Source of the DNA: Flagellimonas zhangzhouensis
GTDB taxonomy: Bacteria; Bacteroidota; Bacteroidia; Flavobacteriales; Flavobacteriaceae
Assembly: GCF_900102925.1 (NCBI RefSeq)
Contig: NZ_FNKI01000002.1
Span: 992,001-1,056,000 of the forward strand
Length of the DNA stretch: 64,000 bases
Reading direction: 5' to 3'
Of the stretch, positions 1 to 64,000 are shown piece after piece (position 1 is the stretch's first letter; every line of letters begins with the position of its first letter). The position numbers and the translations under genes were made by a program. Below the pieces are notes generated by a model, which had not been told where the DNA came from, made no database searches, and saw only the letters and a program-made list of their open reading frames with translations.

Positions 1-512
1 ATGTTGTATTGATCAAAGGTGTTAACGAAAATGAGATCAACGATTTTATTGCATTGACCCAACATAAAGATTTAAGCATCAAATTTATCGAGTTTATGCC
101 GTTCAAGGGCAATAAATGGGATTGGAGCAAAGGGGTTTCCAAAGAAGAAATCTTGCAAACAATTGGAGATAAGTATGGAGAAATAGAGGCCTTGAACAAT
201 CCCAAGCACAGTACCTCCACCAATTTTAAAGTAAAAGACCACAAGGGTAGTTTTGGTATTGTGAGCACCATCACTAATCCGTTTTGTGATGATTGTAACC
301 GTATTCGTTTGACCGCAGATGGCAATATGAAAAATTGTCTTTTCGCTACCTCCGAAACTGATTTGTTGACCCCACTTCGCAACGGAGAACAGATTAATAA
401 TACAATTTTGGAGGCTATTAAATCCAAAAAACATTCGCGTGATGGTATGGAGTTGAAAATGGACGCCGAACACTACGAACAAAACCGTTCAATGATTTCA
501 ATAGGAGGCTAA
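1..512 (+). CDS. moaA: GTP 3',8-cyclase MoaA, C-terminal part (5' end outside window)
   Basis: Radical-SAM enzyme that converts GTP to 3',8-cyclo-dihydro-GTP, the first step of molybdopterin synthesis. The gene is cut by the window edge: the reading frame is already open at base 3 (reads VVLIKGVNENEI), so no start is visible. What remains is the C-terminal domain with the second 4Fe-4S cluster motif CDDCNRIRLTADG followed by a third Cys (KNCLF), and the conserved GG at the very C-terminus, which enters the active site in characterised MoaA. Its stop overlaps the moeA start by one base (TAATG), so the two are translationally coupled. Identification is secure; only the N-terminal radical-SAM CxxxCxxC is not visible. 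Confidence 0.95.
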   Translation, partial: VVLIKGVNENEINDFIALTQHKDLSIKFIEFMPFKGNKWDWSKGVSKEEILQTIGDKYGEIEALNNPKHSTSTNFKVKDHKGSFGIVSTITNPFCDDCNRIRLTADGNMKNCLFATSETDLLTPLRNGEQINNTILEAIKSKKHSRDGMELKMDAEHYEQNRSMISIGG

Positions 513-1678
513 TGGTTACTATACAAGAAGCACTTCGAATCATTCAGGATCAAAAAATCAGTTTAAAAAGTGAATTGAAACCTTTGGAGGAGGCTCTTGG
601 CTTTGCCTTGGAAACCGAAACCATAGCTCCTTTTGATGTGCCTGAGTTTGATAATTCAGCCATGGACGGTTATGCCTTGTGCGGACTGTTTCAAGAATAC
701 CAATTGGTAGGGGAGGTGGCTGCTGGAGATTCCAAGGAAATTGAATTGAAAGATGGCGAGGCTGTTCGAATTTTCACAGGAGCAAAAGTCCCTGAGAAAG
801 CTACAGCTGTCATGATGCAGGAGAAAACTTCGGTTAAGGAAAGCACGCTTTATCTGGATGAAATGCCCAGAGTTGGACAAAATATTCGGAAAAAGGGAGG
901 TCAATTGACTGAGGGGCAAACTGTGTTTGAAAAAGGTCATTTATTAAATCCACCATCCTTGTCCCTAATGGGCAGTTTAGGATTGGAGGCTTTAGAGGTC
1001 ATATCAAAACCAAAAATCAATATCATCACAACTGGAAATGAGCTCGTAAAACCAGGTCAGCCTAAAACAGTGGGGCAGATTTACGAATCCAATAGCTTTG
1101 CGATTTCTGGAGCGTTGCAGCAATTCGGTTTTCAATACCATCAAAAAACACAAATAAAAGATGATTTTGACGCCACAAAAGTTGGAATCAAAAGGGCTTT
1201 GGAGTCATGTGATGTACTCATTATCTCTGGTGGAATTTCAGTCGGGGATTACGATTTTGTAAAACAATCCCTTGAGGAAAATGGGGTCAATGAATTGTTT
1301 TATAAGGTGTTTCAAAAACCAGGTAAACCATTGTATTTTGGTCGCAAGGAGAATCAATTTGTGTTTGCACTCCCAGGAAACCCCGCATCTTCATTGACTT
1401 GTTTTTATGTATACGTACTTCCCTTGTTACATCGATTGTCTGGATATGAAAAGAACGGTTTAACAACTTATCAATTTCCGATAAAGCATCCCTTTAAAAA
1501 CACATTTGGACGTCCATCCTTTTTAAAAGCTGCTGTTATTGACGGAAATGTTGAGATTTTGGATGGACAAGGCTCATCAATGATTCGATCAATGGCAAAA
1601 GGGAACGCACTCGCTTTTGTGGACGATGGCGAAACATTGAATGACGGGGATATGGTGAGGTGCAAATTAATATCCTAA
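512..1678 (+). CDS. moeA: Molybdopterin molybdenumtransferase MoeA
   Basis: Inserts molybdate into adenylylated molybdopterin, the last common step of Mo-cofactor synthesis. The 388-residue length is normal for the family. The N-terminal signature PEFDNSAMDGYA lies at about residues 44-55, followed by the IFTGAKVP segment; the MogA-like domain carries ITTGNEL near 172-180 and ISGGISVGDYDFV near 240, and the small C-terminal domain closes the protein. It starts on the ATG that overlaps the moaA stop; an AGGAGG string lies just before it but also encodes the moaA C-terminal Gly-Gly, so its role as a ribosome site is doubtful in this phylum. The TSUP permease gene follows two bases after the stop. 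Confidence 0.96.
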   Translation: MVTIQEALRIIQDQKISLKSELKPLEEALGFALETETIAPFDVPEFDNSAMDGYALCGLFQEYQLVGEVAAGDSKEIELKDGEAVRIFTGAKVPEKATAVMMQEKTSVKESTLYLDEMPRVGQNIRKKGGQLTEGQTVFEKGHLLNPPSLSLMGSLGLEALEVISKPKINIITTGNELVKPGQPKTVGQIYESNSFAISGALQQFGFQYHQKTQIKDDFDATKVGIKRALESCDVLIISGGISVGDYDFVKQSLEENGVNELFYKVFQKPGKPLYFGRKENQFVFALPGNPASSLTCFYVYVLPLLHRLSGYEKNGLTTYQFPIKHPFKNTFGRPSFLKAAVIDGNVEILDGQGSSMIRSMAKGNALAFVDDGETLNDGDMVRCKLIS

Positions 1679-1679
1679 T

Positions 1680-2435
1680 ATGAGTATTGAATATTTACCC
1701 ATTATTTTCTTCCTGATAGCACTTTTTTATAGCTCGGTCGGATTTGGAGGCGGTTCCAGTTATTTGGCCATTTTAAGCCTTTTTTTGACCGATTTCTACG
1801 AGATTCGCTCCACCGCTTTGGTGCTGAACATTTGTGTAGTTACCATCGGCACCTTGGTTTTTATTAAAAATAAGGTGTTCAATATCAAATTGTTTTGGCC
1901 CTTTTTGGCAGCAAGTATTCCGTTATCGTATTTGGGTGCACAAATTCGGTTGTCACAGACCTCATTTTTCTTGATTTTGGGCAGTGCATTGATTTTGGCT
2001 GGCTTTTTTATGATTTTGAGATTCACCAAAAAGAAATTGGATTCTAAACAATTTTCAAACCCTAAAAAGATGGCGCTTGGAGGCGGTATCGGTTTGCTTT
2101 CTGGTATTTCTGGGATTGGAGGAGGTATTTTTCTTTCCCCTGTCTTAAATCTTTTAAAATGGGCCGATCCTAGGGTCGTGGCCTCATTGGCTTCGGTTTT
2201 TATTTGGGTGAACTCTATTGCGGGATTGGTTGGATTGCACGCTGCAGGCACCTATAAATTAAATGAAGAACTGATACTTCGATTGGTGATTGCCGTAGTC
2301 GTAGGGGGAAGTATTGGTTCCTATCTGTCCAATAAAAAATTCAACTTAAAGTTCTTGGGCGTGCTTACTAGCATTTTGGTGCTGTATGTGGGGCTTCGAT
2401 TGATTTTGCAGCACGGATTTGGCATTCAAATTTAA
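1680..2435 (+). CDS. TSUP family permease (TauE/SafE type)
   Basis: Integral membrane protein of 251 residues with about eight hydrophobic segments and the paired glycine-rich motifs of the sulfite/sulfonate exporter family: SVGFGGGSSY near residue 20 and SGISGIGGGIFLSP near 140, which are the two inverted halves. Family members move sulfite, sulfoacetate or other small anions. It is the third gene of the moaA-moeA operon, with one base between stop and start, so its substrate may be an oxyanion linked to a molybdoenzyme such as sulfite or nitrate metabolism; that is inference. The 3' end overlaps the convergent Nudix regulator gene by four bases. A second TSUP gene lies at 22604. Confidence 0.85.
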   Translation: MSIEYLPIIFFLIALFYSSVGFGGGSSYLAILSLFLTDFYEIRSTALVLNICVVTIGTLVFIKNKVFNIKLFWPFLAASIPLSYLGAQIRLSQTSFFLILGSALILAGFFMILRFTKKKLDSKQFSNPKKMALGGGIGLLSGISGIGGGIFLSPVLNLLKWADPRVVASLASVFIWVNSIAGLVGLHAAGTYKLNEELILRLVIAVVVGGSIGSYLSNKKFNLKFLGVLTSILVLYVGLRLILQHGFGIQI

Positions 2436-3160
2436 TTTTCCTTAAATCGATACAGGAATGGAGCCCTGTTTTGTGCGCCAGTAAATTTTTTTCCAAGGCG
2501 TTCCAGCACATTGAGTTCCAATATTTTTTTCTGAAAATTGTTCATTGGGAAAGATGTATCATGAACAGCTTCGTAAAGTTCTTTTACCTCTTTCATGGTA
2601 AACGTTTTGGGCAATAGGTTGAATCCAATCAGTTTTTCATCCAAAATTTGACGTAGTGCCTTTAATCCGTACGAAACGATGGTGTCGTGATCGTGGGTTA
2701 GATTAGGTAGGTCATCAATGTTTCGCCATTCAATGGAAGCCCCAAACTCTCCAGGTTTCGGATTTACTTTATTAATATCTACTAAAGCATAATATCCAAT
2801 ACAAACAAATCGATTTGCCATCCAAGCAATGGTTTTTTCATCAAATCGTTTGTCATTTAATTGCAATAACCCTTGTTTGATGTTTTCCTTGTACTTGCTT
2901 TGCAAGATTCTATTTTCATCACCAAAAACCCTGAATTGCTCCAAATAAATATTATCCAATCCTGTAGACCTTTTTAAAATCCTCGCAGCAGCTGCATCTA
3001 CACTTTCTGTTTTTAGAATATAGCCACCAGGTAAACTCCAAAGATTATCGCCATAGGTTAATTCGGAAACCAACACTTTCAACTCCTTATCCTTAAATCC
3101 AAAAATCACACAGTCAATCGATAGTTGAGAGATATAATCGTCAATATTAAATGTACTCAT
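2432..3160 (-). CDS. Nudix-domain transcriptional regulator (NrtR/AraR-like)
   Basis: 242 residues: an N-terminal Nudix fold (about 10-150) and a C-terminal winged helix (about 160-240), the architecture of NrtR-family repressors, which in Bacteroidota include sugar regulators such as AraR. The Nudix box is degenerate: the GX5E part is kept (LPGGYILKTE, residues 43-52), but the REUXEE part reads RILKRS, so the catalytic glutamates are missing. This fits a ligand sensor and not a hydrolase. It is transcribed divergently from the NTF2/TolB-like gene at 3279, which makes that gene and the oxidoreductase behind it the likely targets. The effector is unknown; a sugar or its derivative is the best guess from the neighbours. 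Confidence 0.85.
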   Translation of the reverse strand: MSTFNIDDYISQLSIDCVIFGFKDKELKVLVSELTYGDNLWSLPGGYILKTESVDAAAARILKRSTGLDNIYLEQFRVFGDENRILQSKYKENIKQGLLQLNDKRFDEKTIAWMANRFVCIGYYALVDINKVNPKPGEFGASIEWRNIDDLPNLTHDHDTIVSYGLKALRQILDEKLIGFNLLPKTFTMKEVKELYEAVHDTSFPMNNFQKKILELNVLERLGKKFTGAQNRAPFLYRFKEN

Positions 3161-3278
3161 ATAACTGTTTGATTTATGGTTGTCTACACAAAAATAGCTT
3201 TATTATCTTTTTTATAGAAAATAAAAACTATATTTATCAAAATAAGTCGCACAAACTTATAAACTAAACAACATAAAC
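3161..3278. promoter_or_regulatory. Divergent regulatory region of the Nudix regulator
   Basis: A 118-base AT-rich spacer separates the divergent regulator and TolB-like genes and must carry both promoters and probably the operator. The clearest symmetry is TATAG, ten bases, CTATA at 3213-3232. I cannot match this to a known NrtR/AraR operator, so it is only a candidate site. Confidence 0.35.
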
Positions 3279-4643
3279 ATGGAAAAATCTATCTGTGTTC
3301 AAGGGCCAAAATACGGCTTGAACCAATTTCGTGGTGCATTTAAACCACTTTTATTTACAGTCCTCACCTTTTATTTCATGGGCAACGGACAAGCTCAAAG
3401 CGATTCTTTGGCTATTGTACATCTACTGGAAAAAGAATCCTTGACCTGGCGTAAGGGTGATGTGGCTGGTCATGCCGAATGCTGGCAAGAACGACCCTAT
3501 AATCGAATTTTGGCCGCAACTCCAGATGCGCGGGTCATTGATATTCCAATATCTACTATGATTAATCCTCCTGCAGATATTATTGGGAATGGTGGGTTGG
3601 CTATCAATTCCAACTATAAAATGAAAATTGACGGTGACAACGCTTTTGTGAGTCACGATGAGCTATCGATTGACCCTGAAGGCAACGAAACAAAATCCAT
3701 TGAGATGCGAGTGTTGGAAAAAGTGAACAACCAATGGAAGTTGGTAGGGCAATCTGCGTTACTTTATAAAGAAGATGACAATGAGGCAAAGAAAGATACC
3801 ACGAGTTATATTCAAACGGTGGATATTACCACAGGAAGAATTGAAACCATTCTTACCATACATGAACATTTTGAAGCTCCCAATTGGCATCCTGATAATT
3901 ACTTGATTGTAAACAGTAAGGGAAAACTTTACAACTTGGATTTGGCTACCAAAAAAATGAAATTGATTGATACGGGTTTTGCCGACCAATGCAATAACGA
4001 TCACGGAATTTCTCCTGACAACAAATGGTTGGCAATCAGTCATAACGATGTAAACGACCCATCTCCCAAAGGATATAAATCAGCTATTTACGTATTGCCC
4101 ATTGAAGGGGGAGAGCCTAGACGGGTCACCAAAGAAGTGATGTCTTTCTGGCACGGATGGTCACCCGATGGTAAAACCTTGACCTATTGTGCGGAGCGTA
4201 ACGGAAACTACGATGTGTATTCCATCGGAGTAAATGGCGGACGTGAAAAAAGGCTTACCAAAACTGCGGGATTGGATGATGGACCTGAATATTCTCCAGA
4301 CGGAAAATATATTTATATGAACTCCTACCGAACAGGTCATATGCAGATTTGGCGTATGCGGGCCAACGGCTCAAAACCTGAGCAACTTACTTTTGATGAA
4401 AACTCAAATTGGTTCGCACATCCATCTCCAGATGGTAAATGGATTGCCTATATTGCCTACACCTCCGACCAAAAAGAAGCACATTTGTTCGGTAAACAAG
4501 TCAAATTGCGATTAATGAATTTGGAAACCAGAGAGATAACAGATTTAACTCCTGTATTTTTTGGCGGACAAGGAACAATCAATGTGCCATCATGGAGTCC
4601 AGATAGCAAAAAAATTGCCTTTGTAAGTTATTCCATCAACTAA
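3279..4643 (+). CDS. Secreted NTF2-like plus TolB-like beta-propeller fusion
   Basis: 454 residues with an N-terminal hydrophobic signal region (about 22-40, ending GQAQ). Residues about 43-165 look like an NTF2/SnoaL-like cone fold ([20 protein letters not shown], later [20 protein letters not shown]). Residues about 175-454 contain repeated WD40-like/PD40 strands with the TolB signature: [49 protein letters not shown]. The fusion is unusual; the propeller alone would suggest sensing or binding a ligand in the periplasm. It is 19 bases upstream of the Tat-exported oxidoreductase and divergent from the Nudix regulator, so all three probably form a carbohydrate-related unit. No enzymatic activity can be assigned from the sequence. 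Confidence 0.8.
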
Positions 4644-4662
4644 AAAAACTAAACAATACCTA

Positions 4663-6060
4663 ATGAAAAACAACAACAAGAATGCCAGGAGAAGGTTCCT
4701 CTACCAAATTGGAGCAACAACTTTAGCCTCGGCAGCTACGCCTTTTGCTTCCTTCGCACAAGAAAAGGCAGAAGAACGTATACTTCGCTATGATAAAATA
4801 TTTAGTGCCAACGATAAAGTTCGAATTGGAGTTATCGGATATGGAGTGCAAGGTCATTTTGATTTGAGTACCGCTTTAAAAGTTCCAGGGGTGGAATTGG
4901 CAGGTATTTGCGATCTGTATTCGGGAAGAGTGGAAAGGGCCAAGGAAGAATTTGGCAAAGATTTATATACTACAAGAAACTATAAAGATCTATTGGATAG
5001 GGACGATATTGATGCCGTCCTAATTTGTACAACCGATGTTTGGCATGCCCAAATAACTTTGGATGCTTTGGCGAAAGGCAAACATGTGTACTTGGAAAAG
5101 CCAATGGTGCATAAAATTGAGGAAGGGTATGCTGTTATGAAAGCAGCCAAAGCCTCAGGTAAGGTATGTCAGATTGGTAGTCAAAGGGTGAGTAGTGTTG
5201 GATATGCAAAAGCTAAGGAACTACTGGCTTCTGGAGAAATCGGAAATTTAAACATGGTGAACGCCATGTGGGACCGTCAAAGTTCTATTGGCGCTTGGGA
5301 ATACACCATTCCAAATGATGCCAGTGCAGAGACTACCGATTGGGAAACTTTTATAGAAGTAACCGATAAAATGGCCTTTGATGCTAAAAAATTCTTTTGG
5401 TGGAGAGCCTTTAAGGAATTAGGTACTGGTGTAGCAGGTGATTTATACATTCATTTATTAAGTGGCACCCATTTTATGACCAATTCCATTGGGCCAGAGA
5501 GCATATACAGCACAGGTCAGTTTAGTTATTGGAAAGATGGCAGAAACATGCCCGATGTAATGTCTGGTGTAATGCAATATCCTGATAGTGATGAACATCC
5601 CGCTTTTCAGTTAAATGTTCGGGTGAATTTTATCAGTGGAACAGGAGGGAAGGAAGTGATTGAATTGATTGGTTCCAAAGGTGTTATCCAAGTGAACGGA
5701 AACGATATTACGGTGAAGAAAAATATTATGCCCGAGGCTCCAGGTTTTGGAGGGTATGATTCGGTGTTCACTTTTCCAGAACGAATGCAGGAACAGATGA
5801 CCAAAGAATACAATGCCAAATGGACCAAGGAACAGACCCAACGAAAGGCCATTGGTGATGTAATTTATAAAGCGCCAGAAGGCTATAGTGACCATTTGGA
5901 CCATTTCACCAATTTCTTTGATGCTATTAGATCAGGAAAAGAAGTGGTGGAGGATGCTGAATTTGGTTTTAGGGCCGCAGCTCCCGCATTGTCTTGTAAT
6001 GACAGTTATTTCAGTAAAAAGATTATTCAGTGGGACCCAAAAACCATGAAACTGGTATAA
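4663..6060 (+). CDS. Gfo/Idh/MocA-family oxidoreductase with Tat signal
   Basis: 465 residues. The N-terminus is a twin-arginine signal (ARRRFLYQIGATT, then a hydrophobic stretch ending SFAQ), so the enzyme is exported folded, presumably with NAD(P) bound. The Rossmann motif VRIGVIGYGVQGH begins near residue 53, and EKPMVHK near 144-150 carries the family's catalytic lysine region. The C-terminal alpha/beta substrate domain covers roughly residues 185-450. Members oxidise or reduce sugars, inositols and their derivatives, or act as periplasmic glycosidases by a redox route; which applies is not decided by sequence. Second gene of the operon beginning at 3279, probably under the Nudix regulator. 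Confidence 0.88.
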   Translation: MKNNNKNARRRFLYQIGATTLASAATPFASFAQEKAEERILRYDKIFSANDKVRIGVIGYGVQGHFDLSTALKVPGVELAGICDLYSGRVERAKEEFGKDLYTTRNYKDLLDRDDIDAVLICTTDVWHAQITLDALAKGKHVYLEKPMVHKIEEGYAVMKAAKASGKVCQIGSQRVSSVGYAKAKELLASGEIGNLNMVNAMWDRQSSIGAWEYTIPNDASAETTDWETFIEVTDKMAFDAKKFFWWRAFKELGTGVAGDLYIHLLSGTHFMTNSIGPESIYSTGQFSYWKDGRNMPDVMSGVMQYPDSDEHPAFQLNVRVNFISGTGGKEVIELIGSKGVIQVNGNDITVKKNIMPEAPGFGGYDSVFTFPERMQEQMTKEYNAKWTKEQTQRKAIGDVIYKAPEGYSDHLDHFTNFFDAIRSGKEVVEDAEFGFRAAAPALSCNDSYFSKKIIQWDPKTMKLV

Positions 6061-6109
6061 AAATTCAATACTAAACCTAAATAATAGGGTTGGTGTAATT
6101 CATATTGAA

Positions 6110-6457
6110 TTATATCAGCCCTAAAATTTTCTCATGGTTTGATGCAATGGCTTGTTCTAGATCTTTTGTCAATTCGGAATAAGCTTGTAGAAGTTGTTGC
6201 GCTTCAGGAGTCAGTTCGGCACCACCACCCGAAACACCACCTTTATGGAGGGTTACAAAGGGCGTTTTTCCTCTTGCATTTAAATCATCGACCATGGCCC
6301 ACGCTTTGCGGTAGCTCATCTTCATTTCTTTGGCCGCTTTGGATAGTGAACCGTGTTCATTGATCATTTGTAAAAGCTGTACCCTTCCTGGACCAAAGAA
6401 TTTTTTGCCATCAATATCTATCCAGCATCGCATTTTTAATTCTTTGTTTTCCTCCAT
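6110..6457 (-). CDS. ModE-like winged-helix regulator (DNA-binding domain only)
   Basis: About 115 residues matching the N-terminal LysR-type helix-turn-helix of ModE, the molybdate-responsive repressor: FFGPGRVQLLQMINEHGSLS, KAAKEMKMSYRKAWAMVDDL, then GGVSGGGAELT. The molybdate-binding Mop domains of full-length ModE are absent, so metal sensing must be by another protein or not occur. I chose the ATG at 6457 (MEENKELKM); an in-frame ATG at 6502 would add 15 residues with no family similarity. It lies convergent to the oxidoreductase and about 4 kb from moaA/moeA, which are reasonable but unproven targets. Similar stand-alone proteins are common in Bacteroidota. Confidence 0.85.
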   Translation of the reverse strand: MEENKELKMRCWIDIDGKKFFGPGRVQLLQMINEHGSLSKAAKEMKMSYRKAWAMVDDLNARGKTPFVTLHKGGVSGGGAELTPEAQQLLQAYSELTKDLEQAIASNHEKILGLI

Positions 6458-6531
6458 GATTATTATGTTTTTACTTTCATCAAGATAATTAAAACCTATC
6501 ATAGATCAGTCTTCGGTACTTAATTATCTAG

Positions 6532-6928
6532 GCTCTTTTAATTGCCTTGTAATCCAAAAGCACTTTTATCGACCATGACTATGACAATACGGGATACATT
6601 GTTTTGGCTGTTGTTATCGAAAAAGTCAATGGGCAATTATATTCAGAATATTTGGAAGACCTTATTTTTATTCCTGCTGGAATGCAATCTTCTACCGTTT
6701 TTACGGTCAACAAAAATCCAGAAGAATATGAAAATGTTGCCAAGGGATACACCTATAACGAAAGTAAAATGGAGTATCAAGAGGCGAGCGAAGATAAAAA
6801 CCATGACCTTGTATTTACCCGAAACCAAAGAGTTTCTTGTTATTTTGTGCAATAACAGGTACGATTAAACCTATAAATCATTTGAAGAAGGATTGTATGA
6901 GTTGATTCAGAAAAAAAGCTATGATTAA
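6532..6928 (+). pseudogene. Remnant of a beta-lactamase-family serine hydrolase
   Basis: The open frame from 6532 to 6855 reads IDHDYDNTGYIVLAVVIEKV and continues with IFIPAGMQSSTVF, the Y-x-N region and following helix of class C beta-lactamase/serine hydrolase-fold proteins. The upstream part with the catalytic SxxK is missing, and after the stop at 6853-6855 a second frame (6884-6928) reads EEGLYELIQKKSYD and stop, resembling the end of such proteins. So both the 5' half and an internal piece are gone, leaving about 110 of an expected 400 or more residues. No start codon or obvious promoter belongs to it. It marks a deletion or decay event between the ModE-like and GLPGLI genes. Confidence 0.65.
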
Positions 6929-6982
6929 CTAATTATGTCTGACATTATCTCAATTGGAGAGATTTGAGATGAGAAAATCATT

Positions 6983-7711
6983 TTAATAACCTCTTTTTTT
7001 TATTTCAGCCACACGACTCTCAAGCATTAGGTAATATTCATCAAAAGACATTTGCTTTGATGCTTTTGGAGGTTCGATAGAGATAGGTATTTTCTCGAGC
7101 TTTTTGAATTTGTAAAACACCTTGTCCCGTTTCAATTCAAGGATAAGCCCAGGAAGACCATTATACCCCAAAGGACCTATGGAGTAGGAGAGTTCAGATG
7201 TAAACCACACTTCGATTTGTTCAACAAAACTTCCTATTTTTCGAGTGGTACTGGCCTTTTTGGCTTTGTATTCGCCTATACGTTTGGTTTCATCACTAAT
7301 AACCCATGTTACATTCTCTTTTAATGCAAGTAGAAGTGGACCATTTTCGAAATCATTCTTATAAATCGATTTTTCAGGGTTTTCTTTTTCGGTATACCAA
7401 ATTTCATCACCTGCACTAAAACCCAAGGCTAATCTGTATAATTCAATCTGAGAATAGTCTTCGATCATAGGTTCGGTTTTTCTAAAAATCGATTTTCCGT
7501 TTTCATTTATCAACAGTTCAAACTCAAAACCTGAGATAACTTCATTGACCAACATAAAAGCACCTCCCACTTCGGCACTTTTAATACTGTCAAAGTTGAC
7601 TCTTTGTTCAACAGTATAAGTGATCTTAACAGACTCTTGCGCTGCAACACTTGCCATAAAGAATATGCAAAAGCATAGGATAATGAAGTGTTTTTTGGTT
7701 GCTGTTTTCAT
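6983..7711 (-). CDS. GLPGLI family protein
   Basis: 242 residues with a cleavable signal peptide (hydrophobic 9-22, ending SVAAQ). The family-defining string is present exactly as YNGLPGLILEL near residue 190. GLPGLI proteins are a Bacteroidota-specific family of exported proteins of unknown role, about 250 residues long, so this copy is full length. A 50-residue membrane protein gene lies 17 bases upstream on the same strand and may be co-transcribed. No TonB-dependent receptor or protease, often seen beside this family, is adjacent. Confidence 0.9.
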   Translation of the reverse strand: MKTATKKHFIILCFCIFFMASVAAQESVKITYTVEQRVNFDSIKSAEVGGAFMLVNEVISGFEFELLINENGKSIFRKTEPMIEDYSQIELYRLALGFSAGDEIWYTEKENPEKSIYKNDFENGPLLLALKENVTWVISDETKRIGEYKAKKASTTRKIGSFVEQIEVWFTSELSYSIGPLGYNGLPGLILELKRDKVFYKFKKLEKIPISIEPPKASKQMSFDEYYLMLESRVAEIKKRGY

Positions 7712-7728
7712 ACTTATCTGAATTTTGA

Positions 7729-7881
7729 CTACTTCTTTTCCTTAGGTTTATTAATCAATTTATAGATTAAAAAAAGGGGAATCAATGTAAGAAAACCCCA
7801 AGTTTTACTCACAATGCTCCAAATAATAATTCCACAGAGAAAACCAATTATCACGGCATCAACTATCTTTGGATTCTTCAT
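7729..7881 (-). CDS. Small two-helix membrane protein, 50 residues
   Basis: Reads from the ATG at 7881 as MKNPKIVDAVIIGFLCGIII through a second hydrophobic stretch (LTLIPLFLIYKLI) to a lysine-rich tail and a TAG at 7729-7731. The pattern of two membrane helices with basic ends and clean codon use supports a real gene despite the size. It lies 17 bases upstream of the GLPGLI gene on the same strand. No function can be assigned; similar short proteins are common, unnamed products in flavobacterial genomes. Confidence 0.6.
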   Translation of the reverse strand: MKNPKIVDAVIIGFLCGIIIWSIVSKTWGFLTLIPLFLIYKLINKPKEKK

Positions 7882-8097
7882 CGAGATCAGAAGTTTTTTT
7901 AAAATTTAAACAACGGGAGTTGTAAGGTTAATGGTGTTTTTACTGTAACTAATTTAAATAAATGAAAATAAAACATGTGATTTCAGATAATAATTGTCTC
8001 CAATTATTCTCATGTCAAAAAGTTGCGAGCGAAGACTTTTCTTATCTTAGATAGATAGCTAGACACCTCGTCCAAAGACGTTCTAATCGATTGTAAG

Positions 8098-8820
8098 ATT
8101 AAATGTAAAAATTGCAATACAATTATAAAGGAACCACATTCATATTGTCCGTATTGTGGTCAAAAATTGGATTTAGGTCGGTTAAATTTTAAACAACTCC
8201 TATCGGACTTATGGGTGTCAATAACCAATACAGACCAAGGAGTTCTTCATTTGATTAAGCATTTGGCCTATAGGCCAGGAAAGGTGGCTCGAGAATATAT
8301 TTCAGGTAGACGCAAACGCTATTTTAATCCATTTAATTATTTGATGCTGACCGTAGCGGTGGCATTATATTTTATTCTTCAGTTTGAAGCCACGGCTTTG
8401 GATTATTCCACAATTGATGCGGATAATTCGGAACTATTACAATTTGCTTTTAAATATTTCAATGTATTTATATTGCTGATGTGGCCCATTCATGGTCTTC
8501 TCATTTGGTTGTTTTTTCTTGGTCATAAAACCAATTATGTAGAAAACCTGACGTTGACAGCCCATTTGAGCGGTCAAACCATGCTCTATTATATAGTGGC
8601 ATTTATCTTGTTTATGTTGATGCCTTCTTTATTGGGTGCTATGGGGATTATAATTGGAATACTGATTAGTATCTGGTATGTTGTGGCCATCCTTCAATTT
8701 TATCAAACAAAATCGTTTGTGAGCATTTTAAAAATTCTGATCATAATTACACTTACTAATCTCATTTCACAAGGAATCATATATGCAACTTATCACTTGT
8801 ATACCACAGTAATTGATTAA
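8098..8820 (+). CDS. DUF3667 membrane protein, start codon unclear
   Basis: The frame encodes an N-terminal zinc ribbon (KCKNCN ... YCPYCGQK, two CxxC pairs) followed by the DUF3667 core (LSDLWVSITNTDQGVLHLIK, RPGKVAREYISGRRKRYFNP) and four to five membrane segments. The frame is open from 8059, but contains no ATG, GTG or TTG before the TTG at 8167, which would delete the zinc ribbon. I placed the start at the ATT (8098) just before the first CxxC because it keeps the conserved domain; ATT starts are rare. Either an unusual start is used or the true start was lost by mutation. Full-length relatives run about 240-350 residues, so the body is intact. Function unknown. Confidence 0.7.
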   Translation: MKCKNCNTIIKEPHSYCPYCGQKLDLGRLNFKQLLSDLWVSITNTDQGVLHLIKHLAYRPGKVAREYISGRRKRYFNPFNYLMLTVAVALYFILQFEATALDYSTIDADNSELLQFAFKYFNVFILLMWPIHGLLIWLFFLGHKTNYVENLTLTAHLSGQTMLYYIVAFILFMLMPSLLGAMGIIIGILISIWYVVAILQFYQTKSFVSILKILIIITLTNLISQGIIYATYHLYTTVID

Positions 8821-8869
8821 AATAGGATACATGCCATCCTTTAATTGAAACTTGATGATCTTTATGAAA

Positions 8870-9928
8870 TCAATAAATTAGTTCAAAGTTGTTGATTCGA
8901 AGTTCGCTACCTATTGCTCCTGTAAAAAAGTCACCCAAAGCACTGGAGGTGAACACTACCGTTATATGGGTTGGAGTATCATCTGCATTGCCCCAAATTT
9001 CTCCTTCCTTAATATTGGCATACTCAAATTCAGGGTCGGAAGCTGATAACGCTCCATATTTAATATTAACCTCTAAAGTGGTCCAATCTGCAACGGTATC
9101 ACCACTTCGGTACCATCCTGTTCCAATTCGAGTAATTTGATTGCCTTCCCTTTTATCTAAAAGGAGGTAAATGTCCATTTCGTCACTGCCTGGGAGTGGG
9201 TTGCCATCGGCATCCAAGTATTCATCTCCAGGAGCATAAGTGTAATCCACTTTAAAGGCTTGCGGACGTGCAGTGAACACGATGCCAAGGTTTACATTGG
9301 CTGCTGGGTCAACAGGGTTTAGTGCACCATCTGTAAATGATCCCGTATAAAATGCTCCAGCTGCCATTCGAACCAAAAATGGAGCTTTGGTGCTCACCAA
9401 TTTAGCTGCAAAATCTCCATTGCCAAGGTCTTCAGGGGTTGTATTTGGGTCGCTAATAATGGTAAGACCTTTGTTGGGTGTATCCCAAACAGTTTCATCT
9501 GCCGAAATACCAGGCTGTTGATATCCACCTGCATCGTACCAATCATTAAAATTGCTGTTTTCGATTTGAGGCTGGGCTTCTGCTACTTCAGCTATTACAG
9601 TCCAAACAGCTTCTGATCCATCTTCTGCCATTACCGTGTAAAGAACAGGTTCACTAAAACCCTGTGCTTCTTCTACGGTAGGGGATATAGTGGCCATATT
9701 GGAGATTTCAATTACAGATGGGACCTTGGCAGAAACATCTTCCCCTATGTTAAATGATATGGAAATACTGCGTTCTTCCGAATTAATGGTAGTACCTGAG
9801 GCCTGCCCAGGAATCTCGAATGTTTTGATTTCCTTTAAATCGGAAAGTCCAAATTTATCATCCTCAATACATCCCAAAAAAAGTATTAAGCAAAATAGAA
9901 AGCTTAAGTTGTACAGTATACTTTTCAT
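8870..9928 (-). CDS. PCMD-domain lipoprotein
   Basis: 352 residues. The signal peptide ends in a lipobox (LILFLGC, Cys at about residue 20), so it is lipid-anchored at the cell envelope. Residues about 30-115 form a small beta domain of the kind found in front of surface binding modules (VIEISNMATISPTVE ... VLYTVMAEDGSEAVWTVIAE). Residues about 120-352 match the putative carbohydrate metabolism (PCMD) domain: NSNFNDWYD, KAPFLVRMAAGAFYTGSF, DEMDIYLLLDKREG, ITVVFTSSALGDFFTGAIGS. It is 35 bases downstream of the outer-membrane barrel gene on the same strand and probably shares its transcript. Likely binds a glycan; a catalytic role is not evident. Confidence 0.82.
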   Translation of the reverse strand: MKSILYNLSFLFCLILFLGCIEDDKFGLSDLKEIKTFEIPGQASGTTINSEERSISISFNIGEDVSAKVPSVIEISNMATISPTVEEAQGFSEPVLYTVMAEDGSEAVWTVIAEVAEAQPQIENSNFNDWYDAGGYQQPGISADETVWDTPNKGLTIISDPNTTPEDLGNGDFAAKLVSTKAPFLVRMAAGAFYTGSFTDGALNPVDPAANVNLGIVFTARPQAFKVDYTYAPGDEYLDADGNPLPGSDEMDIYLLLDKREGNQITRIGTGWYRSGDTVADWTTLEVNIKYGALSASDPEFEYANIKEGEIWGNADDTPTHITVVFTSSALGDFFTGAIGSELRINNFELIY

Positions 9929-9963
9929 CTTGTTTTATTTTGGGATTGATTCATTAGTTGAGA

Positions 9964-10668
9964 TTAAAAATAATAAGCCACCCCAAGCTGGAGGGATAAA
10001 AGGTTAATGTCTAGATTGATGTTGTTTTCTGTAACCTTGGTTTGATTGTCCACATCACCATTCACAGTTTCTGTACTCCATTTGGAGGAAAGCCCGACCA
10101 ATCCAACAGATGTTTCAAAGGCAAAATTCTTATTAAAAAAGATGATGGCCCCAGGTGTTACGCCAAATCTCAACTGATAAAAATCAGTTTCAATTTTCTC
10201 AATCTCATCAACCAAAAAGTCTCTTTGTAGAGATTCACCATAGGTGAAACGTAAATCGGTCTGCACAAAAATTTGAAAGGATCCCGTGCCCAGCGGGATA
10301 TATTTTCGAATATTGGGAATAAAGGAAAATTCCTGTCCCACTCTTTTACTGGTTACTTCGGCACCTTCGCTATTGATGTAGGTAATGTCTTCACGCTCTC
10401 GGCCATAACTACCCCCCAAACCTAAGGTAAAATTGTCATTGATAGCAAAGCCACTCGAAAGTGTGATATTATAATCCAGTTTGTCCTGGTCTTCAATTTG
10501 TCGTAACAATTGATCTTCGTTTTCCGCATTTCGTTGATCTAGAGAAAAGGAGAGGTTTAAATACTTGGTGCCCTTGGTAACTCGGTTGATAGGTGCATAG
10601 GTATCCTGGTATTGCGCAAAGAGTGATGCGGTCATTAAAAAGGTGGACGCAAAGAAAAAATAATTCAT
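9964..10668 (-). CDS. Outer-membrane beta-barrel protein
   Basis: 234 residues with a signal peptide (ending SLFAQ) and about eight amphipathic strands with alternating hydrophobic residues, ending in a terminal aromatic (GVAYYF), the usual signal for the barrel assembly machine. The strands LNLSFSLDQ, YNITLSSGFAINDNFTLGLG and QLRFGVTPGAIIFFNKNFAF are typical of small porin-like or OmpW/OprF-like barrels. It precedes the PCMD lipoprotein gene, so the pair may form a surface unit. Specific cargo or function cannot be read from the sequence. Confidence 0.8.
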   Translation of the reverse strand: MNYFFFASTFLMTASLFAQYQDTYAPINRVTKGTKYLNLSFSLDQRNAENEDQLLRQIEDQDKLDYNITLSSGFAINDNFTLGLGGSYGREREDITYINSEGAEVTSKRVGQEFSFIPNIRKYIPLGTGSFQIFVQTDLRFTYGESLQRDFLVDEIEKIETDFYQLRFGVTPGAIIFFNKNFAFETSVGLVGLSSKWSTETVNGDVDNQTKVTENNINLDINLLSLQLGVAYYF

Positions 10669-10799
10669 GATAGAAAATATATGGGTTACTTCTATCGGGG
10701 GAATCAGTATTAAATTTCCTAAAATTTCAGCAATCTACCGTATTAAATCCCATTTCTTTTTTATATCAAGTGAATGTTCTATTAAGAGTTTTAATAAAA

Positions 10800-10823
10800 A
10801 AAGCCCCCAATATTGGGGGCTTT
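10800..10823 (-). terminator. Rho-independent terminator after the heme lipoprotein gene
   Basis: AAAGCCCCC-AATA-TTGGGGGCTTT hairpin followed on the minus strand by a run of T residues. It sits 20 bases past the stop of the 10844-14245 gene. Confidence 0.85.
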
Positions 10824-10843
10824 GAAAATTTATCTGAAGGTCT

Positions 10844-13800
10844 TTATTTCTCTTTTAGACTACCTAAATACTCGATCAAATCGCGGAGTTCACGCTTACT
10901 AATCATTTTACCCATGGCAGGCATGCCCGAAGGCGCATTTCGTCTGGATTGAATTCGGGTATATGCCACTTCCAAAGGTTCTGCTGCTGAAGTACGTAAA
11001 ATAAGACCTTCTTCATTTTCAGCCTCTAACAAACCTGTTACTTCTTGGCCATTGGTCAAGGTTAGGGTCACACTTCCGTATCCAGGGGAGATTCGTTTGG
11101 ATGGCTCAATTAAGGCTTCCAAAATCTGCTCTCGAGTAAGAATATTGGCAATGTTGTCCAAAGCTGGGCCTACTTTGCCACCAGATCCGTTCAAGGAGTG
11201 GCAACGCACACATTGTGCTGTTGGATTGCTCTCAAAAACCGTTTTTCCTGCCCACCAGCTTCCTCCATGCAAAGTTTCGGTATAAGCACCAGAGCCATAC
11301 CCTTTACTTTTAAGAGATGCCAATTGATTATTGATTTTTGAGGAACCAGTATTGGAGGACGCTTCAATTAAATCTAGCATAACCTCATCATTGATCCCAC
11401 CTCGATTAGCTTGTTGTAATAAACTGGACAATACTGCCTCACTTTTATCCGCTGGCATTTTGGCCAAAACTTCAAGCACGGCTTGTTGCTCACCAATTCC
11501 TCCTTTGCTGAATATTGGATTGACCACATTGGGCAATTCTTCCTTGGAAAGGGATAATTCACCCATTAAGCCCACAGCGGTTCGTCTTACCTGTGCATTT
11601 TGGTCTCCCATCCCCAATCGCATTACTTGGGCAAGTTGATCATAACCTGTGCTACCCAATGCTTTTAATGCTTCAGATCGTACTTCAGGTGAATTATGGG
11701 AACGCATCAACTGCACCAATTTGTTGTCGTAACCAGAAACTTGAAGTGATGCCAATAATTTTAAAGCACCTTGTAAAACTTCAGGGTCATTGTCTTCCAA
11801 GAAAGATGCGATACTGCTTCCCATTTTATTTTGGATGGGTTCCAGAGGTCTCGTTACTTCTCCTAAATGATAACCGTCAACACGGTCCATCACCGACGGT
11901 GAGGTCCATGTGCTCAGTGCGGCCAAGGTTTCGCCCCTTAAAACAGATGGTGTTGATTCATTTTGAGCATAATTGATCAAGTCATCCAATTGTTTTTCGC
12001 CACCCACACGTAGAGCTGAGTTAATCACACGGCGCATTAGCGGTTCGGAACTGAATTTTGGATTTTCCAATAAAGCGGCCAATTCTGGCAGGGCTTCTTT
12101 AATACCTCTGTCATCGTTAATGGCGCGGGCGGCTTCGGTTATAATATATTCATCGGCATCTTTTAAATAAATGGCCACTTCTGGTAATTTCATTCTTCGA
12201 AGGGCCAAAACTGCGGCAATTTTAAGGGAACGATTATCGCTACTTGCTAAATCAACCAAAGGTTGGTCTTTGCCGATTCTAGATAGCGCTAAAACTCCTG
12301 CGTGACGCAAATACACATCTTCATCCGCGTTTTCAGCAATCATATCCAAAAGAGGGTGTACTGCACTCTCCGTTTTTATGCGTCCTAAGGCTTGGGCGGC
12401 ATAAAATTGAATCCTAGGATTTTCGGATTTCAATAATGAAATCATTTTGTCACTGGCTTCAGTATATTTTAAATCGCCTAAAACTTTTAGACATTGAGCG
12501 ATAATTTCCTCATCTGAATCTTCCAAAAGGTCAACCAGTATATCAGCTTTGTCTAGATCTACTGCAGCTTGTTGTCCAATACCCCAAATGGCATGGATTC
12601 GTGCCAATTGATCATTACTTTCTTTGGCGACCTCTTTAAATTTTCTATAGCCCCAAAAGCTGCTTTTTGCCAATTGAAATTGTGCTTTTTGGCGGATACG
12701 CATATCTGGATAGCTCAATAATTCGACCAGTTCACCATTTCCCAAATCTTCAAAATTGGTGGTCATCCATTTTTGGGTTTCCAACCGTTGTTCTGCCAAA
12801 TCGTTTTCATCTTCGGTCACATCCAATTTCCATACCCGACCAGAATTCTTAGTTCCCCAACCATTGATCCAGTCAGCCACATAAAGTGCTCCATCAGGTC
12901 CAAATTTGATGGCCGTAGGCAAAATACCACTAACCATATCCACTTCTGAATTGAGTTCAAAAGAGGCTCCTTTGGGTTTTAGATCGAACGACCAAATGTG
13001 GGATAGGACAGGGTCACCTACAAATTCCACCAAAAAGAATTTATCCACCCACGAAGAGCCCAATGCCGTTCCAGGGTTAAATTGCATCCCTGTTGGGCCA
13101 TTGTGGTAGTTCATAATAGGAGGGATGATGTATGCCGCTTGTCCTTCCCATCTTGGTTTGAACAGTTTTTCATCCATCCAAACCTTGTAGCTGTTGTTTT
13201 TTGGGTCGGTATATTTTCCATATTGCCAATTAGAGCGCCATCCCGCATCAGAACCTTCTACAATATGAACTAAACGCTCACTTTCTCCTTGATGATCTCC
13301 ATCGTTGTCAGAAGAAATGATATTTCCGTACTTATCAAAAACAAATTCGTGGGTGTTTCGAAGTCCATGCGCAAAGATTTCGAAACTGCTTCCATCTGGG
13401 TTGCTCCGAACAATTACGCCTTGATTTGGATATTCGTATCGATTGCCTTCTTTATCGGTAACATTGGCACCAATATCTCCAATGCCCCAGTACAGTTTTC
13501 CATCTGGTCCCATAATGGCTCCAGACATTCCGTGACCACTAAAACCAATGTGAATGCCAAAGCCAGTGGCCAAAGATGTTTTGGAATCAAAAACTTCATC
13601 TCCATTGGTGTCTTGCATACGCCACATATCAGGGGCAACACCTACAAATAGCTCATCACCATCTACTAAAATTGCATTGGTAACGTCCGATTCCTCAGAA
13701 TGAAAATCATGTACTACTCGAGTTGCCTTTTCAGCGATACCATCCTGATCTGCATCTTCCAAACGCCATACTTCTTCCTCTTCTACGGCGAGATCGCGCC

Positions 13801-14245
13801 AATCGTGTATGCCATCACCATTTAAATCTTCCAGCCAGGCATTCTCCGCGCTTTTTTCAGGAGCGAATGTCTCATGCAAAAAGGCTTTTCGGTCTGCCAC
13901 GGTCTCAAAACTATTGGATGCGGTCATCCAATGCCGATATCCTCGAATATCAAATTCTGAATTTTTTTGTCGGTTGGTGCGGGTAAAAAAGATGCGACCT
14001 TTAGGATCAATATCCATTGCAATGGGATCGGGTGCCAGCGTATCGGGTGCCCATAATTGTATTTGAAGTCCTTTGGCCAATTGCATTGATCCTATGCTTT
14101 CTGATTGCTTTAGCTGTTCATTGAGGTAAGAAGAATCCAGTTCAATGACTAGAGGGGTTTCAACTGGTTTTTCTGATTTTTTTTGACAGGAAACAACAAT
14201 AAGTAATACAATAAGGGCAATGCCAGTTAACGCTTTTGTGCGCAT
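10844..14245 (-). CDS. PVC-type heme-binding lipoprotein: propeller, HEAT repeats, cytochrome c
   Basis: 1133 residues in three parts. A lipobox (IVVSC, Cys20) anchors it. Residues about 50-470 form a sugar-dehydrogenase-like beta-propeller (DIDPKGRIFFT, GPDGKLYWGIGD, HGLRNTHEFVFDKYGNI, GPDGALYVADW). Residues about 480-980 are HEAT-like helical repeats. The C-terminus has one c-type heme motif, CVRCH at 1012-1016, with candidate Met ligands in GMPAMGKM near 1108. This matches the PVC-type CxxCH family first noted in Planctomycetes and also frequent in marine Bacteroidota, thought to be membrane dehydrogenases, perhaps acting on sugars. It lies downstream of a sulfatase on the same strand, each with its own terminator, which suggests glycan use. 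The substrate is unknown. Confidence 0.88.
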   Translation of the reverse strand: MRTKALTGIALIVLLIVVSCQKKSEKPVETPLVIELDSSYLNEQLKQSESIGSMQLAKGLQIQLWAPDTLAPDPIAMDIDPKGRIFFTRTNRQKNSEFDIRGYRHWMTASNSFETVADRKAFLHETFAPEKSAENAWLEDLNGDGIHDWRDLAVEEEEVWRLEDADQDGIAEKATRVVHDFHSEESDVTNAILVDGDELFVGVAPDMWRMQDTNGDEVFDSKTSLATGFGIHIGFSGHGMSGAIMGPDGKLYWGIGDIGANVTDKEGNRYEYPNQGVIVRSNPDGSSFEIFAHGLRNTHEFVFDKYGNIISSDNDGDHQGESERLVHIVEGSDAGWRSNWQYGKYTDPKNNSYKVWMDEKLFKPRWEGQAAYIIPPIMNYHNGPTGMQFNPGTALGSSWVDKFFLVEFVGDPVLSHIWSFDLKPKGASFELNSEVDMVSGILPTAIKFGPDGALYVADWINGWGTKNSGRVWKLDVTEDENDLAEQRLETQKWMTTNFEDLGNGELVELLSYPDMRIRQKAQFQLAKSSFWGYRKFKEVAKESNDQLARIHAIWGIGQQAAVDLDKADILVDLLEDSDEEIIAQCLKVLGDLKYTEASDKMISLLKSENPRIQFYAAQALGRIKTESAVHPLLDMIAENADEDVYLRHAGVLALSRIGKDQPLVDLASSDNRSLKIAAVLALRRMKLPEVAIYLKDADEYIITEAARAINDDRGIKEALPELAALLENPKFSSEPLMRRVINSALRVGGEKQLDDLINYAQNESTPSVLRGETLAALSTWTSPSVMDRVDGYHLGEVTRPLEPIQNKMGSSIASFLEDNDPEVLQGALKLLASLQVSGYDNKLVQLMRSHNSPEVRSEALKALGSTGYDQLAQVMRLGMGDQNAQVRRTAVGLMGELSLSKEELPNVVNPIFSKGGIGEQQAVLEVLAKMPADKSEAVLSSLLQQANRGGINDEVMLDLIEASSNTGSSKINNQLASLKSKGYGSGAYTETLHGGSWWAGKTVFESNPTAQCVRCHSLNGSGGKVGPALDNIANILTREQILEALIEPSKRISPGYGSVTLTLTNGQEVTGLLEAENEEGLILRTSAAEPLEVAYTRIQSRRNAPSGMPAMGKMISKRELRDLIEYLGSLKEK

Positions 14246-14339
14246 TTGTTTAGGGTTTGATTGAGTTAAGAGGGAAAAGGTATAAAATTAACGGGATTAT
14301 AATCACACTACGCAAAGTCATTTTGTTGTATAAATGAAA

Positions 14340-14360
14340 AAGCCCCTATTAAAGGGGCTT
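14340..14360 (-). terminator. Rho-independent terminator after the sulfatase gene
   Basis: AAGCCCCTATTAAAGGGGCTT hairpin with a T-run on the minus strand, 23 bases beyond the sulfatase stop codon. Confidence 0.8.
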
Positions 14361-14382
14361 AATTTTTTTGTTCAGATGATTC

Positions 14383-16110
14383 TTATTCTTTGTTTTTAGA
14401 GTTTTCCCATTTTTCCACGATAGGTTCCAAAATATCATCTTCAACACCGTATACCTTACCTTCTTTGGCAAGTGGCATAAAATCATCAATGTATTTTTGG
14501 CTCAACGCTTCTGAATCTCCATATTGTTTACGTAACTCGTCCAGTTTTTGGTGCAATTCTTTTTTAATATCAGCGTAAGCAGGGTCATCGTAATAGTTAT
14601 GCTGTTCCAACGGATCCTTTTTTCTGTCGATCAACTCCCAATAATCCAAATCAAAATAGTAATGGATAAGCTTGTAGTCTTTGGTTATGGCGGCATAATG
14701 CCTGTTCACGTTATGTTCTGATGGATGTTCGTAGTAATGGTAGTAAACTGCTTCTCGATCCCAATTTGCCATATCACCCGTTAATACTGGAACCAAACTT
14801 TCGCCTTGCATATCCTCGGGTTGTGAAGCTCCTGCTACATCCAAAAATGTTTGGGCAAAATCCAAGTTTTGCACCAATTCATCAGAAACGCTTCCAGCTT
14901 TAACTCGATTTGGCCATGAAACCAATAGGGGTGTCTTCAAACTTTCATCATACACGAAACGTTTATCAAACCAACCATGTTCTCCCAAATAAAATCCTTG
15001 ATCGGAAGTATATACGATAATGGTGTTTTCCATCATATCATTGGCCTCCAAATAATCCAAAACACGCCCAACATTTTCATCCACCGATTTAATGGTGCCC
15101 AAATAATCCTGCATGTACCTTTGGTAGCGCCATTTGGCGATATCTTCCTCGGTCATGTTCGGATATTCCTCCATGAATTTTTCGGCTATTGGTCCATAAT
15201 AGGTATCGAAATTGGCTTTTTGTACGGAATCCATTCTGCCCACGGTAAATTCATATCTGCGTTTATCGAAACCGATTTGTTCCTTTAAGCCCATTTGGTC
15301 CATAACTTCAGGAGCCAACTTGCTATCTGCGGCCCAGCCCATGTCGCCATCAATTTTCATTTCAGCAACTTTAGCAGCGGGCATACCTTCGTGGGTGTCG
15401 AATAGGGTCGTAGGTTCGGGAATAGTTTTAGTAGTGAACTCGGCCATGTGACGCTCAGCCATCAACCAAGAACGGTGTGGGGCTTTATGGAGGTACATTA
15501 ACATAAAAGGCTTTTCCTTTTCACGTTCGTTATCGAGCCAATCCAAGGTCATGTCGGTAACAATATCGGTCACGTATCCTTTGACATTGATTTCTCCTTC
15601 ATTTTTGGTAATAAAATCGGGATTGTAGTAAGATCCTTGTCCTGGAAGAATTTTGAATTGGTCGAACCCTTTAGGGTTGTTGCCAAAATGAAGCTTCCCG
15701 AACATAGCAGTTTGATAGCCCGCCTTTTGCAATAGCTGTGGAAAGGTAACATTGGTCGTGTCGAAAGGAGAGACATTATCTATTTTACCATTGATATGGG
15801 AGTGTTTACCAGTTAAAATGGTCGCCCTTGAAGGTGCACAGATGGAATTGGTTACACTTGCATTGGTGAACAACATACCCATTTTGGCAATTCTATCAAT
15901 ATTGGGTGTCTCGATCAAGCTGTTATCGTAAGCGGAAATGGCCTGATATGCGTGATCATCAGACATGATAAATACAATGTTTGGCCGCTGTTGAGGTTCC
16001 TCCTTTACTTCAGATTTGCATCCTATTAAAAGCGAAAGGCAAAAGATAATAATAGGCAGTAACCTTATATTTTTTAATGCGATTTTAGGTTGGTGAATTT
16101 TTAAATGCAT
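14383..16110 (-). CDS. S1-family sulfatase lipoprotein
   Basis: 575 residues; hydrolyses sulfate esters, most likely on algal polysaccharides. The lipobox LLIGC (Cys31) predicts envelope anchoring. The calcium-site aspartates are in IVFIMSDDHAYQ (Asp51, Asp52), and the formylglycine signature is NSICAPSRATILTGKHSH with Cys91 as the residue modified by an anaerobic or FGE-type maturase encoded elsewhere. Downstream HGWFDKRFVYDESLKTPLLV is a normal S1 segment, and the C-terminal half (YYHYYEHPSEHNV, KLIHYYFDLDYWELID) is the usual C-subdomain. Positioned before the PVC-type heme lipoprotein gene. No SusC/SusD pair is in the window, so this is not a classical utilisation locus. Confidence 0.92.
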   Translation of the reverse strand: MHLKIHQPKIALKNIRLLPIIIFCLSLLIGCKSEVKEEPQQRPNIVFIMSDDHAYQAISAYDNSLIETPNIDRIAKMGMLFTNASVTNSICAPSRATILTGKHSHINGKIDNVSPFDTTNVTFPQLLQKAGYQTAMFGKLHFGNNPKGFDQFKILPGQGSYYNPDFITKNEGEINVKGYVTDIVTDMTLDWLDNEREKEKPFMLMYLHKAPHRSWLMAERHMAEFTTKTIPEPTTLFDTHEGMPAAKVAEMKIDGDMGWAADSKLAPEVMDQMGLKEQIGFDKRRYEFTVGRMDSVQKANFDTYYGPIAEKFMEEYPNMTEEDIAKWRYQRYMQDYLGTIKSVDENVGRVLDYLEANDMMENTIIVYTSDQGFYLGEHGWFDKRFVYDESLKTPLLVSWPNRVKAGSVSDELVQNLDFAQTFLDVAGASQPEDMQGESLVPVLTGDMANWDREAVYYHYYEHPSEHNVNRHYAAITKDYKLIHYYFDLDYWELIDRKKDPLEQHNYYDDPAYADIKKELHQKLDELRKQYGDSEALSQKYIDDFMPLAKEGKVYGVEDDILEPIVEKWENSKNKE

Positions 16111-16200
16111 TGTGAATTGTTTGTTTAGTTATTTTATGTGGGTAAAAGGTAAACAATAACTCTTGGGTTTATTATAGAAATTATGATAATTCTGAATCAC

Positions 16201-16965
16201 CTAATTTTGACTTTGCATTTCTAACTGAATCAAATCCAAAATCTCGTTGATCAATTTTAAAATTTCTTTTTGACTGGTCAAGGTAATATTGTAGTACACC
16301 ACACTGTTCTCTACCAAGTTTTCAAACTCCAAAGATGATAACATTGTATTATTGGAGACTACAAAACCAGATTTTGGAATTTTCAAGTTTGTTTTAGACT
16401 TTGATAAATTGAAATTATCCACGTTGAGCCAACTTCCATTTTTGATAACAAATTGGATCACATCCGATTCAGCTTCTTCCATGTAACCTTCCTTACGTGC
16501 TAATTTTTCAAGGTTTGGTTCCCATGATGATAGCTTACTTCTTAACTCCACATTTTTTAAAATCCCTAGGTTTCCAGAACTGATTAAATCGTTTAAAAAT
16601 CCATTTTGGGCATCGAATACAGGTCCACTTACCGTGGCAATTAGTAAACTATCCAAAAGAAAATTATCCGAATCCTTGTTTCCTGTGAAGTTTAGAATCT
16701 CAACACTTTTATCAATGTTTGATTCCATGGCTTTAATTACTCCTTCCAGTTCCGCCTTGTTCAATTCAAAATCCCCTTTTAGATTGTACAAAGTTTCTTG
16801 TTCTAGTTTACTTTTTTTGATGTTGTCATTCCAATTGTTGATTTGAAGGGCAATCAAGATACCTATTACCACAAGTACTATTTCACCAATGGCATATGTA
16901 AGGTACTTACCAGTTTTTCCTTCTGAGAGTAAATTTTGACGGATTTTTCGAAAGAATTGGAGCAT
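16201..16965 (-). CDS. DUF6090 family membrane protein
   Basis: 254 residues starting with the family hallmark: basic FFRKIRQNLLSEGKTGKYL, then one membrane helix (about 24-44) and INNWND directly after it. The remainder is helical and soluble, probably on the periplasmic side. The family is abundant and often multicopy in Flavobacteriaceae; its function is unknown. It stands alone between the sulfatase and a 397-base spacer. Confidence 0.88.
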   Translation of the reverse strand: MLQFFRKIRQNLLSEGKTGKYLTYAIGEIVLVVIGILIALQINNWNDNIKKSKLEQETLYNLKGDFELNKAELEGVIKAMESNIDKSVEILNFTGNKDSDNFLLDSLLIATVSGPVFDAQNGFLNDLISSGNLGILKNVELRSKLSSWEPNLEKLARKEGYMEEAESDVIQFVIKNGSWLNVDNFNLSKSKTNLKIPKSGFVVSNNTMLSSLEFENLVENSVVYYNITLTSQKEILKLINEILDLIQLEMQSQN

Positions 16966-17362
16966 TGGAGGTTAGTTTTTTTAAAGATATGGTTTTTGAA
17001 GTATCAGGATGAACGATAATTCTTTTTTAAACGATTTTCATGTTTGTGTTAACCGTTTCAAACCAATTTAACAATTCAATTAAATTTCAGTAAATGAAAG
17101 AATTAACCCACCGTTTTATTGAACTTTCACTCTTAAACAAGTTCACTGATTCTAAAGAGTTTACTTTTTCGGTACACTTAAATAGTTTACCTTATTAACC
17201 CTTTTTTACACCTAAGATGAAGTTCTACTTCTCAATACCGATTGACCACTATTCCCTCCTTTCACCGAAAAGCCAATTTTTTATAAATGGAATTTTCCTA
17301 CATTTAAATGCAAACTAACATATTAATATATCCAAACCTATCTATCAACCAATAAACCTTAC
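16966..17362. other. AT-rich spacer between divergent genes
   Basis: 397 bases without a supported gene. The sequence is AT-rich with scattered TTTCAC/AAATG strings and must contain the promoters of the flanking divergent genes. I see no repeat, RNA gene or strong hairpin in it. Confidence 0.5.
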
Positions 17363-19168
17363 ATGCACATTTCAAAAACTAAACTCACCAAACATCTTCT
17401 ATTATTTGTATCAATTTTTATTAGCTCATGTTCAAGTGGCGAAGACCCTGAGTCTCCAATACCAGAAACACCTTCGAATGCAACCTGTGATGGAACTATT
17501 TCTTTAGCACTGCAGGGAATAGGAAGTGATTACATAAACCTAAGTTGGACCACAGATGGTGATTTTTCTACATTCGATATTGAATATGGAGCAAAGGGTT
17601 TTGCCCTTGGTCAAGGGACAAGATTGCAAGCGACCACAACTTCAATTGAACTCCAAAGCCTAGAGCCAAATTCTGAATATGATGTTTATGTTCGAGGACT
17701 TTGTTCTGAGAGTAATGGACAATGGACAACCGCTTCAACCTATTTAACATATAAAGATGAAAATATTTTTGAAGGAAATGTATCACTAAATAACCAAGAT
17801 GAAGTTGATGCATTTGGCGCCAATGGCTATACAAAGATCAATGGAAATTTAATTATATCTGGATTTTGGAATCCAGTAGAACCTTATATAGTTGATTTGA
17901 GTTCATTGGAAACTATAAGTGAAATAACAGGAGCGCTTAGTATTGAGGCAAATACCAAATTAGAACTTTTGGATGGGTTGGATAATGTAGAATATGTTGG
18001 ACAACTTTGGTTAACTTTAAATCCAGAGCTAGCCTCAATTGAAGCCTTAAGTAGTCTAAAAGAAATCACGGGATATTACGATATGGAAAATGTTGAATAC
18101 CCAGCACTACTTAGAGTTCAATCTTGTTCCAAGTTGACGAATCTTGAGCCTCTACATAATATCCCTGAGGTTGATTACCTCATCCTCGAATCTAATAACG
18201 AATTGACTAATATCAACGGATTGCGAGGTATTACCAATGTTACCAAAGATGTAAACATTAGAAGTAATCTTAAGTTGAAATCATTAAATGGCTTAAATCA
18301 ACTTACAACTGTAGGCGAAAATTTTTATCTGTCGAATCCAGAGCTAATCTCCTTGGAAGGGCTTGAAAATCTGGGAACTGTTGGAAAAACTATGGAATTG
18401 CTTGGTAATAATAAATTAATTTCTATAGCTGAAATCGATAATTTGGAATACGTTGATGAATTGATAATCGTGTCTGTTGAAAACCTCGAAAGCCTTGAAG
18501 GTATTAATCTAAATGCTATTCAAAATAGGTTGGCATTAGCATCAATAGGTGGATTTACAGATTTCACGGGCATTTCTGGAGATATAACATCTGCAAGTAT
18601 AGAAATAACAAATTGCTATAATCTTTCATATTTAACAGGTTTGGAGAGTCTCGAGTCAGCTGGTCAGATTTATTTATCAGGTAATAGCGAATTGAAAAAC
18701 CTTGTTGGACTTCAGGGATTGACAACTATTGACAACCAACTTCACATTGAGGGCAATAACCAAATCACTTCCTTAAATGGTTTGGAAAATTTGGCATCAG
18801 TAAATGATATTGAATTAATAAATAACTACAGTTTGGATAATATTGCTGCTTTAGCGGGTTTGAATAATGTTGTTAGTAATATTGATATTAGTGATAATTA
18901 TAATCTCTCATCATTAGAAGGTTTGGAAAACATTGCAGATGTTAATCGAATAATTATTTATAGAAATAATGTTTTGGAAAACCTTTCTGGCATGGAAGGG
19001 GTAAGAAGTGTTCAAGATAGAGTATTAATAAACTACAATAATAGTCTCAGTGACTTTTGCGCTCTTGGTGATTTGTTTAGTATTGGTGGGTTTTCTGGAG
19101 AGTGGTTTGTTAATGGTAACATACTTAATCCTACTATTGAAGATATGCAAAATGGCATTTGTAATTAA
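17363..19168 (+). CDS. Lipoprotein with FN3 domain and receptor-L-type leucine-rich repeats
   Basis: 601 residues. Lipobox FISSC (Cys23) gives an envelope anchor. Residues about 40-130 are a fibronectin type III domain (YINLSWTTDGDFSTFDIEYG, LEPNSEYDVYVRGLC). From about 150 to 570 the chain is built from repeats of roughly 24 residues of the kind L..L.GL..L..V...I.I..N..L.S/N, as in eukaryotic receptor L domains and bacterial surface copies. It lacks a type IX sorting domain at the C-terminus. It probably binds a surface ligand or host/prey partner. It sits at the left edge of an accessory-looking region; the stop codon is only six bases before the first copy of an 18-bp direct repeat. Confidence 0.8.
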   Translation: MHISKTKLTKHLLLFVSIFISSCSSGEDPESPIPETPSNATCDGTISLALQGIGSDYINLSWTTDGDFSTFDIEYGAKGFALGQGTRLQATTTSIELQSLEPNSEYDVYVRGLCSESNGQWTTASTYLTYKDENIFEGNVSLNNQDEVDAFGANGYTKINGNLIISGFWNPVEPYIVDLSSLETISEITGALSIEANTKLELLDGLDNVEYVGQLWLTLNPELASIEALSSLKEITGYYDMENVEYPALLRVQSCSKLTNLEPLHNIPEVDYLILESNNELTNINGLRGITNVTKDVNIRSNLKLKSLNGLNQLTTVGENFYLSNPELISLEGLENLGTVGKTMELLGNNKLISIAEIDNLEYVDELIIVSVENLESLEGINLNAIQNRLALASIGGFTDFTGISGDITSASIEITNCYNLSYLTGLESLESAGQIYLSGNSELKNLVGLQGLTTIDNQLHIEGNNQITSLNGLENLASVNDIELINNYSLDNIAALAGLNNVVSNIDISDNYNLSSLEGLENIADVNRIIIYRNNVLENLSGMEGVRSVQDRVLINYNNSLSDFCALGDLFSIGGFSGEWFVNGNILNPTIEDMQNGICN

Positions 19169-19174
19169 TCTTTC

Positions 19175-19192
19175 AAAGTTCAAATAAACGAT
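19175..19192 (+). repeat. 18-bp direct repeat, left copy
   Basis: AAAGTTCAAATAAACGAT, identical to 19740-19757. The two copies are 565 bases apart and bracket the zinc-ribbon gene. Confidence 0.8.
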
Positions 19193-19256
19193 TGGATTGC
19201 CAGTAAGGTTAAATAATGGAGTCAAGAATTACATCATGCAACTCCTGTAATAAGAA

Positions 19257-19709
19257 ATGAGTAGAGTAAAAGACTTTCTAGTTGGATTAGACGATTATGA
19301 ATTGGCCTATTTCGCAAAATTCAAGCTTCTGACCTACATGAAAGTTACTCAAATGGAAATCAAGGAGTATTTGGTTGAAAGGAACTTGAACGAGTCAAAA
19401 ATTGACCGATTAATTTCAGAGAATCCAAAATCCAAACTAAATGATGATCGAGAAAGGTGCCCGAGATGCTATTCGGACAAAATCCGAAAAGATAAAGTGG
19501 AATGGACAAATACTAGTGGTGGAATAGGAATCGAAGACGAAGTTGCAACATGGGATGGATTTGGAGGCCGAGCAACTTATAAAAATGAAGTAATCTGTAA
19601 TGTTTGTGGATTTTGGCTGGAAGATCCGAATCAGGAAAAACCACTCCCAACTTCCAAAAAAGCTCTATATGGATTATGGGACTTTGTACTTGAAATGTTG
19701 AGGATTTGA
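19257..19709 (+). CDS. Unrecognised zinc-ribbon protein in a repeat-flanked segment
   Basis: 150 residues, family not recognised. An N-terminal helical region (about 1-60) is followed by two CxxC pairs, CPRCYSDKIRKDK near 68 and CNVCGFWLED near 115, which should bind one zinc ion as a ribbon; the insert between them is glycine-rich (TSGGIGIEDE, GFGGRA). The C-terminus is short and helical. No signal peptide or membrane helix. The gene and about 120 bases of flank lie exactly between two perfect 18-bp direct repeats, which suggests it moves or was inserted as a unit. Start is the ATG at 19257; no promoter or Shine-Dalgarno is evident. Confidence 0.65.
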   Translation: MSRVKDFLVGLDDYELAYFAKFKLLTYMKVTQMEIKEYLVERNLNESKIDRLISENPKSKLNDDRERCPRCYSDKIRKDKVEWTNTSGGIGIEDEVATWDGFGGRATYKNEVICNVCGFWLEDPNQEKPLPTSKKALYGLWDFVLEMLRI

Positions 19710-19739
19710 TAACGGATGATAAAAGATTACGAATAAAAT

Positions 19740-19757
19740 AAAGTTCAAATAAACGAT
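19740..19757 (+). repeat. 18-bp direct repeat, right copy
   Basis: AAAGTTCAAATAAACGAT, the same as at 19175-19192. It lies 30 bases before the end of the convergent sigma-factor gene. Confidence 0.8.
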
Positions 19758-19787
19758 GGGAAAACGTAATCTAACTTGATTGGATGC

Positions 19788-20654
19788 TCAATTTATAAAT
19801 TCCCTAAGAAAATTTGCTTTTGAAGAATCACGTAATTTAGTCAATGCTTTTGTTTTTAGCTGTCTAACCCTCTCTGTGGTAATATCCAAATCATTTGCAA
19901 TTTGTTCCATTCCCAACGGGTCTCCTCCGCCTATTCCATAAAGCATTTTAATTACATAAGCCTCTCTATTGGAAAGTAGATCCATAACACCTTCAATTTC
20001 AATTTGTAAGGATCTATTTATCAAATCATGTTCAGGACTATCAATGTTTTCAGATTCAATAAGATCATGTAAACTAAACCCTTCCTCTTCTGGTCGTAAG
20101 GACTTATCCATAGAAATTGACCAAGAAGTATGTTCCAAGCAAAGTTGAATTTCAGAAATTGAAAAATCAATCAGTTCCGACATTTCATCTGCAGTAGGAG
20201 GTCTTTGATGAGATTGCTCAAACTTTGCCGTTACACCATTAATTTTATTGATTACATTTATTTTGTTCAAAGGCAATCGAACTATTCTTGATTTCTCGGA
20301 AACTGCTTGGATAATCCCTTGGCGAATCCACCAAACCGCATAAGAGATAAACTTGAAACCTCTGGTCTCATCAAATTTGGATGCCGCCTTGACCAGTCCG
20401 AGATTACCTTCATTGATCAAATCATGTAAGTTTAGCCCCCTCGACTGATATTGTTTTGCAACGGATACTACAAATCTTAAGTTGGAAACGATCAGTTTTT
20501 CCAACGCCTCCGCATCACCATTTCTAATCCGAATAGCCAATTCTACCTCTTCATCAACTGTGATCATAGGGATTCGGCTTATATCGTTCAGATATTTTGA
20601 AAGTGCTGGATTTTCCCTATTTGTAATTTGTTTGGATATGGTAAGTGATCGCAT
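19788..20654 (-). CDS. Sigma-70 family factor, divergent RpoD paralogue
   Basis: 288 residues, the same size and layout as the Bacteroidota primary sigma (no region 1.1). Region 1.2 (PALSKYLNDI...MITVDEEVELAIRI), region 2 (NLRFVVSVAKQYQ, DLINEGNLGLVKAASKFDE, FKFISYAVWWIRQGIIQA), region 3 (SRIVRLPLNKI) and region 4 with the -35-type helix-turn-helix (MEQIANDLDITTERVRQL) are all present. It differs from the phylum's housekeeping RpoD as I know it in regions 3.1 and 4 (SISEIQLCLEHTSWSISMDK; ISRIPMITV for GKVDLIT; KMLYGIGGGDPLGMEQ for RLYFGLGDQHPMTLEE), so I read it as a group-2-like paralogue. Third gene of a tight operon: ten bases after the NYN gene. Confidence 0.88.
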   Translation of the reverse strand: MRSLTISKQITNRENPALSKYLNDISRIPMITVDEEVELAIRIRNGDAEALEKLIVSNLRFVVSVAKQYQSRGLNLHDLINEGNLGLVKAASKFDETRGFKFISYAVWWIRQGIIQAVSEKSRIVRLPLNKINVINKINGVTAKFEQSHQRPPTADEMSELIDFSISEIQLCLEHTSWSISMDKSLRPEEEGFSLHDLIESENIDSPEHDLINRSLQIEIEGVMDLLSNREAYVIKMLYGIGGGDPLGMEQIANDLDITTERVRQLKTKALTKLRDSSKANFLREFIN

Positions 20655-20664
20655 AAACTTATTT

Positions 20665-21399
20665 TTAAGCCGTAGACCTAATGTAAATCAGGTTTCCATT
20701 GCCTTTGGGGTTTTTTCTAGATTCGATTTCAATTTGGCTCATTGATTTAACAAGCGGGGTAAGCTTTCGAAACCCAAAATTCCTGGCATCGAAATTGGGC
20801 TGTTTTTTTTGAAGTAATGCCCCAACCTCTCCTAAGAAAGCCCAGCCATCTTCGTCCTCCAAATCTGCAATGGTGGAAAGAATCAATTGGATGACCTTTG
20901 GGGTAATTTTGTCAACCGCACTAATTTTATCCTTTTTCGTTGATTGAGATTCTTCCGTACTGGTTTTGTGTAGAATTTCAAGATATATGAACTTATCACA
21001 AGATACAATAAAGGGGTCGGGGGTCTTTCGTTCACCTATACCAAATACGGTCATCCCAGCCTCTCTTAAACGAATGGCCAATCGGGTAAAGTCACTATCG
21101 CTAGAGACCAACGAAAATCCGTTGACCTTACCAGAGTAAAGAATGTCCATTGCGTCGATGATCATTGCACTGTCGGTGGAATTCTTACCTGTGGTGTATC
21201 CGTATTGTTGGATTGGTGTTATGGCATTTTTAAGCAGTACATCCTTCCATTTTACAAGACTTGGCTTTGTCCAATCTCCATAAATCCTTTTGATGCTTGG
21301 ATTCCCATATTTTGCAATTTCCTCCAGCATTTCCTTCACATACTTTGAAGGAATGTTGTCTCCATCGATCAAGACAGCCAAGTTTAGATCCTTCTCCAT
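20665..21399 (-). CDS. NYN (PIN-like) domain protein with C-terminal OST-HTH/LOTUS domain
   Basis: 244 residues. The N-terminal NYN nuclease fold keeps the acidic metal-binding set: LIDGDN (Asp12, Asp14, Asn15), YGDW (Asp42), NSTDSAM (Asp76) and VSSDSDF (Asp101, Asp103). A charged linker (about 145-163) leads to a winged-helix OST-HTH/LOTUS domain (about 165-240: VIQLILSTIADL, WAFLGEVGALLQ, GFRKLTPLVKSM), a fold known to bind RNA. The architecture is that of LabA/MARF1-like proteins, so an RNA-directed nuclease or RNA-binding regulator is likely. The start is four bases past the bS21 paralogue stop, and the sigma-factor gene starts ten bases after its stop. The C-terminal LOTUS domain is intact. 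Confidence 0.88.
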   Translation of the reverse strand: MEKDLNLAVLIDGDNIPSKYVKEMLEEIAKYGNPSIKRIYGDWTKPSLVKWKDVLLKNAITPIQQYGYTTGKNSTDSAMIIDAMDILYSGKVNGFSLVSSDSDFTRLAIRLREAGMTVFGIGERKTPDPFIVSCDKFIYLEILHKTSTEESQSTKKDKISAVDKITPKVIQLILSTIADLEDEDGWAFLGEVGALLQKKQPNFDARNFGFRKLTPLVKSMSQIEIESRKNPKGNGNLIYIRSTA

Positions 21400-21403
21400 A
21401 AAT

Positions 21404-21598
21404 CTATTCTTCCATCTTTAGCTTATATTCATTTAGGTAAACGGCCTTTGCCATCTGTTCCCGCTTCGCTGTGGACTTTTTTGTGAACTCCTTATTGTTT
21501 CTAATTTGAGTCAACTGTTTGGTGCTGCGAACTTTATTGCGATATCTCTTCAGTGCCCGATCAATATTCTCCCCAGGTACGATTTTAATTTTAAGCAT
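21404..21598 (-). CDS. Ribosomal protein bS21 paralogue
   Basis: 64 residues, MLKIKIVPGENIDRALKRYR and on, aligning over its whole length with Bacteroidota bS21. GENIDRALKRYR is conserved, as is Tyr54, the residue that packs against the 16S 3' tail when bS21 helps sequester the anti-Shine-Dalgarno in Flavobacterium ribosomes. It departs from the canonical sequence at residues 3-8 and in the middle (KSTAKREQMAKAVYLNEY instead of KPSVVKRxQxxKAAYIQ). An upstream in-frame start at 21673 adds 25 unrelated residues and is rejected. There is no Shine-Dalgarno before the ATG, unlike reports for the canonical flavobacterial rpsU. First gene of a three-gene operon with the NYN and sigma genes. Confidence 0.85.
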   Translation of the reverse strand: MLKIKIVPGENIDRALKRYRNKVRSTKQLTQIRNNKEFTKKSTAKREQMAKAVYLNEYKLKMEE

Positions 21599-21802
21599 AT
21601 GGTATATTTTATAAGTGATGTACAAATCATGATGAAGCTGATAGCAAAAAAGAGTGCAGTATAGGATAAGCACTTTAAGAGGATAACAACTATAATTTCG
21701 CTAATAGGTGCAAAGGCCCACGAAATTCGAATATTGGTACAAGCGAAAAATAATTAAGAAGTGGCCCTTTAAGTAATGTGGTGATATGTTGGGCAGTCTT
21801 TT

Positions 21803-22135
21803 TTATTTAAGGACAGGTATAATTTTCGTCCATAATTTTAATGTGATGTAAAGGAACGCATTTAAATTGGATTTCAGCCGTTTAAAACCCAATAACTTAT
21901 TTGTATTTATCTCTGTTCCAAGTATCTTTTTAATTGAATGAAATCTCCATACAAGGTATTGGGAGAAAATTAAAATTAAAAGGATATAATTCCCGTAACT
22001 GAAAAGATAAATAAAGTAGTTCCAGAGAAGTTTGAATGTTGAAACAGCAAAAAACGATTCGATTAAATCAATTAAACAATGTAAAAGGATTACATAAAAT
22101 GTCATGAGATATAATCCTACAAGTAGTTCAAACAA
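21803..22135 (-). CDS. Possible small membrane protein
   Basis: 110 residues with three strongly hydrophobic stretches (about 3-22, 36-62 with breaks, and a weaker one near 90) and a basic region between them (RFHSIKKILGTEINTNKLLG). No family recognised. The DNA is very AT-rich and codon use is weakly informative, so this could be a chance open frame. It lies upstream of the bS21 paralogue with a 204-base gap that shows no other gene. Confidence 0.4.
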   Translation of the reverse strand: MFELLVGLYLMTFYVILLHCLIDLIESFFAVSTFKLLWNYFIYLFSYGNYILLILIFSQYLVWRFHSIKKILGTEINTNKLLGFKRLKSNLNAFLYITLKLWTKIIPVLK

Positions 22136-22201
22136 ATGATTCGTTAATCGGAATCAGTATAAAATTGGAAGTTCTGTGAACTAGATTGGCACCCAAAAAA
22201 C

Positions 22202-22226
22202 AAAAGCCCCTAAAATAGGGGCTTTT
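22202..22226 (-). terminator. Rho-independent terminator, distal to the tRNA fragment
   Basis: AAAAGCCCC-TAAAATA-GGGGCTTTT hairpin, T-rich downstream on both strands and strongest on the minus strand. It follows the tRNA-Ser fragment in the direction of tRNA transcription. Confidence 0.75.
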
Positions 22227-22237
22227 CACGTCAATAA

Positions 22238-22254
22238 GCGGAGAAAGAGGGATT
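22238..22254 (-). repeat. Copy of the tRNA-Ser 3' end (fragment)
   Basis: GCGGAGAAAGAGGGATT here is identical to 22364-22380, the acceptor and T-arm end of the intact tRNA-Ser. The next bases can form AAGAGGGA...TCCCTCTT, a T-arm-like stem, but the rest of a tRNA is missing. It is either the remains of a tandem tRNA-Ser copy, since it has its own terminator at 22202, or an attachment-site-like scar. Confidence 0.6.
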
Positions 22255-22301
22255 TTGTTCCAACCTCCCTCTTGCGGCATTTTGCAAATGCCTAAATCAT
22301 T

Positions 22302-22345
22302 AAAATAAAAAAACCGCTAGAGACAACTCTGCGGTTTTTTATTTT
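22302..22345 (-). terminator. Rho-independent terminator of tRNA-Ser
   Basis: A long near-perfect stem, AAAATAAAAAACCGC pairing with GCGGTTTTTTATTTT, with a short inner AGAG/CTCT extension, beginning 19 bases beyond the tRNA 3' end. Confidence 0.85.
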
Positions 22346-22364
22346 CAAGCTTTGCGCTTGGTTG

Positions 22365-22449
22365 CGGAGAAAGAGGGATTCGAACCCCCGGAGGTGTGAC
22401 CCTCAACAGTTTTCAAGACTGCCGCATTCGACCACTCTGCCATTTCTCC
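22365..22449 (-). tRNA. tRNA-Ser (anticodon UGA)
   Basis: An 85-nt class II tRNA on the minus strand. The acceptor stem pairs GGAGAAA (5') with TTTCTCC (3') and a discriminator G; the anticodon loop CTTGAAA gives UGA, reading UCA-type serine codons; the T-loop is GGGGTTCGAATCCC. A variable arm of class II length is present. CCA is not encoded. A terminator follows. Confidence 0.95.
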
Positions 22450-22591
22450 GTTTGCGGGTGCAAATATATAAAGCTTTTTCGTATCCCAAAAGCCCTTTGT
22501 GCTTTATTATAAAAATAAATTCACAACAACTTTATAACAAACCGAATCCAAACTTTGTAAATTTCAATGAGCTTGTTCAAAACAATGGTCA

Positions 22592-22599
22592 TACCTTTG
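22592..22599 (+). promoter_or_regulatory. Candidate -7 element (TACCTTTG)
   Basis: Exact match to the Bacteroidota -7 consensus TAnnTTTG, ending four bases before the TSUP start codon at 22604. If used, the transcript would be leaderless or nearly so. No good -33 TTTG lies at the usual distance. Confidence 0.35.
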
Positions 22600-22603
22600 T
22601 ACT

Positions 22604-23356
22604 ATGTTGGAATGGTACCACTATTTGCTCTTGGTGGCTGTAGGTTTTGCAGTTGGATTCATTAACACCGTGGCAGGAGGTGGCTCGCTACTTTCGCTGC
22701 CTACCCTTATCTTTTTGGGATTGCCCCCAGCAGTGGCAAACGGCACCAATCGTGTGGCCATAGTTATTCAGACCGCAATGGCAACAGCAGGTTTTAAGAG
22801 CAAAGGCATTTCTACCTATCCATTCAATATCTATCTCGGAATTTCAGCCTTTTTTGGGGCTATTATCGGTGCTTATATTGCTGTGGATATTGATGGGGAG
22901 ACCTTTAATCGCATTTTGGCCATTGTAATGCTGGCTGTGGTGCTCATCATTATTTTCAAACCAAAAATGCGGGTGCAAGAAATGCAGGAGCAACTTACGG
23001 GAAAATACCTTTGGGTAGCTTTGATTGTATTTTTCTTTTTCGGAATTTACGGGGGCTTTATCAATGCAGGTTTAGGGTTTGTCATGATGCTTTTTCTGCA
23101 TTATTACAATCAGATGAATTTGGTAAAATCCAACGCCACTAAAGTGGTGGTGGTTTTTATTTACATGCTTGCCGCCCTGGCGGTTTTTGCATTTAATGAT
23201 AAAGTTGACTGGAAACTTGGGCTTGTTTTGGCTATTGGAAATGGCTCTGGAGCATGGTTTGCCAGCAGATTCTCCGTAAAAAAAGGAGATGGATTCATAA
23301 AAACATTTTTAGTAATAGCCGTAGTATTGATGGCAATTAAGCTATGGTTCTTTTAA
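22604..23356 (+). CDS. TSUP family permease (second copy)
   Basis: 250 residues, about seven to eight membrane helices, with the family half-motif VAGGGSLLSLPTLIFLGLPP at about 23-42 and the conserved ANGTNRVAI just after; the second half has INAGLGFVMMLFLHYY near 150. It belongs to the TauE/SafE exporter family but is only distantly related to the copy at 1680. It is followed after 11 bases by the DegT aminotransferase gene, probably in one transcript. Substrate unknown. Confidence 0.85.
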   Translation: MLEWYHYLLLVAVGFAVGFINTVAGGGSLLSLPTLIFLGLPPAVANGTNRVAIVIQTAMATAGFKSKGISTYPFNIYLGISAFFGAIIGAYIAVDIDGETFNRILAIVMLAVVLIIIFKPKMRVQEMQEQLTGKYLWVALIVFFFFGIYGGFINAGLGFVMMLFLHYYNQMNLVKSNATKVVVVFIYMLAALAVFAFNDKVDWKLGLVLAIGNGSGAWFASRFSVKKGDGFIKTFLVIAVVLMAIKLWFF

Positions 23357-23367
23357 ATTAAGTTAGT

Positions 23368-24561
23368 ATGCCAGGATTTGAGCTTTTTGGAGACAAGGAA
23401 AGAAAAGAAGTACAGGATGTAATGGATTCTGGCGTATTGATGCGCTACGGATTTGATGGCATGCGCAACGGACATTGGAAAACCAAAGAGCTGGAGAATG
23501 GTCTTTCTGAAAGAATGCAATCCAAATATGCCCATTTGGTAAGTAGTGGTACAGCAGCATTAACAGTTGCATTGGCCAGTGCGGGTGTTGGGGCAGGAGA
23601 TGAGGTGATTATGCCCACTTTTACCTTTGTGGCCAGTTTTGAGTCTATTTTAGCTATTGGTGCAGTTCCCATTTTAGTGGATATTGATAGCACTTTGACT
23701 TTAAATCCTGATGCAGTTGAAAAAGCGATAACACCTAAAACCAAAGTGGTAATGCCTGTGCATATGTGTGGTTCCATGGCCAATTTGGGTGTTTTAAAAG
23801 CCATTTGTGATGCACATGGGTTGTTGTTGTTGGAAGATGCCTGTCAGGCCATAGGCGGCAGTTATAATGGAAAACCTTTAGGTAGTGTAGGGGATTTGGG
23901 GTGTTTTTCTTTTGATTATGTAAAAACCATTACCTGTGGTGAAGGAGGTGCGGTAATCACAAACAATAAGAGTTATTATGAAAATGCCCATATGTATTCT
24001 GATCATGGGCACGATCATATTGGAAATAATAGGGGAGCAGAGGCTCATCCATTTTTGGGGTATAATTTTAGAATTTCTGAAATGAATGCGGCCGTAGGAG
24101 TAGCGCAATTGGCTCGTTTGGACGAATTTCTTGCCATTCAAAAACGGAATTACACGATTATTCGCGAAGCACTGTCTGTAATTCCTCAATTGGAATTTAG
24201 GTCAGTTCCAGAAGGGGGAGAAGAGAATTATTCCTTTTTAAGTTTCTTTATGCCAACGGAAGATTTGGCTCAAAAAACACATCAAGCTTTAAGTGATAAT
24301 GGTGTAGATGGTTGCTTTTATTGGTACAACAACAATTGGCACTATTACAAAAAATGGGAGCATTTAACGGAAATGAAATCCTTGGGCAAACTTCCTAAAG
24401 ATGTGCAAGAATCCTTACCTGATTATAGCAAAGCTGATTTCTCTGAATCGGATAAATGGATGTCCAGAAACATTTCCTGCCTTATTAAATTAGGCTGGTC
24501 GGAAACCGAGGTGGCTGAAAGAGCTCAAAAAATGGTAGAGGCGATTACATCAGTGCTTTAA
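23368..24561 (+). CDS. DegT/DnrJ/EryC1/StrS family PLP aminotransferase
   Basis: 397 residues; transfers an amino group, usually from glutamate, to a keto-sugar. The PLP-binding lysine is Lys186 in SFDYVKTITCGEGG, and LEDACQAIGGSYNGKPLGS (about 155-173) is the conserved cofactor/catalytic stretch. YLNFR-like segment YNFRISEMNAAVG near 232 is also typical. The family is usually found in O-antigen or aminosugar clusters, yet no glycosyltransferase or nucleotide-sugar gene is nearby; its only partner here is the TSUP permease gene upstream. Exact substrate cannot be assigned. Confidence 0.88.
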   Translation: MPGFELFGDKERKEVQDVMDSGVLMRYGFDGMRNGHWKTKELENGLSERMQSKYAHLVSSGTAALTVALASAGVGAGDEVIMPTFTFVASFESILAIGAVPILVDIDSTLTLNPDAVEKAITPKTKVVMPVHMCGSMANLGVLKAICDAHGLLLLEDACQAIGGSYNGKPLGSVGDLGCFSFDYVKTITCGEGGAVITNNKSYYENAHMYSDHGHDHIGNNRGAEAHPFLGYNFRISEMNAAVGVAQLARLDEFLAIQKRNYTIIREALSVIPQLEFRSVPEGGEENYSFLSFFMPTEDLAQKTHQALSDNGVDGCFYWYNNNWHYYKKWEHLTEMKSLGKLPKDVQESLPDYSKADFSESDKWMSRNISCLIKLGWSETEVAERAQKMVEAITSVL

Positions 24562-24610
24562 ATGCTTCAATTGCACCGCTCTTTCAGAATAACTATAAAT
24601 CCAAGAACAA

Positions 24611-24672
24611 TGTCATTCTGAACACCCGCCTGCGGCTGGCAGGAAGTGAAGAAACTATTTGCGAAAATGACA
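24611..24672. repeat. Small palindromic interspersed element (REP/MITE-like)
   Basis: A 62-base unit with TGTCATT at one end and AATGACA at the other. Inside lies a GC-rich palindrome, CCTGC-GGCTG-GCAGG (24629-24643), unlike the AT-rich surroundings. The TGTCATTCTGAA...AAGTGAAGAA body resembles non-coding repeats scattered in many Bacteroidota genomes. Only one copy is in the window. Confidence 0.55.
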
Positions 24673-24761
24673 CGAATTACTCAAATTCTCATGAATATGT
24701 TTGTTGGTCATTTCTAGAGAAGTCAAGAAATCCCTTTTATACTTGAAACATGAGCGCGAAT

Positions 24762-25901
24762 TTAATAATTCACATATTCAACTATCTCAAGACCATAGCC
24801 GACCATCCCAACACGCCTGGTTTGACCTGAATTTGTCAGTAAGCGAATTTTGGAAATATTGATGTCGTGAAGAATCTGCGCACCAATGCCAAAATCTTTG
24901 TTGTCCATTTCAACCTTCGGTGCTTTGGTTACTCCATCCCCCTGAATCTTTTTAAACTCGGATAAACGGTTCAATAGATTCATGGACTGATTACCTTGAT
25001 TGATGAAAATAATGGCGCTTTTTTCCTCTGCATTCAAAGCATCGAACATGCGATGCAGGGTTTCATCAGGATTATTGGTCAAAGTTCCCAAAATATCATT
25101 GTTCACCAAAGTAGAATTAATTCGGGTAAGGACTGGTTCTCCTGTTTTCCAATTTCCTTTTAGCAATGCAATATGAACTTGATCGTTCGTGGTTTGCTTG
25201 TAGGCGCGAAGCCTAAACTGACCAAATCGTGTGTTGATGGTAAATGCTTCCTTCAACTCAATCAAGCTATCGTGTTCCATGCGATAGGCAATCAAATCTT
25301 CAATGGAAACAATTTTGATGTCAAATTTTTTGGCTACTTCCATCAATTGTGGCAAACGAGCCATAGAACCATCCTCGTTCATGATTTCCACAATAACACC
25401 TGCTGGTTCCAATCCTGCCAAACGGGCAAAATCAATTGCAGCTTCGGTATGCCCTGTTCGGCGTAACACACCACCTTCTTTCGCAATGAGTGGAAAAATA
25501 TGTCCAGGACGGGCCAATTCGTGAGCTTTCGTTTCTTTATCGGTCAAAGCCAATACAGTTTTAGCTCTATCTCCAGCGGAAATACCTGTGGTAACCCCTT
25601 TACCTCTTAAATCTACCGAAACTGTAAAAGCGGTTTCCAAAGGATCTGTATTGTGGGTCACCATTTTGTGAAGTCCCAAATCCTTGCAACGCCCTTCAGT
25701 CAAGGGAGCGCAAATCAACCCACGACCATGGGTGGCCATAAAATTGATGGTCTCAGGTGTAATCAATTCAGCAGCAGCCAAAAAATCCCCTTCATTTTCC
25801 CTGTTCTCATCATCTACCACAATAATAACCTTACCTTCTCTAATGTCGGCAATGGCTTCTTCTATGGCGTTTAGCTGTATGTCTTTTTCTTTGGTGACCA
25901 T
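24762..25901 (-). CDS. ribBA: RibBA: DHBP synthase with a degenerate GTP cyclohydrolase II domain
   Basis: 379 residues. The N-terminal 3,4-dihydroxy-2-butanone 4-phosphate synthase domain (1-205) is intact: DDENRENEGDF (30-40), THGRGLICAPL, RRTGHTEAAIDFARLAG. The C-terminal part (about 220-379) has the GTP cyclohydrolase II fold (GQFRLRAYKQ, DFGIGAQILHDI), but the zinc site is gone: the HSECLTGD/RCDCG cysteines align with Leu265, Asn276 and Pro278, and the catalytic RQEGRG reads NQGNQS. So only RibB activity is expected, as in the RibBX proteins described from Proteobacteria; the window has no other GCH II. Its start overlaps the lptF stop by one base. Last gene of the ftsK-lolA-lptF-ribBA run. 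Confidence 0.92.
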   Translation of the reverse strand: MVTKEKDIQLNAIEEAIADIREGKVIIVVDDENRENEGDFLAAAELITPETINFMATHGRGLICAPLTEGRCKDLGLHKMVTHNTDPLETAFTVSVDLRGKGVTTGISAGDRAKTVLALTDKETKAHELARPGHIFPLIAKEGGVLRRTGHTEAAIDFARLAGLEPAGVIVEIMNEDGSMARLPQLMEVAKKFDIKIVSIEDLIAYRMEHDSLIELKEAFTINTRFGQFRLRAYKQTTNDQVHIALLKGNWKTGEPVLTRINSTLVNNDILGTLTNNPDETLHRMFDALNAEEKSAIIFINQGNQSMNLLNRLSEFKKIQGDGVTKAPKVEMDNKDFGIGAQILHDINISKIRLLTNSGQTRRVGMVGYGLEIVEYVNY

Positions 25902-27397
25902 TATTCTTCTGAATCTTTATCTTTCTTTTTAAAAATAGCTTTAATGCGGTCAATAATATGACCAAAGCCAAGTAACCCTTTATCGGCAGTTGCTCTCCTT
26001 GTTAACGATATACCCAACGGGAGCATGATCAATGTGGGCAACCAAGCTCCGATTGCTGGATGAATGTTTCCTTCTTTGGCATAGTTCCCAGCGAAAACAC
26101 CAATAAAGTAGTAGGTTAAAAATAAGACAATGGCAATTACCATGGGTAACCCTAATCCTCCTTTACGTATAATGGCGCCCAACGGTGCCCCAACAAAGAA
26201 CAAAATAATACACGATAGGGCAAGGGCATATTTTTGATGTAGGGATAGAATATGGCTGTTGTAAAACTTATAGCGGGATTGTAGTTCATTTTTCTTGGAC
26301 TCAACCGTGTTCAAGATACTGGATACATCACTTAGAGCCTTTCTCATCACTTGGATTTGCTCAAAATTCTCTAAGCTGGCTATAAGTCCATCTACAGTGG
26401 TTATGGTATCATTTTTAACTACCTTCTTCTTTTTTGGTTTGATTTTTTCTGCCTCTTGTTGGGTGGAATCTTCAAGAATTTCAGGTGGAAAAGCTCCCAT
26501 TCGGTTGACCACGTTTTTGGAAAACGCTTCCACCTTCTCCAAATTATTGATGCGTAGCGAGTCGATATCCTTGATCAATCGGCTCACATTTTTCATCTTG
26601 TTAGTGGTAATATTCTGGTCTTCCTCCAAATCTTGGTCGTTCAACTCCGAAATATCAATATTGATAGTGTAAGATTCAAAATCGGATTTGGCAAAGGGTT
26701 GCTTTCTTTTATCCTTGGCATCTTTCGGAACCACTTCTTCGTAGTAATTTCCATCTTTCAGTACCAATTGGATAATATCAGATTCCTCACTACTGATCAA
26801 CTCTCCAGATTTGGCCTTGATCACAACATTATTGACATTTTGATTGGTCTTTTTGTGGATGATTACGTTGTCCAAAAACCGATCTTGTTCCCCGTGTTTT
26901 TTGTCCACTTTAATGTTCATGCCTTGGGCCGTTCCCTCAAAATCGCTAAAAACACCTTCGGTAATGGCCGCTGCGGGCTTTACCTTGGCAATGTTTCGTC
27001 TAAGGTTAAACATTTTTTGTTCAGATTTTGGAATCACGTTATTGGCAAAGAAAAAAGTCACTACGCCAAGAAAAAGCACAAAAACGATAAGGCTTCGCAT
27101 ACCTCTTTGCAATGATATTCCAGAGGCTTTCATGGCAGCGAACTCGTAGTTTTCTGCAAAGGTTCCAAAAGTCAAAATAGAGGATAGCAGTACTGTTAGT
27201 GGAAGTACCTTATCAATTAGTGTTGGAATAAAATAGAAGATAAACTTTCCGATGATGACAATACCTAGACCTTTTCCTGCCAAATCATCGATAAAAAGCC
27301 ATATTCCCTGAAAAATGAATATGACGATCAGGATGAAGAAGGAACTAAAGAAATTGTAGAGAAATCTCTTTAAAATATACTGGTCTAGTATCTTCAA
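25901..27397 (-). CDS. LptF/LptG-family permease
   Basis: 498 residues; inner-membrane part of the lipopolysaccharide export ABC transporter. Membrane helices lie at about 10-35, 55-75 and 100-120, then a long periplasmic beta domain (about 140-380, with an unusually charged insert EDQNITTNKMKNVSRLIKDI), and three more helices to about 475. The N-terminal ILDQYILKRFLYNF is the family signature. It is followed by ribBA and preceded by lolA (four bases), so lipoprotein and LPS transport genes are co-transcribed. Which of LptF or LptG it is cannot be decided, and no second permease gene is here. Confidence 0.9.
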   Translation of the reverse strand: MKILDQYILKRFLYNFFSSFFILIVIFIFQGIWLFIDDLAGKGLGIVIIGKFIFYFIPTLIDKVLPLTVLLSSILTFGTFAENYEFAAMKASGISLQRGMRSLIVFVLFLGVVTFFFANNVIPKSEQKMFNLRRNIAKVKPAAAITEGVFSDFEGTAQGMNIKVDKKHGEQDRFLDNVIIHKKTNQNVNNVVIKAKSGELISSEESDIIQLVLKDGNYYEEVVPKDAKDKRKQPFAKSDFESYTINIDISELNDQDLEEDQNITTNKMKNVSRLIKDIDSLRINNLEKVEAFSKNVVNRMGAFPPEILEDSTQQEAEKIKPKKKKVVKNDTITTVDGLIASLENFEQIQVMRKALSDVSSILNTVESKKNELQSRYKFYNSHILSLHQKYALALSCIILFFVGAPLGAIIRKGGLGLPMVIAIVLFLTYYFIGVFAGNYAKEGNIHPAIGAWLPTLIMLPLGISLTRRATADKGLLGFGHIIDRIKAIFKKKDKDSEE

Positions 27398-27400
27398 TGC

Positions 27401-28048
27401 TTAGTTTGTTGTGATGTAATACCCTTTGTCTTCGTATTTTTTCGCGTTAAAGGTAAAAAGAGTACTCGAAAGTGGCTGATTGGTTTTGAAAGTATTAACG
27501 GTAATCGTGGTTTTGGTACCGTTGTTACCCGTTTGAATCAGCTTGTAAATGTGCTTGGTCTGCGCATCGATACCCAACAAAACTGTCTTGATTTCGGTGT
27601 TGGAGTCGATTGGGGTCAATTTTACATACTGGATTTTTCTACCTCCAACCGTTTGTAAAATATCCCAAGCGTAGTTGTGTCCTGTTTTATAAAAGGTCAA
27701 CATTTTGGAAGGACTCACATTGTCGTCATCTTCGTTGACATCCTCGATGGTCACCTCTTCATTTTCTGGAACAATGGTATACACCTTTTTGCCATCGAAC
27801 AATTGTTGTGCGCCAAAGTAATCCAAAAGGTATTTTTCACCACTCAAGGTTACATTTCCATTGGTTTCTTGTTTTAAATCAGCCTCGGTGTTCTCAATGG
27901 TCGATTTAAAATCGATATAAATGTTATCGTAGCTTTTTACCTTGTTGTAAACCTCGTCCAACAAAGCTTTGGCTTTATCTGAGTTTTGTCCGTAGGAGGT
28001 AATTCCTACTGCAAACAATGCTATAAAAAGAATATATTTTTTGATCAT
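27401..28048 (-). CDS. lolA: LolA-like outer-membrane lipoprotein carrier
   Basis: About 215 residues with a signal peptide (IKKYILFIALFAVGITSYGQ). The fold matches LolA/LptA-type half-barrels: ILDEVYNKVKSYDNIYIDF, GEKYLLDYFGAQQLFDGKKV, SPSKMLTFYKTGHNYAWDIL, SSTLFTF. It should shuttle lipoproteins across the periplasm. I use the ATG at 28048; an in-frame ATG at 28066 would overlap the ftsK stop and add only MKQNKI before the signal peptide. Lies between ftsK and the LptF/G gene in the same transcript. Confidence 0.88.
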   Translation of the reverse strand: MIKKYILFIALFAVGITSYGQNSDKAKALLDEVYNKVKSYDNIYIDFKSTIENTEADLKQETNGNVTLSGEKYLLDYFGAQQLFDGKKVYTIVPENEEVTIEDVNEDDDNVSPSKMLTFYKTGHNYAWDILQTVGGRKIQYVKLTPIDSNTEIKTVLLGIDAQTKHIYKLIQTGNNGTKTTITVNTFKTNQPLSSTLFTFNAKKYEDKGYYITTN

Positions 28049-28052
28049 GATT

Positions 28053-30440
28053 TTATTTTGTTTCATTTTCTAAAAGTTGTTCCAAAGCATACATATCAGG
28101 CACCAAAACTTGTCGTGCCTTACTGCCTTCAAAAGGTCCTACAATTCCAGCAGCTTCTAATTGATCTATAATTCTACCAGCTCTATTGTAGCCCAATTTT
28201 AATTTTCTTTGTATTAAAGATGCTGAACCTTGCTGCGCAATCACAATAACTTCTGCCGCATCACGGAACATGGCATCTCTGTCCGAAATATCATTATCAA
28301 GACTTGTGCCAGATTCCTCACCAACATACTCTGGCAGTAGATGCGCTTCTGGGTATGCTCTTTGCGACCCAATATAATCGGTTATTTTGGCAACTTCGGG
28401 TGTATCCACAAAGGCACATTGAATACGAGTTACATCGTTGCCTTGGGTGTAGAGCATATCCCCGCGACCAATTAATTGGTCGGCACCCTGTGCATCCAAG
28501 ATGGTTCTTGAGTCAATTTTTGAGGTTACCCTAAAGGCAATACGTGCAGGGAAGTTCGCCTTTATGATCCCTGTAATCACATTCACCGATGGTCTCTGGG
28601 TGGCAATGATCAAGTGAATGCCGATGGCACGAGCCAATTGTGCCAATCTGGCAATAGGGGTTTCTACTTCCTTACCCGCCGTCATAATTAAATCGGCAAA
28701 CTCGTCAATTACCAAAACAATGTAGGGCAAGAATTTGTGTCCATCGTTCGGATTTAATTTACGAGCCTTGAACTTGGTATTATATTCCTTAATGTTTCGA
28801 ACCATGGCCGTTTTGAGCAATTCGTAACGGTTGTCCATTTCAATACAAAGGGAGTTCAACGTATTGATTACCTTGGCATTGTCGGTGATAATGGCCTCAT
28901 CAGAATCGGGAAGTTTGGCCAAAAAGTGACGTTCAATTTTATTGTAAAGGGTCAATTCCACCTTTTTAGGGTCTACAAAAATAAATTTCACCTCTGCTGG
29001 GTGTTTCTTGTAGAGTAAGGAGGTAATTACCGCATTTAATCCAACTGATTTACCTTGACCTGTGGCACCTGCCATAAGCATGTGCGGCATTTTGGCGAGA
29101 TCTACCACAAAAGTTTCGTTGCTAATGGTTTTACCAAAGGCAACAGGCAACTCCATTTCGGCTTTTTGGAATTTGTTGGAGGCGATTACCGAACGCATAG
29201 AAACCACAGTGGCATTTTTGTTTGGTACCTCAATACCTACGGTTCCTTTTCCTGGGATTGGTGCAATGATTCGAATTCCCAATGCCGCTAAGGAAAGTGC
29301 TATGTCGTCTTCCAAGTTTTTGATTTTGGAAATACGAATCCCTGCTTCAGGAACAATTTCATATAAAGTAACAGTAGGCCCAATGGTCGCCTTAATTTGG
29401 GCGATGCCTATTTTATAGTTTTTAAGCGTACTGACAATTCTGTTCTTGTTTTCCTCGAGCTCTTCCTGGTTGATGGTGATGCCGCCACTGGCACCATGCG
29501 CATCCAATAAGTCGATGGTTGGGAATTTGTAATTGCCCAATTCCAATTTGGGATCGAACTCGCCAAAATCTTCCACTAACTTAGCAGCTTTGGCATCAGT
29601 TTCTTCCTCCACAGTAGATTCTTCGACCTTTAAATCGATATCGGATTCCTCCTCTTCAGGAATGTTTACATCAAGTCCTGCTTCATTTTGAAGAGGTGGG
29701 ATGTCCTTTTTATGGGTATAGGTGTCTATTTTTTCTGGAACACTGTCCTCCATACTGAGTTCAATGCTACCTTCTTCTTCAATTTCATTAATTGTATCAT
29801 CAACAGTTGTTGAAGGCGTGTCAAAATCGGATTTTATTTTCTGTTTTTGACTTTTAAAGAAGTTAGCGAATCCTTCAGGGGTGAAATTGAACAGTCTCAC
29901 CAAAATCACCATCAAGACGAACAGCAAAATCAAGAATACACCGATTTTCCCTGTGTAATCTTGAAGGAAATCATTCATTTCAAAGCCAATCAAACCACCC
30001 AAAAGGGGATAGCTGGAGGCAAAGAAACCCAATGCAATGGAGCCCCAGATTACACCAATGAGTCCCCAGATCCATTTGCCAACCAATCCTTTTAATTCCA
30101 ATCCTAAAAATAGATAGAGCCCAGTTATGGCCAAGAGCAATGGGAAAACAAAGGAGGCCAATCCGAATCCTTGGTACATGAAAAAATGGCTGACACTCGC
30201 CCCAAACTTATTTAAAAGGTTGCTGGCTTCGGCATTTCTATTGGCAAATTCTGATAAAAGACTTTGATCGTCCTGCCATGTAAAATAGAAGGACATAAAA
30301 GAGAAGACAAGCGCAATGCTCAGAACAATCAAAAGGCTACCAAAAATGATTTTGTTCTGCTTGGAAGGCTTCAGTGAAATCTTCTTTTTAGCAGTAGTTG
30401 TGCTTTTTGATTTTGATTTGGTTCTTTTTTTTGCCATCAA
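28053..30440 (-). CDS. ftsK: DNA translocase FtsK
   Basis: 795 residues; moves DNA during chromosome dimer resolution and division. Four membrane helices occupy about 28-190 after a lysine-rich cytoplasmic start; an acidic linker (about 215-300) is followed by the RecA-like motor with Walker A GATGQGKSVGLN, DPKKVELTLY and Walker B IVLVIDEFADLI. The gamma winged-helix domain that recognises KOPS sites is at the end (VIVIAQQGSASLIQRKLKLG, NRAGRIIDQLEAAGIVGP). The linker is much shorter than in E. coli FtsK, as is usual outside gammaproteobacteria. Followed by lolA and preceded by dgkA. Confidence 0.96.
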   Translation of the reverse strand: MMAKKRTKSKSKSTTTAKKKISLKPSKQNKIIFGSLLIVLSIALVFSFMSFYFTWQDDQSLLSEFANRNAEASNLLNKFGASVSHFFMYQGFGLASFVFPLLLAITGLYLFLGLELKGLVGKWIWGLIGVIWGSIALGFFASSYPLLGGLIGFEMNDFLQDYTGKIGVFLILLFVLMVILVRLFNFTPEGFANFFKSQKQKIKSDFDTPSTTVDDTINEIEEEGSIELSMEDSVPEKIDTYTHKKDIPPLQNEAGLDVNIPEEEESDIDLKVEESTVEEETDAKAAKLVEDFGEFDPKLELGNYKFPTIDLLDAHGASGGITINQEELEENKNRIVSTLKNYKIGIAQIKATIGPTVTLYEIVPEAGIRISKIKNLEDDIALSLAALGIRIIAPIPGKGTVGIEVPNKNATVVSMRSVIASNKFQKAEMELPVAFGKTISNETFVVDLAKMPHMLMAGATGQGKSVGLNAVITSLLYKKHPAEVKFIFVDPKKVELTLYNKIERHFLAKLPDSDEAIITDNAKVINTLNSLCIEMDNRYELLKTAMVRNIKEYNTKFKARKLNPNDGHKFLPYIVLVIDEFADLIMTAGKEVETPIARLAQLARAIGIHLIIATQRPSVNVITGIIKANFPARIAFRVTSKIDSRTILDAQGADQLIGRGDMLYTQGNDVTRIQCAFVDTPEVAKITDYIGSQRAYPEAHLLPEYVGEESGTSLDNDISDRDAMFRDAAEVIVIAQQGSASLIQRKLKLGYNRAGRIIDQLEAAGIVGPFEGSKARQVLVPDMYALEQLLENETK

Positions 30441-30499
30441 TTGTTGTTAAGCGGGGCTAAGTTACAAATTTACGTTGCTACTCGAGGTCTTGGATTTTA

Positions 30500-30865
30500 C
30501 TAAAAGATTTTAGGTATATAGATGATCAAACCAATGATACTGGCAATGACCGATACTATCATTACGGCTCCTGCCGAAATATCTTTGATCAACCCAATTT
30601 TTGGGTCGTGATTCGGCTGTATGTAGTCGCATACTTTTTCAATAGCTGTGTTTAAGGCCTCAATGCCCATCACCAAACCGATGGCAAACAGTTGAAAAAT
30701 CCATTCAGCATTGGAAATTTCAAAATAAAAACCAGCAGCGGTCATCACCAAACCAATTACAAACTGAATTTGAATGCTAGATTCAGTACGCAATAACAAG
30801 AACATGCCCTTGAGGGCATACCCTACGCTTTTTATCCGATTCTGTAGAAAAGATTCTTTGGGCAT
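30500..30865 (-). CDS. dgkA: Diacylglycerol kinase family protein (DgkA type)
   Basis: 121 residues, three membrane helices. The membrane kinase motif VMGIEALNTAIEKVCDYI near 65-82 carries the catalytic Glu and conserved Asn; GYALKGMFLLLRTESSIQI near 14-32 is the N-terminal helix. Bacteroidota homologues may phosphorylate undecaprenol or diacylglycerol; the substrate cannot be settled by sequence. It lies 59 bases upstream of ftsK in the same direction and may head that transcript. Confidence 0.88.
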   Translation of the reverse strand: MPKESFLQNRIKSVGYALKGMFLLLRTESSIQIQFVIGLVMTAAGFYFEISNAEWIFQLFAIGLVMGIEALNTAIEKVCDYIQPNHDPKIGLIKDISAGAVMIVSVIASIIGLIIYIPKIF

Positions 30866-30945
30866 AAAGAATACTTCAACGGTGTTTTTTAATGGTTATG
30901 ATGCTCGATTAGGAGCAGGTTCGGTGTCAAAAATACTCAAAAAAA

Positions 30946-30975
30946 AACCTTCCCAAAGTCTATTTTGGAAAGGTT
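30946..30975 (-). terminator. Rho-independent terminator of the peroxiredoxin operon
   Basis: AACCTTTCC pairs with GGGAAGGTT (one wobble pair) and is followed by a long T-run on the minus strand, 26 bases beyond the DUF6952 stop. Confidence 0.8.
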
Positions 30976-31001
30976 CTTTAAAGTTATTTACAATGTATAT
31001 G

Positions 31002-31259
31002 CTACTTGTCTATTGAGCCTAGCACTCTTGACATAAAACCGTTTAGAGCTTCTTTTTTAGGAGTTCCATTTTTGATTTCATTGGAAACTTCCAAAGCCCC
31101 ATAAAGGTTGGAGATCAATTCCCCGATCATGTCCAGTTCTTCATCTTTCAAACTTGCCACTTCGCAAACACTTTCCAAAGTATCGGCAGTTTCTTGAAGA
31201 TAATCCTCATCGTGCTCTTCGGCAAAATTGACCAATTGTTTAATTATGGGCAACTTCAT
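31002..31259 (-). CDS. DUF6952 family small protein
   Basis: 85 residues, acidic and helical, no signal peptide (MKLPIIKQLVNFAEEHDEDY, later NEIKNGTPKKEALNGFMSRV). A flavobacterial family with no assigned function. Its start overlaps the end of the thioredoxin gene by 20 bases in another frame, so the two are translationally coupled. The order peroxiredoxin, thioredoxin, DUF6952 suggests a role in peroxide stress. Confidence 0.8.
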   Translation of the reverse strand: MKLPIIKQLVNFAEEHDEDYLQETADTLESVCEVASLKDEELDMIGELISNLYGALEVSNEIKNGTPKKEALNGFMSRVLGSIDK

Positions 31260-31554
31260 TGATCAAGTCTTTTAAAACATCATACTTATTGGTCTGTACC
31301 TGATTTTTCAAAGCTCCTTTTGAAAAAGTAGCGAAAGTGGGTAAGTTGTCCACATTGGCCAATTTTCTGGATTCAGGGAACTTTTCGGCATCGACCATTA
31401 CGAACTTAATGTTCTCGTTCAGCGTCGCTTCTTTTTTGAACTTAGGCTTCATGATTCTGCAGTTACCGCACCAAGATGCGCTATACTGAACCACTACATT
31501 GTCATTGCTGGCAATTACTTCGCTCAAGTTGTCTTTGTCCAATTCTACAACCAT
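31240..31554 (-). CDS. Thioredoxin family protein
   Basis: 104 residues, cytoplasmic. The active site is SASWCGNCRIMKPKF (Cys29, Cys32), so the dipeptide is Gly-Asn instead of the Gly-Pro of classical thioredoxin, which changes redox potential. The cis-proline region NLPTFATFSKG is present. Located seven bases after the peroxiredoxin gene, so it is the probable electron donor for it. Confidence 0.92.
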   Translation of the reverse strand: MVVELDKDNLSEVIASNDNVVVQYSASWCGNCRIMKPKFKKEATLNENIKFVMVDAEKFPESRKLANVDNLPTFATFSKGALKNQVQTNKYDVLKDLINEVAHN

Positions 31555-31560
31555 GGCTGC

Positions 31561-32205
31561 TTAGTTTACGTGGTTGGCCAAATATTCAGAAACACCTGCT
31601 CTATCAGCGTTCATGGCTTCTTTTCCTTCTTCCCAGTTTGCTGGACAAACCTCACCTTTTTCTTGAACGTGGGTAAAGGCATCTACCAAACGCAAAAATT
31701 CGTTTACGTTTCTTCCCAATGGCATGTGGTTGATGCTTTCGTGGAATACGGTTCCTTCTTCGTCGATCAAATACGTAGCTCTATATGTAACGTTGTCACC
31801 TTCTACCATTACAGTATTGGTTTCTTCGTTGTATTCCTCTTTCATGATATCCAAAATACCCAAGGCAGTTGCCAAGTTTCGGTTGCTGTCAGAAACGATA
31901 GGGTAGGTTACACCTTCAATACCACCGTTGTCCTTTGCAGTGCTCAGCCAAGCAAAATGTACTTCAGCAGTATCACAAGAAGCTCCAATTACAATGGTGT
32001 TTCTTTTTTCAAATTCAGCTAGGTTTTGTTGAAAAGCGAAAAGCTCTGTTGGGCAAACAAAAGTGAAATCTTTTGGGTACCAGAACAACAAAACTTTCTT
32101 GTTTTCAGCTTTGGCTTTCTCTAAAATGTTGATTTTGAATGTGTCGCCCAATTCGTCGATGGCGTTTACTTCAATGTTTGGAAATTTTCTTCCTACTAAA
32201 GTCAT
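31561..32205 (-). CDS. Peroxiredoxin, AhpC/Prx1 typical 2-Cys type
   Basis: 214 residues; reduces hydrogen peroxide and alkyl peroxides. The peroxidatic cysteine is Cys51 in FTFVCPTELFAF and the resolving cysteine is Cys187 in GEVCPANW. The C-terminal extension (EEGKEAMNADRAGVSEYL) is of the typical 2-Cys type, but the GGLG/YF sensitivity motifs are not the eukaryotic form. First gene of the peroxiredoxin-thioredoxin-DUF6952 operon. A candidate promoter is at 32236. Confidence 0.94.
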   Translation of the reverse strand: MTLVGRKFPNIEVNAIDELGDTFKINILEKAKAENKKVLLFWYPKDFTFVCPTELFAFQQNLAEFEKRNTIVIGASCDTAEVHFAWLSTAKDNGGIEGVTYPIVSDSNRNLATALGILDIMKEEYNEETNTVMVEGDNVTYRATYLIDEEGTVFHESINHMPLGRNVNEFLRLVDAFTHVQEKGEVCPANWEEGKEAMNADRAGVSEYLANHVN

Positions 32206-32235
32206 TTATTGGATTTTTTTAATGAATTCGAGCAA

Positions 32236-32243
32236 CAAAAATA
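32236..32243 (-). promoter_or_regulatory. Candidate -7 promoter element for the peroxiredoxin operon
   Basis: On the minus strand this reads TATTTTTG, matching TAnnTTTG, 30 bases before the ATG. An A/T-rich TTTT stretch lies near the expected -33 distance. Confidence 0.4.
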
Positions 32244-32414
32244 GCACGGATTCATGGCTTTAAAACCCATGAAAATTAGTTTTTCTTATGGCTTAATAAG
32301 TTGTAACTATGACGCAAAAATGTACCGTCATTATTGAGGTTACAGTAAAATCAACCGCTGATTTTTGATAACATCACAAAGAAATGATGTATCATGAAAA
32401 AGTAAATTGAAAAT

Positions 32415-33905
32415 TTATTCCGTAGTGGTTGTGGTCAATTGTTTGATCTTGATTTGTAGCGCGGCAAATAGCAAGGTCATGAACGGACTTAACCAGTTAA
32501 AAACGGCATAAATGCCATATTCTGCCACGCCAACACCCAAAACACCGCTATGGTATGCACCACAGGTATTCCAAGGTACCAAAACTGATGTTACCGTTCC
32601 AGAATCTTCCAAGGATCTACTTAAATTTTCAGGAGCTAAACCACGATCTTTGTACGCTTTGGAAAACATTTTTCCAGGAACTACAATGGCCAAATATTGA
32701 TCGGAAGCGGTGACGTTCAGTGCCAAACAGCTTCCCACGGTGCTGGCAAACAGACCAAAAGTGGTCTTGGCCAGTTTCAGTAAGGATTCCGTGATGCGTT
32801 CCAAAGCACCGATTCCATCCATGATGCCTCCAAAAACCATGGCGCAAACAATCAACCAAATGGTGCCCAACATTCCTGACATTCCTCCTGAAGAGAATAA
32901 ATCGTTGAGTGCAGGGTCGCTGGTTGCGATTTCCGTATCTACGGTGATGGCATTCAATATGCCTTTATAGGCTGTTTCAAAAGTAAGTTCGCTTCCTCCT
33001 CCAATTGCGGCAACAATTTCTGGCTGAAAAATCAAAGCAAACACACCAGCTAAAAGCGTTCCAATTAATAGTGCCAATAAGGGTGGTGCTTTTTTTACAA
33101 TCAGACCGATCACGACCAAAGGCACAATAAATAACCAAGCATTTATATTAAAGGTAGCGCTGATGTTGGTCAAAATGGAACTAGTATCAGCTTCACCAGA
33201 AGTGTCGATTGTAAATCCTAATATGATAAAGACAATAAGTGTTACAACAATGGTAGGAATGGTGGTGTATGCCATATATCTAATATGGGAAAACAAATCT
33301 CCACCAGCCATCGCAGGTGCCAAGTTGGTAGTATCGCTCAAAGGAGACATTTTATCTCCAAAATAAGCTCCAGATAGCACTGCGCCTGCTGTCATTCCCA
33401 AAGAAATATCCAAAGCATCGCCAATACCGATCAATGCAATACCAACGGTTGCTGCGGTGGTCCAGCTACTTCCTGTTGCCACCGAAATAATGGCGCAAAT
33501 AATCACACAGGCCGCCAAGAAAATGGTGGGGTTCAATATTTGAAGTCCGTAATAGATCATAGCGGGGATAATTCCGCTGACCAACCAAGTTCCTGAAAGC
33601 GCACCAACCATCAACAGAATCAATAAAGCTCCTGTGGTCGATTTTACATTTTCGGCCACTTCGTCAATCATCTGTTTGTAGGATACTTTGTTGAAATACC
33701 CAACAATGGCCGCGACTGCACCTCCCATTAAAAGAATGAACTGATTTGAACCGCTTAGGGCATCATCACCAAAAACAAAAACATTGTATGCCAACATCGC
33801 CACAAGGGCAAATACGGGTATCAATGCTTCTGTTATGGATAAATTTTTGTTTTCTACAATATGTTCGTCTTCCCTAAACTTTGATTGCTCTTCTTTGTTT
33901 GGCAT
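32415..33905 (-). CDS. nhaC: Na+/H+ antiporter NhaC family
   Basis: 496 residues, about 12 membrane helices. Family motifs include TGSSWTTAATVGIALIGIG and GAYFGDKMSPLSDTTNLAPA near 165-200, the latter being the best-conserved NhaC stretch, and a C-terminal SVLVPWNTCGAYHSG. It exchanges Na+ for H+ (or malate/lactate in some NhaC-like members) in a marine cell. Stand-alone gene, 209 bases upstream region shared with the peroxiredoxin operon's own 5' side. Confidence 0.9.
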   Translation of the reverse strand: MPNKEEQSKFREDEHIVENKNLSITEALIPVFALVAMLAYNVFVFGDDALSGSNQFILLMGGAVAAIVGYFNKVSYKQMIDEVAENVKSTTGALLILLMVGALSGTWLVSGIIPAMIYYGLQILNPTIFLAACVIICAIISVATGSSWTTAATVGIALIGIGDALDISLGMTAGAVLSGAYFGDKMSPLSDTTNLAPAMAGGDLFSHIRYMAYTTIPTIVVTLIVFIILGFTIDTSGEADTSSILTNISATFNINAWLFIVPLVVIGLIVKKAPPLLALLIGTLLAGVFALIFQPEIVAAIGGGSELTFETAYKGILNAITVDTEIATSDPALNDLFSSGGMSGMLGTIWLIVCAMVFGGIMDGIGALERITESLLKLAKTTFGLFASTVGSCLALNVTASDQYLAIVVPGKMFSKAYKDRGLAPENLSRSLEDSGTVTSVLVPWNTCGAYHSGVLGVGVAEYGIYAVFNWLSPFMTLLFAALQIKIKQLTTTTTE

Positions 33906-33975
33906 TTGGTCTGAGTTTGTTAAGAGGTAATATTACGATTTTGCCCCTTGTTCTGCAAGCCAAGCCCGTTTTGGA

Positions 33976-35196
33976 TTAAACCAAAGTGGAATCAGAGGTT
34001 AGAATTTCTAGTTGTTCCATGCAGTTACGCATCGCCAAATAGGTTTTATGGATGTCGTTGTCCAATCCGATAGAAAAACGGATAAGTCCTTGAGAAAGAC
34101 CCAGTTCTTTTTGTTCTTCTTCAGGGATTTCTGATGAAGTGGAAGTTCCTGGTGCACTGAACAATGTTTTGTAAAAGCCAAGACTAACTGCCAAATAGCC
34201 CAATTTTTCTTTTTGCATGAGTTCCATTAAAGCATTGGCTTTTTCCAAAGTGCCCACATCCAAAGTGAGCATTCCGCCAAATCCAAATTCGGGATTCATG
34301 ATCTGTTTCATCAATTCATGTTGTGGGTGACTTTTTAAACCTGGATAGACCACTCTTAGACCATCTTTTTCAAATTGCTCCGCCAAATAATGGGCATTTT
34401 CGCTGTGTTTTTTAATTCTAATATGCAGTGTCCGCATGTTTTTAAGGATGGATGCGGCACGTAAACTATCCAATGTGCTTCCCAAAAGCATTCCAGCACC
34501 ACTATTTACATCTTTAAGGCTCAAACAGAAATTGGAGGTTCCGCAAACAGCACCTGCAACACAATCACTGGTTCCATTGATGAATTTGGTCAAACTATGG
34601 ATCACCACATCAGCTCCAATTTGCGCTGCATTAATATTTAATGGTGAGAATGTATTGTCAACCACCATTGCAATCAAATTTTTCTGTGCGATTTTCGACA
34701 AGGATGGAATATCTGCTATTTCCAATAAAGGATTGCTCACTGCTTCGCAATAGATCATTCGGGTTCTTGGATTGATGGATTCCCGAACCGCTTTTAAATC
34801 GGTAATATCCACAAAGGCAACAGAGATGTTGAACTTTTTCACAAAGTTTTTCAAGAAAGCATAAGTGCCCCCATAAATGGTTCTACTGCAAACAATATGG
34901 TCGCCAGCATCACATAATTGAAGAATTACAGCACTGATAGCGCCCATGCCACTGGCATACACATTGGCAGATTCGGTGCCTTCCAATTGCGCCATGGCTT
35001 CACCTAAATATAAGTTGGAAGGTGAGGAGTGTCTACTATATAAATAACAACCTTCGGTATTTCCCTCAAAGGTGTCGAACATGGTCTTTGCGGAAAGAAA
35101 GGTGTAGGTTGATGAATCTGAAATAGAGGGATTTACACCTCCAAATTCGCCAAAATATTGAAGGTCTTGAATATGATCGGATGCTTTATAGTTCAT
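33976..35196 (-). CDS. Methionine gamma-lyase-like PLP enzyme (Cys/Met metabolism)
   Basis: 406 residues. The PLP lysine is Lys204 in VVIHSLTKFINGTSD; YLYSRHSSPSNLYLGEAMAQ and the GG-TYAF segment around residue 110 are typical of the Cys/Met metabolism family. Alignment by eye fits methionine gamma-lyase or a related cystathionine lyase. Product would be 2-oxobutanoate, methanethiol and ammonia, feeding isoleucine synthesis. It is divergent from an Lrp/AsnC regulator with a shared 150-base region, the classic arrangement in which the regulator controls its neighbour. Confidence 0.85.
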   Translation of the reverse strand: MNYKASDHIQDLQYFGEFGGVNPSISDSSTYTFLSAKTMFDTFEGNTEGCYLYSRHSSPSNLYLGEAMAQLEGTESANVYASGMGAISAVILQLCDAGDHIVCSRTIYGGTYAFLKNFVKKFNISVAFVDITDLKAVRESINPRTRMIYCEAVSNPLLEIADIPSLSKIAQKNLIAMVVDNTFSPLNINAAQIGADVVIHSLTKFINGTSDCVAGAVCGTSNFCLSLKDVNSGAGMLLGSTLDSLRAASILKNMRTLHIRIKKHSENAHYLAEQFEKDGLRVVYPGLKSHPQHELMKQIMNPEFGFGGMLTLDVGTLEKANALMELMQKEKLGYLAVSLGFYKTLFSAPGTSTSSEIPEEEQKELGLSQGLIRFSIGLDNDIHKTYLAMRNCMEQLEILTSDSTLV

Positions 35197-35255
35197 ACTG
35201 TTTAGTTTTTGATAAAAATACTATGATTTAGATTAAAGTTCAACTAAAATATTTT

Positions 35256-35302
35256 GAATTAGATTATAATTCGGTTAATTTTAACTTTATAGAATATAAT
35301 TC
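35256..35302. promoter_or_regulatory. Palindromic AT-rich sites between lyase and Lrp genes
   Basis: GAATTAGATTATAATTC (35256-35272) is a near-perfect palindrome, and GAATATAATTC (35292-35302) repeats its core. Both lie in the divergent region of the lyase and the Lrp/AsnC gene, so they are good candidates for the Lrp-type operator. Confidence 0.45.
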
Positions 35303-35346
35303 AATAAATTAAAATTTAGGAATTGTTCAATAGATAAATCGTCGGT

Positions 35347-35805
35347 ATGAAATTGGATGAACTGGATAAAAAACTCCTCAATATGCTGCAGGAGGATAGT
35401 AAAAAAACTACCAAACAGTATGCAGATGCTTTGCATTTGTCCAAAACAGCGGTGTATGAGCGTATTCGCAGGTTGGAACGAAATGGCGTAATTACGCAAT
35501 ATACAGCCATCCTCAATAAGGAAAAGGTGCAACGGGATTTCACCGTTTTGTGCCACATTCGATTAGTACAGCATACTAAGGAAAATGTGTTGAAATTTGA
35601 AAAGGAAATTCTTAAACTAGATGAAGTTTCCGAATGTTTTCATGTGGGAGGGGATTACGACTACATTCTTAAAATAAATGTTGAGGATATGCAGAGTTAT
35701 CGGGAGTTTATGATTACGAAACTAACTGCCATCAATAATATTGGGAACACACAAAGCTCTTTTGTAATCAATGAAGTGAAGAACAGTCCGTCGATTCATA
35801 TATAA
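35347..35805 (+). CDS. Lrp/AsnC family transcriptional regulator
   Basis: 152 residues: winged helix-turn-helix (about 1-60: LDELDKKLLNMLQEDSKKTT, LHLSKTAVYERIRRLERNGV) and the RAM ligand domain (about 65-150: FHVGGDYDYILKINVEDM). Family members sense an amino acid and are usually octameric. It is divergent from the methionine-lyase-like gene, so it likely responds to methionine or a related amino acid and regulates the pair, with candidate sites at 35256-35302. Confidence 0.92.
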   Translation: MKLDELDKKLLNMLQEDSKKTTKQYADALHLSKTAVYERIRRLERNGVITQYTAILNKEKVQRDFTVLCHIRLVQHTKENVLKFEKEILKLDEVSECFHVGGDYDYILKINVEDMQSYREFMITKLTAINNIGNTQSSFVINEVKNSPSIHI

Positions 35806-36019
35806 GTACAAGTTCAATGAACAATAACCAATAAACAGTTGGCAATTAACAATAGTCATATCTAGAAATCCAACAGTCGAATTATTCAACCATCTAATAA
35901 TCCAATAAATCAACCCTTTTCTCACAGATTTGGTTGGTACTGTCCCGAAAAACATTCGTATTTTTACAGCTGTTTTATGATTACATCCAAAAAGAATATA
36001 TCCTTTCAAATATTACAAT

Positions 36020-37423
36020 ATGAATCAATATGATGTAGCCATTATTGGCTCCGGTCCCGGAGGTTATGTGGCGGCCATTAGATGTGCCCAATTGGGAATG
36101 AAAACCGCAATCATTGAAAAGTACTCTACTTTAGGCGGAACTTGCCTTAATGTAGGTTGTATTCCATCCAAAGCACTATTGGACTCATCACACCATTACG
36201 AAGATGCCGTTAAGCATTTTGAAGAACACGGAATTGAAATTCCAGGCGAAATAAAAGTGAACTTGGAACAAATGATTGCCCGCAAACAAGGGGTTGTAGA
36301 TCAAACCACCAAGGGTATCGAGTTCTTAATGAGCAAAAATAAGATTGATGTGTATCAGGGAGTTGGTAGTTTTAAAGATGCCACCCATGTCAACATCACA
36401 AAAGAGGACGGGGAAGAGACTATTGAGGCAAAAAACATCATTATTGCCACGGGATCAAAACCATCATCACTTCCTTTTATCAATATTGATAAAGAAAGAA
36501 TCATTACCTCAACAGAGGCCTTAAAATTGAAAGAAATTCCAAAACACCTAATCGTAATTGGTGGTGGTGTTATTGGATTGGAATTGGGTCAAGTATACAA
36601 GCGCTTGGGCGCAGAAGTTTCTGTGGTTGAATTCATGGACCGCATAATTCCAGGAATGGATGGCGCGCTTTCCAAAGAATTGGCCAAGGTGATGAAAAAG
36701 CAGAAAGTAAAGCTAAATCTGTCCCACAAGGTAAAATCCGTGGAGCGTAAAGGTGATGAAGTAATTGTAAAGGCAGATGACAAGAAAGGAAACGAAGTAA
36801 CCCTTACTGGAGATTACTGTTTGGTGAGTGTTGGCCGTAAACCTTATACTGAAGGATTGAATGCTGAAGCTGCAGGTGTAAAATTGGATGATAGAGGTAG
36901 AGTAGAAGTGAATGAACATCTACAGACCAACGTTTCCAATATTTATGCCATTGGAGATGTGGTGAAAGGAGCTATGTTGGCCCACAAAGCTGAAGAAGAG
37001 GGTACTTTGGTGGCTGAAATCTTGGCAGGACAAAAACCACATATCGATTACAACTTGATACCTGGTGTGGTGTACACTTGGCCTGAAGTTGCTGCTGTAG
37101 GTAAAACCGAAGAGCAATTGAAAGAGGAGGGTGTCGATTACAAAGTAGGTCAGTTCCCAATGCGTGCCTTGGGTAGAGCCCGTGCAAGCATGGATATTGA
37201 CGGTTTTGTAAAGATTCTTGCAGATAAGGATACCGACGAGGTTTTGGGCGTTCACATGATTGGTGCCAGATGTGCCGATTTGATTGCTGAAGGTGTAACT
37301 GCTATGGAATTTAGAGCATCAGCTGAAGATATTTCACGAATGAGCCATGCCCACCCAACTTTTGCAGAAGCTGTTAAAGAAGCAGCATTGGCTGCTACGG
37401 ACGATAGGGCTTTGCATATATAA
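36020..37423 (+). CDS. lpdA: Dihydrolipoyl dehydrogenase (E3)
   Basis: 467 residues; reoxidises dihydrolipoamide in 2-oxoacid dehydrogenase and glycine cleavage complexes. FAD motif GSGPGGYVAA (10-19), redox disulfide GGTCLNVGCIPSK (Cys42, Cys47), NAD motif IGGGVIGLELG near 180, and the C-terminal HAHPTFAEA with the catalytic His. Length is normal. No E1 or E2 gene is beside it, so it is a shared E3 subunit encoded alone. Confidence 0.96.
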   Translation: MNQYDVAIIGSGPGGYVAAIRCAQLGMKTAIIEKYSTLGGTCLNVGCIPSKALLDSSHHYEDAVKHFEEHGIEIPGEIKVNLEQMIARKQGVVDQTTKGIEFLMSKNKIDVYQGVGSFKDATHVNITKEDGEETIEAKNIIIATGSKPSSLPFINIDKERIITSTEALKLKEIPKHLIVIGGGVIGLELGQVYKRLGAEVSVVEFMDRIIPGMDGALSKELAKVMKKQKVKLNLSHKVKSVERKGDEVIVKADDKKGNEVTLTGDYCLVSVGRKPYTEGLNAEAAGVKLDDRGRVEVNEHLQTNVSNIYAIGDVVKGAMLAHKAEEEGTLVAEILAGQKPHIDYNLIPGVVYTWPEVAAVGKTEEQLKEEGVDYKVGQFPMRALGRARASMDIDGFVKILADKDTDEVLGVHMIGARCADLIAEGVTAMEFRASAEDISRMSHAHPTFAEAVKEAALAATDDRALHI

Positions 37424-37521
37424 CGAATTTCGTCAATTGAAATAGGGCATCCATCAATTGGCAGATATTTAGGATATTATTTTCATCCACTTTTACACTG
37501 ATTTTTATAAAATAGATTTCA

Positions 37522-38256
37522 GTGAAAAGGTGGATGATTTTTTTTGGATTGATGTTGTTATTTTCCTGCACAACCGATGAGCAGATTGAAAAACTAGAAC
37601 CAGACAATCCCAAAAGTCTTTTAAGTCAAGAGCAATTGGATTTTATTGAAACCTACCATTATATCACATACAATCTTAGCCCGACTTCGTTTGGCAGTTC
37701 TTTAAATGAACGATGGAGTGATAGAATTAGAATTTATATTGATGGTTTCCCTTATGACACCTACAGGGAAAATATTATTGATAGAATTGATGAAATTAAT
37801 CAATTAATGACCAATGGTTCTGGAATTATTTTTGTGGATTCAGTTGAAGAGGCAAATGTTCATCTGTACTATGGTTCCAGAGAAGACATAGAAAGTATTT
37901 GGCCTGATATTTTCAACTTAATAACATCTTCTTATCAAGGTTACTCAACTTATTTAACTAACTCGGAGTTTCATATTACTTCTGGACGTATTTGGGTAAA
38001 ATACAGTGAAATTGGCTTGTTTACCCACGAATTGGGACATGTTTTGGGACTCGGCCATGCTGATGATAGTCTTTGTGGTGACAAAATTGAAGATTCAATG
38101 AGTATGATGTGTTCCAAAGCGCCAAACAACTTTTATGAATTGGATAAGAATATTTTGAGGGTACTTTACAATCCCAGAATTCCTGTTGGGAAACCTTTTG
38201 AAGAGGTAAGACCTGTTTTAGAAGAAATGCTTTTGGACGGTACCATCCAACTTTAG
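37522..38256 (+). CDS. Matrixin-like zinc metalloprotease lipoprotein
   Basis: 244 residues starting at GTG. The first 16 residues form a lipobox signal (FGLMLLFSC, Cys16). The zinc motif HELGHVLGLGH fits HExxHxxGxxH at His169, Glu170, His173 and His179, followed by a downstream Met-turn (SMSMMCSK near 198). This is the metzincin layout seen in matrixins and bacterial relatives. No propeptide is clear between 20 and 60. It is likely an envelope-anchored endopeptidase; its substrate is unknown. The gene overlaps the convergent membrane gene at 38253 by four bases. Confidence 0.82.
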   Translation: MKRWMIFFGLMLLFSCTTDEQIEKLEPDNPKSLLSQEQLDFIETYHYITYNLSPTSFGSSLNERWSDRIRIYIDGFPYDTYRENIIDRIDEINQLMTNGSGIIFVDSVEEANVHLYYGSREDIESIWPDIFNLITSSYQGYSTYLTNSEFHITSGRIWVKYSEIGLFTHELGHVLGLGHADDSLCGDKIEDSMSMMCSKAPNNFYELDKNILRVLYNPRIPVGKPFEEVRPVLEEMLLDGTIQL

Positions 38257-39449
38257 TTGCTACGAACTACTTGAACCAAACGTTGTAACCTTACTCTAAC
38301 TCTAAGAAAAGTTTCCTTTAAAAACGGAAACAACATCTTTCCAAAATTTATTGACTGGATTTTCACAGTATTCAATAAATAAGCTGCTTTGCCTTTTATT
38401 TGAACTTCGTATCTGTTGTATTGCAGTGCAAAATACGTGCTTAATATCATAAATACGATTGCTCCTGGAATCACTACTTCTGGAGTAAGGGAGTGGTTGA
38501 AAGGACGATACAGCCCCAATCCAGTTAAACTACCGTAGAGGATAACAAAGTGGATTACATAAATGGATAGCGTGCTTGCTCCAATGTTCAAAATGGTTTT
38601 GTTGGTCAAGAATCTCCGCAATACCATAAATATGGCAAAAACAACAAACACATTCCCCAAACGGATGAACAGGTAGTTGTTGGAAACAATTAGTTTTAAG
38701 AACTCCCATCCAGTCAAATCATAAAGTGCGTCAAATGCACGTGTGGATTGGTAAATCAACAAATATCCAATTGCCAACGCAATAGAAATGGCCGCAGGAT
38801 ACAAATATTTGAAATTTTTATATCTGGTGAACAGTACAGAGATGAAAGCTCCAATAGTGGTATAACCCAACCATGGAACAATGGTAAATACCGACCCGTT
38901 GGCTTTGGTAAAATAATTGGCTATAAATTCAGGTAAGAACGGATAGGTCCAATCTTTATAAACTCGTTCAAAAAGGAAAAGCACCAAAGTGATGACCACC
39001 AAAACCGTTGGAAAAACAAACTTTTTTCGATTGCTGGTCAATAAATACACCCCGATCAAAGCCAAAATGGACAGTCCAATGCAATGCAATACATCCACCA
39101 AATAAAAGGAGTCATAAATCTGACCTTTCATCAATCCAAAAAGGTTTAAACGAAGTAAATATCCAATCAACAATAGTTGCAAACCGCGACGCAAACCTTT
39201 GGCGACCCTTGGATTTTTCATGCCCTTTTGAGGGCTTTTTATCAATAAATAGGTAAAAATAAATCCAGAAACCGTAAAGAAAACAGGAGCAGTAATACCC
39301 CTAAAATACAACCAGATATTGTAGGCGGTATTGGTAGTGTCTCTATAAACAGGATCCAAAAGACCATCAATAAAATGACCTTGGAGCATCATTAAAATGG
39401 CCCAAGCTCGCATGGCATCTACAAAAAATAACCTATTGTTGGCTGTCAT
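38253..39449 (-). CDS. Heparan-alpha-glucosaminide acetyltransferase-like (DUF1624) membrane protein
   Basis: 398 residues with about ten membrane helices. The N-terminus FFVDAMRAWAILMMLQGHFI with a histidine in the first helix and GITAPVFFTVSGFIFTYL match the DUF1624/HGSNAT and acyltransferase_3-like membrane family, which transfers acyl groups across the membrane to sugars. Acceptor unknown. It is convergent to the metalloprotease and stands apart from other biosynthesis genes. Confidence 0.8.
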   Translation of the reverse strand: MTANNRLFFVDAMRAWAILMMLQGHFIDGLLDPVYRDTTNTAYNIWLYFRGITAPVFFTVSGFIFTYLLIKSPQKGMKNPRVAKGLRRGLQLLLIGYLLRLNLFGLMKGQIYDSFYLVDVLHCIGLSILALIGVYLLTSNRKKFVFPTVLVVITLVLFLFERVYKDWTYPFLPEFIANYFTKANGSVFTIVPWLGYTTIGAFISVLFTRYKNFKYLYPAAISIALAIGYLLIYQSTRAFDALYDLTGWEFLKLIVSNNYLFIRLGNVFVVFAIFMVLRRFLTNKTILNIGASTLSIYVIHFVILYGSLTGLGLYRPFNHSLTPEVVIPGAIVFMILSTYFALQYNRYEVQIKGKAAYLLNTVKIQSINFGKMLFPFLKETFLRVRVRLQRLVQVVRSN

Positions 39450-39579
39450 TTGGATTCATATTACCCTATATACTTGTTTTGCAAGTAGTTTGGATGCTTT
39501 ATGCGCCAAAAATATGCAAAATAGTGTCATCTCAGTTTCAATTGGGGTATTTTAGCGAAACAATTAAAGATTAAATCAT

Positions 39580-40113
39580 ATGGCTGCAATATTGGCATTT
39601 GCGGGAAGTAATTCTTCCACTTCTATTAATTTTCGATTAGTGAAATTGACCACATCTATGGTGCAAAATCATGATATTCAGCAGCTAAACATGGCAGAAC
39701 TCCCTTTTGTAATGTTCAGTGAAGACGAAGAGAAACAAAACGGTTATTCAGATGCCTTGGTCGATTTAAAGGATAAAATACAAGCTGCGGATGGCCTTAT
39801 TTTGTCCGTGAACGAACATAACGGAAACCCCTCAGCTTACTTTAAAAATGTATTGGATTGGTTGTCTCGATTGGATCGTAACTTTTTTGAAGGCACCAAG
39901 TTACTTTTGATGTCCACTTCTGGTGGAAAAAGAGGGGCAAAGGGCTCTTTGGGAGTGATCGAGAATATGTTACCTCGATTCGGTGCTGAGATTGTGACCA
40001 CCTTTTCTTTGCCTGGCTTCTACGACAATTTTAGTGATGAGGCCATTTTGGATGAAGGACTTAAACAGGAGCACGCAAAAGCGCTTCAAACTTTTCTGGA
40101 TGCCCTAAACTAG
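39580..40113 (+). CDS. NAD(P)H-dependent FMN reductase
   Basis: 177 residues, flavodoxin-like fold. FAGSNSSTSINFRL (5-18) is the FMN phosphate loop, and SVNEHNGNPSAYFKNVLDWL near 86-105 plus MSTSGGKRGAKG near 120 are the flavin-ring and phosphate regions of the family. Reduces FMN or quinones using NAD(P)H. It is followed after five bases by pabB, but a functional link is not evident. Confidence 0.88.
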   Translation: MAAILAFAGSNSSTSINFRLVKLTTSMVQNHDIQQLNMAELPFVMFSEDEEKQNGYSDALVDLKDKIQAADGLILSVNEHNGNPSAYFKNVLDWLSRLDRNFFEGTKLLLMSTSGGKRGAKGSLGVIENMLPRFGAEIVTTFSLPGFYDNFSDEAILDEGLKQEHAKALQTFLDALN

Positions 40114-40118
40114 AAATC

Positions 40119-41408
40119 GTGCGCCACCATCAAACTTTTCCGTTTGAATCCCTTTCCCAAACCAAAGCATCACTATTGGAATGGTCCAAAGGGTTTGAAG
40201 ATGTAGTTTGGCTCGATAGTAATTCACATCAGGATCAATATTCCAGTTTTGAAGCTTGTTTGGCTGTAGGGGCCTACTTTACTATTGATGCCTTGGATGT
40301 GCTTCATGAATTTGTAGGCCAACAAAAAGATTGGTTGTTTGGTTATTTCACTTATGATGTTAAAAACCAAATAGAGGATTTAACTTCTGGGAATGCTGAT
40401 TTTCTGGAATTTCCTGAATTGCATTTCTTTCAACCCCGAAAAATCATTTTAGTTAAAGAGGGTCAATTGCATTTTCACTATTTGGATGGATATGCTAATG
40501 AGGTGGTTAGTGATTATAAAGCAATTTTCAATACGAAACCAATTCAAAAGCTTGCTTTAAATGAATTCGGTCCTATAAAAATTAAATCTCGACTGACAGA
40601 AGAAGACTATTTGGAAAAGGCCAACCAATTTTTGGAACACATTCATCGAGGTGACATATATGAGGCCAATTTTTGTCAGGAATTTTATGCTGAGGAAGCC
40701 AACCTTGACCCGTTAGAAAAATTTCAACAACTGAATGAGATTTCCGAACCGCCCTTTGCAACCTTTTTGCGAATGAAAGAGCATTATGTATTGTGTGCTT
40801 CACCAGAACGGTACTTAAAGAAGGCAGGGCAAAAAGTGATTTCCCAACCCATTAAAGGAACCGCGCCACGCGGTATAAATACCGTTGAGGATAAAAAGAT
40901 AAGTGAGCACTTGACCAATGACCCTAAAGAAAGGTCCGAAAACATCATGATCACCGATTTGGTACGCAATGATTTATCCAAAAGTGCTTTGAAAGGTTCT
41001 GTTGAAGTTGAAGAACTCTGTAAACCCTATGTTTTCAAACAAGTACACCAGCTGATTTCTACCGTTGTTTCAAAAGTTGAAAATCATAAAAACTCTTTGG
41101 AATTGATTCTGGAAACCTTTCCGATGGGCAGTATGACGGGTGCTCCAAAAATTTCAGCCATGAAAATTATCGAGGAATTGGAAGAAACAAAAAGGGGAAT
41201 GTACAGCGGTGCTGTCGGGTATTTTGACCCAGATGGTGATTTCGATTTTAATGTGGTGATTCGAAGTATTTTGTACAATGCTTCCAAAAAATATATCTCT
41301 TTTTCGGTGGGTGGTGCCATAACTGCAAAATCCAACCCAGAAAAGGAATTTCAGGAATGTTTGTTGAAAGCAAAAGCCATGCGCGAAGTATTGGAAAAAG
41401 GCCAATGA
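40119..41408 (+). CDS. pabB: Aminodeoxychorismate/anthranilate synthase component I-like protein
   Basis: 429 residues starting with GTG. The chorismate-binding domain holds the family's conserved HRGDIYEANFCQEF near 182, PERYLKKAGQKVISQPIKGT near 228-247, LVRNDLSKSAL near 287, and PMGSMTGAPKISAMKIIEEL near 330. The size without an attached glutamine amidotransferase fits PabB used for folate synthesis more than TrpE, because it lacks the N-terminal tryptophan-regulation motif. The partner PabA is not next to it. It precedes tilS by 19 bases. Confidence 0.82.
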   Translation: MRHHQTFPFESLSQTKASLLEWSKGFEDVVWLDSNSHQDQYSSFEACLAVGAYFTIDALDVLHEFVGQQKDWLFGYFTYDVKNQIEDLTSGNADFLEFPELHFFQPRKIILVKEGQLHFHYLDGYANEVVSDYKAIFNTKPIQKLALNEFGPIKIKSRLTEEDYLEKANQFLEHIHRGDIYEANFCQEFYAEEANLDPLEKFQQLNEISEPPFATFLRMKEHYVLCASPERYLKKAGQKVISQPIKGTAPRGINTVEDKKISEHLTNDPKERSENIMITDLVRNDLSKSALKGSVEVEELCKPYVFKQVHQLISTVVSKVENHKNSLELILETFPMGSMTGAPKISAMKIIEELEETKRGMYSGAVGYFDPDGDFDFNVVIRSILYNASKKYISFSVGGAITAKSNPEKEFQECLLKAKAMREVLEKGQ

Positions 41409-41415
41409 TATTTCG

Positions 41416-41423
41416 TAAATTCG
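41416..41423 (+). promoter_or_regulatory. Candidate -7 promoter element for tilS
   Basis: TAAATTCG, a TAnnTTCG variant, with TTGG at 41391-41394 about 21 bases upstream, and ending four bases before the tilS ATG. It implies a very short leader. Confidence 0.35.
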
Positions 41424-41427
41424 CGGC

Positions 41428-42735
41428 ATGTTCCCGCAATTTAAAAACCATATCAACAACAACTTAGCTTTCCTAAACGGAAAGAAACTACTCGTAGCTT
41501 TTAGTGGGGGCTTGGACAGTGTGGTTTTGGCTCATTTGTGTGTTGGCAATAAAATGGAAATTGCACTTGCCCATTGCAATTTTAATTTGCGTGGCGAGGA
41601 GAGTGATGGTGATGAGGATTTTGTAAGGCAATTGGGCAGCAAGTTGGGAATTAGTGTTTTTGTGGAACATTTCGAGACCAAACAATTTGCCGAAGACCAA
41701 CGTGTGTCTGTGCAAATGGCAGCACGTGAACTTCGTTACCAATGGTTTGAGGAGCTTTTAAAAATCGAAGGTTTCGATTTTGTTTTGACCGCACACCATG
41801 CTGATGACAGTTTGGAGACTTTCATTATAAATTTATCCCGAGGAACAGGTATCGAAGGACTTTCTGGGATTCCAGAGGTCAATGGAAATTTAGTTAGGCC
41901 ATTATTGGAGTTCTCCCGAGAAGAAATTTTGGCTTATGCTGACGCCAATGAAATCAAATGGCGAGAAGATAGCAGCAATGCGGAAAACAAATACCTCAGG
42001 AACAAAATCCGACATGAGATTGTTCCTAAATTGAAGGAACTGCATCCATCAATGCTTCAAAACTTCCAAAATACCCAAAAACATTTACAGCAAACCGATG
42101 CTTTGGCAACCAACCATTTGTTGGAAGTGAAGCATAAACTGTTTCAGTACGAGGAGGATCAAATCAAAATAAAAATTGGGGATTTATTAGAGTTAAAACC
42201 TTTGGATGCATATTTATATGGGCTTTTAAACCCGTATGGTTTTACAGAATGGAACGATGTAAAGCACTTGCTCCATGCCATGAGCGGTAAACAAGTTTTC
42301 TCCAAAACCCATGGCCTGCTAAAGAATAGGGATGTTCTTATTCTTTCTAAATTAAATAATAGGGTACAGCAAGAGTTTCCTGTCTATTTAGATGGGACTC
42401 CAGCCGAGTCGCCAGTTACCTTAAAATTGGAACCTGTGCGAAGTATGCAAAACCCTGAAAAAAAGACCATATTTCTGGATAAGGAAAAGTTAAACTTCCC
42501 GTTAGTGTTAAGGAATTGGGAAAAAGGCGACTATTTTTATCCTTTTGGAATGAAGGGCAAAAAAAAGCTATCCAAATTCTTTAAAGACGAGAAATTGGAC
42601 CTGATTTCCAAAGAGAAACAATGGCTGCTCTGCTCAAATGACGAAATTGTTTGGGTGGTGGGCAAAAGAGCCGATGAACGCTTTAAGGTTGAGGATTCAA
42701 CCCAAGAAATAATTAAGATTACCCAGCTTACATGA
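41428..42735 (+). CDS. tilS: tRNA(Ile)-lysidine synthase TilS
   Basis: 435 residues; changes C34 of the CAU-anticodon isoleucine tRNA to lysidine. The PP-loop is LVAFSGGLDSVVLAHL (about 22-37), HCNFNLRGEES and LTAHHADDSLETFIINL are the downstream conserved signatures. The C-terminal part (about 360-435: VLRNWEKGDYFYPFGMKGKK) is the tRNA-binding substrate domain. Essential housekeeping gene. It ends in the start of dsbD (four-base overlap). Confidence 0.95.
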   Translation: MFPQFKNHINNNLAFLNGKKLLVAFSGGLDSVVLAHLCVGNKMEIALAHCNFNLRGEESDGDEDFVRQLGSKLGISVFVEHFETKQFAEDQRVSVQMAARELRYQWFEELLKIEGFDFVLTAHHADDSLETFIINLSRGTGIEGLSGIPEVNGNLVRPLLEFSREEILAYADANEIKWREDSSNAENKYLRNKIRHEIVPKLKELHPSMLQNFQNTQKHLQQTDALATNHLLEVKHKLFQYEEDQIKIKIGDLLELKPLDAYLYGLLNPYGFTEWNDVKHLLHAMSGKQVFSKTHGLLKNRDVLILSKLNNRVQQEFPVYLDGTPAESPVTLKLEPVRSMQNPEKKTIFLDKEKLNFPLVLRNWEKGDYFYPFGMKGKKKLSKFFKDEKLDLISKEKQWLLCSNDEIVWVVGKRADERFKVEDSTQEIIKITQLT

Positions 42736-44708
42736 GATTATTAGTACTCTTTTTAGGATTGTTTGTTTTTAACTTGAGTGTCGCACAAACCGATGCCGAC
42801 CCAGCAGTATGGAGTCACGAGGTCAATAAGATTTCTGACACTGAATATGAATTGGTCTTCAAAGGGAAGATTATGGATGGTTGGCATGTGTATTCCCAAT
42901 ACACGGCCGAAGGGGGCTCTTTGCCCAGTGAATTTACTTTTGAAAAAGCAGGTGAAGACTATGAGTTGGTTGGAAAAACAACAGAAAGTGAAACCATAGT
43001 CGAGTACAGCGATATTTTTGAGGTAGATGAAACCTTCTTTAAGAAAGAGGCCATTTTTACACAGAAAATTAAATTGCTCAATCCAGAAGTACGCCAGATT
43101 TCGGTGAATTTGTTTTATCAGATTTGCAAAGAGGTATGTATTCCAAAAGACTATCTGTTCGAGATTTCTTTGGACGGAAGTGGCTTTGTAGCTGAAAATA
43201 AATCCTTGGATGAGCGAAGTGTGGCCTTGGGTGAATCTTTAAAAGTGGATTTAAAGAATAAGGAGCTTTTAAACCAAGGTGGAATTTCAAGTCAAGAAGG
43301 AACTGCCAATCTTTGGATGATCATCGGACTTGGATTTTTAGGTGGATTGATAGCCCTTTTGACACCTTGTGTGTTCCCAATGATTCCGTTGACGGTTTCT
43401 TTTTTCACTAAAAGAACCCAAAACAAATCCAAAGGAATAAGGGATGCCTTGTTGTATGGTTTCTTTATCGTTTTGATTTATTTTCTATTGAGTCTGCCGT
43501 TTCATTTATTCAATTCGGTTGATTCACAAATATTGAACACCATTGCGACCAATGTTTGGCTCAATGTGTTCTTTTTCGTGATTTTCGTATTCTTTGCCTT
43601 TTCATTTTTCGGTTATTACGAATTGACTTTACCGAGCTCTTGGGTCAATAAAATGGATGCGGCTTCCTCCAAAGTAGGAGGTGGTTTGGGCATCTTTTTT
43701 ATGGCATTGACTCTAGCCATAGTTTCTTTTTCATGTACTGGACCTATTTTGGGAGGATTACTGGGAAGTACCACCTTGGCCGAAGGTAACGTAGCCACCA
43801 ATCTTACAGCAGGAATGGTCGGTTTTGGATTGGCATTGGCATTGCCATTTGCCTTGTTTGCCATGTTCCCTGCTTGGTTAAACTCATTACCGAAATCTGG
43901 AGGATGGATGACCACCGTGAAAGTTGTACTAGGGTTCTTGGAATTAGCCTTAGCCTTTAAATTCCTTTCCAATGCAGATTTGGTGGGGAATTGGGGATTC
44001 TTAAAACGAGAAATCTTCTTGGGCATTTGGATTGTTCTTTTCATTTTGACCACATTATACCTTTTTGGAGTGTTCAAATTTCCACATGACGGACCCAAAA
44101 AGAAACACTCTGGGGCTAGAAAAGTGACAGGATTGGTAAGTTTGGTCTTTTCTGTTTATTTGATTTTAGGCCTTTTCAATGTTACTTCCTTAAAATTATT
44201 AAGTGGATTCCCCCCACCTAGTTTTTATAGTGTGGTGGAAACCGAAAGTGATTGTCCATTAGGGTTGGATTGCTACAAGGATTTTGAAGAAGGAGTGGCC
44301 TATGCGCAGGAGGTAAACAAACCGATTTTACTCGATTTTACAGGATGGGCCTGTGTAAACTGTCGAAAAATGGAGGAAAACGTGTGGAGTGACCCTAATG
44401 TGTATGCGCTTTTAAAAGAGGAATACGTGCTTATTTCACTTTATGTGGACGACCGTAAAGAATTGCCTCAAGACGAAAAATTCGAATTCAAATATGATTC
44501 TGGGCGAATTAAATCCATAGAAACGGTAGGTCAAAAATGGGGAACGTTCCAGACCATTAATTTCAATGCAGCTTCGCAGCCTTATTATGTTATCTTGTCG
44601 CCAAACATGGAAGTGCTTAACGATGCCGTTCAGTATGTAGATGTGGAGACTTATGAGGCTTGGCTTAAATCGGGGTTAGGGAAACATCAACTTTCCATGA
44701 ACAAATAA
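42732..44708 (+). CDS. dsbD: Thiol:disulfide interchange protein DsbD-like
   Basis: 658 residues; passes electrons from cytoplasmic thioredoxin to periplasmic thiols. A signal peptide (ending FNLSVAQ) leads to a periplasmic DsbD-alpha-like domain (about 20-175, with a Cys pair FYQICKEVCIPKDY). Eight membrane helices span about 190-490, including the CCdA-type motif LLTPCVFPMIPLTV and FSCTGPILGGLLG with the redox cysteines. A C-terminal thioredoxin domain has FTGWACVNCRKMEE (CVNC active site). Overlaps the tilS stop by four bases. Confidence 0.93.
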   Translation: MRLLVLFLGLFVFNLSVAQTDADPAVWSHEVNKISDTEYELVFKGKIMDGWHVYSQYTAEGGSLPSEFTFEKAGEDYELVGKTTESETIVEYSDIFEVDETFFKKEAIFTQKIKLLNPEVRQISVNLFYQICKEVCIPKDYLFEISLDGSGFVAENKSLDERSVALGESLKVDLKNKELLNQGGISSQEGTANLWMIIGLGFLGGLIALLTPCVFPMIPLTVSFFTKRTQNKSKGIRDALLYGFFIVLIYFLLSLPFHLFNSVDSQILNTIATNVWLNVFFFVIFVFFAFSFFGYYELTLPSSWVNKMDAASSKVGGGLGIFFMALTLAIVSFSCTGPILGGLLGSTTLAEGNVATNLTAGMVGFGLALALPFALFAMFPAWLNSLPKSGGWMTTVKVVLGFLELALAFKFLSNADLVGNWGFLKREIFLGIWIVLFILTTLYLFGVFKFPHDGPKKKHSGARKVTGLVSLVFSVYLILGLFNVTSLKLLSGFPPPSFYSVVETESDCPLGLDCYKDFEEGVAYAQEVNKPILLDFTGWACVNCRKMEENVWSDPNVYALLKEEYVLISLYVDDRKELPQDEKFEFKYDSGRIKSIETVGQKWGTFQTINFNAASQPYYVILSPNMEVLNDAVQYVDVETYEAWLKSGLGKHQLSMNK

Positions 44709-44748
44709 ATTCCTAACATTCTTTTTCCGCCTTGTGATAAAATAATCA

Positions 44749-44756
44749 TACCTTCG
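44749..44756 (+). promoter_or_regulatory. Candidate -7 promoter element for the acylase gene
   Basis: TACCTTCG, a TAnnTTCG variant, lies 11 bases before the TTG and 29 bases before the GTG start candidates of the next gene. Confidence 0.3.
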
Positions 44757-44767
44757 GTTGAATCAAT

Positions 44768-47176
44768 TTGCGTAACCGAATCACTGTGAAAACTGTAAAA
44801 AAGGTACTGTTTGGCCTACTAGCAATACTTATATTGGCCTTAATTGGATTTGCTATTTTTTTAAACGGGCTAAAACCCGATTATTCAGGAAAAAAATCAT
44901 TGCCAGGCCTTCAAGGTGAAGTAACCACTTATTTTGATACCTACGGAATTCCACATATTTATGCCGATAATGAAAAAGATGCCCTCAAGGCATTGGGCTA
45001 TGTACATGCCCAAGATCGTTTATGGCAAATGGAGTTGTTGCGAAGGGTGGGGAAAGGTAGAATTTCTGAAGTTTTTGGTGCGGATTTTGTAAAAACGGAT
45101 AAGTTTTTCTTGTCTTTGGGCATTGATGAGCATACCAAAGAAACTTTAAAGGATTTAAATCCCAATAGTGAGGTAATACAACTTTCCCAAGCCTACTTGG
45201 ATGGTATCAATGAGTTTATAAAAAACGGTCCAACTCCCGTTGAGTTTTATTTAACTGGAATTGAAAAAGAACCATTCACCATTGAAGATGTATACAATGC
45301 CGTGGGTTATATGGCTTTCAGTTTTGCCATGGCACATAAGACAGACCCTTTGTTGACCAGCATGCGAAATAAACTGGGAGAAGCTTATTTAAATGATTTA
45401 GCGATTGATTCCGATACATCCACCGTTTGGATAAAAAACTATAAAGGCATAGAAACCGATACTTTGGGCTCAGAAATTTCCGCAACAGTAATGGCAGCCC
45501 TGGATCAATTGCCCATTCCTCAATTTGAAGGCAGTAATAGTTGGGTGATCGCACCCGAAAAGACCAAAAATGGAAAGGTGATTTTTGCCAACGACCCACA
45601 TATTGGTTTTGCTCAACCTTCTGTTTGGTATGAAGCCCATGTAAATACACCCAATTATGAAAAATACGGGTATCATTTAGCAGGAGTTCCGTTTCCATTG
45701 TTGGGGCATGATAGGAATTTGGCCTACGGTTTGACTATGTTTGAAAATGATGATATTGATTTCTATTACGAGGAAACAAATCCATCCGATAGCACCCAAT
45801 ACAAAACCGCAGAAGGCTGGAAAACCTATGAAGTTGTAAACAAGACCATCAAGGTAAAAGATGGGGAGGATGTGGCATTTACTTATAAGAAAACACATCA
45901 TGGTCCTGTTCTAAACAACATCGCTGACCAAATTTCAGGGGGGCGACCAGTATCCATGTCATGGATTTATACTAAACCAAAGAATCAGGTGTTGTATGCT
46001 CTCCATGGAATAAGTCATGCCAAAAATATTGAAGAGTTTAAAGATGCGTTGCCAAAGATTCATGCTCCTGGACTTAATGTAATGTACGGAGATGCCAAAG
46101 GTAATGTGGCTTGGTGGGCAACGGCTCAATTGTACCAAATGCCAGATAGCCTTTCCACTAAATTTATTTTGGATGGTGCCTCGGGTAAAGACGAACCCCT
46201 TCGTTATTTAGATTTTTCAGAAAATCCAAGTGCGACCAACCCACCTTGGAATTATGTGTATTCTGCCAATAATCAGCCCGATACTATTGCTGGAATGGTG
46301 TATCCTGGATATTATCTTCCCGAAAATCGTGCGAAACGCATTGTGCAATTGCTCGAAGAAAAAGATCAATGGGACAAAGAAGACGTTTCAGAAATGATTT
46401 TGGATGTGACTTCACCAATAAATACAAACGTGGTTACAGAACTTATCAAGTACTTTGATGTTAAACAATTGAATGCAGAACAATTGATGTTGGTAGATTC
46501 CCTTAAAAATTGGAATGGAGAGTATACTTTAAACAGTACAAGTCCAACACTATATCATCGTTGTGAATATTTTATGGTAAAAAACACCATGGAAGATGAA
46601 TTGGGCGAGGAGATGTTCAAACAGTTTTTGTCCACGCACCTTTTTAAAAGGCAAATCGGTTGGGGTGCCAAAAACATTGATGGCGTTTGGTGGGACAATG
46701 TGCTTACGGAAGATAAGGTGGAAACACGACATGATATTGTAATGAAGTCCTTTGCCGATGCATGGGAGTCCTTGGTGGTGGATTTAGGACCAGACCCAAG
46801 CGAATGGACTTGGGACAAAGTGCATACTTTAGAACATCAACATCCCTTTGGGCAAGTGGATGCCTTGAGAAAATACTTTAATGTTGGGCCTTTTCCTGTA
46901 GAAGGCACCCGCGAGGTGATCAACAACCTTTCGTTTCCGTATGATGGTTCTGGCTTTTACAAAGTAAATGTGGGGCCATCAACACGTCGTATCATCGATT
47001 TTTCTGATGTGGAAAACAGTATCAGTATATTGCCAACAGGCCAATCTGGGAATCCACTGAGCAAATACTATAAGGATCAAGCCCAAATGTATGCCAATGG
47101 AGAATTCCGAAAAATGATGCTGAACAAAAAGGAGATTGAAGAAACTGCAGAATCCATTCTCACATTTACCAAGTAA
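44768..47176 (+). CDS. Penicillin acylase family Ntn-hydrolase
   Basis: 802 residues from TTG (44768); GTG at 44786 is an equally good start and leaves MKTVKKVLFGLLAIL as the signal region. The first membrane-like helix is about 11-33. The N-terminal nucleophile is Ser256 in QFEGSNSWVIAPEKTKNGK, produced by self-cleavage at Gly255-Ser256; ANDPHIGF downstream holds the oxyanion and calcium region, and NNQPD near 505 the Asn. Members hydrolyse penicillins, acyl-homoserine lactones or other N-acyl substrates in the periplasm. It is not evidence of antibiotic resistance. Substrate undetermined. Confidence 0.9.
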   Translation: MRNRITVKTVKKVLFGLLAILILALIGFAIFLNGLKPDYSGKKSLPGLQGEVTTYFDTYGIPHIYADNEKDALKALGYVHAQDRLWQMELLRRVGKGRISEVFGADFVKTDKFFLSLGIDEHTKETLKDLNPNSEVIQLSQAYLDGINEFIKNGPTPVEFYLTGIEKEPFTIEDVYNAVGYMAFSFAMAHKTDPLLTSMRNKLGEAYLNDLAIDSDTSTVWIKNYKGIETDTLGSEISATVMAALDQLPIPQFEGSNSWVIAPEKTKNGKVIFANDPHIGFAQPSVWYEAHVNTPNYEKYGYHLAGVPFPLLGHDRNLAYGLTMFENDDIDFYYEETNPSDSTQYKTAEGWKTYEVVNKTIKVKDGEDVAFTYKKTHHGPVLNNIADQISGGRPVSMSWIYTKPKNQVLYALHGISHAKNIEEFKDALPKIHAPGLNVMYGDAKGNVAWWATAQLYQMPDSLSTKFILDGASGKDEPLRYLDFSENPSATNPPWNYVYSANNQPDTIAGMVYPGYYLPENRAKRIVQLLEEKDQWDKEDVSEMILDVTSPINTNVVTELIKYFDVKQLNAEQLMLVDSLKNWNGEYTLNSTSPTLYHRCEYFMVKNTMEDELGEEMFKQFLSTHLFKRQIGWGAKNIDGVWWDNVLTEDKVETRHDIVMKSFADAWESLVVDLGPDPSEWTWDKVHTLEHQHPFGQVDALRKYFNVGPFPVEGTREVINNLSFPYDGSGFYKVNVGPSTRRIIDFSDVENSISILPTGQSGNPLSKYYKDQAQMYANGEFRKMMLNKKEIEETAESILTFTK

Positions 47177-47298
47177 TTTTCAACTACGTTAATTCGGAAA
47201 GGCCTTTCGTCAATTCAAAACAGGGTATCCGTCAAACTTACCGATATTGAAAGCTAGGAATAGCTAATTTTTGCTCGTATTAAACGAGAATCAACTAT

Positions 47299-48834
47299 AT
47301 GCTTATCAAAGTTTACGGCAGTGCCGTTTTTGGTATTGAGGCCACCACTATTGTGGTAGAAGTCAATATCGATAAAGGTGTGGGTTATCATTTAGTGGGC
47401 CTGCCCGATAATGCCATCAAAGAAAGTAATTATCGCATTGCTGCAGCTCTTCAAAACAACGGTTACAGAATTCCAGGCAAAAAAATCACCATAAATATGG
47501 CTCCCGCCGATCTTCGAAAGGAGGGTTCTGCCTATGATCTGACTTTGGCATTGGGGATATTGGCTGCCTCTGGTCAAATTAATTCTGAAAACATCCATGA
47601 CTATTTAATAATGGGTGAATTGTCTTTGGATGGCAGCCTGCAATCCATAAAAGGGGCTTTGCCCATTGCCATAAAGGCTCGTGAGGAAGGATTTAAAGGG
47701 TTTATTCTCCCAAAAGAAAATGCCATTGAAGCTGCCATTGTTGACGGATTGAAAGTTTTTGGGATTGAAAACATCAAAGAGATCATTGATTTCTTTGATT
47801 TGGGAACACCTTTGGTGGAAACTACGGTCAATACCCGAGAAGAGTTTTACGAACATCTCGATATGCCTGAATTTGATTTTGCGGATGTAAAAGGTCAGGA
47901 AAGCATTAAGCGCTGCATGGAAATTGCAGCAGCAGGAGGGCATAATATCATTTTAATTGGTCCTCCAGGTGCAGGAAAGACCATGTTGGCCAAACGTTTA
48001 CCATCCATTTTGCCTCCAATGACTCTTCATGAAGCTTTGGAAACCACTAAAATCCACAGTGTAGTCGGAAAGGTCAAAAACAAAGGATTGATGAGTCAAC
48101 GACCGTTTAGAAGTCCTCATCACACCATTAGTTCCGCTGCATTGGTCGGCGGTGGAAGTTATCCACAACCTGGTGAAATTTCCTTATCCCATAACGGTGT
48201 TTTGTTTTTGGATGAACTACCAGAATTTGAACGAAGGGTTTTGGAAGTTATGCGGCAACCTATTGAAGACAGGGAAGTGACCATAGCACGCGCACAATAC
48301 ACGGTAACCTATCCCAGTAGTTTTATGTTAGTGGCCAGCATGAACCCAAGTCCAGGCGGCTATTTTAACGACCCAGATGCGCCAGTTACTTCGTCTCCTG
48401 CTGAAATGCAACGGTATTTGGGAAAAATTTCAGGTCCGTTACTTGACCGAATTGATATTCACATTGAAGTGACTCCTGTGCCTTTCGATAAACTTTCCGA
48501 TGAACGAAAAGGTGAAAACAGCGTAGAAATCAGGAAAAGGGTTGAAGCTGCACGAGAAATTCAAACCAAGAGATTTAATGATCTAAAACAAGTGCATTAT
48601 AATGCCCAAATGGGAACCAAACATATTCGAGAATATTGCAAATTGGAAGAGGAGTCCAAAACCCTTTTAAAAAATGCCATGGAACGGCTGAACCTATCTG
48701 CACGTGCTTACGATAGAATTTTAAAAGTGGCCCGTACTATTGCCGATTTAGAAAAATCAGAATTGGTCAAGGAAAATCACATTTCGGAAGCCATTCAGTA
48801 TCGAAGTCTAGATAGAGAAGGTTGGTTGGGGTGA
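47299..48834 (+). CDS. yifB: YifB/ComM family Mg-chelatase-like AAA ATPase
   Basis: 511 residues. An N-terminal Lon-like fold ([40 protein letters not shown]) precedes the AAA core with Walker [16 protein letters not shown] and Walker [12 protein letters not shown]; the [16 protein letters not shown] motif and C-terminal [15 protein letters not shown] are typical. In ComM-type proteins it acts as a branch-migration helicase in natural transformation. Stand-alone gene. Confidence 0.94.
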
Positions 48835-48934
48835 AGACTATTATCTTTTTATACCAAAAACACGCAGCTACAATAGAATACGACACTATCATAACCCTGT
48901 AATGTATGTTGTCTTTTTAGTGCAGATTGCAGGA

Positions 48935-49465
48935 TTATTCCAATGAGTTCCATTCTTCTTCAGTTGCTTTGGATTTTTGATATTCCATTACCAACAACCA
49001 AGTTTTATCACGTTTTATGAGTAGCGCATTAAAATGAACGAATTGTTTTTGATTGGCGTTACCAGTCCCATTGTCAGATTGGAACGCAAAAATTCCTGTT
49101 TCATGGGCAGTAGTTTCGTCACCTATCCGCTGTGAGAAACGGAATTCCACACTATTTCGTGTTTTTCCTGTTTTAGTGTCTATGAAACCTTGCTTCCAGT
49201 TTTGTAATGCCTTTGCAATAGTTACAGATCCTTTGTTTTCACCAGTTGTAAATACAACAACCGCATCTTCATGGTAGGTAGCTTTATAGCCTTCAAAGTC
49301 TCCTTCATTTACAGTTCTCGAAACCTCAGCCCAAAAATTATTTAGTTCCGCTAGTCTTAGTGAATCATTTGCAGTTTCAGTTGTGCCGTTTTTAGTATTG
49401 CTCGCATTAGCACAGGTAACACCTAATGCAAGTATTAAGGTAATAATGGATTTGATTTTTTTCAT
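48935..49465 (-). CDS. Exported NTF2-like (DUF4440/SnoaL) protein
   Basis: 176 residues with a signal peptide (SIITLILALGVTCANA). The cone-fold pattern fits: FWAEVSRTVNEGDFEGYKAT, YHEDAVVVFTTGENKGS, ALQNWKQGFIDTKTGK, KTWLLVMEYQKSK. Such proteins act as small lyases, isomerases or binding proteins; catalytic residues cannot be assigned. Stand-alone, convergent to nothing directly. Confidence 0.8.
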   Translation of the reverse strand: MKKIKSIITLILALGVTCANASNTKNGTTETANDSLRLAELNNFWAEVSRTVNEGDFEGYKATYHEDAVVVFTTGENKGSVTIAKALQNWKQGFIDTKTGKTRNSVEFRFSQRIGDETTAHETGIFAFQSDNGTGNANQKQFVHFNALLIKRDKTWLLVMEYQKSKATEEEWNSLE

Positions 49466-49596
49466 TTGTAAAAGTTGATTTTATAAAAAGAAATTGCAGA
49501 TATCCTGAATTTAATGTTTCATAATTGCACATTCGGGTATGTCACCGAAGCTATCAAATACTGAAGTTTAGACCAAGGGGGTTGGTTGGATTAATG

Positions 49597-51027
49597 TTAT
49601 TTGTTGAATCTCTTAATCAAATGGTAAGTGAATTCCACTATTTCTTTGTAATTCTCTTTGCTGATTTTCTCATCAATGCCATGAACACGGGTAAAACTTT
49701 CTGGATAAATTCGAATGGGGTAGAAGCGGTACACATCGTCCGCAACATCATAAAAATAGCGCGCATCGGTACCTCCTCCAATCAAGCCAGGAACCACAAC
49801 GGCTTCTGGGTAGATGGAGCGAATTGTTTTTTCGAGATTTAAGAAGGCATCGGATTCAATACCCGAAACAGGAGATGGGTCAGTTGCGAAACCTGCCAAC
49901 TCTACTTTAAGTTTTTCACCGACTGTTTCTTGAATATGGGCTTTTACAGATTCAACGGTTTCCCCTGGTAATATCCTAAAATTTATGGTGGCTTTGGCAA
50001 GCGTAGGAATTACATTGTCTTTTACCCCTCCTTCAATAATTGTTGGCGCAGTAGTGGTATGGGCATTCAAAGCTTTAAGCACTGGGGCTTTGAATAACCA
50101 AGGATTGGCAAAAGCCATTTTTTTGAAAAAGGGCATTTCAGCACCCATATATTCAAATTGATAATCCAAAGGTTTTACCAAATTATAAGGGCGTTGATTA
50201 TTCTCTAAGTCCACAATGGCTTGAGCCAACATACCAATGGTATTATCTTCAGGAGGTGCAGAACTGTGTCCGCCTTTTGTTTCAACAATTAGGTTATATG
50301 AAGCATATCCTTTTTCGGCCAGATTTACCATGGCAACTGTTTTATCAAAATCAGGAACCATATTTTCAGCTAAAAACCCTCCCTCATCCAAAGCCATTGC
50401 AGCTTCTACACCTTTGCTTTTAAGATAGGAAGCGATTTCTTTTGCACCGTTGCTGCCTCCAAGTTCTTCATCGTGCCCAAAAGCCAAATAAATGGTTTGA
50501 CTTGGCTGAAAATCCTCTTTTAACAATTGTTCAACCGATTCCATTAAGGCCATCAATGAACTTTTATCATCCAACGTTCCTCGGCCAATTATGTCGGTTT
50601 CAGTAATTACGCCATCAAAGGGGCCAGCTTCCCAATCAGCAAGCGTTGGTTGGTCTACAGGCACCACATCTTGGTGCGACATTAAAATGATTGGTTTTTT
50701 AGATGAATCTTTTCCTTTCCACGTGTACAACAAACTATACTCGCTTATTTTCTCCAAGGATAGATTTTCATGTAAAAGGGGATAGGTTTCTGCTAAAAAT
50801 CGATGAAAACCATTGAATGCTGTAGAATCTGGGATTGCATCTTCACTGAAAGAAATGGTTTTGTATTGAATGGCTTTTGATAAGTTCTGGAAAGCATTTG
50901 CAGGGAAATCCATGGGTTCAAGATTGTCTGGTTCCACTTGTTGTGAAGTTAAAGACATGGTATTTGCAACTAGAATGGCAACAAGAACAAGAACAATGGC
51001 CAAAAGACCGAGCAAGAATTTTTTCAT
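49597..51027 (-). CDS. M20 family carboxypeptidase/aminoacylase
   Basis: 476 residues with an N-terminal hydrophobic helix (FLLGLLAIVLVLVAILVAN), so exported or membrane anchored. Zinc-site motifs in order: MSHQDVVPV (His), GRGTLDDKSSL (Asp), FGHDEELGGSNGA (Glu pair), ALDEGGF, GGGTDARYF and RVHGIDEKI. The lid/dimerisation domain lies between about 200 and 330. It fits the PM20D1/CPS1-like group of large M20 peptidases. Likely role is in breakdown of N-acyl amino acids or peptides. Confidence 0.88.
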   Translation of the reverse strand: MKKFLLGLLAIVLVLVAILVANTMSLTSQQVEPDNLEPMDFPANAFQNLSKAIQYKTISFSEDAIPDSTAFNGFHRFLAETYPLLHENLSLEKISEYSLLYTWKGKDSSKKPIILMSHQDVVPVDQPTLADWEAGPFDGVITETDIIGRGTLDDKSSLMALMESVEQLLKEDFQPSQTIYLAFGHDEELGGSNGAKEIASYLKSKGVEAAMALDEGGFLAENMVPDFDKTVAMVNLAEKGYASYNLIVETKGGHSSAPPEDNTIGMLAQAIVDLENNQRPYNLVKPLDYQFEYMGAEMPFFKKMAFANPWLFKAPVLKALNAHTTTAPTIIEGGVKDNVIPTLAKATINFRILPGETVESVKAHIQETVGEKLKVELAGFATDPSPVSGIESDAFLNLEKTIRSIYPEAVVVPGLIGGGTDARYFYDVADDVYRFYPIRIYPESFTRVHGIDEKISKENYKEIVEFTYHLIKRFNK

Positions 51028-51227
51028 TTTGGTTGGGTTGGTTTTTGAGTTGTTCCAAATTAGATAAAAAATTGTAAGTCAAGCAGGTGTGGTGTATTTT
51101 ATTTAGAAAATCTTAAAAAGAGGATTGATATATCGCTGTTTTAATAATTGATGGTAAATTATTCACTAAGTGTGCAAATATTTAGTTAAATATGTTTTAT
51201 ATCATTCAATATGAGATAATTAGGATG

Positions 51228-51235
51228 TATTTTTG
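51228..51235 (+). promoter_or_regulatory. Candidate -7 promoter element
   Basis: TATTTTTG matches TAnnTTTG, 24 bases upstream of the cupin-like start at 51260. No clear -33 TTTG at the usual distance. Confidence 0.4.
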
Positions 51236-51259
51236 CCGACCTTTTTAAAGTAAGTAGGT

Positions 51260-51670
51260 ATGCAATGTGTGGAATTGAATCCCGTTGGCAACTTTGATCC
51301 ATGGGAACAGGAGAAGATTGATGAGTTGATGCATCAGGAAATTTCAGAATCGTTAAGCGATAACCTGGTTTTCGAAAATGAATTCGTAAAACTTTGGGAT
51401 ATTCATTTATTGCCAGGACAAAGAATACCCTTTAGAAAACAAAACAGAAACTACGGATGGGTTTGTACCACAGGTGGATTGGTATTAACCAGATACGGGA
51501 ATGGTAAAATTGATATGGTGAAGCTTAACCCAGGAGACACCCAATATTTTGAATACAAGGGTAAAAACTATGTCAACGATTTAGAGAATATTGGGGAGGA
51601 CACCATCGTTATCAATATTTTGGAATACAAAGAGACCCAAAAGAACGACAGTATTCAATTTTGCAACTAG
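51260..51670 (+). CDS. Cupin-like protein of unknown function
   Basis: 136 residues, cytoplasmic. Beta-rich with a cupin-style core: KLWDIHLLPGQRIPF, WVCTTGGLVLTRYGN, VKLNPGDTQYFEYK, NDLENIGEDTIVINILEYK. The usual metal-binding histidines of cupin motif 1 are missing (the position has Gln-Asn-Arg), so it is probably not a metal enzyme. Convergent with the VSR-like gene by a four-base overlap. No partner suggests its role. Confidence 0.65.
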   Translation: MQCVELNPVGNFDPWEQEKIDELMHQEISESLSDNLVFENEFVKLWDIHLLPGQRIPFRKQNRNYGWVCTTGGLVLTRYGNGKIDMVKLNPGDTQYFEYKGKNYVNDLENIGEDTIVINILEYKETQKNDSIQFCN

Positions 51671-52110
51671 ATAGCCTTAATATTGGCTTTTAATCCAGAG
51701 ATGATACCTAGGATATTCGTTACAGTCTCGTCCAAATAATATTTAATGGCCAAATGTGGAATCCTGATGGTAGTAAAACCATTTTTAAAGGAATGCATGG
51801 CATCTTCTAAGTCGCTTATGGCCTGTTCATGGGTGATCATATTGTAATCCTTGTCGATTTCAATATTAAGTTTCACGCGAGAAATTGCAATATCCACAGA
51901 TTTTTTACCGTCCCACCATTCCAACATGGGGTGTGCTCCAGCCTCTTTTAAAGCATAAAATAATTGAATGGCTTCAACAGAGGTATCGTTCTGAAGAATT
52001 ACTCTTTTGATCAGTCGCGTATGTCTTTCGCAAAGTTGAACCCCCAAAGCTTCCATAGATGCTTGTTTTTCTTGAGGTCCAATATTTTTATCACAATCCT
52101 TACAGGTCAT
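51667..52110 (-). CDS. Zinc-finger protein with VSR/DUF559-like PD-(D/E)XK fold
   Basis: 147 residues. The start has a CxxC...CxxH zinc pattern (Cys3, Cys6, Cys27, His30). From about 58 the chain resembles very-short-patch-repair/DUF559 endonuclease-like proteins: AHPMLEWWDGKKSVDIAI with Asp73, then LNIEIDKD with Glu84 and Asp86, a helix with Asp100, and GFTTIRIPHLAIKYYL, which matches the strand ending in a G..V.R. motif. The site is D...E-x-D, so nuclease activity is plausible but the lysine is replaced. No methyltransferase gene is beside it, so a Vsr repair role is unlikely. Function is unknown. Confidence 0.6.
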   Translation of the reverse strand: MTCKDCDKNIGPQEKQASMEALGVQLCERHTRLIKRVILQNDTSVEAIQLFYALKEAGAHPMLEWWDGKKSVDIAISRVKLNIEIDKDYNMITHEQAISDLEDAMHSFKNGFTTIRIPHLAIKYYLDETVTNILGIISGLKANIKAI

Positions 52111-52291
52111 AAGTAGTTGTAAAGTTTAAGGTCTAGTATGATTTGGGATTATTATAACTTTCAGTTTTTTGAAATCGTATAAAAACTCGATGTAAAGCAC
52201 TCCACTTTTAGACGAACTGCATTTTTTTGGATGAAATGCATTATTTGTTTGGATAAGCTTTATAACTTCATCCACCAAAACCAACTGAACC

Positions 52292-53488
52292 ATGTTTAAA
52301 AAAATAGGACCAGGTGTATTGGTCGCAGCAGCCTTTGTTGGACCAGGCACCTTAACCATGTGCACACTTGCAGGTGTACGATTTGGTTATAGTTTAATTT
52401 GGGCCTTATTGGTCTCAATTATCGCTACTATTGTATTGCAGGGAATGGCTGGTAGAATTGGTTTAGTCACCCAAAGTGGATTGGTCGATGTGGTAAAGCA
52501 GCAAGTACAATCAAAAGGATTGCGAAACCTTGTAATCGCCATTGTATTTGGTGCCATTTTGGTTGGGAATGCAGCCTACGAAGCTGGAAACATAGGTGGA
52601 GCCACCCTAGGATTGGAGCAATTGATTTCACACCAACCCTTAAAACCGTTTCTTCCATTATTTATAGGACTTATTATTTTCTTTTTATTGTGGTTTAGTA
52701 CCTATAAAATTTTAGAAAAGATTTTTGTGGCCTTGGTCGGAATCATGGGAGTGAGTTTTGTGATCTGCGCTATTATAACACAACCATCAATCACAGGAAT
52801 TATTAAAGGAATGTTCGTGCCGCAATTGCCTGAAGGAAGTTTACTAACCGTAATTGCTTTGGTAGGAACTACCGTTGTACCCTATAATTTGTTTTTGCAC
52901 GCTTCTTTGGTGAAGGAAAAATGGACATCCAAAGCAGATTTAAAAACTTTGAACTGGGACACCATTTTGTCTATTGGTTTAGGGGGATTGGTCTCTATGG
53001 CTATTTTAATCACCGCTTCAGCAGCACCTTTGTCCGATATTGGTAATGCCTTGGATATGGCGGTGGCACTCGAACCCTTATTTGGAAAAATGGCCGTGTA
53101 TTTTATGGCAACAGGACTGTTGGCAGCTGGAATCACCTCTGCAATCACCGCTCCATTAGCTGCTGCTTTTGTAGCTAGCAGTAGTTTTGGATGGGAAGGA
53201 GGCATGCAAAATATAAAGTTTAAGCTCGTTTGGTTGTTGGTGGTGCTGTGTGGAGTAGTTTTCCTTTCTTTTGATATTAAACCCATTCAGGTTATACAGT
53301 TTGCACAAATTGCCAATGGGATTTTGCTGCCTATTATGGCATCTTTATTACTATGGGTGGTGAACAAAAAATCGGTGATGGGAGAAAACAAGAATACGCT
53401 GCTCCAAAATATTTTGGGATTTGCCATTGTTGGATTTGCCATTTTTTTGGGAGCAAAAAGTATCTTAAAAGTAATAGGATTGTTCTAA
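52292..53488 (+). CDS. Nramp-family transporter lacking metal ligands, linked to pxpABC
   Basis: 398 residues, about 11 helices of the LeuT/Nramp fold. Helix 1 reads AAFVGPGTLTM where metal-transporting Nramp proteins have DPGN: the aspartate is Gly17 and the asparagine is Thr20. Helix 6 reads VVPYNLFLHASLV where Nramp has MPHNLYLHS: the metal-binding methionine is Val196 and the histidine is Tyr198. So the site for Mn/Fe is gone. The stop (53488) is directly followed by the pxpA start (53489). The likely substrate is 5-oxoproline or an amino acid, an inference from context. Confidence 0.85.
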   Translation: MFKKIGPGVLVAAAFVGPGTLTMCTLAGVRFGYSLIWALLVSIIATIVLQGMAGRIGLVTQSGLVDVVKQQVQSKGLRNLVIAIVFGAILVGNAAYEAGNIGGATLGLEQLISHQPLKPFLPLFIGLIIFFLLWFSTYKILEKIFVALVGIMGVSFVICAIITQPSITGIIKGMFVPQLPEGSLLTVIALVGTTVVPYNLFLHASLVKEKWTSKADLKTLNWDTILSIGLGGLVSMAILITASAAPLSDIGNALDMAVALEPLFGKMAVYFMATGLLAAGITSAITAPLAAAFVASSSFGWEGGMQNIKFKLVWLLVVLCGVVFLSFDIKPIQVIQFAQIANGILLPIMASLLLWVVNKKSVMGENKNTLLQNILGFAIVGFAIFLGAKSILKVIGLF

Positions 53489-54232
53489 ATGAATCAATTT
53501 TCCATAGATATTAATTGTGATGTTGGCGAGGGAGTAGGCAATGAAGCTGAACTATTTCCTTTTATCAGCTCCTGCAATATTGCTTGTGGCGGACACGCAG
53601 GGTCAAGAGAAACCATGATGGAAGTGGCTCAGTTGGCAGCAATTCATGGTGTTAAAGTTGGAGCACACCCCTCATACCCTGACAAAGCCAATTTTGGAAG
53701 GGAAGCGATGGATATTTCCAAAGAGGAATTGATTCAAAGTGTCCAATCACAGCTGTCAACTTTCGATGAAGTCCTTGAGGAACTGAAAATACCATTACAT
53801 CACATTAAAGCGCATGGGGCTTTGTACAATCAAATCTCAAAAGACGAACTACTTGCGAGGGTGTTTTTAAAAGCGATTGAAAGTTATCGTGATAATGCAT
53901 TACTCTATGTTCCTTTCAATTCGGTGGTTGAGAAGTTGGCGCTGGAAATGGGTTTCAAAATAGCCTACGAAGCATTTGCGGATAGAAATTACAATGTTGA
54001 CTTAAGTTTGGTGTCCAGAAAACAAGAAAATGCCCTTATTCAAGATCCAAAAGAAGTGTTGCATCATATTTTACCTATTATAAAAGAAGGTAGCGTAAAG
54101 GCCGTCAACGGTGAGTTTGTTGAAATTTCTGCACAAACCCTTTGTGTGCATGGGGATACAGCCGCTGCATTAAAAATATTAACGTATATTTCAGAAGAAT
54201 TACCCCGAAACCTTGTGCACATAGAAAAGTGA
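53489..54232 (+). CDS. pxpA: 5-oxoprolinase subunit A (LamB/YcsF family)
   Basis: 247 residues. Opens 5-oxoproline to glutamate with ATP, together with PxpB and PxpC. Conserved IDINCDVGEGVGNEAELFPF (about 5-24), SCNIACGGHAGSRETM and VKVGAHPSYPD, plus HIKAHGALYNQ. The stop overlaps the pxpB GTG (GTGA at 54229-54232). Follows the transporter gene without spacing. Confidence 0.94.
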   Translation: MNQFSIDINCDVGEGVGNEAELFPFISSCNIACGGHAGSRETMMEVAQLAAIHGVKVGAHPSYPDKANFGREAMDISKEELIQSVQSQLSTFDEVLEELKIPLHHIKAHGALYNQISKDELLARVFLKAIESYRDNALLYVPFNSVVEKLALEMGFKIAYEAFADRNYNVDLSLVSRKQENALIQDPKEVLHHILPIIKEGSVKAVNGEFVEISAQTLCVHGDTAAALKILTYISEELPRNLVHIEK

Positions 54233-54963
54233 AAAAGTACCCCATCAACATCAAACCTTTTGGAGAACGAGCCGTTTTAATCGAATGGCCCAATAAGGTA
54301 AGTGAATCCATTTTGGCCAACATTCTCGACTTTATGGATGTGTTTAAAGAACTAAAAATTGAAGGCTGGGAAATGTCCGTAGCCTACAATTCCTTGACCA
54401 TGGTGTACAATCAGGATCATATAGATTTTGAAGAGACCAAATCCATGATTTTGGACTGTTATGGAAAAATAGATAGTTCCGAAATCCAACGAACGCAGCA
54501 TTTATGGACCATTCCCGTGTGTTATGACCTCGAATTCGGGATTGATATTGAAGACGCAGCCAAAACCTTAAAACTTTCTGTTGAAGAATTGATTGAACAA
54601 CATACTTCGCATGAGTATGTGGTGTTTGGTATCGGTTTTTTACCTGGATTTATGTATTTGGGTGGGTTGCCTTCCAGTTTGGAGATTCCGCGTAGAGCAG
54701 AGCCAAGGTTGAAAGTAACCAAAGGTTCGGTTGGTCTGGCAGGAAAACAAACTGGTATTTATCCCCAAGATTCTCCTGGCGGATGGAACATTATTGGAAA
54801 CTGTCCTGTGCAACTTTTCAATCCAAAGGAAAAAACACCCTGTTTTGTGAAAGTAGGTGACAAAATCCGATTTGAGAGCATATCCAAAGCCGAATACGAT
54901 TTGCATAAGATAGAAGGTGAGGTCGGAATTTATAAACCCGAAAAAGTTGTTTTGAATGCTTAA
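54229..54963 (+). CDS. pxpB: 5-oxoprolinase subunit B
   Basis: About 244 residues from the GTG at 54229 (VKKYPINIKPFGERAVLIEW), which overlaps the pxpA stop; an upstream in-frame ATG at 54142 lies inside pxpA and is rejected. Allophanate-hydrolase subunit 1 domain: VCYDLEFGIDIEDAAKTLKL, FGIGFLPGFMYLGGL, GSVGLAGKQTGIYPQDSPGG, WNIIGNCP. Its 3' end overlaps pxpC by eight bases. Confidence 0.94.
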   Translation: MKKYPINIKPFGERAVLIEWPNKVSESILANILDFMDVFKELKIEGWEMSVAYNSLTMVYNQDHIDFEETKSMILDCYGKIDSSEIQRTQHLWTIPVCYDLEFGIDIEDAAKTLKLSVEELIEQHTSHEYVVFGIGFLPGFMYLGGLPSSLEIPRRAEPRLKVTKGSVGLAGKQTGIYPQDSPGGWNIIGNCPVQLFNPKEKTPCFVKVGDKIRFESISKAEYDLHKIEGEVGIYKPEKVVLNA

Positions 54964-55795
54964 AGTTCTAAAATCTGGTTTTTATTTGACCATTCAAGAC
55001 TTGGGAAGGTTTGGATTTCGTGATGTTGGTGTGCCCATTTCAGGAGCTATGGATATTGCATCGGTTAAAAAAGCCAATATGTTGCTCGAAAATGATGATA
55101 ATGACGCAGTGTTGGAAATCACCATGACTGGACCCACACTTCAGTTTGATGTACCAACCTTTATTTGTCTTTCTGGAGCCCATATTTTGGCCACATTGAA
55201 CAATCAACCCATAGAAAACTTTCAGGTGATTAAAATAGAAAAAGGGGATATCCTTTCTTATGGAAGATTGGAAAGTGGATTTAGGGGATATTTGGCCATT
55301 AAAGGCGGTTTTCAAAATGATAAGGTGTTGGGAAGCCGTTCCCAATTTGTTCCTGTCACCAAATCCGCACGACTTAAAGATGGGGATGAGGTAAAATACA
55401 AGGAGTCAAAATCATTTAAACCTATAATAACCGAAGTAAAGATTGAAGATCACTTTGAAAAGGATACGCTGGTAGTTTTTAAAGGGCCAGAATTTGAATT
55501 GCTCACGGATGCACAGCTCACCGAAATTTTCACCAAAACCTATTCTCTTTCCAAAGAGAACAATCGAATGGCCTATCAAATTGCTGAATTAATCAAGGGA
55601 CACGAACATTCCATGTTAACTTCTGGCACTTTGCCTGGTACAGTACAATTAACGCCTGCTGGCCGCATGATCATTTTAATGAAAGATGGCCAAACCACGG
55701 GAGGTTATCCTAGGATTCTACAATTATCTGAAGATTCCATTAATGTTTTGGCGCAGAAAAGGTCAGGAGAGAGTTTTCAATTCAAGCTTTCTTGA
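54956..55795 (+). CDS. pxpC: 5-oxoprolinase subunit C
   Basis: 279 residues, allophanate-hydrolase subunit 2 domain: LKSGFYLTIQDLGRFGFRDV, GVPISGAMDIAS, ANMLLENDDNDAVLEITMTG, RGYLAIKGGF, LGSRSQFVP, and the C-terminal LPGTVQLTPAGRMIILMKDG, QTTGGYPRILQL. Last gene of the transporter-pxpABC operon; 146 bases follow before the DUF302 gene. Confidence 0.94.
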   Translation: MLKVLKSGFYLTIQDLGRFGFRDVGVPISGAMDIASVKKANMLLENDDNDAVLEITMTGPTLQFDVPTFICLSGAHILATLNNQPIENFQVIKIEKGDILSYGRLESGFRGYLAIKGGFQNDKVLGSRSQFVPVTKSARLKDGDEVKYKESKSFKPIITEVKIEDHFEKDTLVVFKGPEFELLTDAQLTEIFTKTYSLSKENNRMAYQIAELIKGHEHSMLTSGTLPGTVQLTPAGRMIILMKDGQTTGGYPRILQLSEDSINVLAQKRSGESFQFKLS

Positions 55796-55940
55796 TTGAA
55801 TTTGGGCGATTTCCATTTTTATGTTTCAACGTAAGAATGGTGATTTCATAAAATCTTCTCAAAAGCACACACATCCAGTGAAAAGATGCCTAACTTATAG
55901 GGGATAAATTTCACGGATTGATTTTCAAAAGAAAATAAGC

Positions 55941-56333
55941 ATGAGCTATTACTTTAATACCATTTTAAAAGAAAAGGATTTCGAAAAAGCTATTGAAAAA
56001 GTAACCCTTGAATTAAAAAATGAGGGATTCGGAGTACTCACCGAAATAAACATCAACGAAACCTTAAAGAACAAGTTGGGGGTTGATTTTAAGAAATATA
56101 GGATTCTAGGAGCGTGCAATCCGCCTTATGCATATGAAGCATTGACACAAGAGGAGAAAATTGGGCTGTTTTTACCTTGTAATGTGGTTGTTTTGGAAAA
56201 TGATGAGGGTAACATAGAAGTAGCGGCCGTTGATCCAATTGCTTCGATGATTTCAGTTGAAAATGAAAAGTTGGGTTCCGTAGCCCAAGAAATACAGGAA
56301 AAACTTAAAAATGTAATTGAGAAACTTTCTTGA
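55941..56333 (+). CDS. DUF302 domain protein
   Basis: 130 residues, cytoplasmic. EKVTLELKNEGFGVLTEINI and YRILGACNPPYAYEALTQEE are the conserved DUF302 core, ending VAAVDPIASMISVENEKLGS. Structure-based work on DUF302 shows a small alpha/beta fold of unknown role, sometimes beside stress or sulfur genes. It lies between the pxp genes and the ilv leader and is probably independent. Confidence 0.85.
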   Translation: MSYYFNTILKEKDFEKAIEKVTLELKNEGFGVLTEININETLKNKLGVDFKKYRILGACNPPYAYEALTQEEKIGLFLPCNVVVLENDEGNIEVAAVDPIASMISVENEKLGSVAQEIQEKLKNVIEKLS

Positions 56334-56378
56334 ATAATATTAGTTTATGTTCACAATTAATTTTTGTACTATTGAATC

Positions 56379-56435
56379 ATGAAACAAAATAACCTTGTCA
56401 ACAACGTAGTCATTAGTATCCCAGAAATGGGGTGA
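56379..56435 (+). CDS. Leader peptide of the ilv operon
   Basis: An 18-codon ORF, MKQNNLVNNVVISIPEMG and TGA, rich in the pathway's end products: Leu (56394), Val (56397, 56406, 56409), Ile (56412, 56418). It lies 21 bases before the terminator hairpin in front of ilvD. Ribosome stalling on these codons during starvation would leave the antiterminator pairing at 56433 free. Confidence 0.75.
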   Translation: MKQNNLVNNVVISIPEMG

Positions 56436-56494
56436 TACAGACTTGTTGTAGACAAAAAGGGCCTGTATCAATTGTGGTACAGGCCCTTTTTTTT
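56433..56494 (+). promoter_or_regulatory. ilv attenuator: antiterminator and terminator
   Basis: Two exclusive structures. Terminator: AAAGGGCCTGTA (56456-56467) with TACAGGCCCTTT (56478-56489), a 12-bp stem followed by eight Ts. Antiterminator: TGATACAG (56433-56440) with CTGTATCA (56463-56470), which uses part of the terminator's 5' arm. A ribosome finishing the leader at the stop (56433-56435) covers the antiterminator arm and lets the terminator form; a ribosome stalled on the Val/Ile/Leu codons does not. This is classical transcription attenuation. Confidence 0.8.
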
Positions 56495-56684
56495 ATAAAG
56501 AAAAATAATTGAATATTGGATTTTGAATTAACATAATCAACTGAAAAACAGTAAATTGAATGTTTTAAGATATAAGTGGATTTAAATCACCTTAAACTGT
56601 TAAAAATCTAAGGCTTTTTAAACATCTATCTTTGAAATACAATACAAAATTCAGCAGAATACCCTATTTGAAGGAAATTTGATA

Positions 56685-58361
56685 ATGGAATTGAACAAGT
56701 TTAGTAAGAATGTGACCCAAAACCCAACGCTGCCAGCTGCACAAGCGATGCTGCACGCGATTGGATTGACAGATGAAGATTTACAAAAGCCGCTAATTGG
56801 AATTGCAAGCACAGGTTATGAGGGCAACCCTTGTAACATGCACTTGAACAATTTGGCGTTGGATGTAAAAAAAGGTGTGGAGTCGTCCGATTTGGTGGGG
56901 CTTATCTTCAATACGATTGGGGTGAGTGATGGAATTTCAAATGGAACACCCGGAATGCGTTACTCATTGCCTTCAAGGGATATTATTGCCGATTCCATTG
57001 AAACCGTTATCCAAGCCATGAGCTATGATGGTTTGGTTACCGTGGTGGGTTGTGATAAAAATATGCCAGGTGCCTTGATGGCCCAATTGCGTTTGAACCG
57101 CCCATCTATTTTGGTGTATGGTGGAACCATCGCCCCAGGATGCCACAACAATAAAAAATTGGATATTATTTCCGCTTTTGAGGCCTATGGTCAAAAGGTG
57201 GCAGGAACTATAGATGAAACTGAATTTAAGGAAGTGATCCACAAAGCATGTCCAGGTGCTGGAGCTTGTGGCGGAATGTACACGGCCAACACCATGGCTT
57301 CTGCCATTGAGGCCATGGGAATGTCCATGCCTTTCAACTCCTCCATTCCAGCGGTGAACGAAGCTAAATCTGGTGACTGTGAAGCGGCAGGTGAAGCATT
57401 GAGACACTTGTTGGAAGTGGATTTGAAACCGAAAGACATTGTAACCAAGAAAGCATTGGAAAATGCATTCCGTTTGATTACCGTATTGGGAGGTTCAACC
57501 AATGCAGTATTGCATTTTATGGCGATTGCCCATGCTGCCGAAGTAGATTTTACTTTGGATGATATTTCACGAATTAGTGATACAACTCCATTATTGGCAG
57601 ATCTTAAACCAAGTGGAAAATACTTGATGGAAGACCTACATAAAGTAGGGGGTGTGCCAGCGGTTTTAAAATACATGTTGAAAAAAGGCATGCTTCACGG
57701 GGATTGTATGACCGTTACAGGAAAAACAATCGCCGAAAACTTGTTGGATGCCCCAGACTTGGAAGAAGGTCAAGACATTATTAAAACGTTGGACAATCCA
57801 ATCAAAGAAACGGGACACATCCGAATTTTATACGGAAACTTAGCTTCTGAAGGAGCTGTAGCTAAAATCACTGGTAAAGAGGGACTTGAATTTACGGGAA
57901 CTGCCCGTGTGTTTGACAGTGAGGCAGCGGTAAACGATGGTATCCACAACGGGAAAGTACAAAAAGGAGATGTAGTGGTTATTCGCTACGAGGGTCCGAA
58001 AGGAGCACCTGGAATGCCTGAAATGTTGAAGCCAACCTCTGCCATTATGGGAGCTGGATTGGGTAAAGACGTAGCCTTGATTACCGATGGAAGATTCTCT
58101 GGAGGTTCCCATGGTTTTGTGGTAGGTCATGTTTCACCTGAAGCGCAAGTTGGTGGTGGAATTGCCTTGGTGAAAGATGGTGATGAAATTACCATAGATG
58201 CGGTAAAGAACACCATCAATATCAACATTTCCGATGAGGAATTTGAGCAAAGAAGAAAAGAATGGAAGCAACCTGAGTTGAAAATTAAATCAGGAAGCTT
58301 GTACAAATATGCCAGAACCGTATCATCAGCAGCCAAAGGTTGTGTAACCGATGCGTTCTAA
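56685..58361 (+). CDS. ilvD: Dihydroxy-acid dehydratase
   Basis: About 558 residues. Iron-sulfur dehydratase for valine and isoleucine synthesis. Conserved [15 protein letters not shown] (cluster Cys), [35 protein letters not shown], and the C-terminal [21 protein letters not shown] use the ATG at 56685; a TTG two codons upstream (56679) is also in frame. First structural gene after the attenuator. Confidence 0.96.
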
Positions 58362-58400
58362 ATAACTGAATACTGTTGAAATTCTTTAAACATTAGGTTT

Positions 58401-60134
58401 ATGGAAACATTGAAGACAAAAAAAGAAGAAAAGAAAAAAGAAACTACCATGAGGATATCTGGTGCAGAGGCCATCATTCATTGTTTGTTGGCAGAAGGTG
58501 TCGATTTGATTTACGGATATCCAGGAGGAGCCATTATGCCAGTGTATGATGAGCTGTACAAGTTCCAAGATAAATTGACTCATATTTTAACCCGTCACGA
58601 GCAAGGTGCTACACATGCTGCACAAGGATATGCGCGTGTTACGGGTAAAGTAGGGGTGGCCATGGCGACTTCAGGTCCTGGAGCAACGAATTTGGTAACA
58701 GGTATTGCCGATGCGCAGATTGATTCTACACCTATGGTATGCATCACAGGGCAGGTAACCAGAAGTTTATTGGGTTCCGATGCTTTTCAAGAAACGGATA
58801 TCGTTGGGATTTCTACACCAGTGACCAAGTGGAATTATCAAATCACCAGAGTGGAGGAGATTCCTGAAATCATGGCAAAGGCATTTTATATTGCCAAGTC
58901 AGGTAGACCAGGCCCTGTACTGATTGATATTACCAAAAATGCCCAGTTCGATGAACTGGATTTCAAATACGAAAAATGCACTGGAGTTCGCAGTTACAAG
59001 CCAGTTCCAGAACCTGACACAGCTGCCATTGAAAAAGCGGCAGAATTGATCAACAATGCCAAAAAGCCTTATATCGTATTCGGTCAAGGGGTGATTTTGG
59101 GCAAAGCAGAAGAAGAGTTGAAAGCATTGGTTGAAAAAGCGGGAATTCCTGCTGCTTGGACCATTCTTGGACTGTCTGCCATGGATTCTGACCACCCATT
59201 GAATGTGGGAATGGTGGGAATGCACGGAAATTACGGTCCAAATATCCTTACCAACGAATGTGATGTACTCATCGCTATCGGTATGCGTTTTGATGACAGG
59301 GTAACGGGAAATTTGGCCACCTATGCCAAACAGGCCAAAGTCATCCATTTTGAGATTGACCCTGCCGAGATCAATAAAAATGTAAAGGCAGATGTGGCTG
59401 TTCTTGGAAATTCCAAGGAAACTTTAGGTATGCTTTTGCCCTTGATCAATGAAAATTCACATCCAGATTGGGTAGCTGAGTTTGAAGCAAAGCATCAAAT
59501 TGAGTATGATACCTTGATCAAAAATGATATTTACCCCACCAAAGAGGGGTTGACCATGGGTGAGGTAATTGAACAAATCAATGAAGCTTCAGGACATAAA
59601 GCGGTGATGGTTTCCGATGTGGGACAACACCAAATGATTGCCTGTAGGTATGCCAAATTCAAACAGACCATGAGTAATGTAACTTCTGGTGGTTTGGGTA
59701 CCATGGGATTTGGACTTCCTGCAGCCATTGGGGCCAAAATGGGAGCTATGGACCGCGAAGTGGTTGCCATTATCGGAGATGGAGGTTATCAGATGACCAT
59801 TCAAGAGCTCGGGGTAATTTTCCAGCACAATGTTCCTGTAAAGATTGTGGTTTTGAACAACGAGCACTTGGGTATGGTGCGTCAGTGGCAAGAACTGTTC
59901 TTCGAGAGCCGTTACGCTTCTACCGTAATGACCAATCCAGATTTCGTGAAAATCGCAGAGGGATACCACATCAAATCAAGAAGAGTAGTGGAGCGTTCCG
60001 AACTTAAAGATGCCGTGGAAGAAATGATGGCATCTAAAGATCCCTATTTCTTGGAAGTGAAAGTGGAGAAAGAGGATAACGTATTCCCAATGATTCCAAC
60101 AGGTGCTTCTGTAGCTGATATCAGATTGAAATAA
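58401..60134 (+). CDS. ilvB: Acetolactate synthase, large subunit
   Basis: 577 residues; condenses pyruvate with pyruvate or 2-oxobutanoate using thiamine diphosphate. A lysine-rich N-terminus (KTKKEEKKKE) precedes the first domain with YGYPGGAIMPVYDEL and the catalytic glutamate in RHEQGATHAAQGYAR. The FAD domain (about 190-370) and the TPP-binding GDGGYQMTIQELG near 463 follow, with NNEHLGMVRQWQELFFESRY. Start at 58401 could instead be the internal ATG at 58449 (MRISGAEAI). The methyltransferase gene follows with no gap. Confidence 0.96.
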   Translation: METLKTKKEEKKKETTMRISGAEAIIHCLLAEGVDLIYGYPGGAIMPVYDELYKFQDKLTHILTRHEQGATHAAQGYARVTGKVGVAMATSGPGATNLVTGIADAQIDSTPMVCITGQVTRSLLGSDAFQETDIVGISTPVTKWNYQITRVEEIPEIMAKAFYIAKSGRPGPVLIDITKNAQFDELDFKYEKCTGVRSYKPVPEPDTAAIEKAAELINNAKKPYIVFGQGVILGKAEEELKALVEKAGIPAAWTILGLSAMDSDHPLNVGMVGMHGNYGPNILTNECDVLIAIGMRFDDRVTGNLATYAKQAKVIHFEIDPAEINKNVKADVAVLGNSKETLGMLLPLINENSHPDWVAEFEAKHQIEYDTLIKNDIYPTKEGLTMGEVIEQINEASGHKAVMVSDVGQHQMIACRYAKFKQTMSNVTSGGLGTMGFGLPAAIGAKMGAMDREVVAIIGDGGYQMTIQELGVIFQHNVPVKIVVLNNEHLGMVRQWQELFFESRYASTVMTNPDFVKIAEGYHIKSRRVVERSELKDAVEEMMASKDPYFLEVKVEKEDNVFPMIPTGASVADIRLK

Positions 60135-60716
60135 ATGGATCAGTCTATTATCCTAAACCAACCAAAGCAATACGATTCGTTGCTTGCCAAGTCCGAGGAA
60201 ATGGGTTTTACCATGCCCTCCGATATTTATATCGGTGCGTTCCTGAAAACGATGGCCGCATCGAAGCTAGCTGGTAATTTTTTGGAATTAGGTACGGGTA
60301 TCGGGCTTTCGCTTTCGTGGTTATTGGATGGAATGGATGAAGATTCTAAAATGATAAGCGTTGATAACGACCCAGAATTGATTCAGGTGGCCAAAATGTA
60401 CTTTGATGCAGATGAAAATAGATTGCAGCTTGTTTGCGCCGATGGCGCGGAGTGGTTGGAATCTTACAAAGGCCCTCAATTCGACCTTATTTTTGCCGAT
60501 GCATGGCCAGGAAAATACAGTCATTTGGATTTAACCATTGGCTTGTTGAACAAAGGAGGCTATTACATCATCGATGATATGCAAAAGCAACCCAATTGGC
60601 CCGAGGGGCATGAAGAGAAAGCTCTTGAATTAGTGGGTGTCTTGGAAGAAAGAAAAGATATTATAATAACAAAAATGAACTGGTCCACAGGACTTATAGT
60701 TGCAGTAAAAAAATAA
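60135..60716 (+). CDS. Class I SAM-dependent methyltransferase in the ilv operon
   Basis: 193 residues, similar to O-methyltransferases. The SAM motif is FLELGTGIGLSLSWLL (about 47-62); ISVDNDPELIQVAKM and DLIFADAWPGKYSH (motifs II and IV) and LLNKGGYYIIDDM follow. It starts on the base after the ilvB stop and ends nine bases before ilvN, so it is embedded in the acetolactate synthase genes. No small-molecule substrate is obvious. Possibly a resistance or metabolite-repair enzyme tied to the pathway; that is speculation. Confidence 0.85.
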   Translation: MDQSIILNQPKQYDSLLAKSEEMGFTMPSDIYIGAFLKTMAASKLAGNFLELGTGIGLSLSWLLDGMDEDSKMISVDNDPELIQVAKMYFDADENRLQLVCADGAEWLESYKGPQFDLIFADAWPGKYSHLDLTIGLLNKGGYYIIDDMQKQPNWPEGHEEKALELVGVLEERKDIIITKMNWSTGLIVAVKK

Positions 60717-60725
60717 AATCAATCT

Positions 60726-61253
60726 ATGGAAAAGCAATGGTATACCATATCGGTGTATTCCGAAAACCATGTAGGATTGCTCAATAGAATATCAGGGATA
60801 TTCTTAAAGAGACACATTAATATAGAAAGCTTAAATGTTTCTAAATCAGAGATTGATGGTGTTTCAAAATTCACTATTGTTGTAAACACCACCGAAGATT
60901 GGACCCGTAAGATCGTGGGGCAGATTGAAAAGCAGATAGAGGTCATCAAAGCGTATTATCATACCGATGATGAAACCATTTATCAAGAATCTGCGTTGTT
61001 CAAAATCGCTTCGCATTTGCTATTTGATGAAAGACAAATTCAAAACATCATCAAAGAGCACAATTCTCAGATTGTCACCGTGAGTCGTGAGTTTTTTGTG
61101 TTGGCAAAAACGGGTCGCAGACATGAGATTGATGAGATGCACGACGCATTGGAGCCTTATGGCATCATGCAGTTTGTTCGTTCGGGCCGAATCGCCGTGA
61201 CCAAGGCAGCCATGCCCATCTCGGAACTATTGGAAGAATTTCAAGAAAATTAA
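60726..61253 (+). CDS. ilvN: Acetolactate synthase, small (regulatory) subunit
   Basis: 175 residues. N-terminal ACT domain (YTISVYSENHVGLLNRISGI, RHINIESLNVSKSEIDGVSK) that binds valine, then the second ACT-like domain (EFFVLAKTGRRHEIDEMHDA, YGIMQFVRSGRIAVT). It controls IlvB activity by valine feedback. Nine bases after the methyltransferase and 24 before ilvC. Confidence 0.95.
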   Translation: MEKQWYTISVYSENHVGLLNRISGIFLKRHINIESLNVSKSEIDGVSKFTIVVNTTEDWTRKIVGQIEKQIEVIKAYYHTDDETIYQESALFKIASHLLFDERQIQNIIKEHNSQIVTVSREFFVLAKTGRRHEIDEMHDALEPYGIMQFVRSGRIAVTKAAMPISELLEEFQEN

Positions 61254-61277
61254 ATCGCATAAAATCAAATATCAAAA

Positions 61278-62753
61278 ATGACAAATTACTTCAACACACT
61301 ATCACTTCGCGAGCAATTGACCCAATTGGGGAAATGTAGATTCATGGATTCTAGCGAATTCGCTGATGGTGTATCCGCATTAAAAGGAAAGAAAATTGTA
61401 ATTGTAGGTTGTGGTGCACAAGGTTTGAACCAAGGTTTGAACATGCGCGATTCTGGGTTGGATGTTTCCTATACCCTTCGTGAAGCTGCGATTAAGGAGC
61501 AAAGACAATCGTATAAAAACGCCGCTGAGAACAATTTTGTGGTGGGAACGTACGAAGAATTGATTCCAACTGCCGATTTGGTGATCAACCTTACACCTGA
61601 CAAGCAACACACCAATGTGGTAAGCACTATTATGCCTTTGATGAAAAAAGGCGCAACCTTGTCTTATTCACACGGTTTCAATATTGTGGAAGAAGGGATG
61701 CAAATCCGTGAGGACCTTACCGTAATCATGGTAGCACCTAAAAGTCCAGGTTCTGAGGTGCGTGAAGAGTACAAAAGAGGTTTCGGTGTACCTACCTTAA
61801 TTGCGGTTCACCCAGAAAACGATCCTGAGGGTAAGGGTTTGGCGCAAGCTAAAGCGTATGCAGCGGGTACAGGAGGTGACAAAGCTGGGGTTTTGGAATC
61901 ATCCTTTGTGGCTGAAGTAAAATCAGATTTGATGGGAGAGCAGACCATTCTTTGTGGTTTGTTGCAGACAGGATCTATTCTATCTTTCAACAAAATGGTT
62001 GAAAAAGGAATCGATGCAGGATACGCTTCCAAATTGATCCAATACGGATGGGAAACCATTACCGAAGGTTTGAAGCAAGGAGGTATCACCAATATGATGG
62101 ATCGTTTGTCCAACCCTGCAAAAATCAAGGCCTTTGATTTAGCCGAAGAATTGAAAGTGACCATGCGTCCGTTGTTCCAAAAGCATATGGATGACATTAT
62201 GAGCGGACATTTCTCCAAAACCATGATGGAAGATTGGGACAATGGCGATAAAAACCTATTGGACTGGAGATCTGCAACAGGAGAAACTGCTTTTGAAAAA
62301 ACACCTGCAGGTGATGTAGCGATTTCTGAGCAAGAATACTACGATAACGGCGTTTTGATGGTAGCAATGGTAAAATCTGGTGTGGAATTGGCCTATGAGA
62401 CTATGACCGAATCTGGAATTATTGGTGAGTCCGCATACTACGAATCATTGCACGAAACACCATTGATTGCTAATACCATTGCTAGAAAGAAATTGTACGA
62501 AATGAACCGTGTAATTTCCGATACAGCGGAATACGGTTGTTATTTGTTCGACCACGCTTGTAAGCCGTTGTTGACTGATTTCATGAAAACTGTGGAAACT
62601 GATATTATCGGCACCCAATTCGGAGCAGGAAAAGACAATGGCGTGGACAACGTAAAATTGATCGCTGTAAACAAAGCCATTCGTGAGCACGATGTGGAAA
62701 TTGTTGGAGCAAGATTACGTGAGTCCATGACAGCTATGAAGCCGATAGGGTAA
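61278..62753 (+). CDS. ilvC: Ketol-acid reductoisomerase (class II)
   Basis: 491 residues; the long class II form as in E. coli and plants. NADPH motif [20 protein letters not shown] (about 35-54), [33 protein letters not shown] with the catalytic Lys, and [12 protein letters not shown] with metal-binding Asp and Glu; the duplicated C-terminal knotted domain runs to the end. Nine bases before ilvA. Confidence 0.96.
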
Positions 62754-62761
62754 ACCGTCAC

Positions 62762-64000
62762 ATGAAAAATGACACTGTGGAGACTTATTTTCCACAAATA
62801 GCGGATATTCGAAAAGCAGCGGAAACCATTGCACAAGTGGCATCGGAAACTCCATTGCAGCCGAGTATCCGCTATTCTAAAACATATGGGGCCAATATCC
62901 TCCTCAAGCGCGAAGACCTGCATCGGGTCCGTAGCTATAAAATTAGAGGTGCCTACAACAAAATTAGTTCACTTTCCAAAGAAGAATTGGCCAAAGGAGT
63001 GGTCTGTGCCAGTGCAGGCAATCATGCGCAAGGAGTGGCCTTTGCCTGTAGTCATCTAGAGGTGAAAGGCACTATTTATATGCCCGTTGTAACACCCAAG
63101 CAAAAAATTGACCAGACTAAAATGTTTGGTGGGGAATGGGTTGAAGTGGTTCTTGAGGGCGATACCTTTGACGATTCCAATAAAGCGGCGCAAGCTTTCT
63201 GTGAACAAAACGGCAAAACTTTTGTGCATCCATTCGATGATGAGAAAATCATTGAGGGGCAAGCTACTGTGGGCTTGGAGATTTTGGAGCAGTTCACTGA
63301 ACCCATCGACTATGTTTTTGTGGCCGTAGGTGGTGGTGGATTGGCATCTGGACTTTGTGGCACATTTAAAGCCTTGTCCCCAAACACCAAAATCATCGGG
63401 ATTGAACCCGAAGGTGCACCCTCGATGCTCAAATCCATGGAAAAGGGGGAGTTGTTGGAATTGCCTCATATTGATAAGTTTATTGATGGTGCAGCGGTTC
63501 AAAAAGTAGGTAAGCTTACCTATGAAATTTGCAAAAATCATTTAAGTAAAATGATCACGGTTCCTGAAGGTAAGGTGTGCCAGACCATTCTAGAGCTGTA
63601 CAATCGTGATGCCATTGTGGTAGAGCCTGCTGGGGCTTTGACCATTTCCGCATTGGATGAGTTTACCGAAGAAATTAAAGGCAAAAATGTGGTTTGTGTG
63701 ATCAGCGGAAGTAATAACGATATCACCCGAACCGCAGAAATTAAGGAGCGAGCATTGCTTTATGCCAACCTTAAGCATTACTTTATCGTCAAGTTTCCAC
63801 AGCGGCCAGGAGCGCTTAAAGAGTTTGTGGCTGATATTCTTGGGCCCGACGATGACATCACCCATTTTGAGTATTCCAAAAAGTCGAGTAGGGAAAATGC
63901 ACCAGCAGTGGTGGGCATCGAATTGAAGTCGCCAAACGATTTGCAACCCTTAATCGATCGCATGAAAGCCAATAACTTTTTTGGCGACTATTTGAACGAT
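62762..64000 (+). CDS. ilvA: Threonine ammonia-lyase (3' end outside window)
   Basis: First 413 codons from the ATG at 62762, running off the right edge in frame; the typical end would be within a few residues (…NNFFGDYLND). PLP lysine in RSYKIRGAYNKI, SAGNHAQGVAFA motif and VAVGGGGLASGL are conserved. The C-terminal piece (about 325-413: HYFIVKFPQRPGALKEFVAD) is one ACT-like regulatory domain, so this is the short form and possibly isoleucine-sensitive. It supplies 2-oxobutanoate for isoleucine synthesis. Confidence 0.95.
   Translation, partial: MKNDTVETYFPQIADIRKAAETIAQVASETPLQPSIRYSKTYGANILLKREDLHRVRSYKIRGAYNKISSLSKEELAKGVVCASAGNHAQGVAFACSHLEVKGTIYMPVVTPKQKIDQTKMFGGEWVEVVLEGDTFDDSNKAAQAFCEQNGKTFVHPFDDEKIIEGQATVGLEILEQFTEPIDYVFVAVGGGGLASGLCGTFKALSPNTKIIGIEPEGAPSMLKSMEKGELLELPHIDKFIDGAAVQKVGKLTYEICKNHLSKMITVPEGKVCQTILELYNRDAIVVEPAGALTISALDEFTEEIKGKNVVCVISGSNNDITRTAEIKERALLYANLKHYFIVKFPQRPGALKEFVADILGPDDDITHFEYSKKSSRENAPAVVGIELKSPNDLQPLIDRMKANNFFGDYLND

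Follow-up and report, generated by a model that had tools for sequence, protein, structure and literature searches.

A probable 5-oxoproline importer on an Nramp scaffold, encoded with 5-oxoprolinase genes in Flagellimonas zhangzhouensis

Introduction

The window analysed here, a stretch of 64,000 nucleotides from Flagellimonas zhangzhouensis (contig NZ_FNKI01000002.1, positions 992,001 to 1,056,000), encodes an Nramp-related protein just upstream of genes for 5-oxoprolinase. This protein is very probably a secondary importer with the LeuT fold, built on the Nramp scaffold, whose substrate would be 5-oxo-L-proline or a small lactam closely resembling it. Import of 5-oxoproline is the most likely function because the residues that hold the metal in its best-known relatives have been lost, and because genes of this type are linked to 5-oxoproline ring-opening enzymes of two unrelated types.

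Part of this picture is, of course, already known. Linkage of the Nramp family to pxpABC, together with a role in 5-oxoproline uptake, has been proposed from mutants for YcsG of B. subtilis and PxpT of C. glutamicum (PMC13274462, PMC10448178); the claim for the YcsG mutant originates with Niehaus et al. (2017), as those two papers cite it. What is new here is the clade to which the window protein belongs (clade 1), its two enzyme partners, and a test of the ligands against the reports of manganese import.

For a single type of operon the literature contains a contradiction, with YcsG (MntG) and MumT presented as manganese importers and YcsG and PxpT as 5-oxoproline importers. The ligand test, a second clade and two unrelated enzyme partners together offer a reason, drawn from sequences, to prefer an organic substrate, and the doubt about a metal role extends to two relatives whose published role is manganese import. 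If this is true, many importers of organic acids carry the database label "divalent metal transporter," and a single fold, that of Nramp, would serve both metals and lactams.

The operon

The transporter gene (52292..53488, forward strand) encodes 398 amino acids and is given a putative PxpT-like role. Its stop codon, TAA, occupies 53486-53488, and the ATG of pxpA falls on the very next base, 53489. That gene (53489..54232, forward strand) encodes 5-oxoprolinase subunit A, of the LamB/YcsF family (PF03746). Subunit B is encoded by pxpB (54229..54963, forward strand; PF02682), whose GTG start at 54229 lies within the pxpA stop, giving an overlap of 4 bases; this start is our choice, the list of open reading frames beginning at TTG 54142. 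Subunit C is encoded by pxpC (54956..55795, forward strand; PF02626), whose first 8 bases are shared with the end of pxpB. The initial annotation had reported both the abutting genes and the overlaps, and both are borne out. In a profile search of the operon proteins, PxpA and PxpB exceeded their NCBIfam cut-offs, and the product of pxpC scored below those of the PxpC models (PxpC_5OPro, TIGR00724).

A copy of the transporter is present in 22 of the 23 genomes surveyed from the same genus. All 22 copies keep GPGT and VPYN and have pxpA and pxpB within the 1.5-kb flank, so the motifs and the operon are not a matter of chance. Near-identical rows from the genus (17 of the 22) were left out of the counts that follow, as were sequences that were shorter than 330 amino acids or excessively gapped (including L178 and the clade-2 rows L224, L231 and L254), the pxpA fragments G484 and G497, and the sub-cut-off match G143.

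An Nramp fold without the helix-1 and helix-6 metal ligands

The transporter matches a single Pfam family, PF01566 (Nramp), with 275.6 bits and E 7.7e-82 (cut-off 29.8). Databases label it as a metal importer. Its AlphaFold2 model (mean pLDDT 93.6) has the ten-helix LeuT core, with breaks at 16-17 in helix 1 and at 195-196 in helix 6, next to both motifs. Nramps are its top structural matches; against 6c3i_B, VIA-align gave Z 48.9 and rmsd 2.4 over 376 aligned residues. The LeuT-like fold proposed in the initial annotation thus agrees with the model, including its two broken helices.

The fold is shared with canonical Nramp/MntH proteins such as DraNramp and BfraNramp, but the metal site is not. 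The first transmembrane helix reads AFVGPGTLTM, with GPGT at 17-20, and the sixth reads GTTVVPYNLFLH, with VPYN at 196-199. Alignment to DraNramp and 11 canonical proteins places G17 at D56, T20 at N59, V196 at M230 and Y198 at H232, which upholds the earlier claim that DPGN has become GPGT and MPHN has become VPYN, with loss of the Asp, Asn, Met and His. The helix-3 Glu134 of canonical Nramps aligns with Asn100. The ligand-type Gln of helix 10 (Q378 in DraNramp) is retained, as Q339.

Thus, the window protein has neither the DPGN nor the MPH that marks a canonical Nramp/MntH (Slc11) protein, whereas all 11 controls carry these ligands. It also falls below the NCBIfam cut-offs for the MntH/nramp subfamilies (138.9 against 430, and 98.3 against 272.5), passing among these models only the broad NF037982 (107.4 against 50). 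Of the proteins with solved structures, the closest in sequence is EleNRMT (E 2e-35), an Nramp-related magnesium transporter that likewise lacks DPGN. However, the helix-1 Asp (D-A-G-G) and helix-6 A-P-W of the NRMT magnesium transporters, represented here by the NRMT-like rows L066 and L068, are replaced in the window protein by GPGT and VPYN, and it lies on a separate branch. A decayed Nramp is rejected; the reading frames are intact and the residues invariant.

Clade 1

Clade 1 comprises 167 sequences, in all of which the four aligned ligand positions are free of Asp, Asn, Met and His; 80 came from a scan that had these motifs in its patterns, and 87 were collected without a motif filter. 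G17, V196, Y198 and N100 are each found in 167 of 167, and position 20 is always T or S. The acid near the site, E97, is Glu in 132 sequences, Gln in 34 and Ala in one. Because it varies in this way, no acid is invariant at the aligned central positions of the clade.

In an IQ-TREE tree, rooted arbitrarily on the canonical rows, the branch of the window protein has support 95, and 18 tips of a clade with GPGF/GGYI motifs (clade 2) form a separate branch with support 100, with the window protein outside it. L183 groups with L180 and L182 outside clade 1; L174 and L184 fall inside.

Two unrelated enzyme partners

Within the DNA examined at each locus, 69 of the 167 clade-1 genes have pxp genes nearby. 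A further 20 lie near a lactamase of the OPLAH/HyuAB type, unrelated to pxp, and on the same strand in 20 of 20; the remaining 78 have neither enzyme nearby. The second group comes from haloarchaeal plasmids, Actinomycetota, Bacteroidota and Gammaproteobacteria. Exchange between the enzyme types requires about 5 Fitch changes on the tree, against a mean of 18.3 when shuffled. Among Bacteroidota homologues of 42-62% identity, pxpA, pxpB and pxpC adjoin the gene on the same strand in 16 of 20 loci. Chance neighbourhood is rejected on the linkage across four phyla and the haloarchaea.

Seen from the enzyme's side, an Nramp-like gene occurs in the region of 50 of the 125 pxpA loci examined, and the other 75 have none nearby. 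Retention of DPGN or MPH in most copies beside pxpABC had been named in the initial annotation as the finding that would count against it; these motifs are kept in 0 of the 37 pxpA-linked Nramp-like copies in which both were read. Conversely, none of the 11 canonical DPGN loci lies near either enzyme.

Co-occurrence points the same way. PxpA is present in all 24 Bacteroidota genomes with a copy of at least 44% identity, against 10 of the 124 without one. Where gammaproteobacterial copies are unlinked, PxpA is encoded elsewhere in 18 of 19 genomes, against 39 of 150 Pseudomonadota.

The HyuAB/OPLAH relatives require more care. None reaches an NCBIfam equivalog cut-off; the best NCBIfam match of the HyuA/HyuB neighbours is caprolactamase, below its cut-off, and their nearest solved chains are N-methylhydantoinase and then a chain deposited as a 5-oxoprolinase. 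Relatives of these enzymes also cleave caprolactam and hydantoins. Given that range and the absence of any equivalog hit, 5-oxoproline is unproven as the substrate of the linked HyuAB/OPLAH enzymes.

A second clade and the manganese reports

On present alignments, pxpABC operons use two distinct ligand-less Nramp-related clades, of which the window protein represents the first. Clade 2 resembles it in its PF01566-type LeuT fold, in being encoded with pxpABC, in lacking DPGN and MPH (the helix-1 and helix-6 ligands are absent in 24 of 24 sequences), and in sharing N100, Y198, S283 (helix 8) and N342 (helix 10). It differs in carrying GPGF/GGYI instead of GPGT/VPYN, in forming a separate, fully supported clade, and in having pxpA-type enzymes as sole partner in the loci seen. 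YcsG and PxpT are placed in clade 2 by gene order and a published identity of 50%, and MumT of A. baumannii, named by operon order, also belongs there. Identity by descent between the window protein and YcsG is rejected on the tree. In a fold search, the YcsG chain 9a52_A (an integrative YcsG-FabL structure) was 21-22% identical to the window model. In Bacillota, a clade-1 gene occupies the operon type that in other species holds a clade-2 gene (L154, L155 and L142 against L223).

The published experiments concern clade 2. Deletion of pxpT in C. glutamicum is reported to abolish growth on 5-oxoproline, with complementation (PMC13274462); this evidence, of course, comes from a clade other than that of the window protein. 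For YcsG (MntG), overexpression is reported to raise cell manganese, MntR to bind the operon promoter, and an mntH mntA ycsG triple mutant to be unobtainable without a ycsG copy (PMC10448178). Deletion of mumT is reported to lower cell manganese and give manganese tolerance, with complementation (PMC5050338). The apparent loss of ligands sits badly with these reports of manganese import. Neither DPGN nor ligand appears as a word in the main text of PMC10448178, and the main text of PMC5050338 contains neither DPGN nor metal-binding.

There is an even chance that a wider proposal holds. Here, the pxp-linked, ligand-less Nramp-related proteins would be carriers of organic lactams, two clades filling the same operon slot, and canonical metal transport would be a single branch of a scaffold for organic solutes, either older than it or parallel to it. 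MntG (YcsG) and MumT would then be misassigned, their manganese phenotypes arising indirectly through 5-oxoproline/glutamate metabolism or regulation.

Proposed function and its alternatives

The predicted fold, the residue changes, the operon, the linkage and the co-occurrence are established directly; from them we infer the substrate, the direction and the roles of residues. The importer would bring 5-oxo-L-proline into the cell, where ATP-dependent ring opening by PxpABC would yield L-glutamate. The substrate may bind between the two broken helices, 1 and 6, at the position that the metal takes in canonical Nramps. Gly and Thr for the Asp and Asn of DPGN, Val and Tyr for the Met and His of MPH, Asn100 for Glu134, and an added Asn342 in helix 10 would make the pocket uncharged and hydrogen-bonding. 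The earlier suggestion of 5-oxoproline or another organic substrate accordingly gains support from gene context, missing ligands and model, with uptake itself a probable reading of these. Observations that run counter to it include the clade-1 loci with neither enzyme nearby, the pxpA loci without an Nramp-like gene, the wider substrate range of HyuAB/OPLAH relatives, the different neighbour of a VTYN subgroup, the retention of Q339, the magnesium transport of EleNRMT despite its lack of DPGN, and the reports that YcsG and MumT raise or sustain cell manganese.

The importer might instead carry a different small lactam or amino acid (glutamine, or a compound resembling hydantoin or proline), with 5-oxoproline a side substrate or an intracellular product. 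The N-methylhydantoinase and caprolactamase affinities of HyuA/HyuB lean this way, as does a fold shared with amino-acid transporters and, at a poor rmsd of 9.6, with Mhp1, which imports hydantoins. This is nonetheless unlikely; PxpABC is known as a 5-oxoprolinase, and conversion of 5-oxoproline to glutamate is the reaction common to the PxpABC and OPLAH/HyuAB families. An exporter of 5-oxoproline, or a 5-oxoproline/glutamate exchanger, is most improbable. 5-Oxoproline is reported to form spontaneously inside cells (PMC13274462), and the structural matches include AdiC and other exchangers with the LeuT fold; but a cell would gain little by exporting a compound that the neighbouring enzyme breaks down, and PxpT is reported to be required by C. 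glutamicum for growth on external 5-oxoproline (PMC13274462).

Import of a divalent metal (manganese or magnesium), serving the operon enzymes or general supply as claimed for YcsG and MumT, is very unlikely, although it has more than the cited phenotypes in its favor. The genome itself, 99.83% complete, has no DPGN-type Nramp at E <= 0.001. By analogy, a protein may lack DPGN and still carry a metal, because EleNRMT, described as moving magnesium without DPGN, and NRAT, described as moving aluminum, are also Nramp-related; EleNRMT implies that DPGN is dispensable for metal transport. Against this stand the loss of helix-1 and helix-6 ligands throughout both clades, a clade 1 without an invariant central acid where both NRMT-like rows have retained the Asp of helix 1, and genomic linkage to two lactam-opening enzymes. 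The cited support is, moreover, of the whole-cell kind as reported.

Relation to other transporters

The orphan outgroup of Slc11 described by Cellier, and the "Nramp-related proteins" of Ray, Berry and Gaudet, are PF01566 proteins without the Slc11 metal site (PMC10606218, PMC9606685, PMC12873925). Compared by description, the helix-6 V and Y of the outgroup, and its helix-3 Y and N spaced four residues apart, correspond to V196, Y198, Y96 and N100 of the window protein. The descriptions consulted in these sources state no organic substrate and no link to 5-oxoprolinase.

As a LeuT-fold carrier for a cyclic amide, Mhp1 offers a working analogy for what the window protein may do, although it belongs to another family and matches the model weakly (E 5.8e-6). 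A VTYN subgroup adjoins 2-oxoacid:ferredoxin oxidoreductase instead of lactam-opening enzymes.

The transporter gene and its ligand positions

The open reading frame at 52292-53488 on the forward strand (398 amino acids) matches the Nramp family PF01566 with 275.6 bits. It scores well below the NCBIfam cut-offs for MntH and the nramp subfamily, and passes only the broad model NF037982. The initial annotation held that its helix-1 and helix-6 motifs are GPGT and VPYN, and that it belongs to a 5-oxoprolinase operon. Both points stand: the motifs read as described, pxpA opens at the base after the transporter, pxpB overlaps pxpA by 4 bases, and pxpC overlaps pxpB by 8. A Nramp-like gene without the helix-1 and helix-6 metal ligands does indeed lie beside pxpABC.

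At E <= 0.001, PF01566 finds two more places in the same assembly (99.83% complete), and DPGN is absent from both. One (L002, C9:1339873-1340904) lies just above the cut-off and is very divergent, with GTSH at the DPGN position; it adjoins a prolyl-oligopeptidase-like gene. The other (L003), below the cut-off, is read as a sodium:solute symporter.

An AlphaFold2 model of the window protein, made with 52 sequences (mean pLDDT 93.6, pTM 0.92), has helix breaks at residues 16-17 and 195-196. In structural comparison the model comes closest to Nramps (6c3i_B: Z 48.9, rmsd 2.4, 376 aligned, 23% identity), with amino-acid transporters of the APC superfamily ranking at some distance below (AgcS, Z 30.6; AdiC, Z 30.3). 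A common fold alone does not show the substrate.

The ligand positions were compared across the window's clade (here clade 1), aligned as 167 sequences including the window's, with the genus reduced to five relatives. In all 167 rows, 80 of which came from a scan for the peptide patterns V[PG]YNLFLH and AAFIGPGT[VI], so that their motifs are partly selected, and 87 of which were found through whole-protein similarity, the helix-1 Asp is Gly, the helix-1 Asn is Thr or Ser, the helix-6 Met is Val, the helix-6 His is Tyr, and Glu134 of helix 3 is Asn. The helix-10 Gln is retained in all 167. An adjoining acid, E97 of the window protein, is Glu in 132 rows, Gln in 34 and Ala in one. The full set (D, N, M, H, E) is present in all 11 canonical rows; two rows resembling Nramp-related Mg transporters keep the helix-1 Asp.

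Linkage to 5-oxoprolinase

Within the genus, every one of 22 copies is linked to pxp genes. In a search of 296 Bacteroidota genomes, pxpA, pxpB and pxpC lie downstream on the same strand in 16 of 20 fetched loci at 42-62% identity, and in none of 20 fetched at 30-39%; at seven of these more distant loci, an OPLAH-type gene shares the transporter's strand. Across the 167 clade-1 rows, the neighbours are pxp genes on the same strand (62) or the opposite strand (7), or OPLAH/HyuAB genes on the same strand (20); 78 rows have neither enzyme in the available flanks, some of which end at contig ends.

Of 19 gammaproteobacterial genomes whose transporter copy stands apart from pxp genes, 18 encode PxpA elsewhere, versus 39 of 150 Pseudomonadota genomes (Fisher p 5.8e-9, relatedness ignored). 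In Bacteroidota, PxpA scores above cut-off in 24/24 genomes with a copy at at least 44% identity, the window's own among them, versus 10/124 without a copy (p 4.8e-20, relatedness again ignored).

The survey was also run in reverse, starting from PxpA (PF03746) in 148 Bacteroidota, 149 Bacillota and 150 Pseudomonadota genomes. Here, 125 of the 127 places above cut-off were examined. A clade-1 gene lies near 29 (21 Bacteroidota, by coordinates; 6 Bacillota; 2 Pseudomonadota), once on the opposite strand (L160). Among the other 96 loci, all of them fetched, 21 have a Nramp-like reading frame, always on the pxpA strand; at two (L222 and L231), three opposite-strand genes intervene. Thus, 50 of the 125 have a Nramp-like gene nearby and 75 do not, the window's genome and two others (G333, G335) being among the 50 by construction, as search centres. 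The loss of DPGN, for which the initial annotation proposed a survey, holds in every copy read: in the 37 of these 50 with both motifs read (18 clade 1, 19 clade 2), none keeps DPGN or MPH.

Two clades in one kind of operon

The 21 non-clade-1 proteins (clade 2) have another signature: the helix-1 motif is GPGF and the helix-6 motif GGYI. An IQ-TREE phylogeny of 90 rows supports this clade at 100 and the window's at 95; clade 2 groups with other Nramp-related proteins (93), and the canonical rows split from all Nramp-related rows (100).

The clade-2 genes include that of Bacillus badius, where the order is pxpA, NRAMP, putative hydro-lyase; another locus (L223) reads pxpA, NRAMP, hydro-lyase, pxpB, pxpC, the operon order of B. 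subtilis. This order fits passages of PMC10448178 and PMC13274462. Three Bacillota operons (L142, L154, L155) are of the same kind and hold a clade-1 gene.

An A. baumannii record has the order NRAMP, PxpA, hydro-lyase, amidolyase (PxpB/C), biotin carboxylase, and is equated by gene order with the mumTLUHC cluster of PMC5050338. Its clade-2 protein has the motifs SAMGPGFLTQTA and GGTVGGYICYAG. This mum operon (L296, 6905-13103) was published as one for urea and Mn metabolism; it looks like a pxp operon that, besides PxpA and fused PxpB/C, encodes a hydro-lyase and a biotin carboxylase of its own. The clade-2 NRAMP-PxpA cluster is also common on plasmids (167 matching records, 93 from Klebsiella and 7 from Enterobacter); a single Klebsiella example (L299, 4914-11084) was read from end to end.

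Both clades share N100, Y198, S283 and N342 (window numbering), differing from canonical proteins, which have E, H and L at the positions of N100, Y198 and N342. These residues may line the predicted lactam site.

A second enzyme partner

The OPLAH/HyuAB enzymes match Hydantoinase_A and Hydantoinase_B and, judged by these Pfam families, are unrelated to PxpABC. The chemistry common to both is ATP-dependent lactam opening, and 5-oxoproline is the substrate that the two families have in common. On haloarchaeal plasmids, genes annotated as hydantoinase/oxoprolinase A and B come directly after the transporter in three of the four regions fetched, those of Haloferax lucentense, Haloarcula marismortui and Halocatena marina. 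The fourth, from Natrononativus amylolyticus, lacks them there, as does a Pseudoalteromonas plasmid. A fused 1268-aa OPLAH-type enzyme ends about 30 bases ahead of the transporter in one Bacteroidota locus (L051), and OPLAH/HyuAB genes also occur at five loci in Actinomycetota and at one in Gammaproteobacteria.

None of these OPLAH/HyuAB enzymes reaches an NCBIfam equivalog cut-off; their top matches, below it, are caprolactamase subunits. The nearest solved chains are N-methylhydantoinase, then a chain deposited as a 5-oxoprolinase. On a FastTree tree, the 69 pxp-linked and 20 OPLAH-linked tips require 5 changes of enzyme type, versus a shuffled mean of 18.3 (minimum 13), implying that the transporter stayed with the reaction while the enzyme switched several times.

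All four haloarchaeal regions (L069, L071, L072, L073) have a CopG-type ribbon-helix-helix regulator gene just upstream of the transporter, a candidate 5-oxoproline sensor.

Metal or lactam?

The published substrates conflict, and the ligand survey bears on the conflict over YcsG, MumT and PxpT. According to the available parts of PMC10448178, YcsG was first proposed for 5-oxoproline on mutant evidence, and later renamed MntG as a Mn importer on the basis of overexpression, a failed triple mutant and MntR binding. For MumT, the assignment to Mn import was drawn from cellular Mn content, tolerance to Mn and growth with calprotectin (PMC5050338 and PMC11796373, in the portions available). Growth of C. 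glutamicum on 5-oxoproline needs pxpT, and metal transport by PxpT is left possible by the authors (PMC13274462, likewise in part). Groups lacking the metal site have been described as "Nramp-related" or "orphan" in accessible text of PMC12873925, PMC10606218 and PMC9606685. Among the open-licence PMC matches listed, no paper ties Nramp-like proteins to OPLAH/HyuAB, and none compares the ligands of pxp-linked copies.

Gene context and residues support the predicted function that the initial annotation favored, import of 5-oxoproline or another amino acid, with 5-oxoproline the most probable substrate. Pxp-linked Nramp-like carriers were a known kind; the window adds a second clade of them, with an additional, unrelated enzyme partner.

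Divergent relatives

Seven clade-1 rows have VTYN or VAYN in helix 6 (among them Bacteroidota L049, L050, L052, L054 and L056). Four have korA/korB genes for a 2-oxoacid:ferredoxin oxidoreductase beside the transporter, and a fifth, at a contig end, korB alone; perhaps this subgroup has another substrate. A further Nramp-related type, GPGS/PPNT, occurs in gammaproteobacteria (L180, L182, L183), and one such genome (G1306) has a DPGN/MPHN MntH about 20 kb off. In one Bacillota genome, a GTGT/VPYN relative adjoins a DUF6282 gene (L161, 5062-7203).
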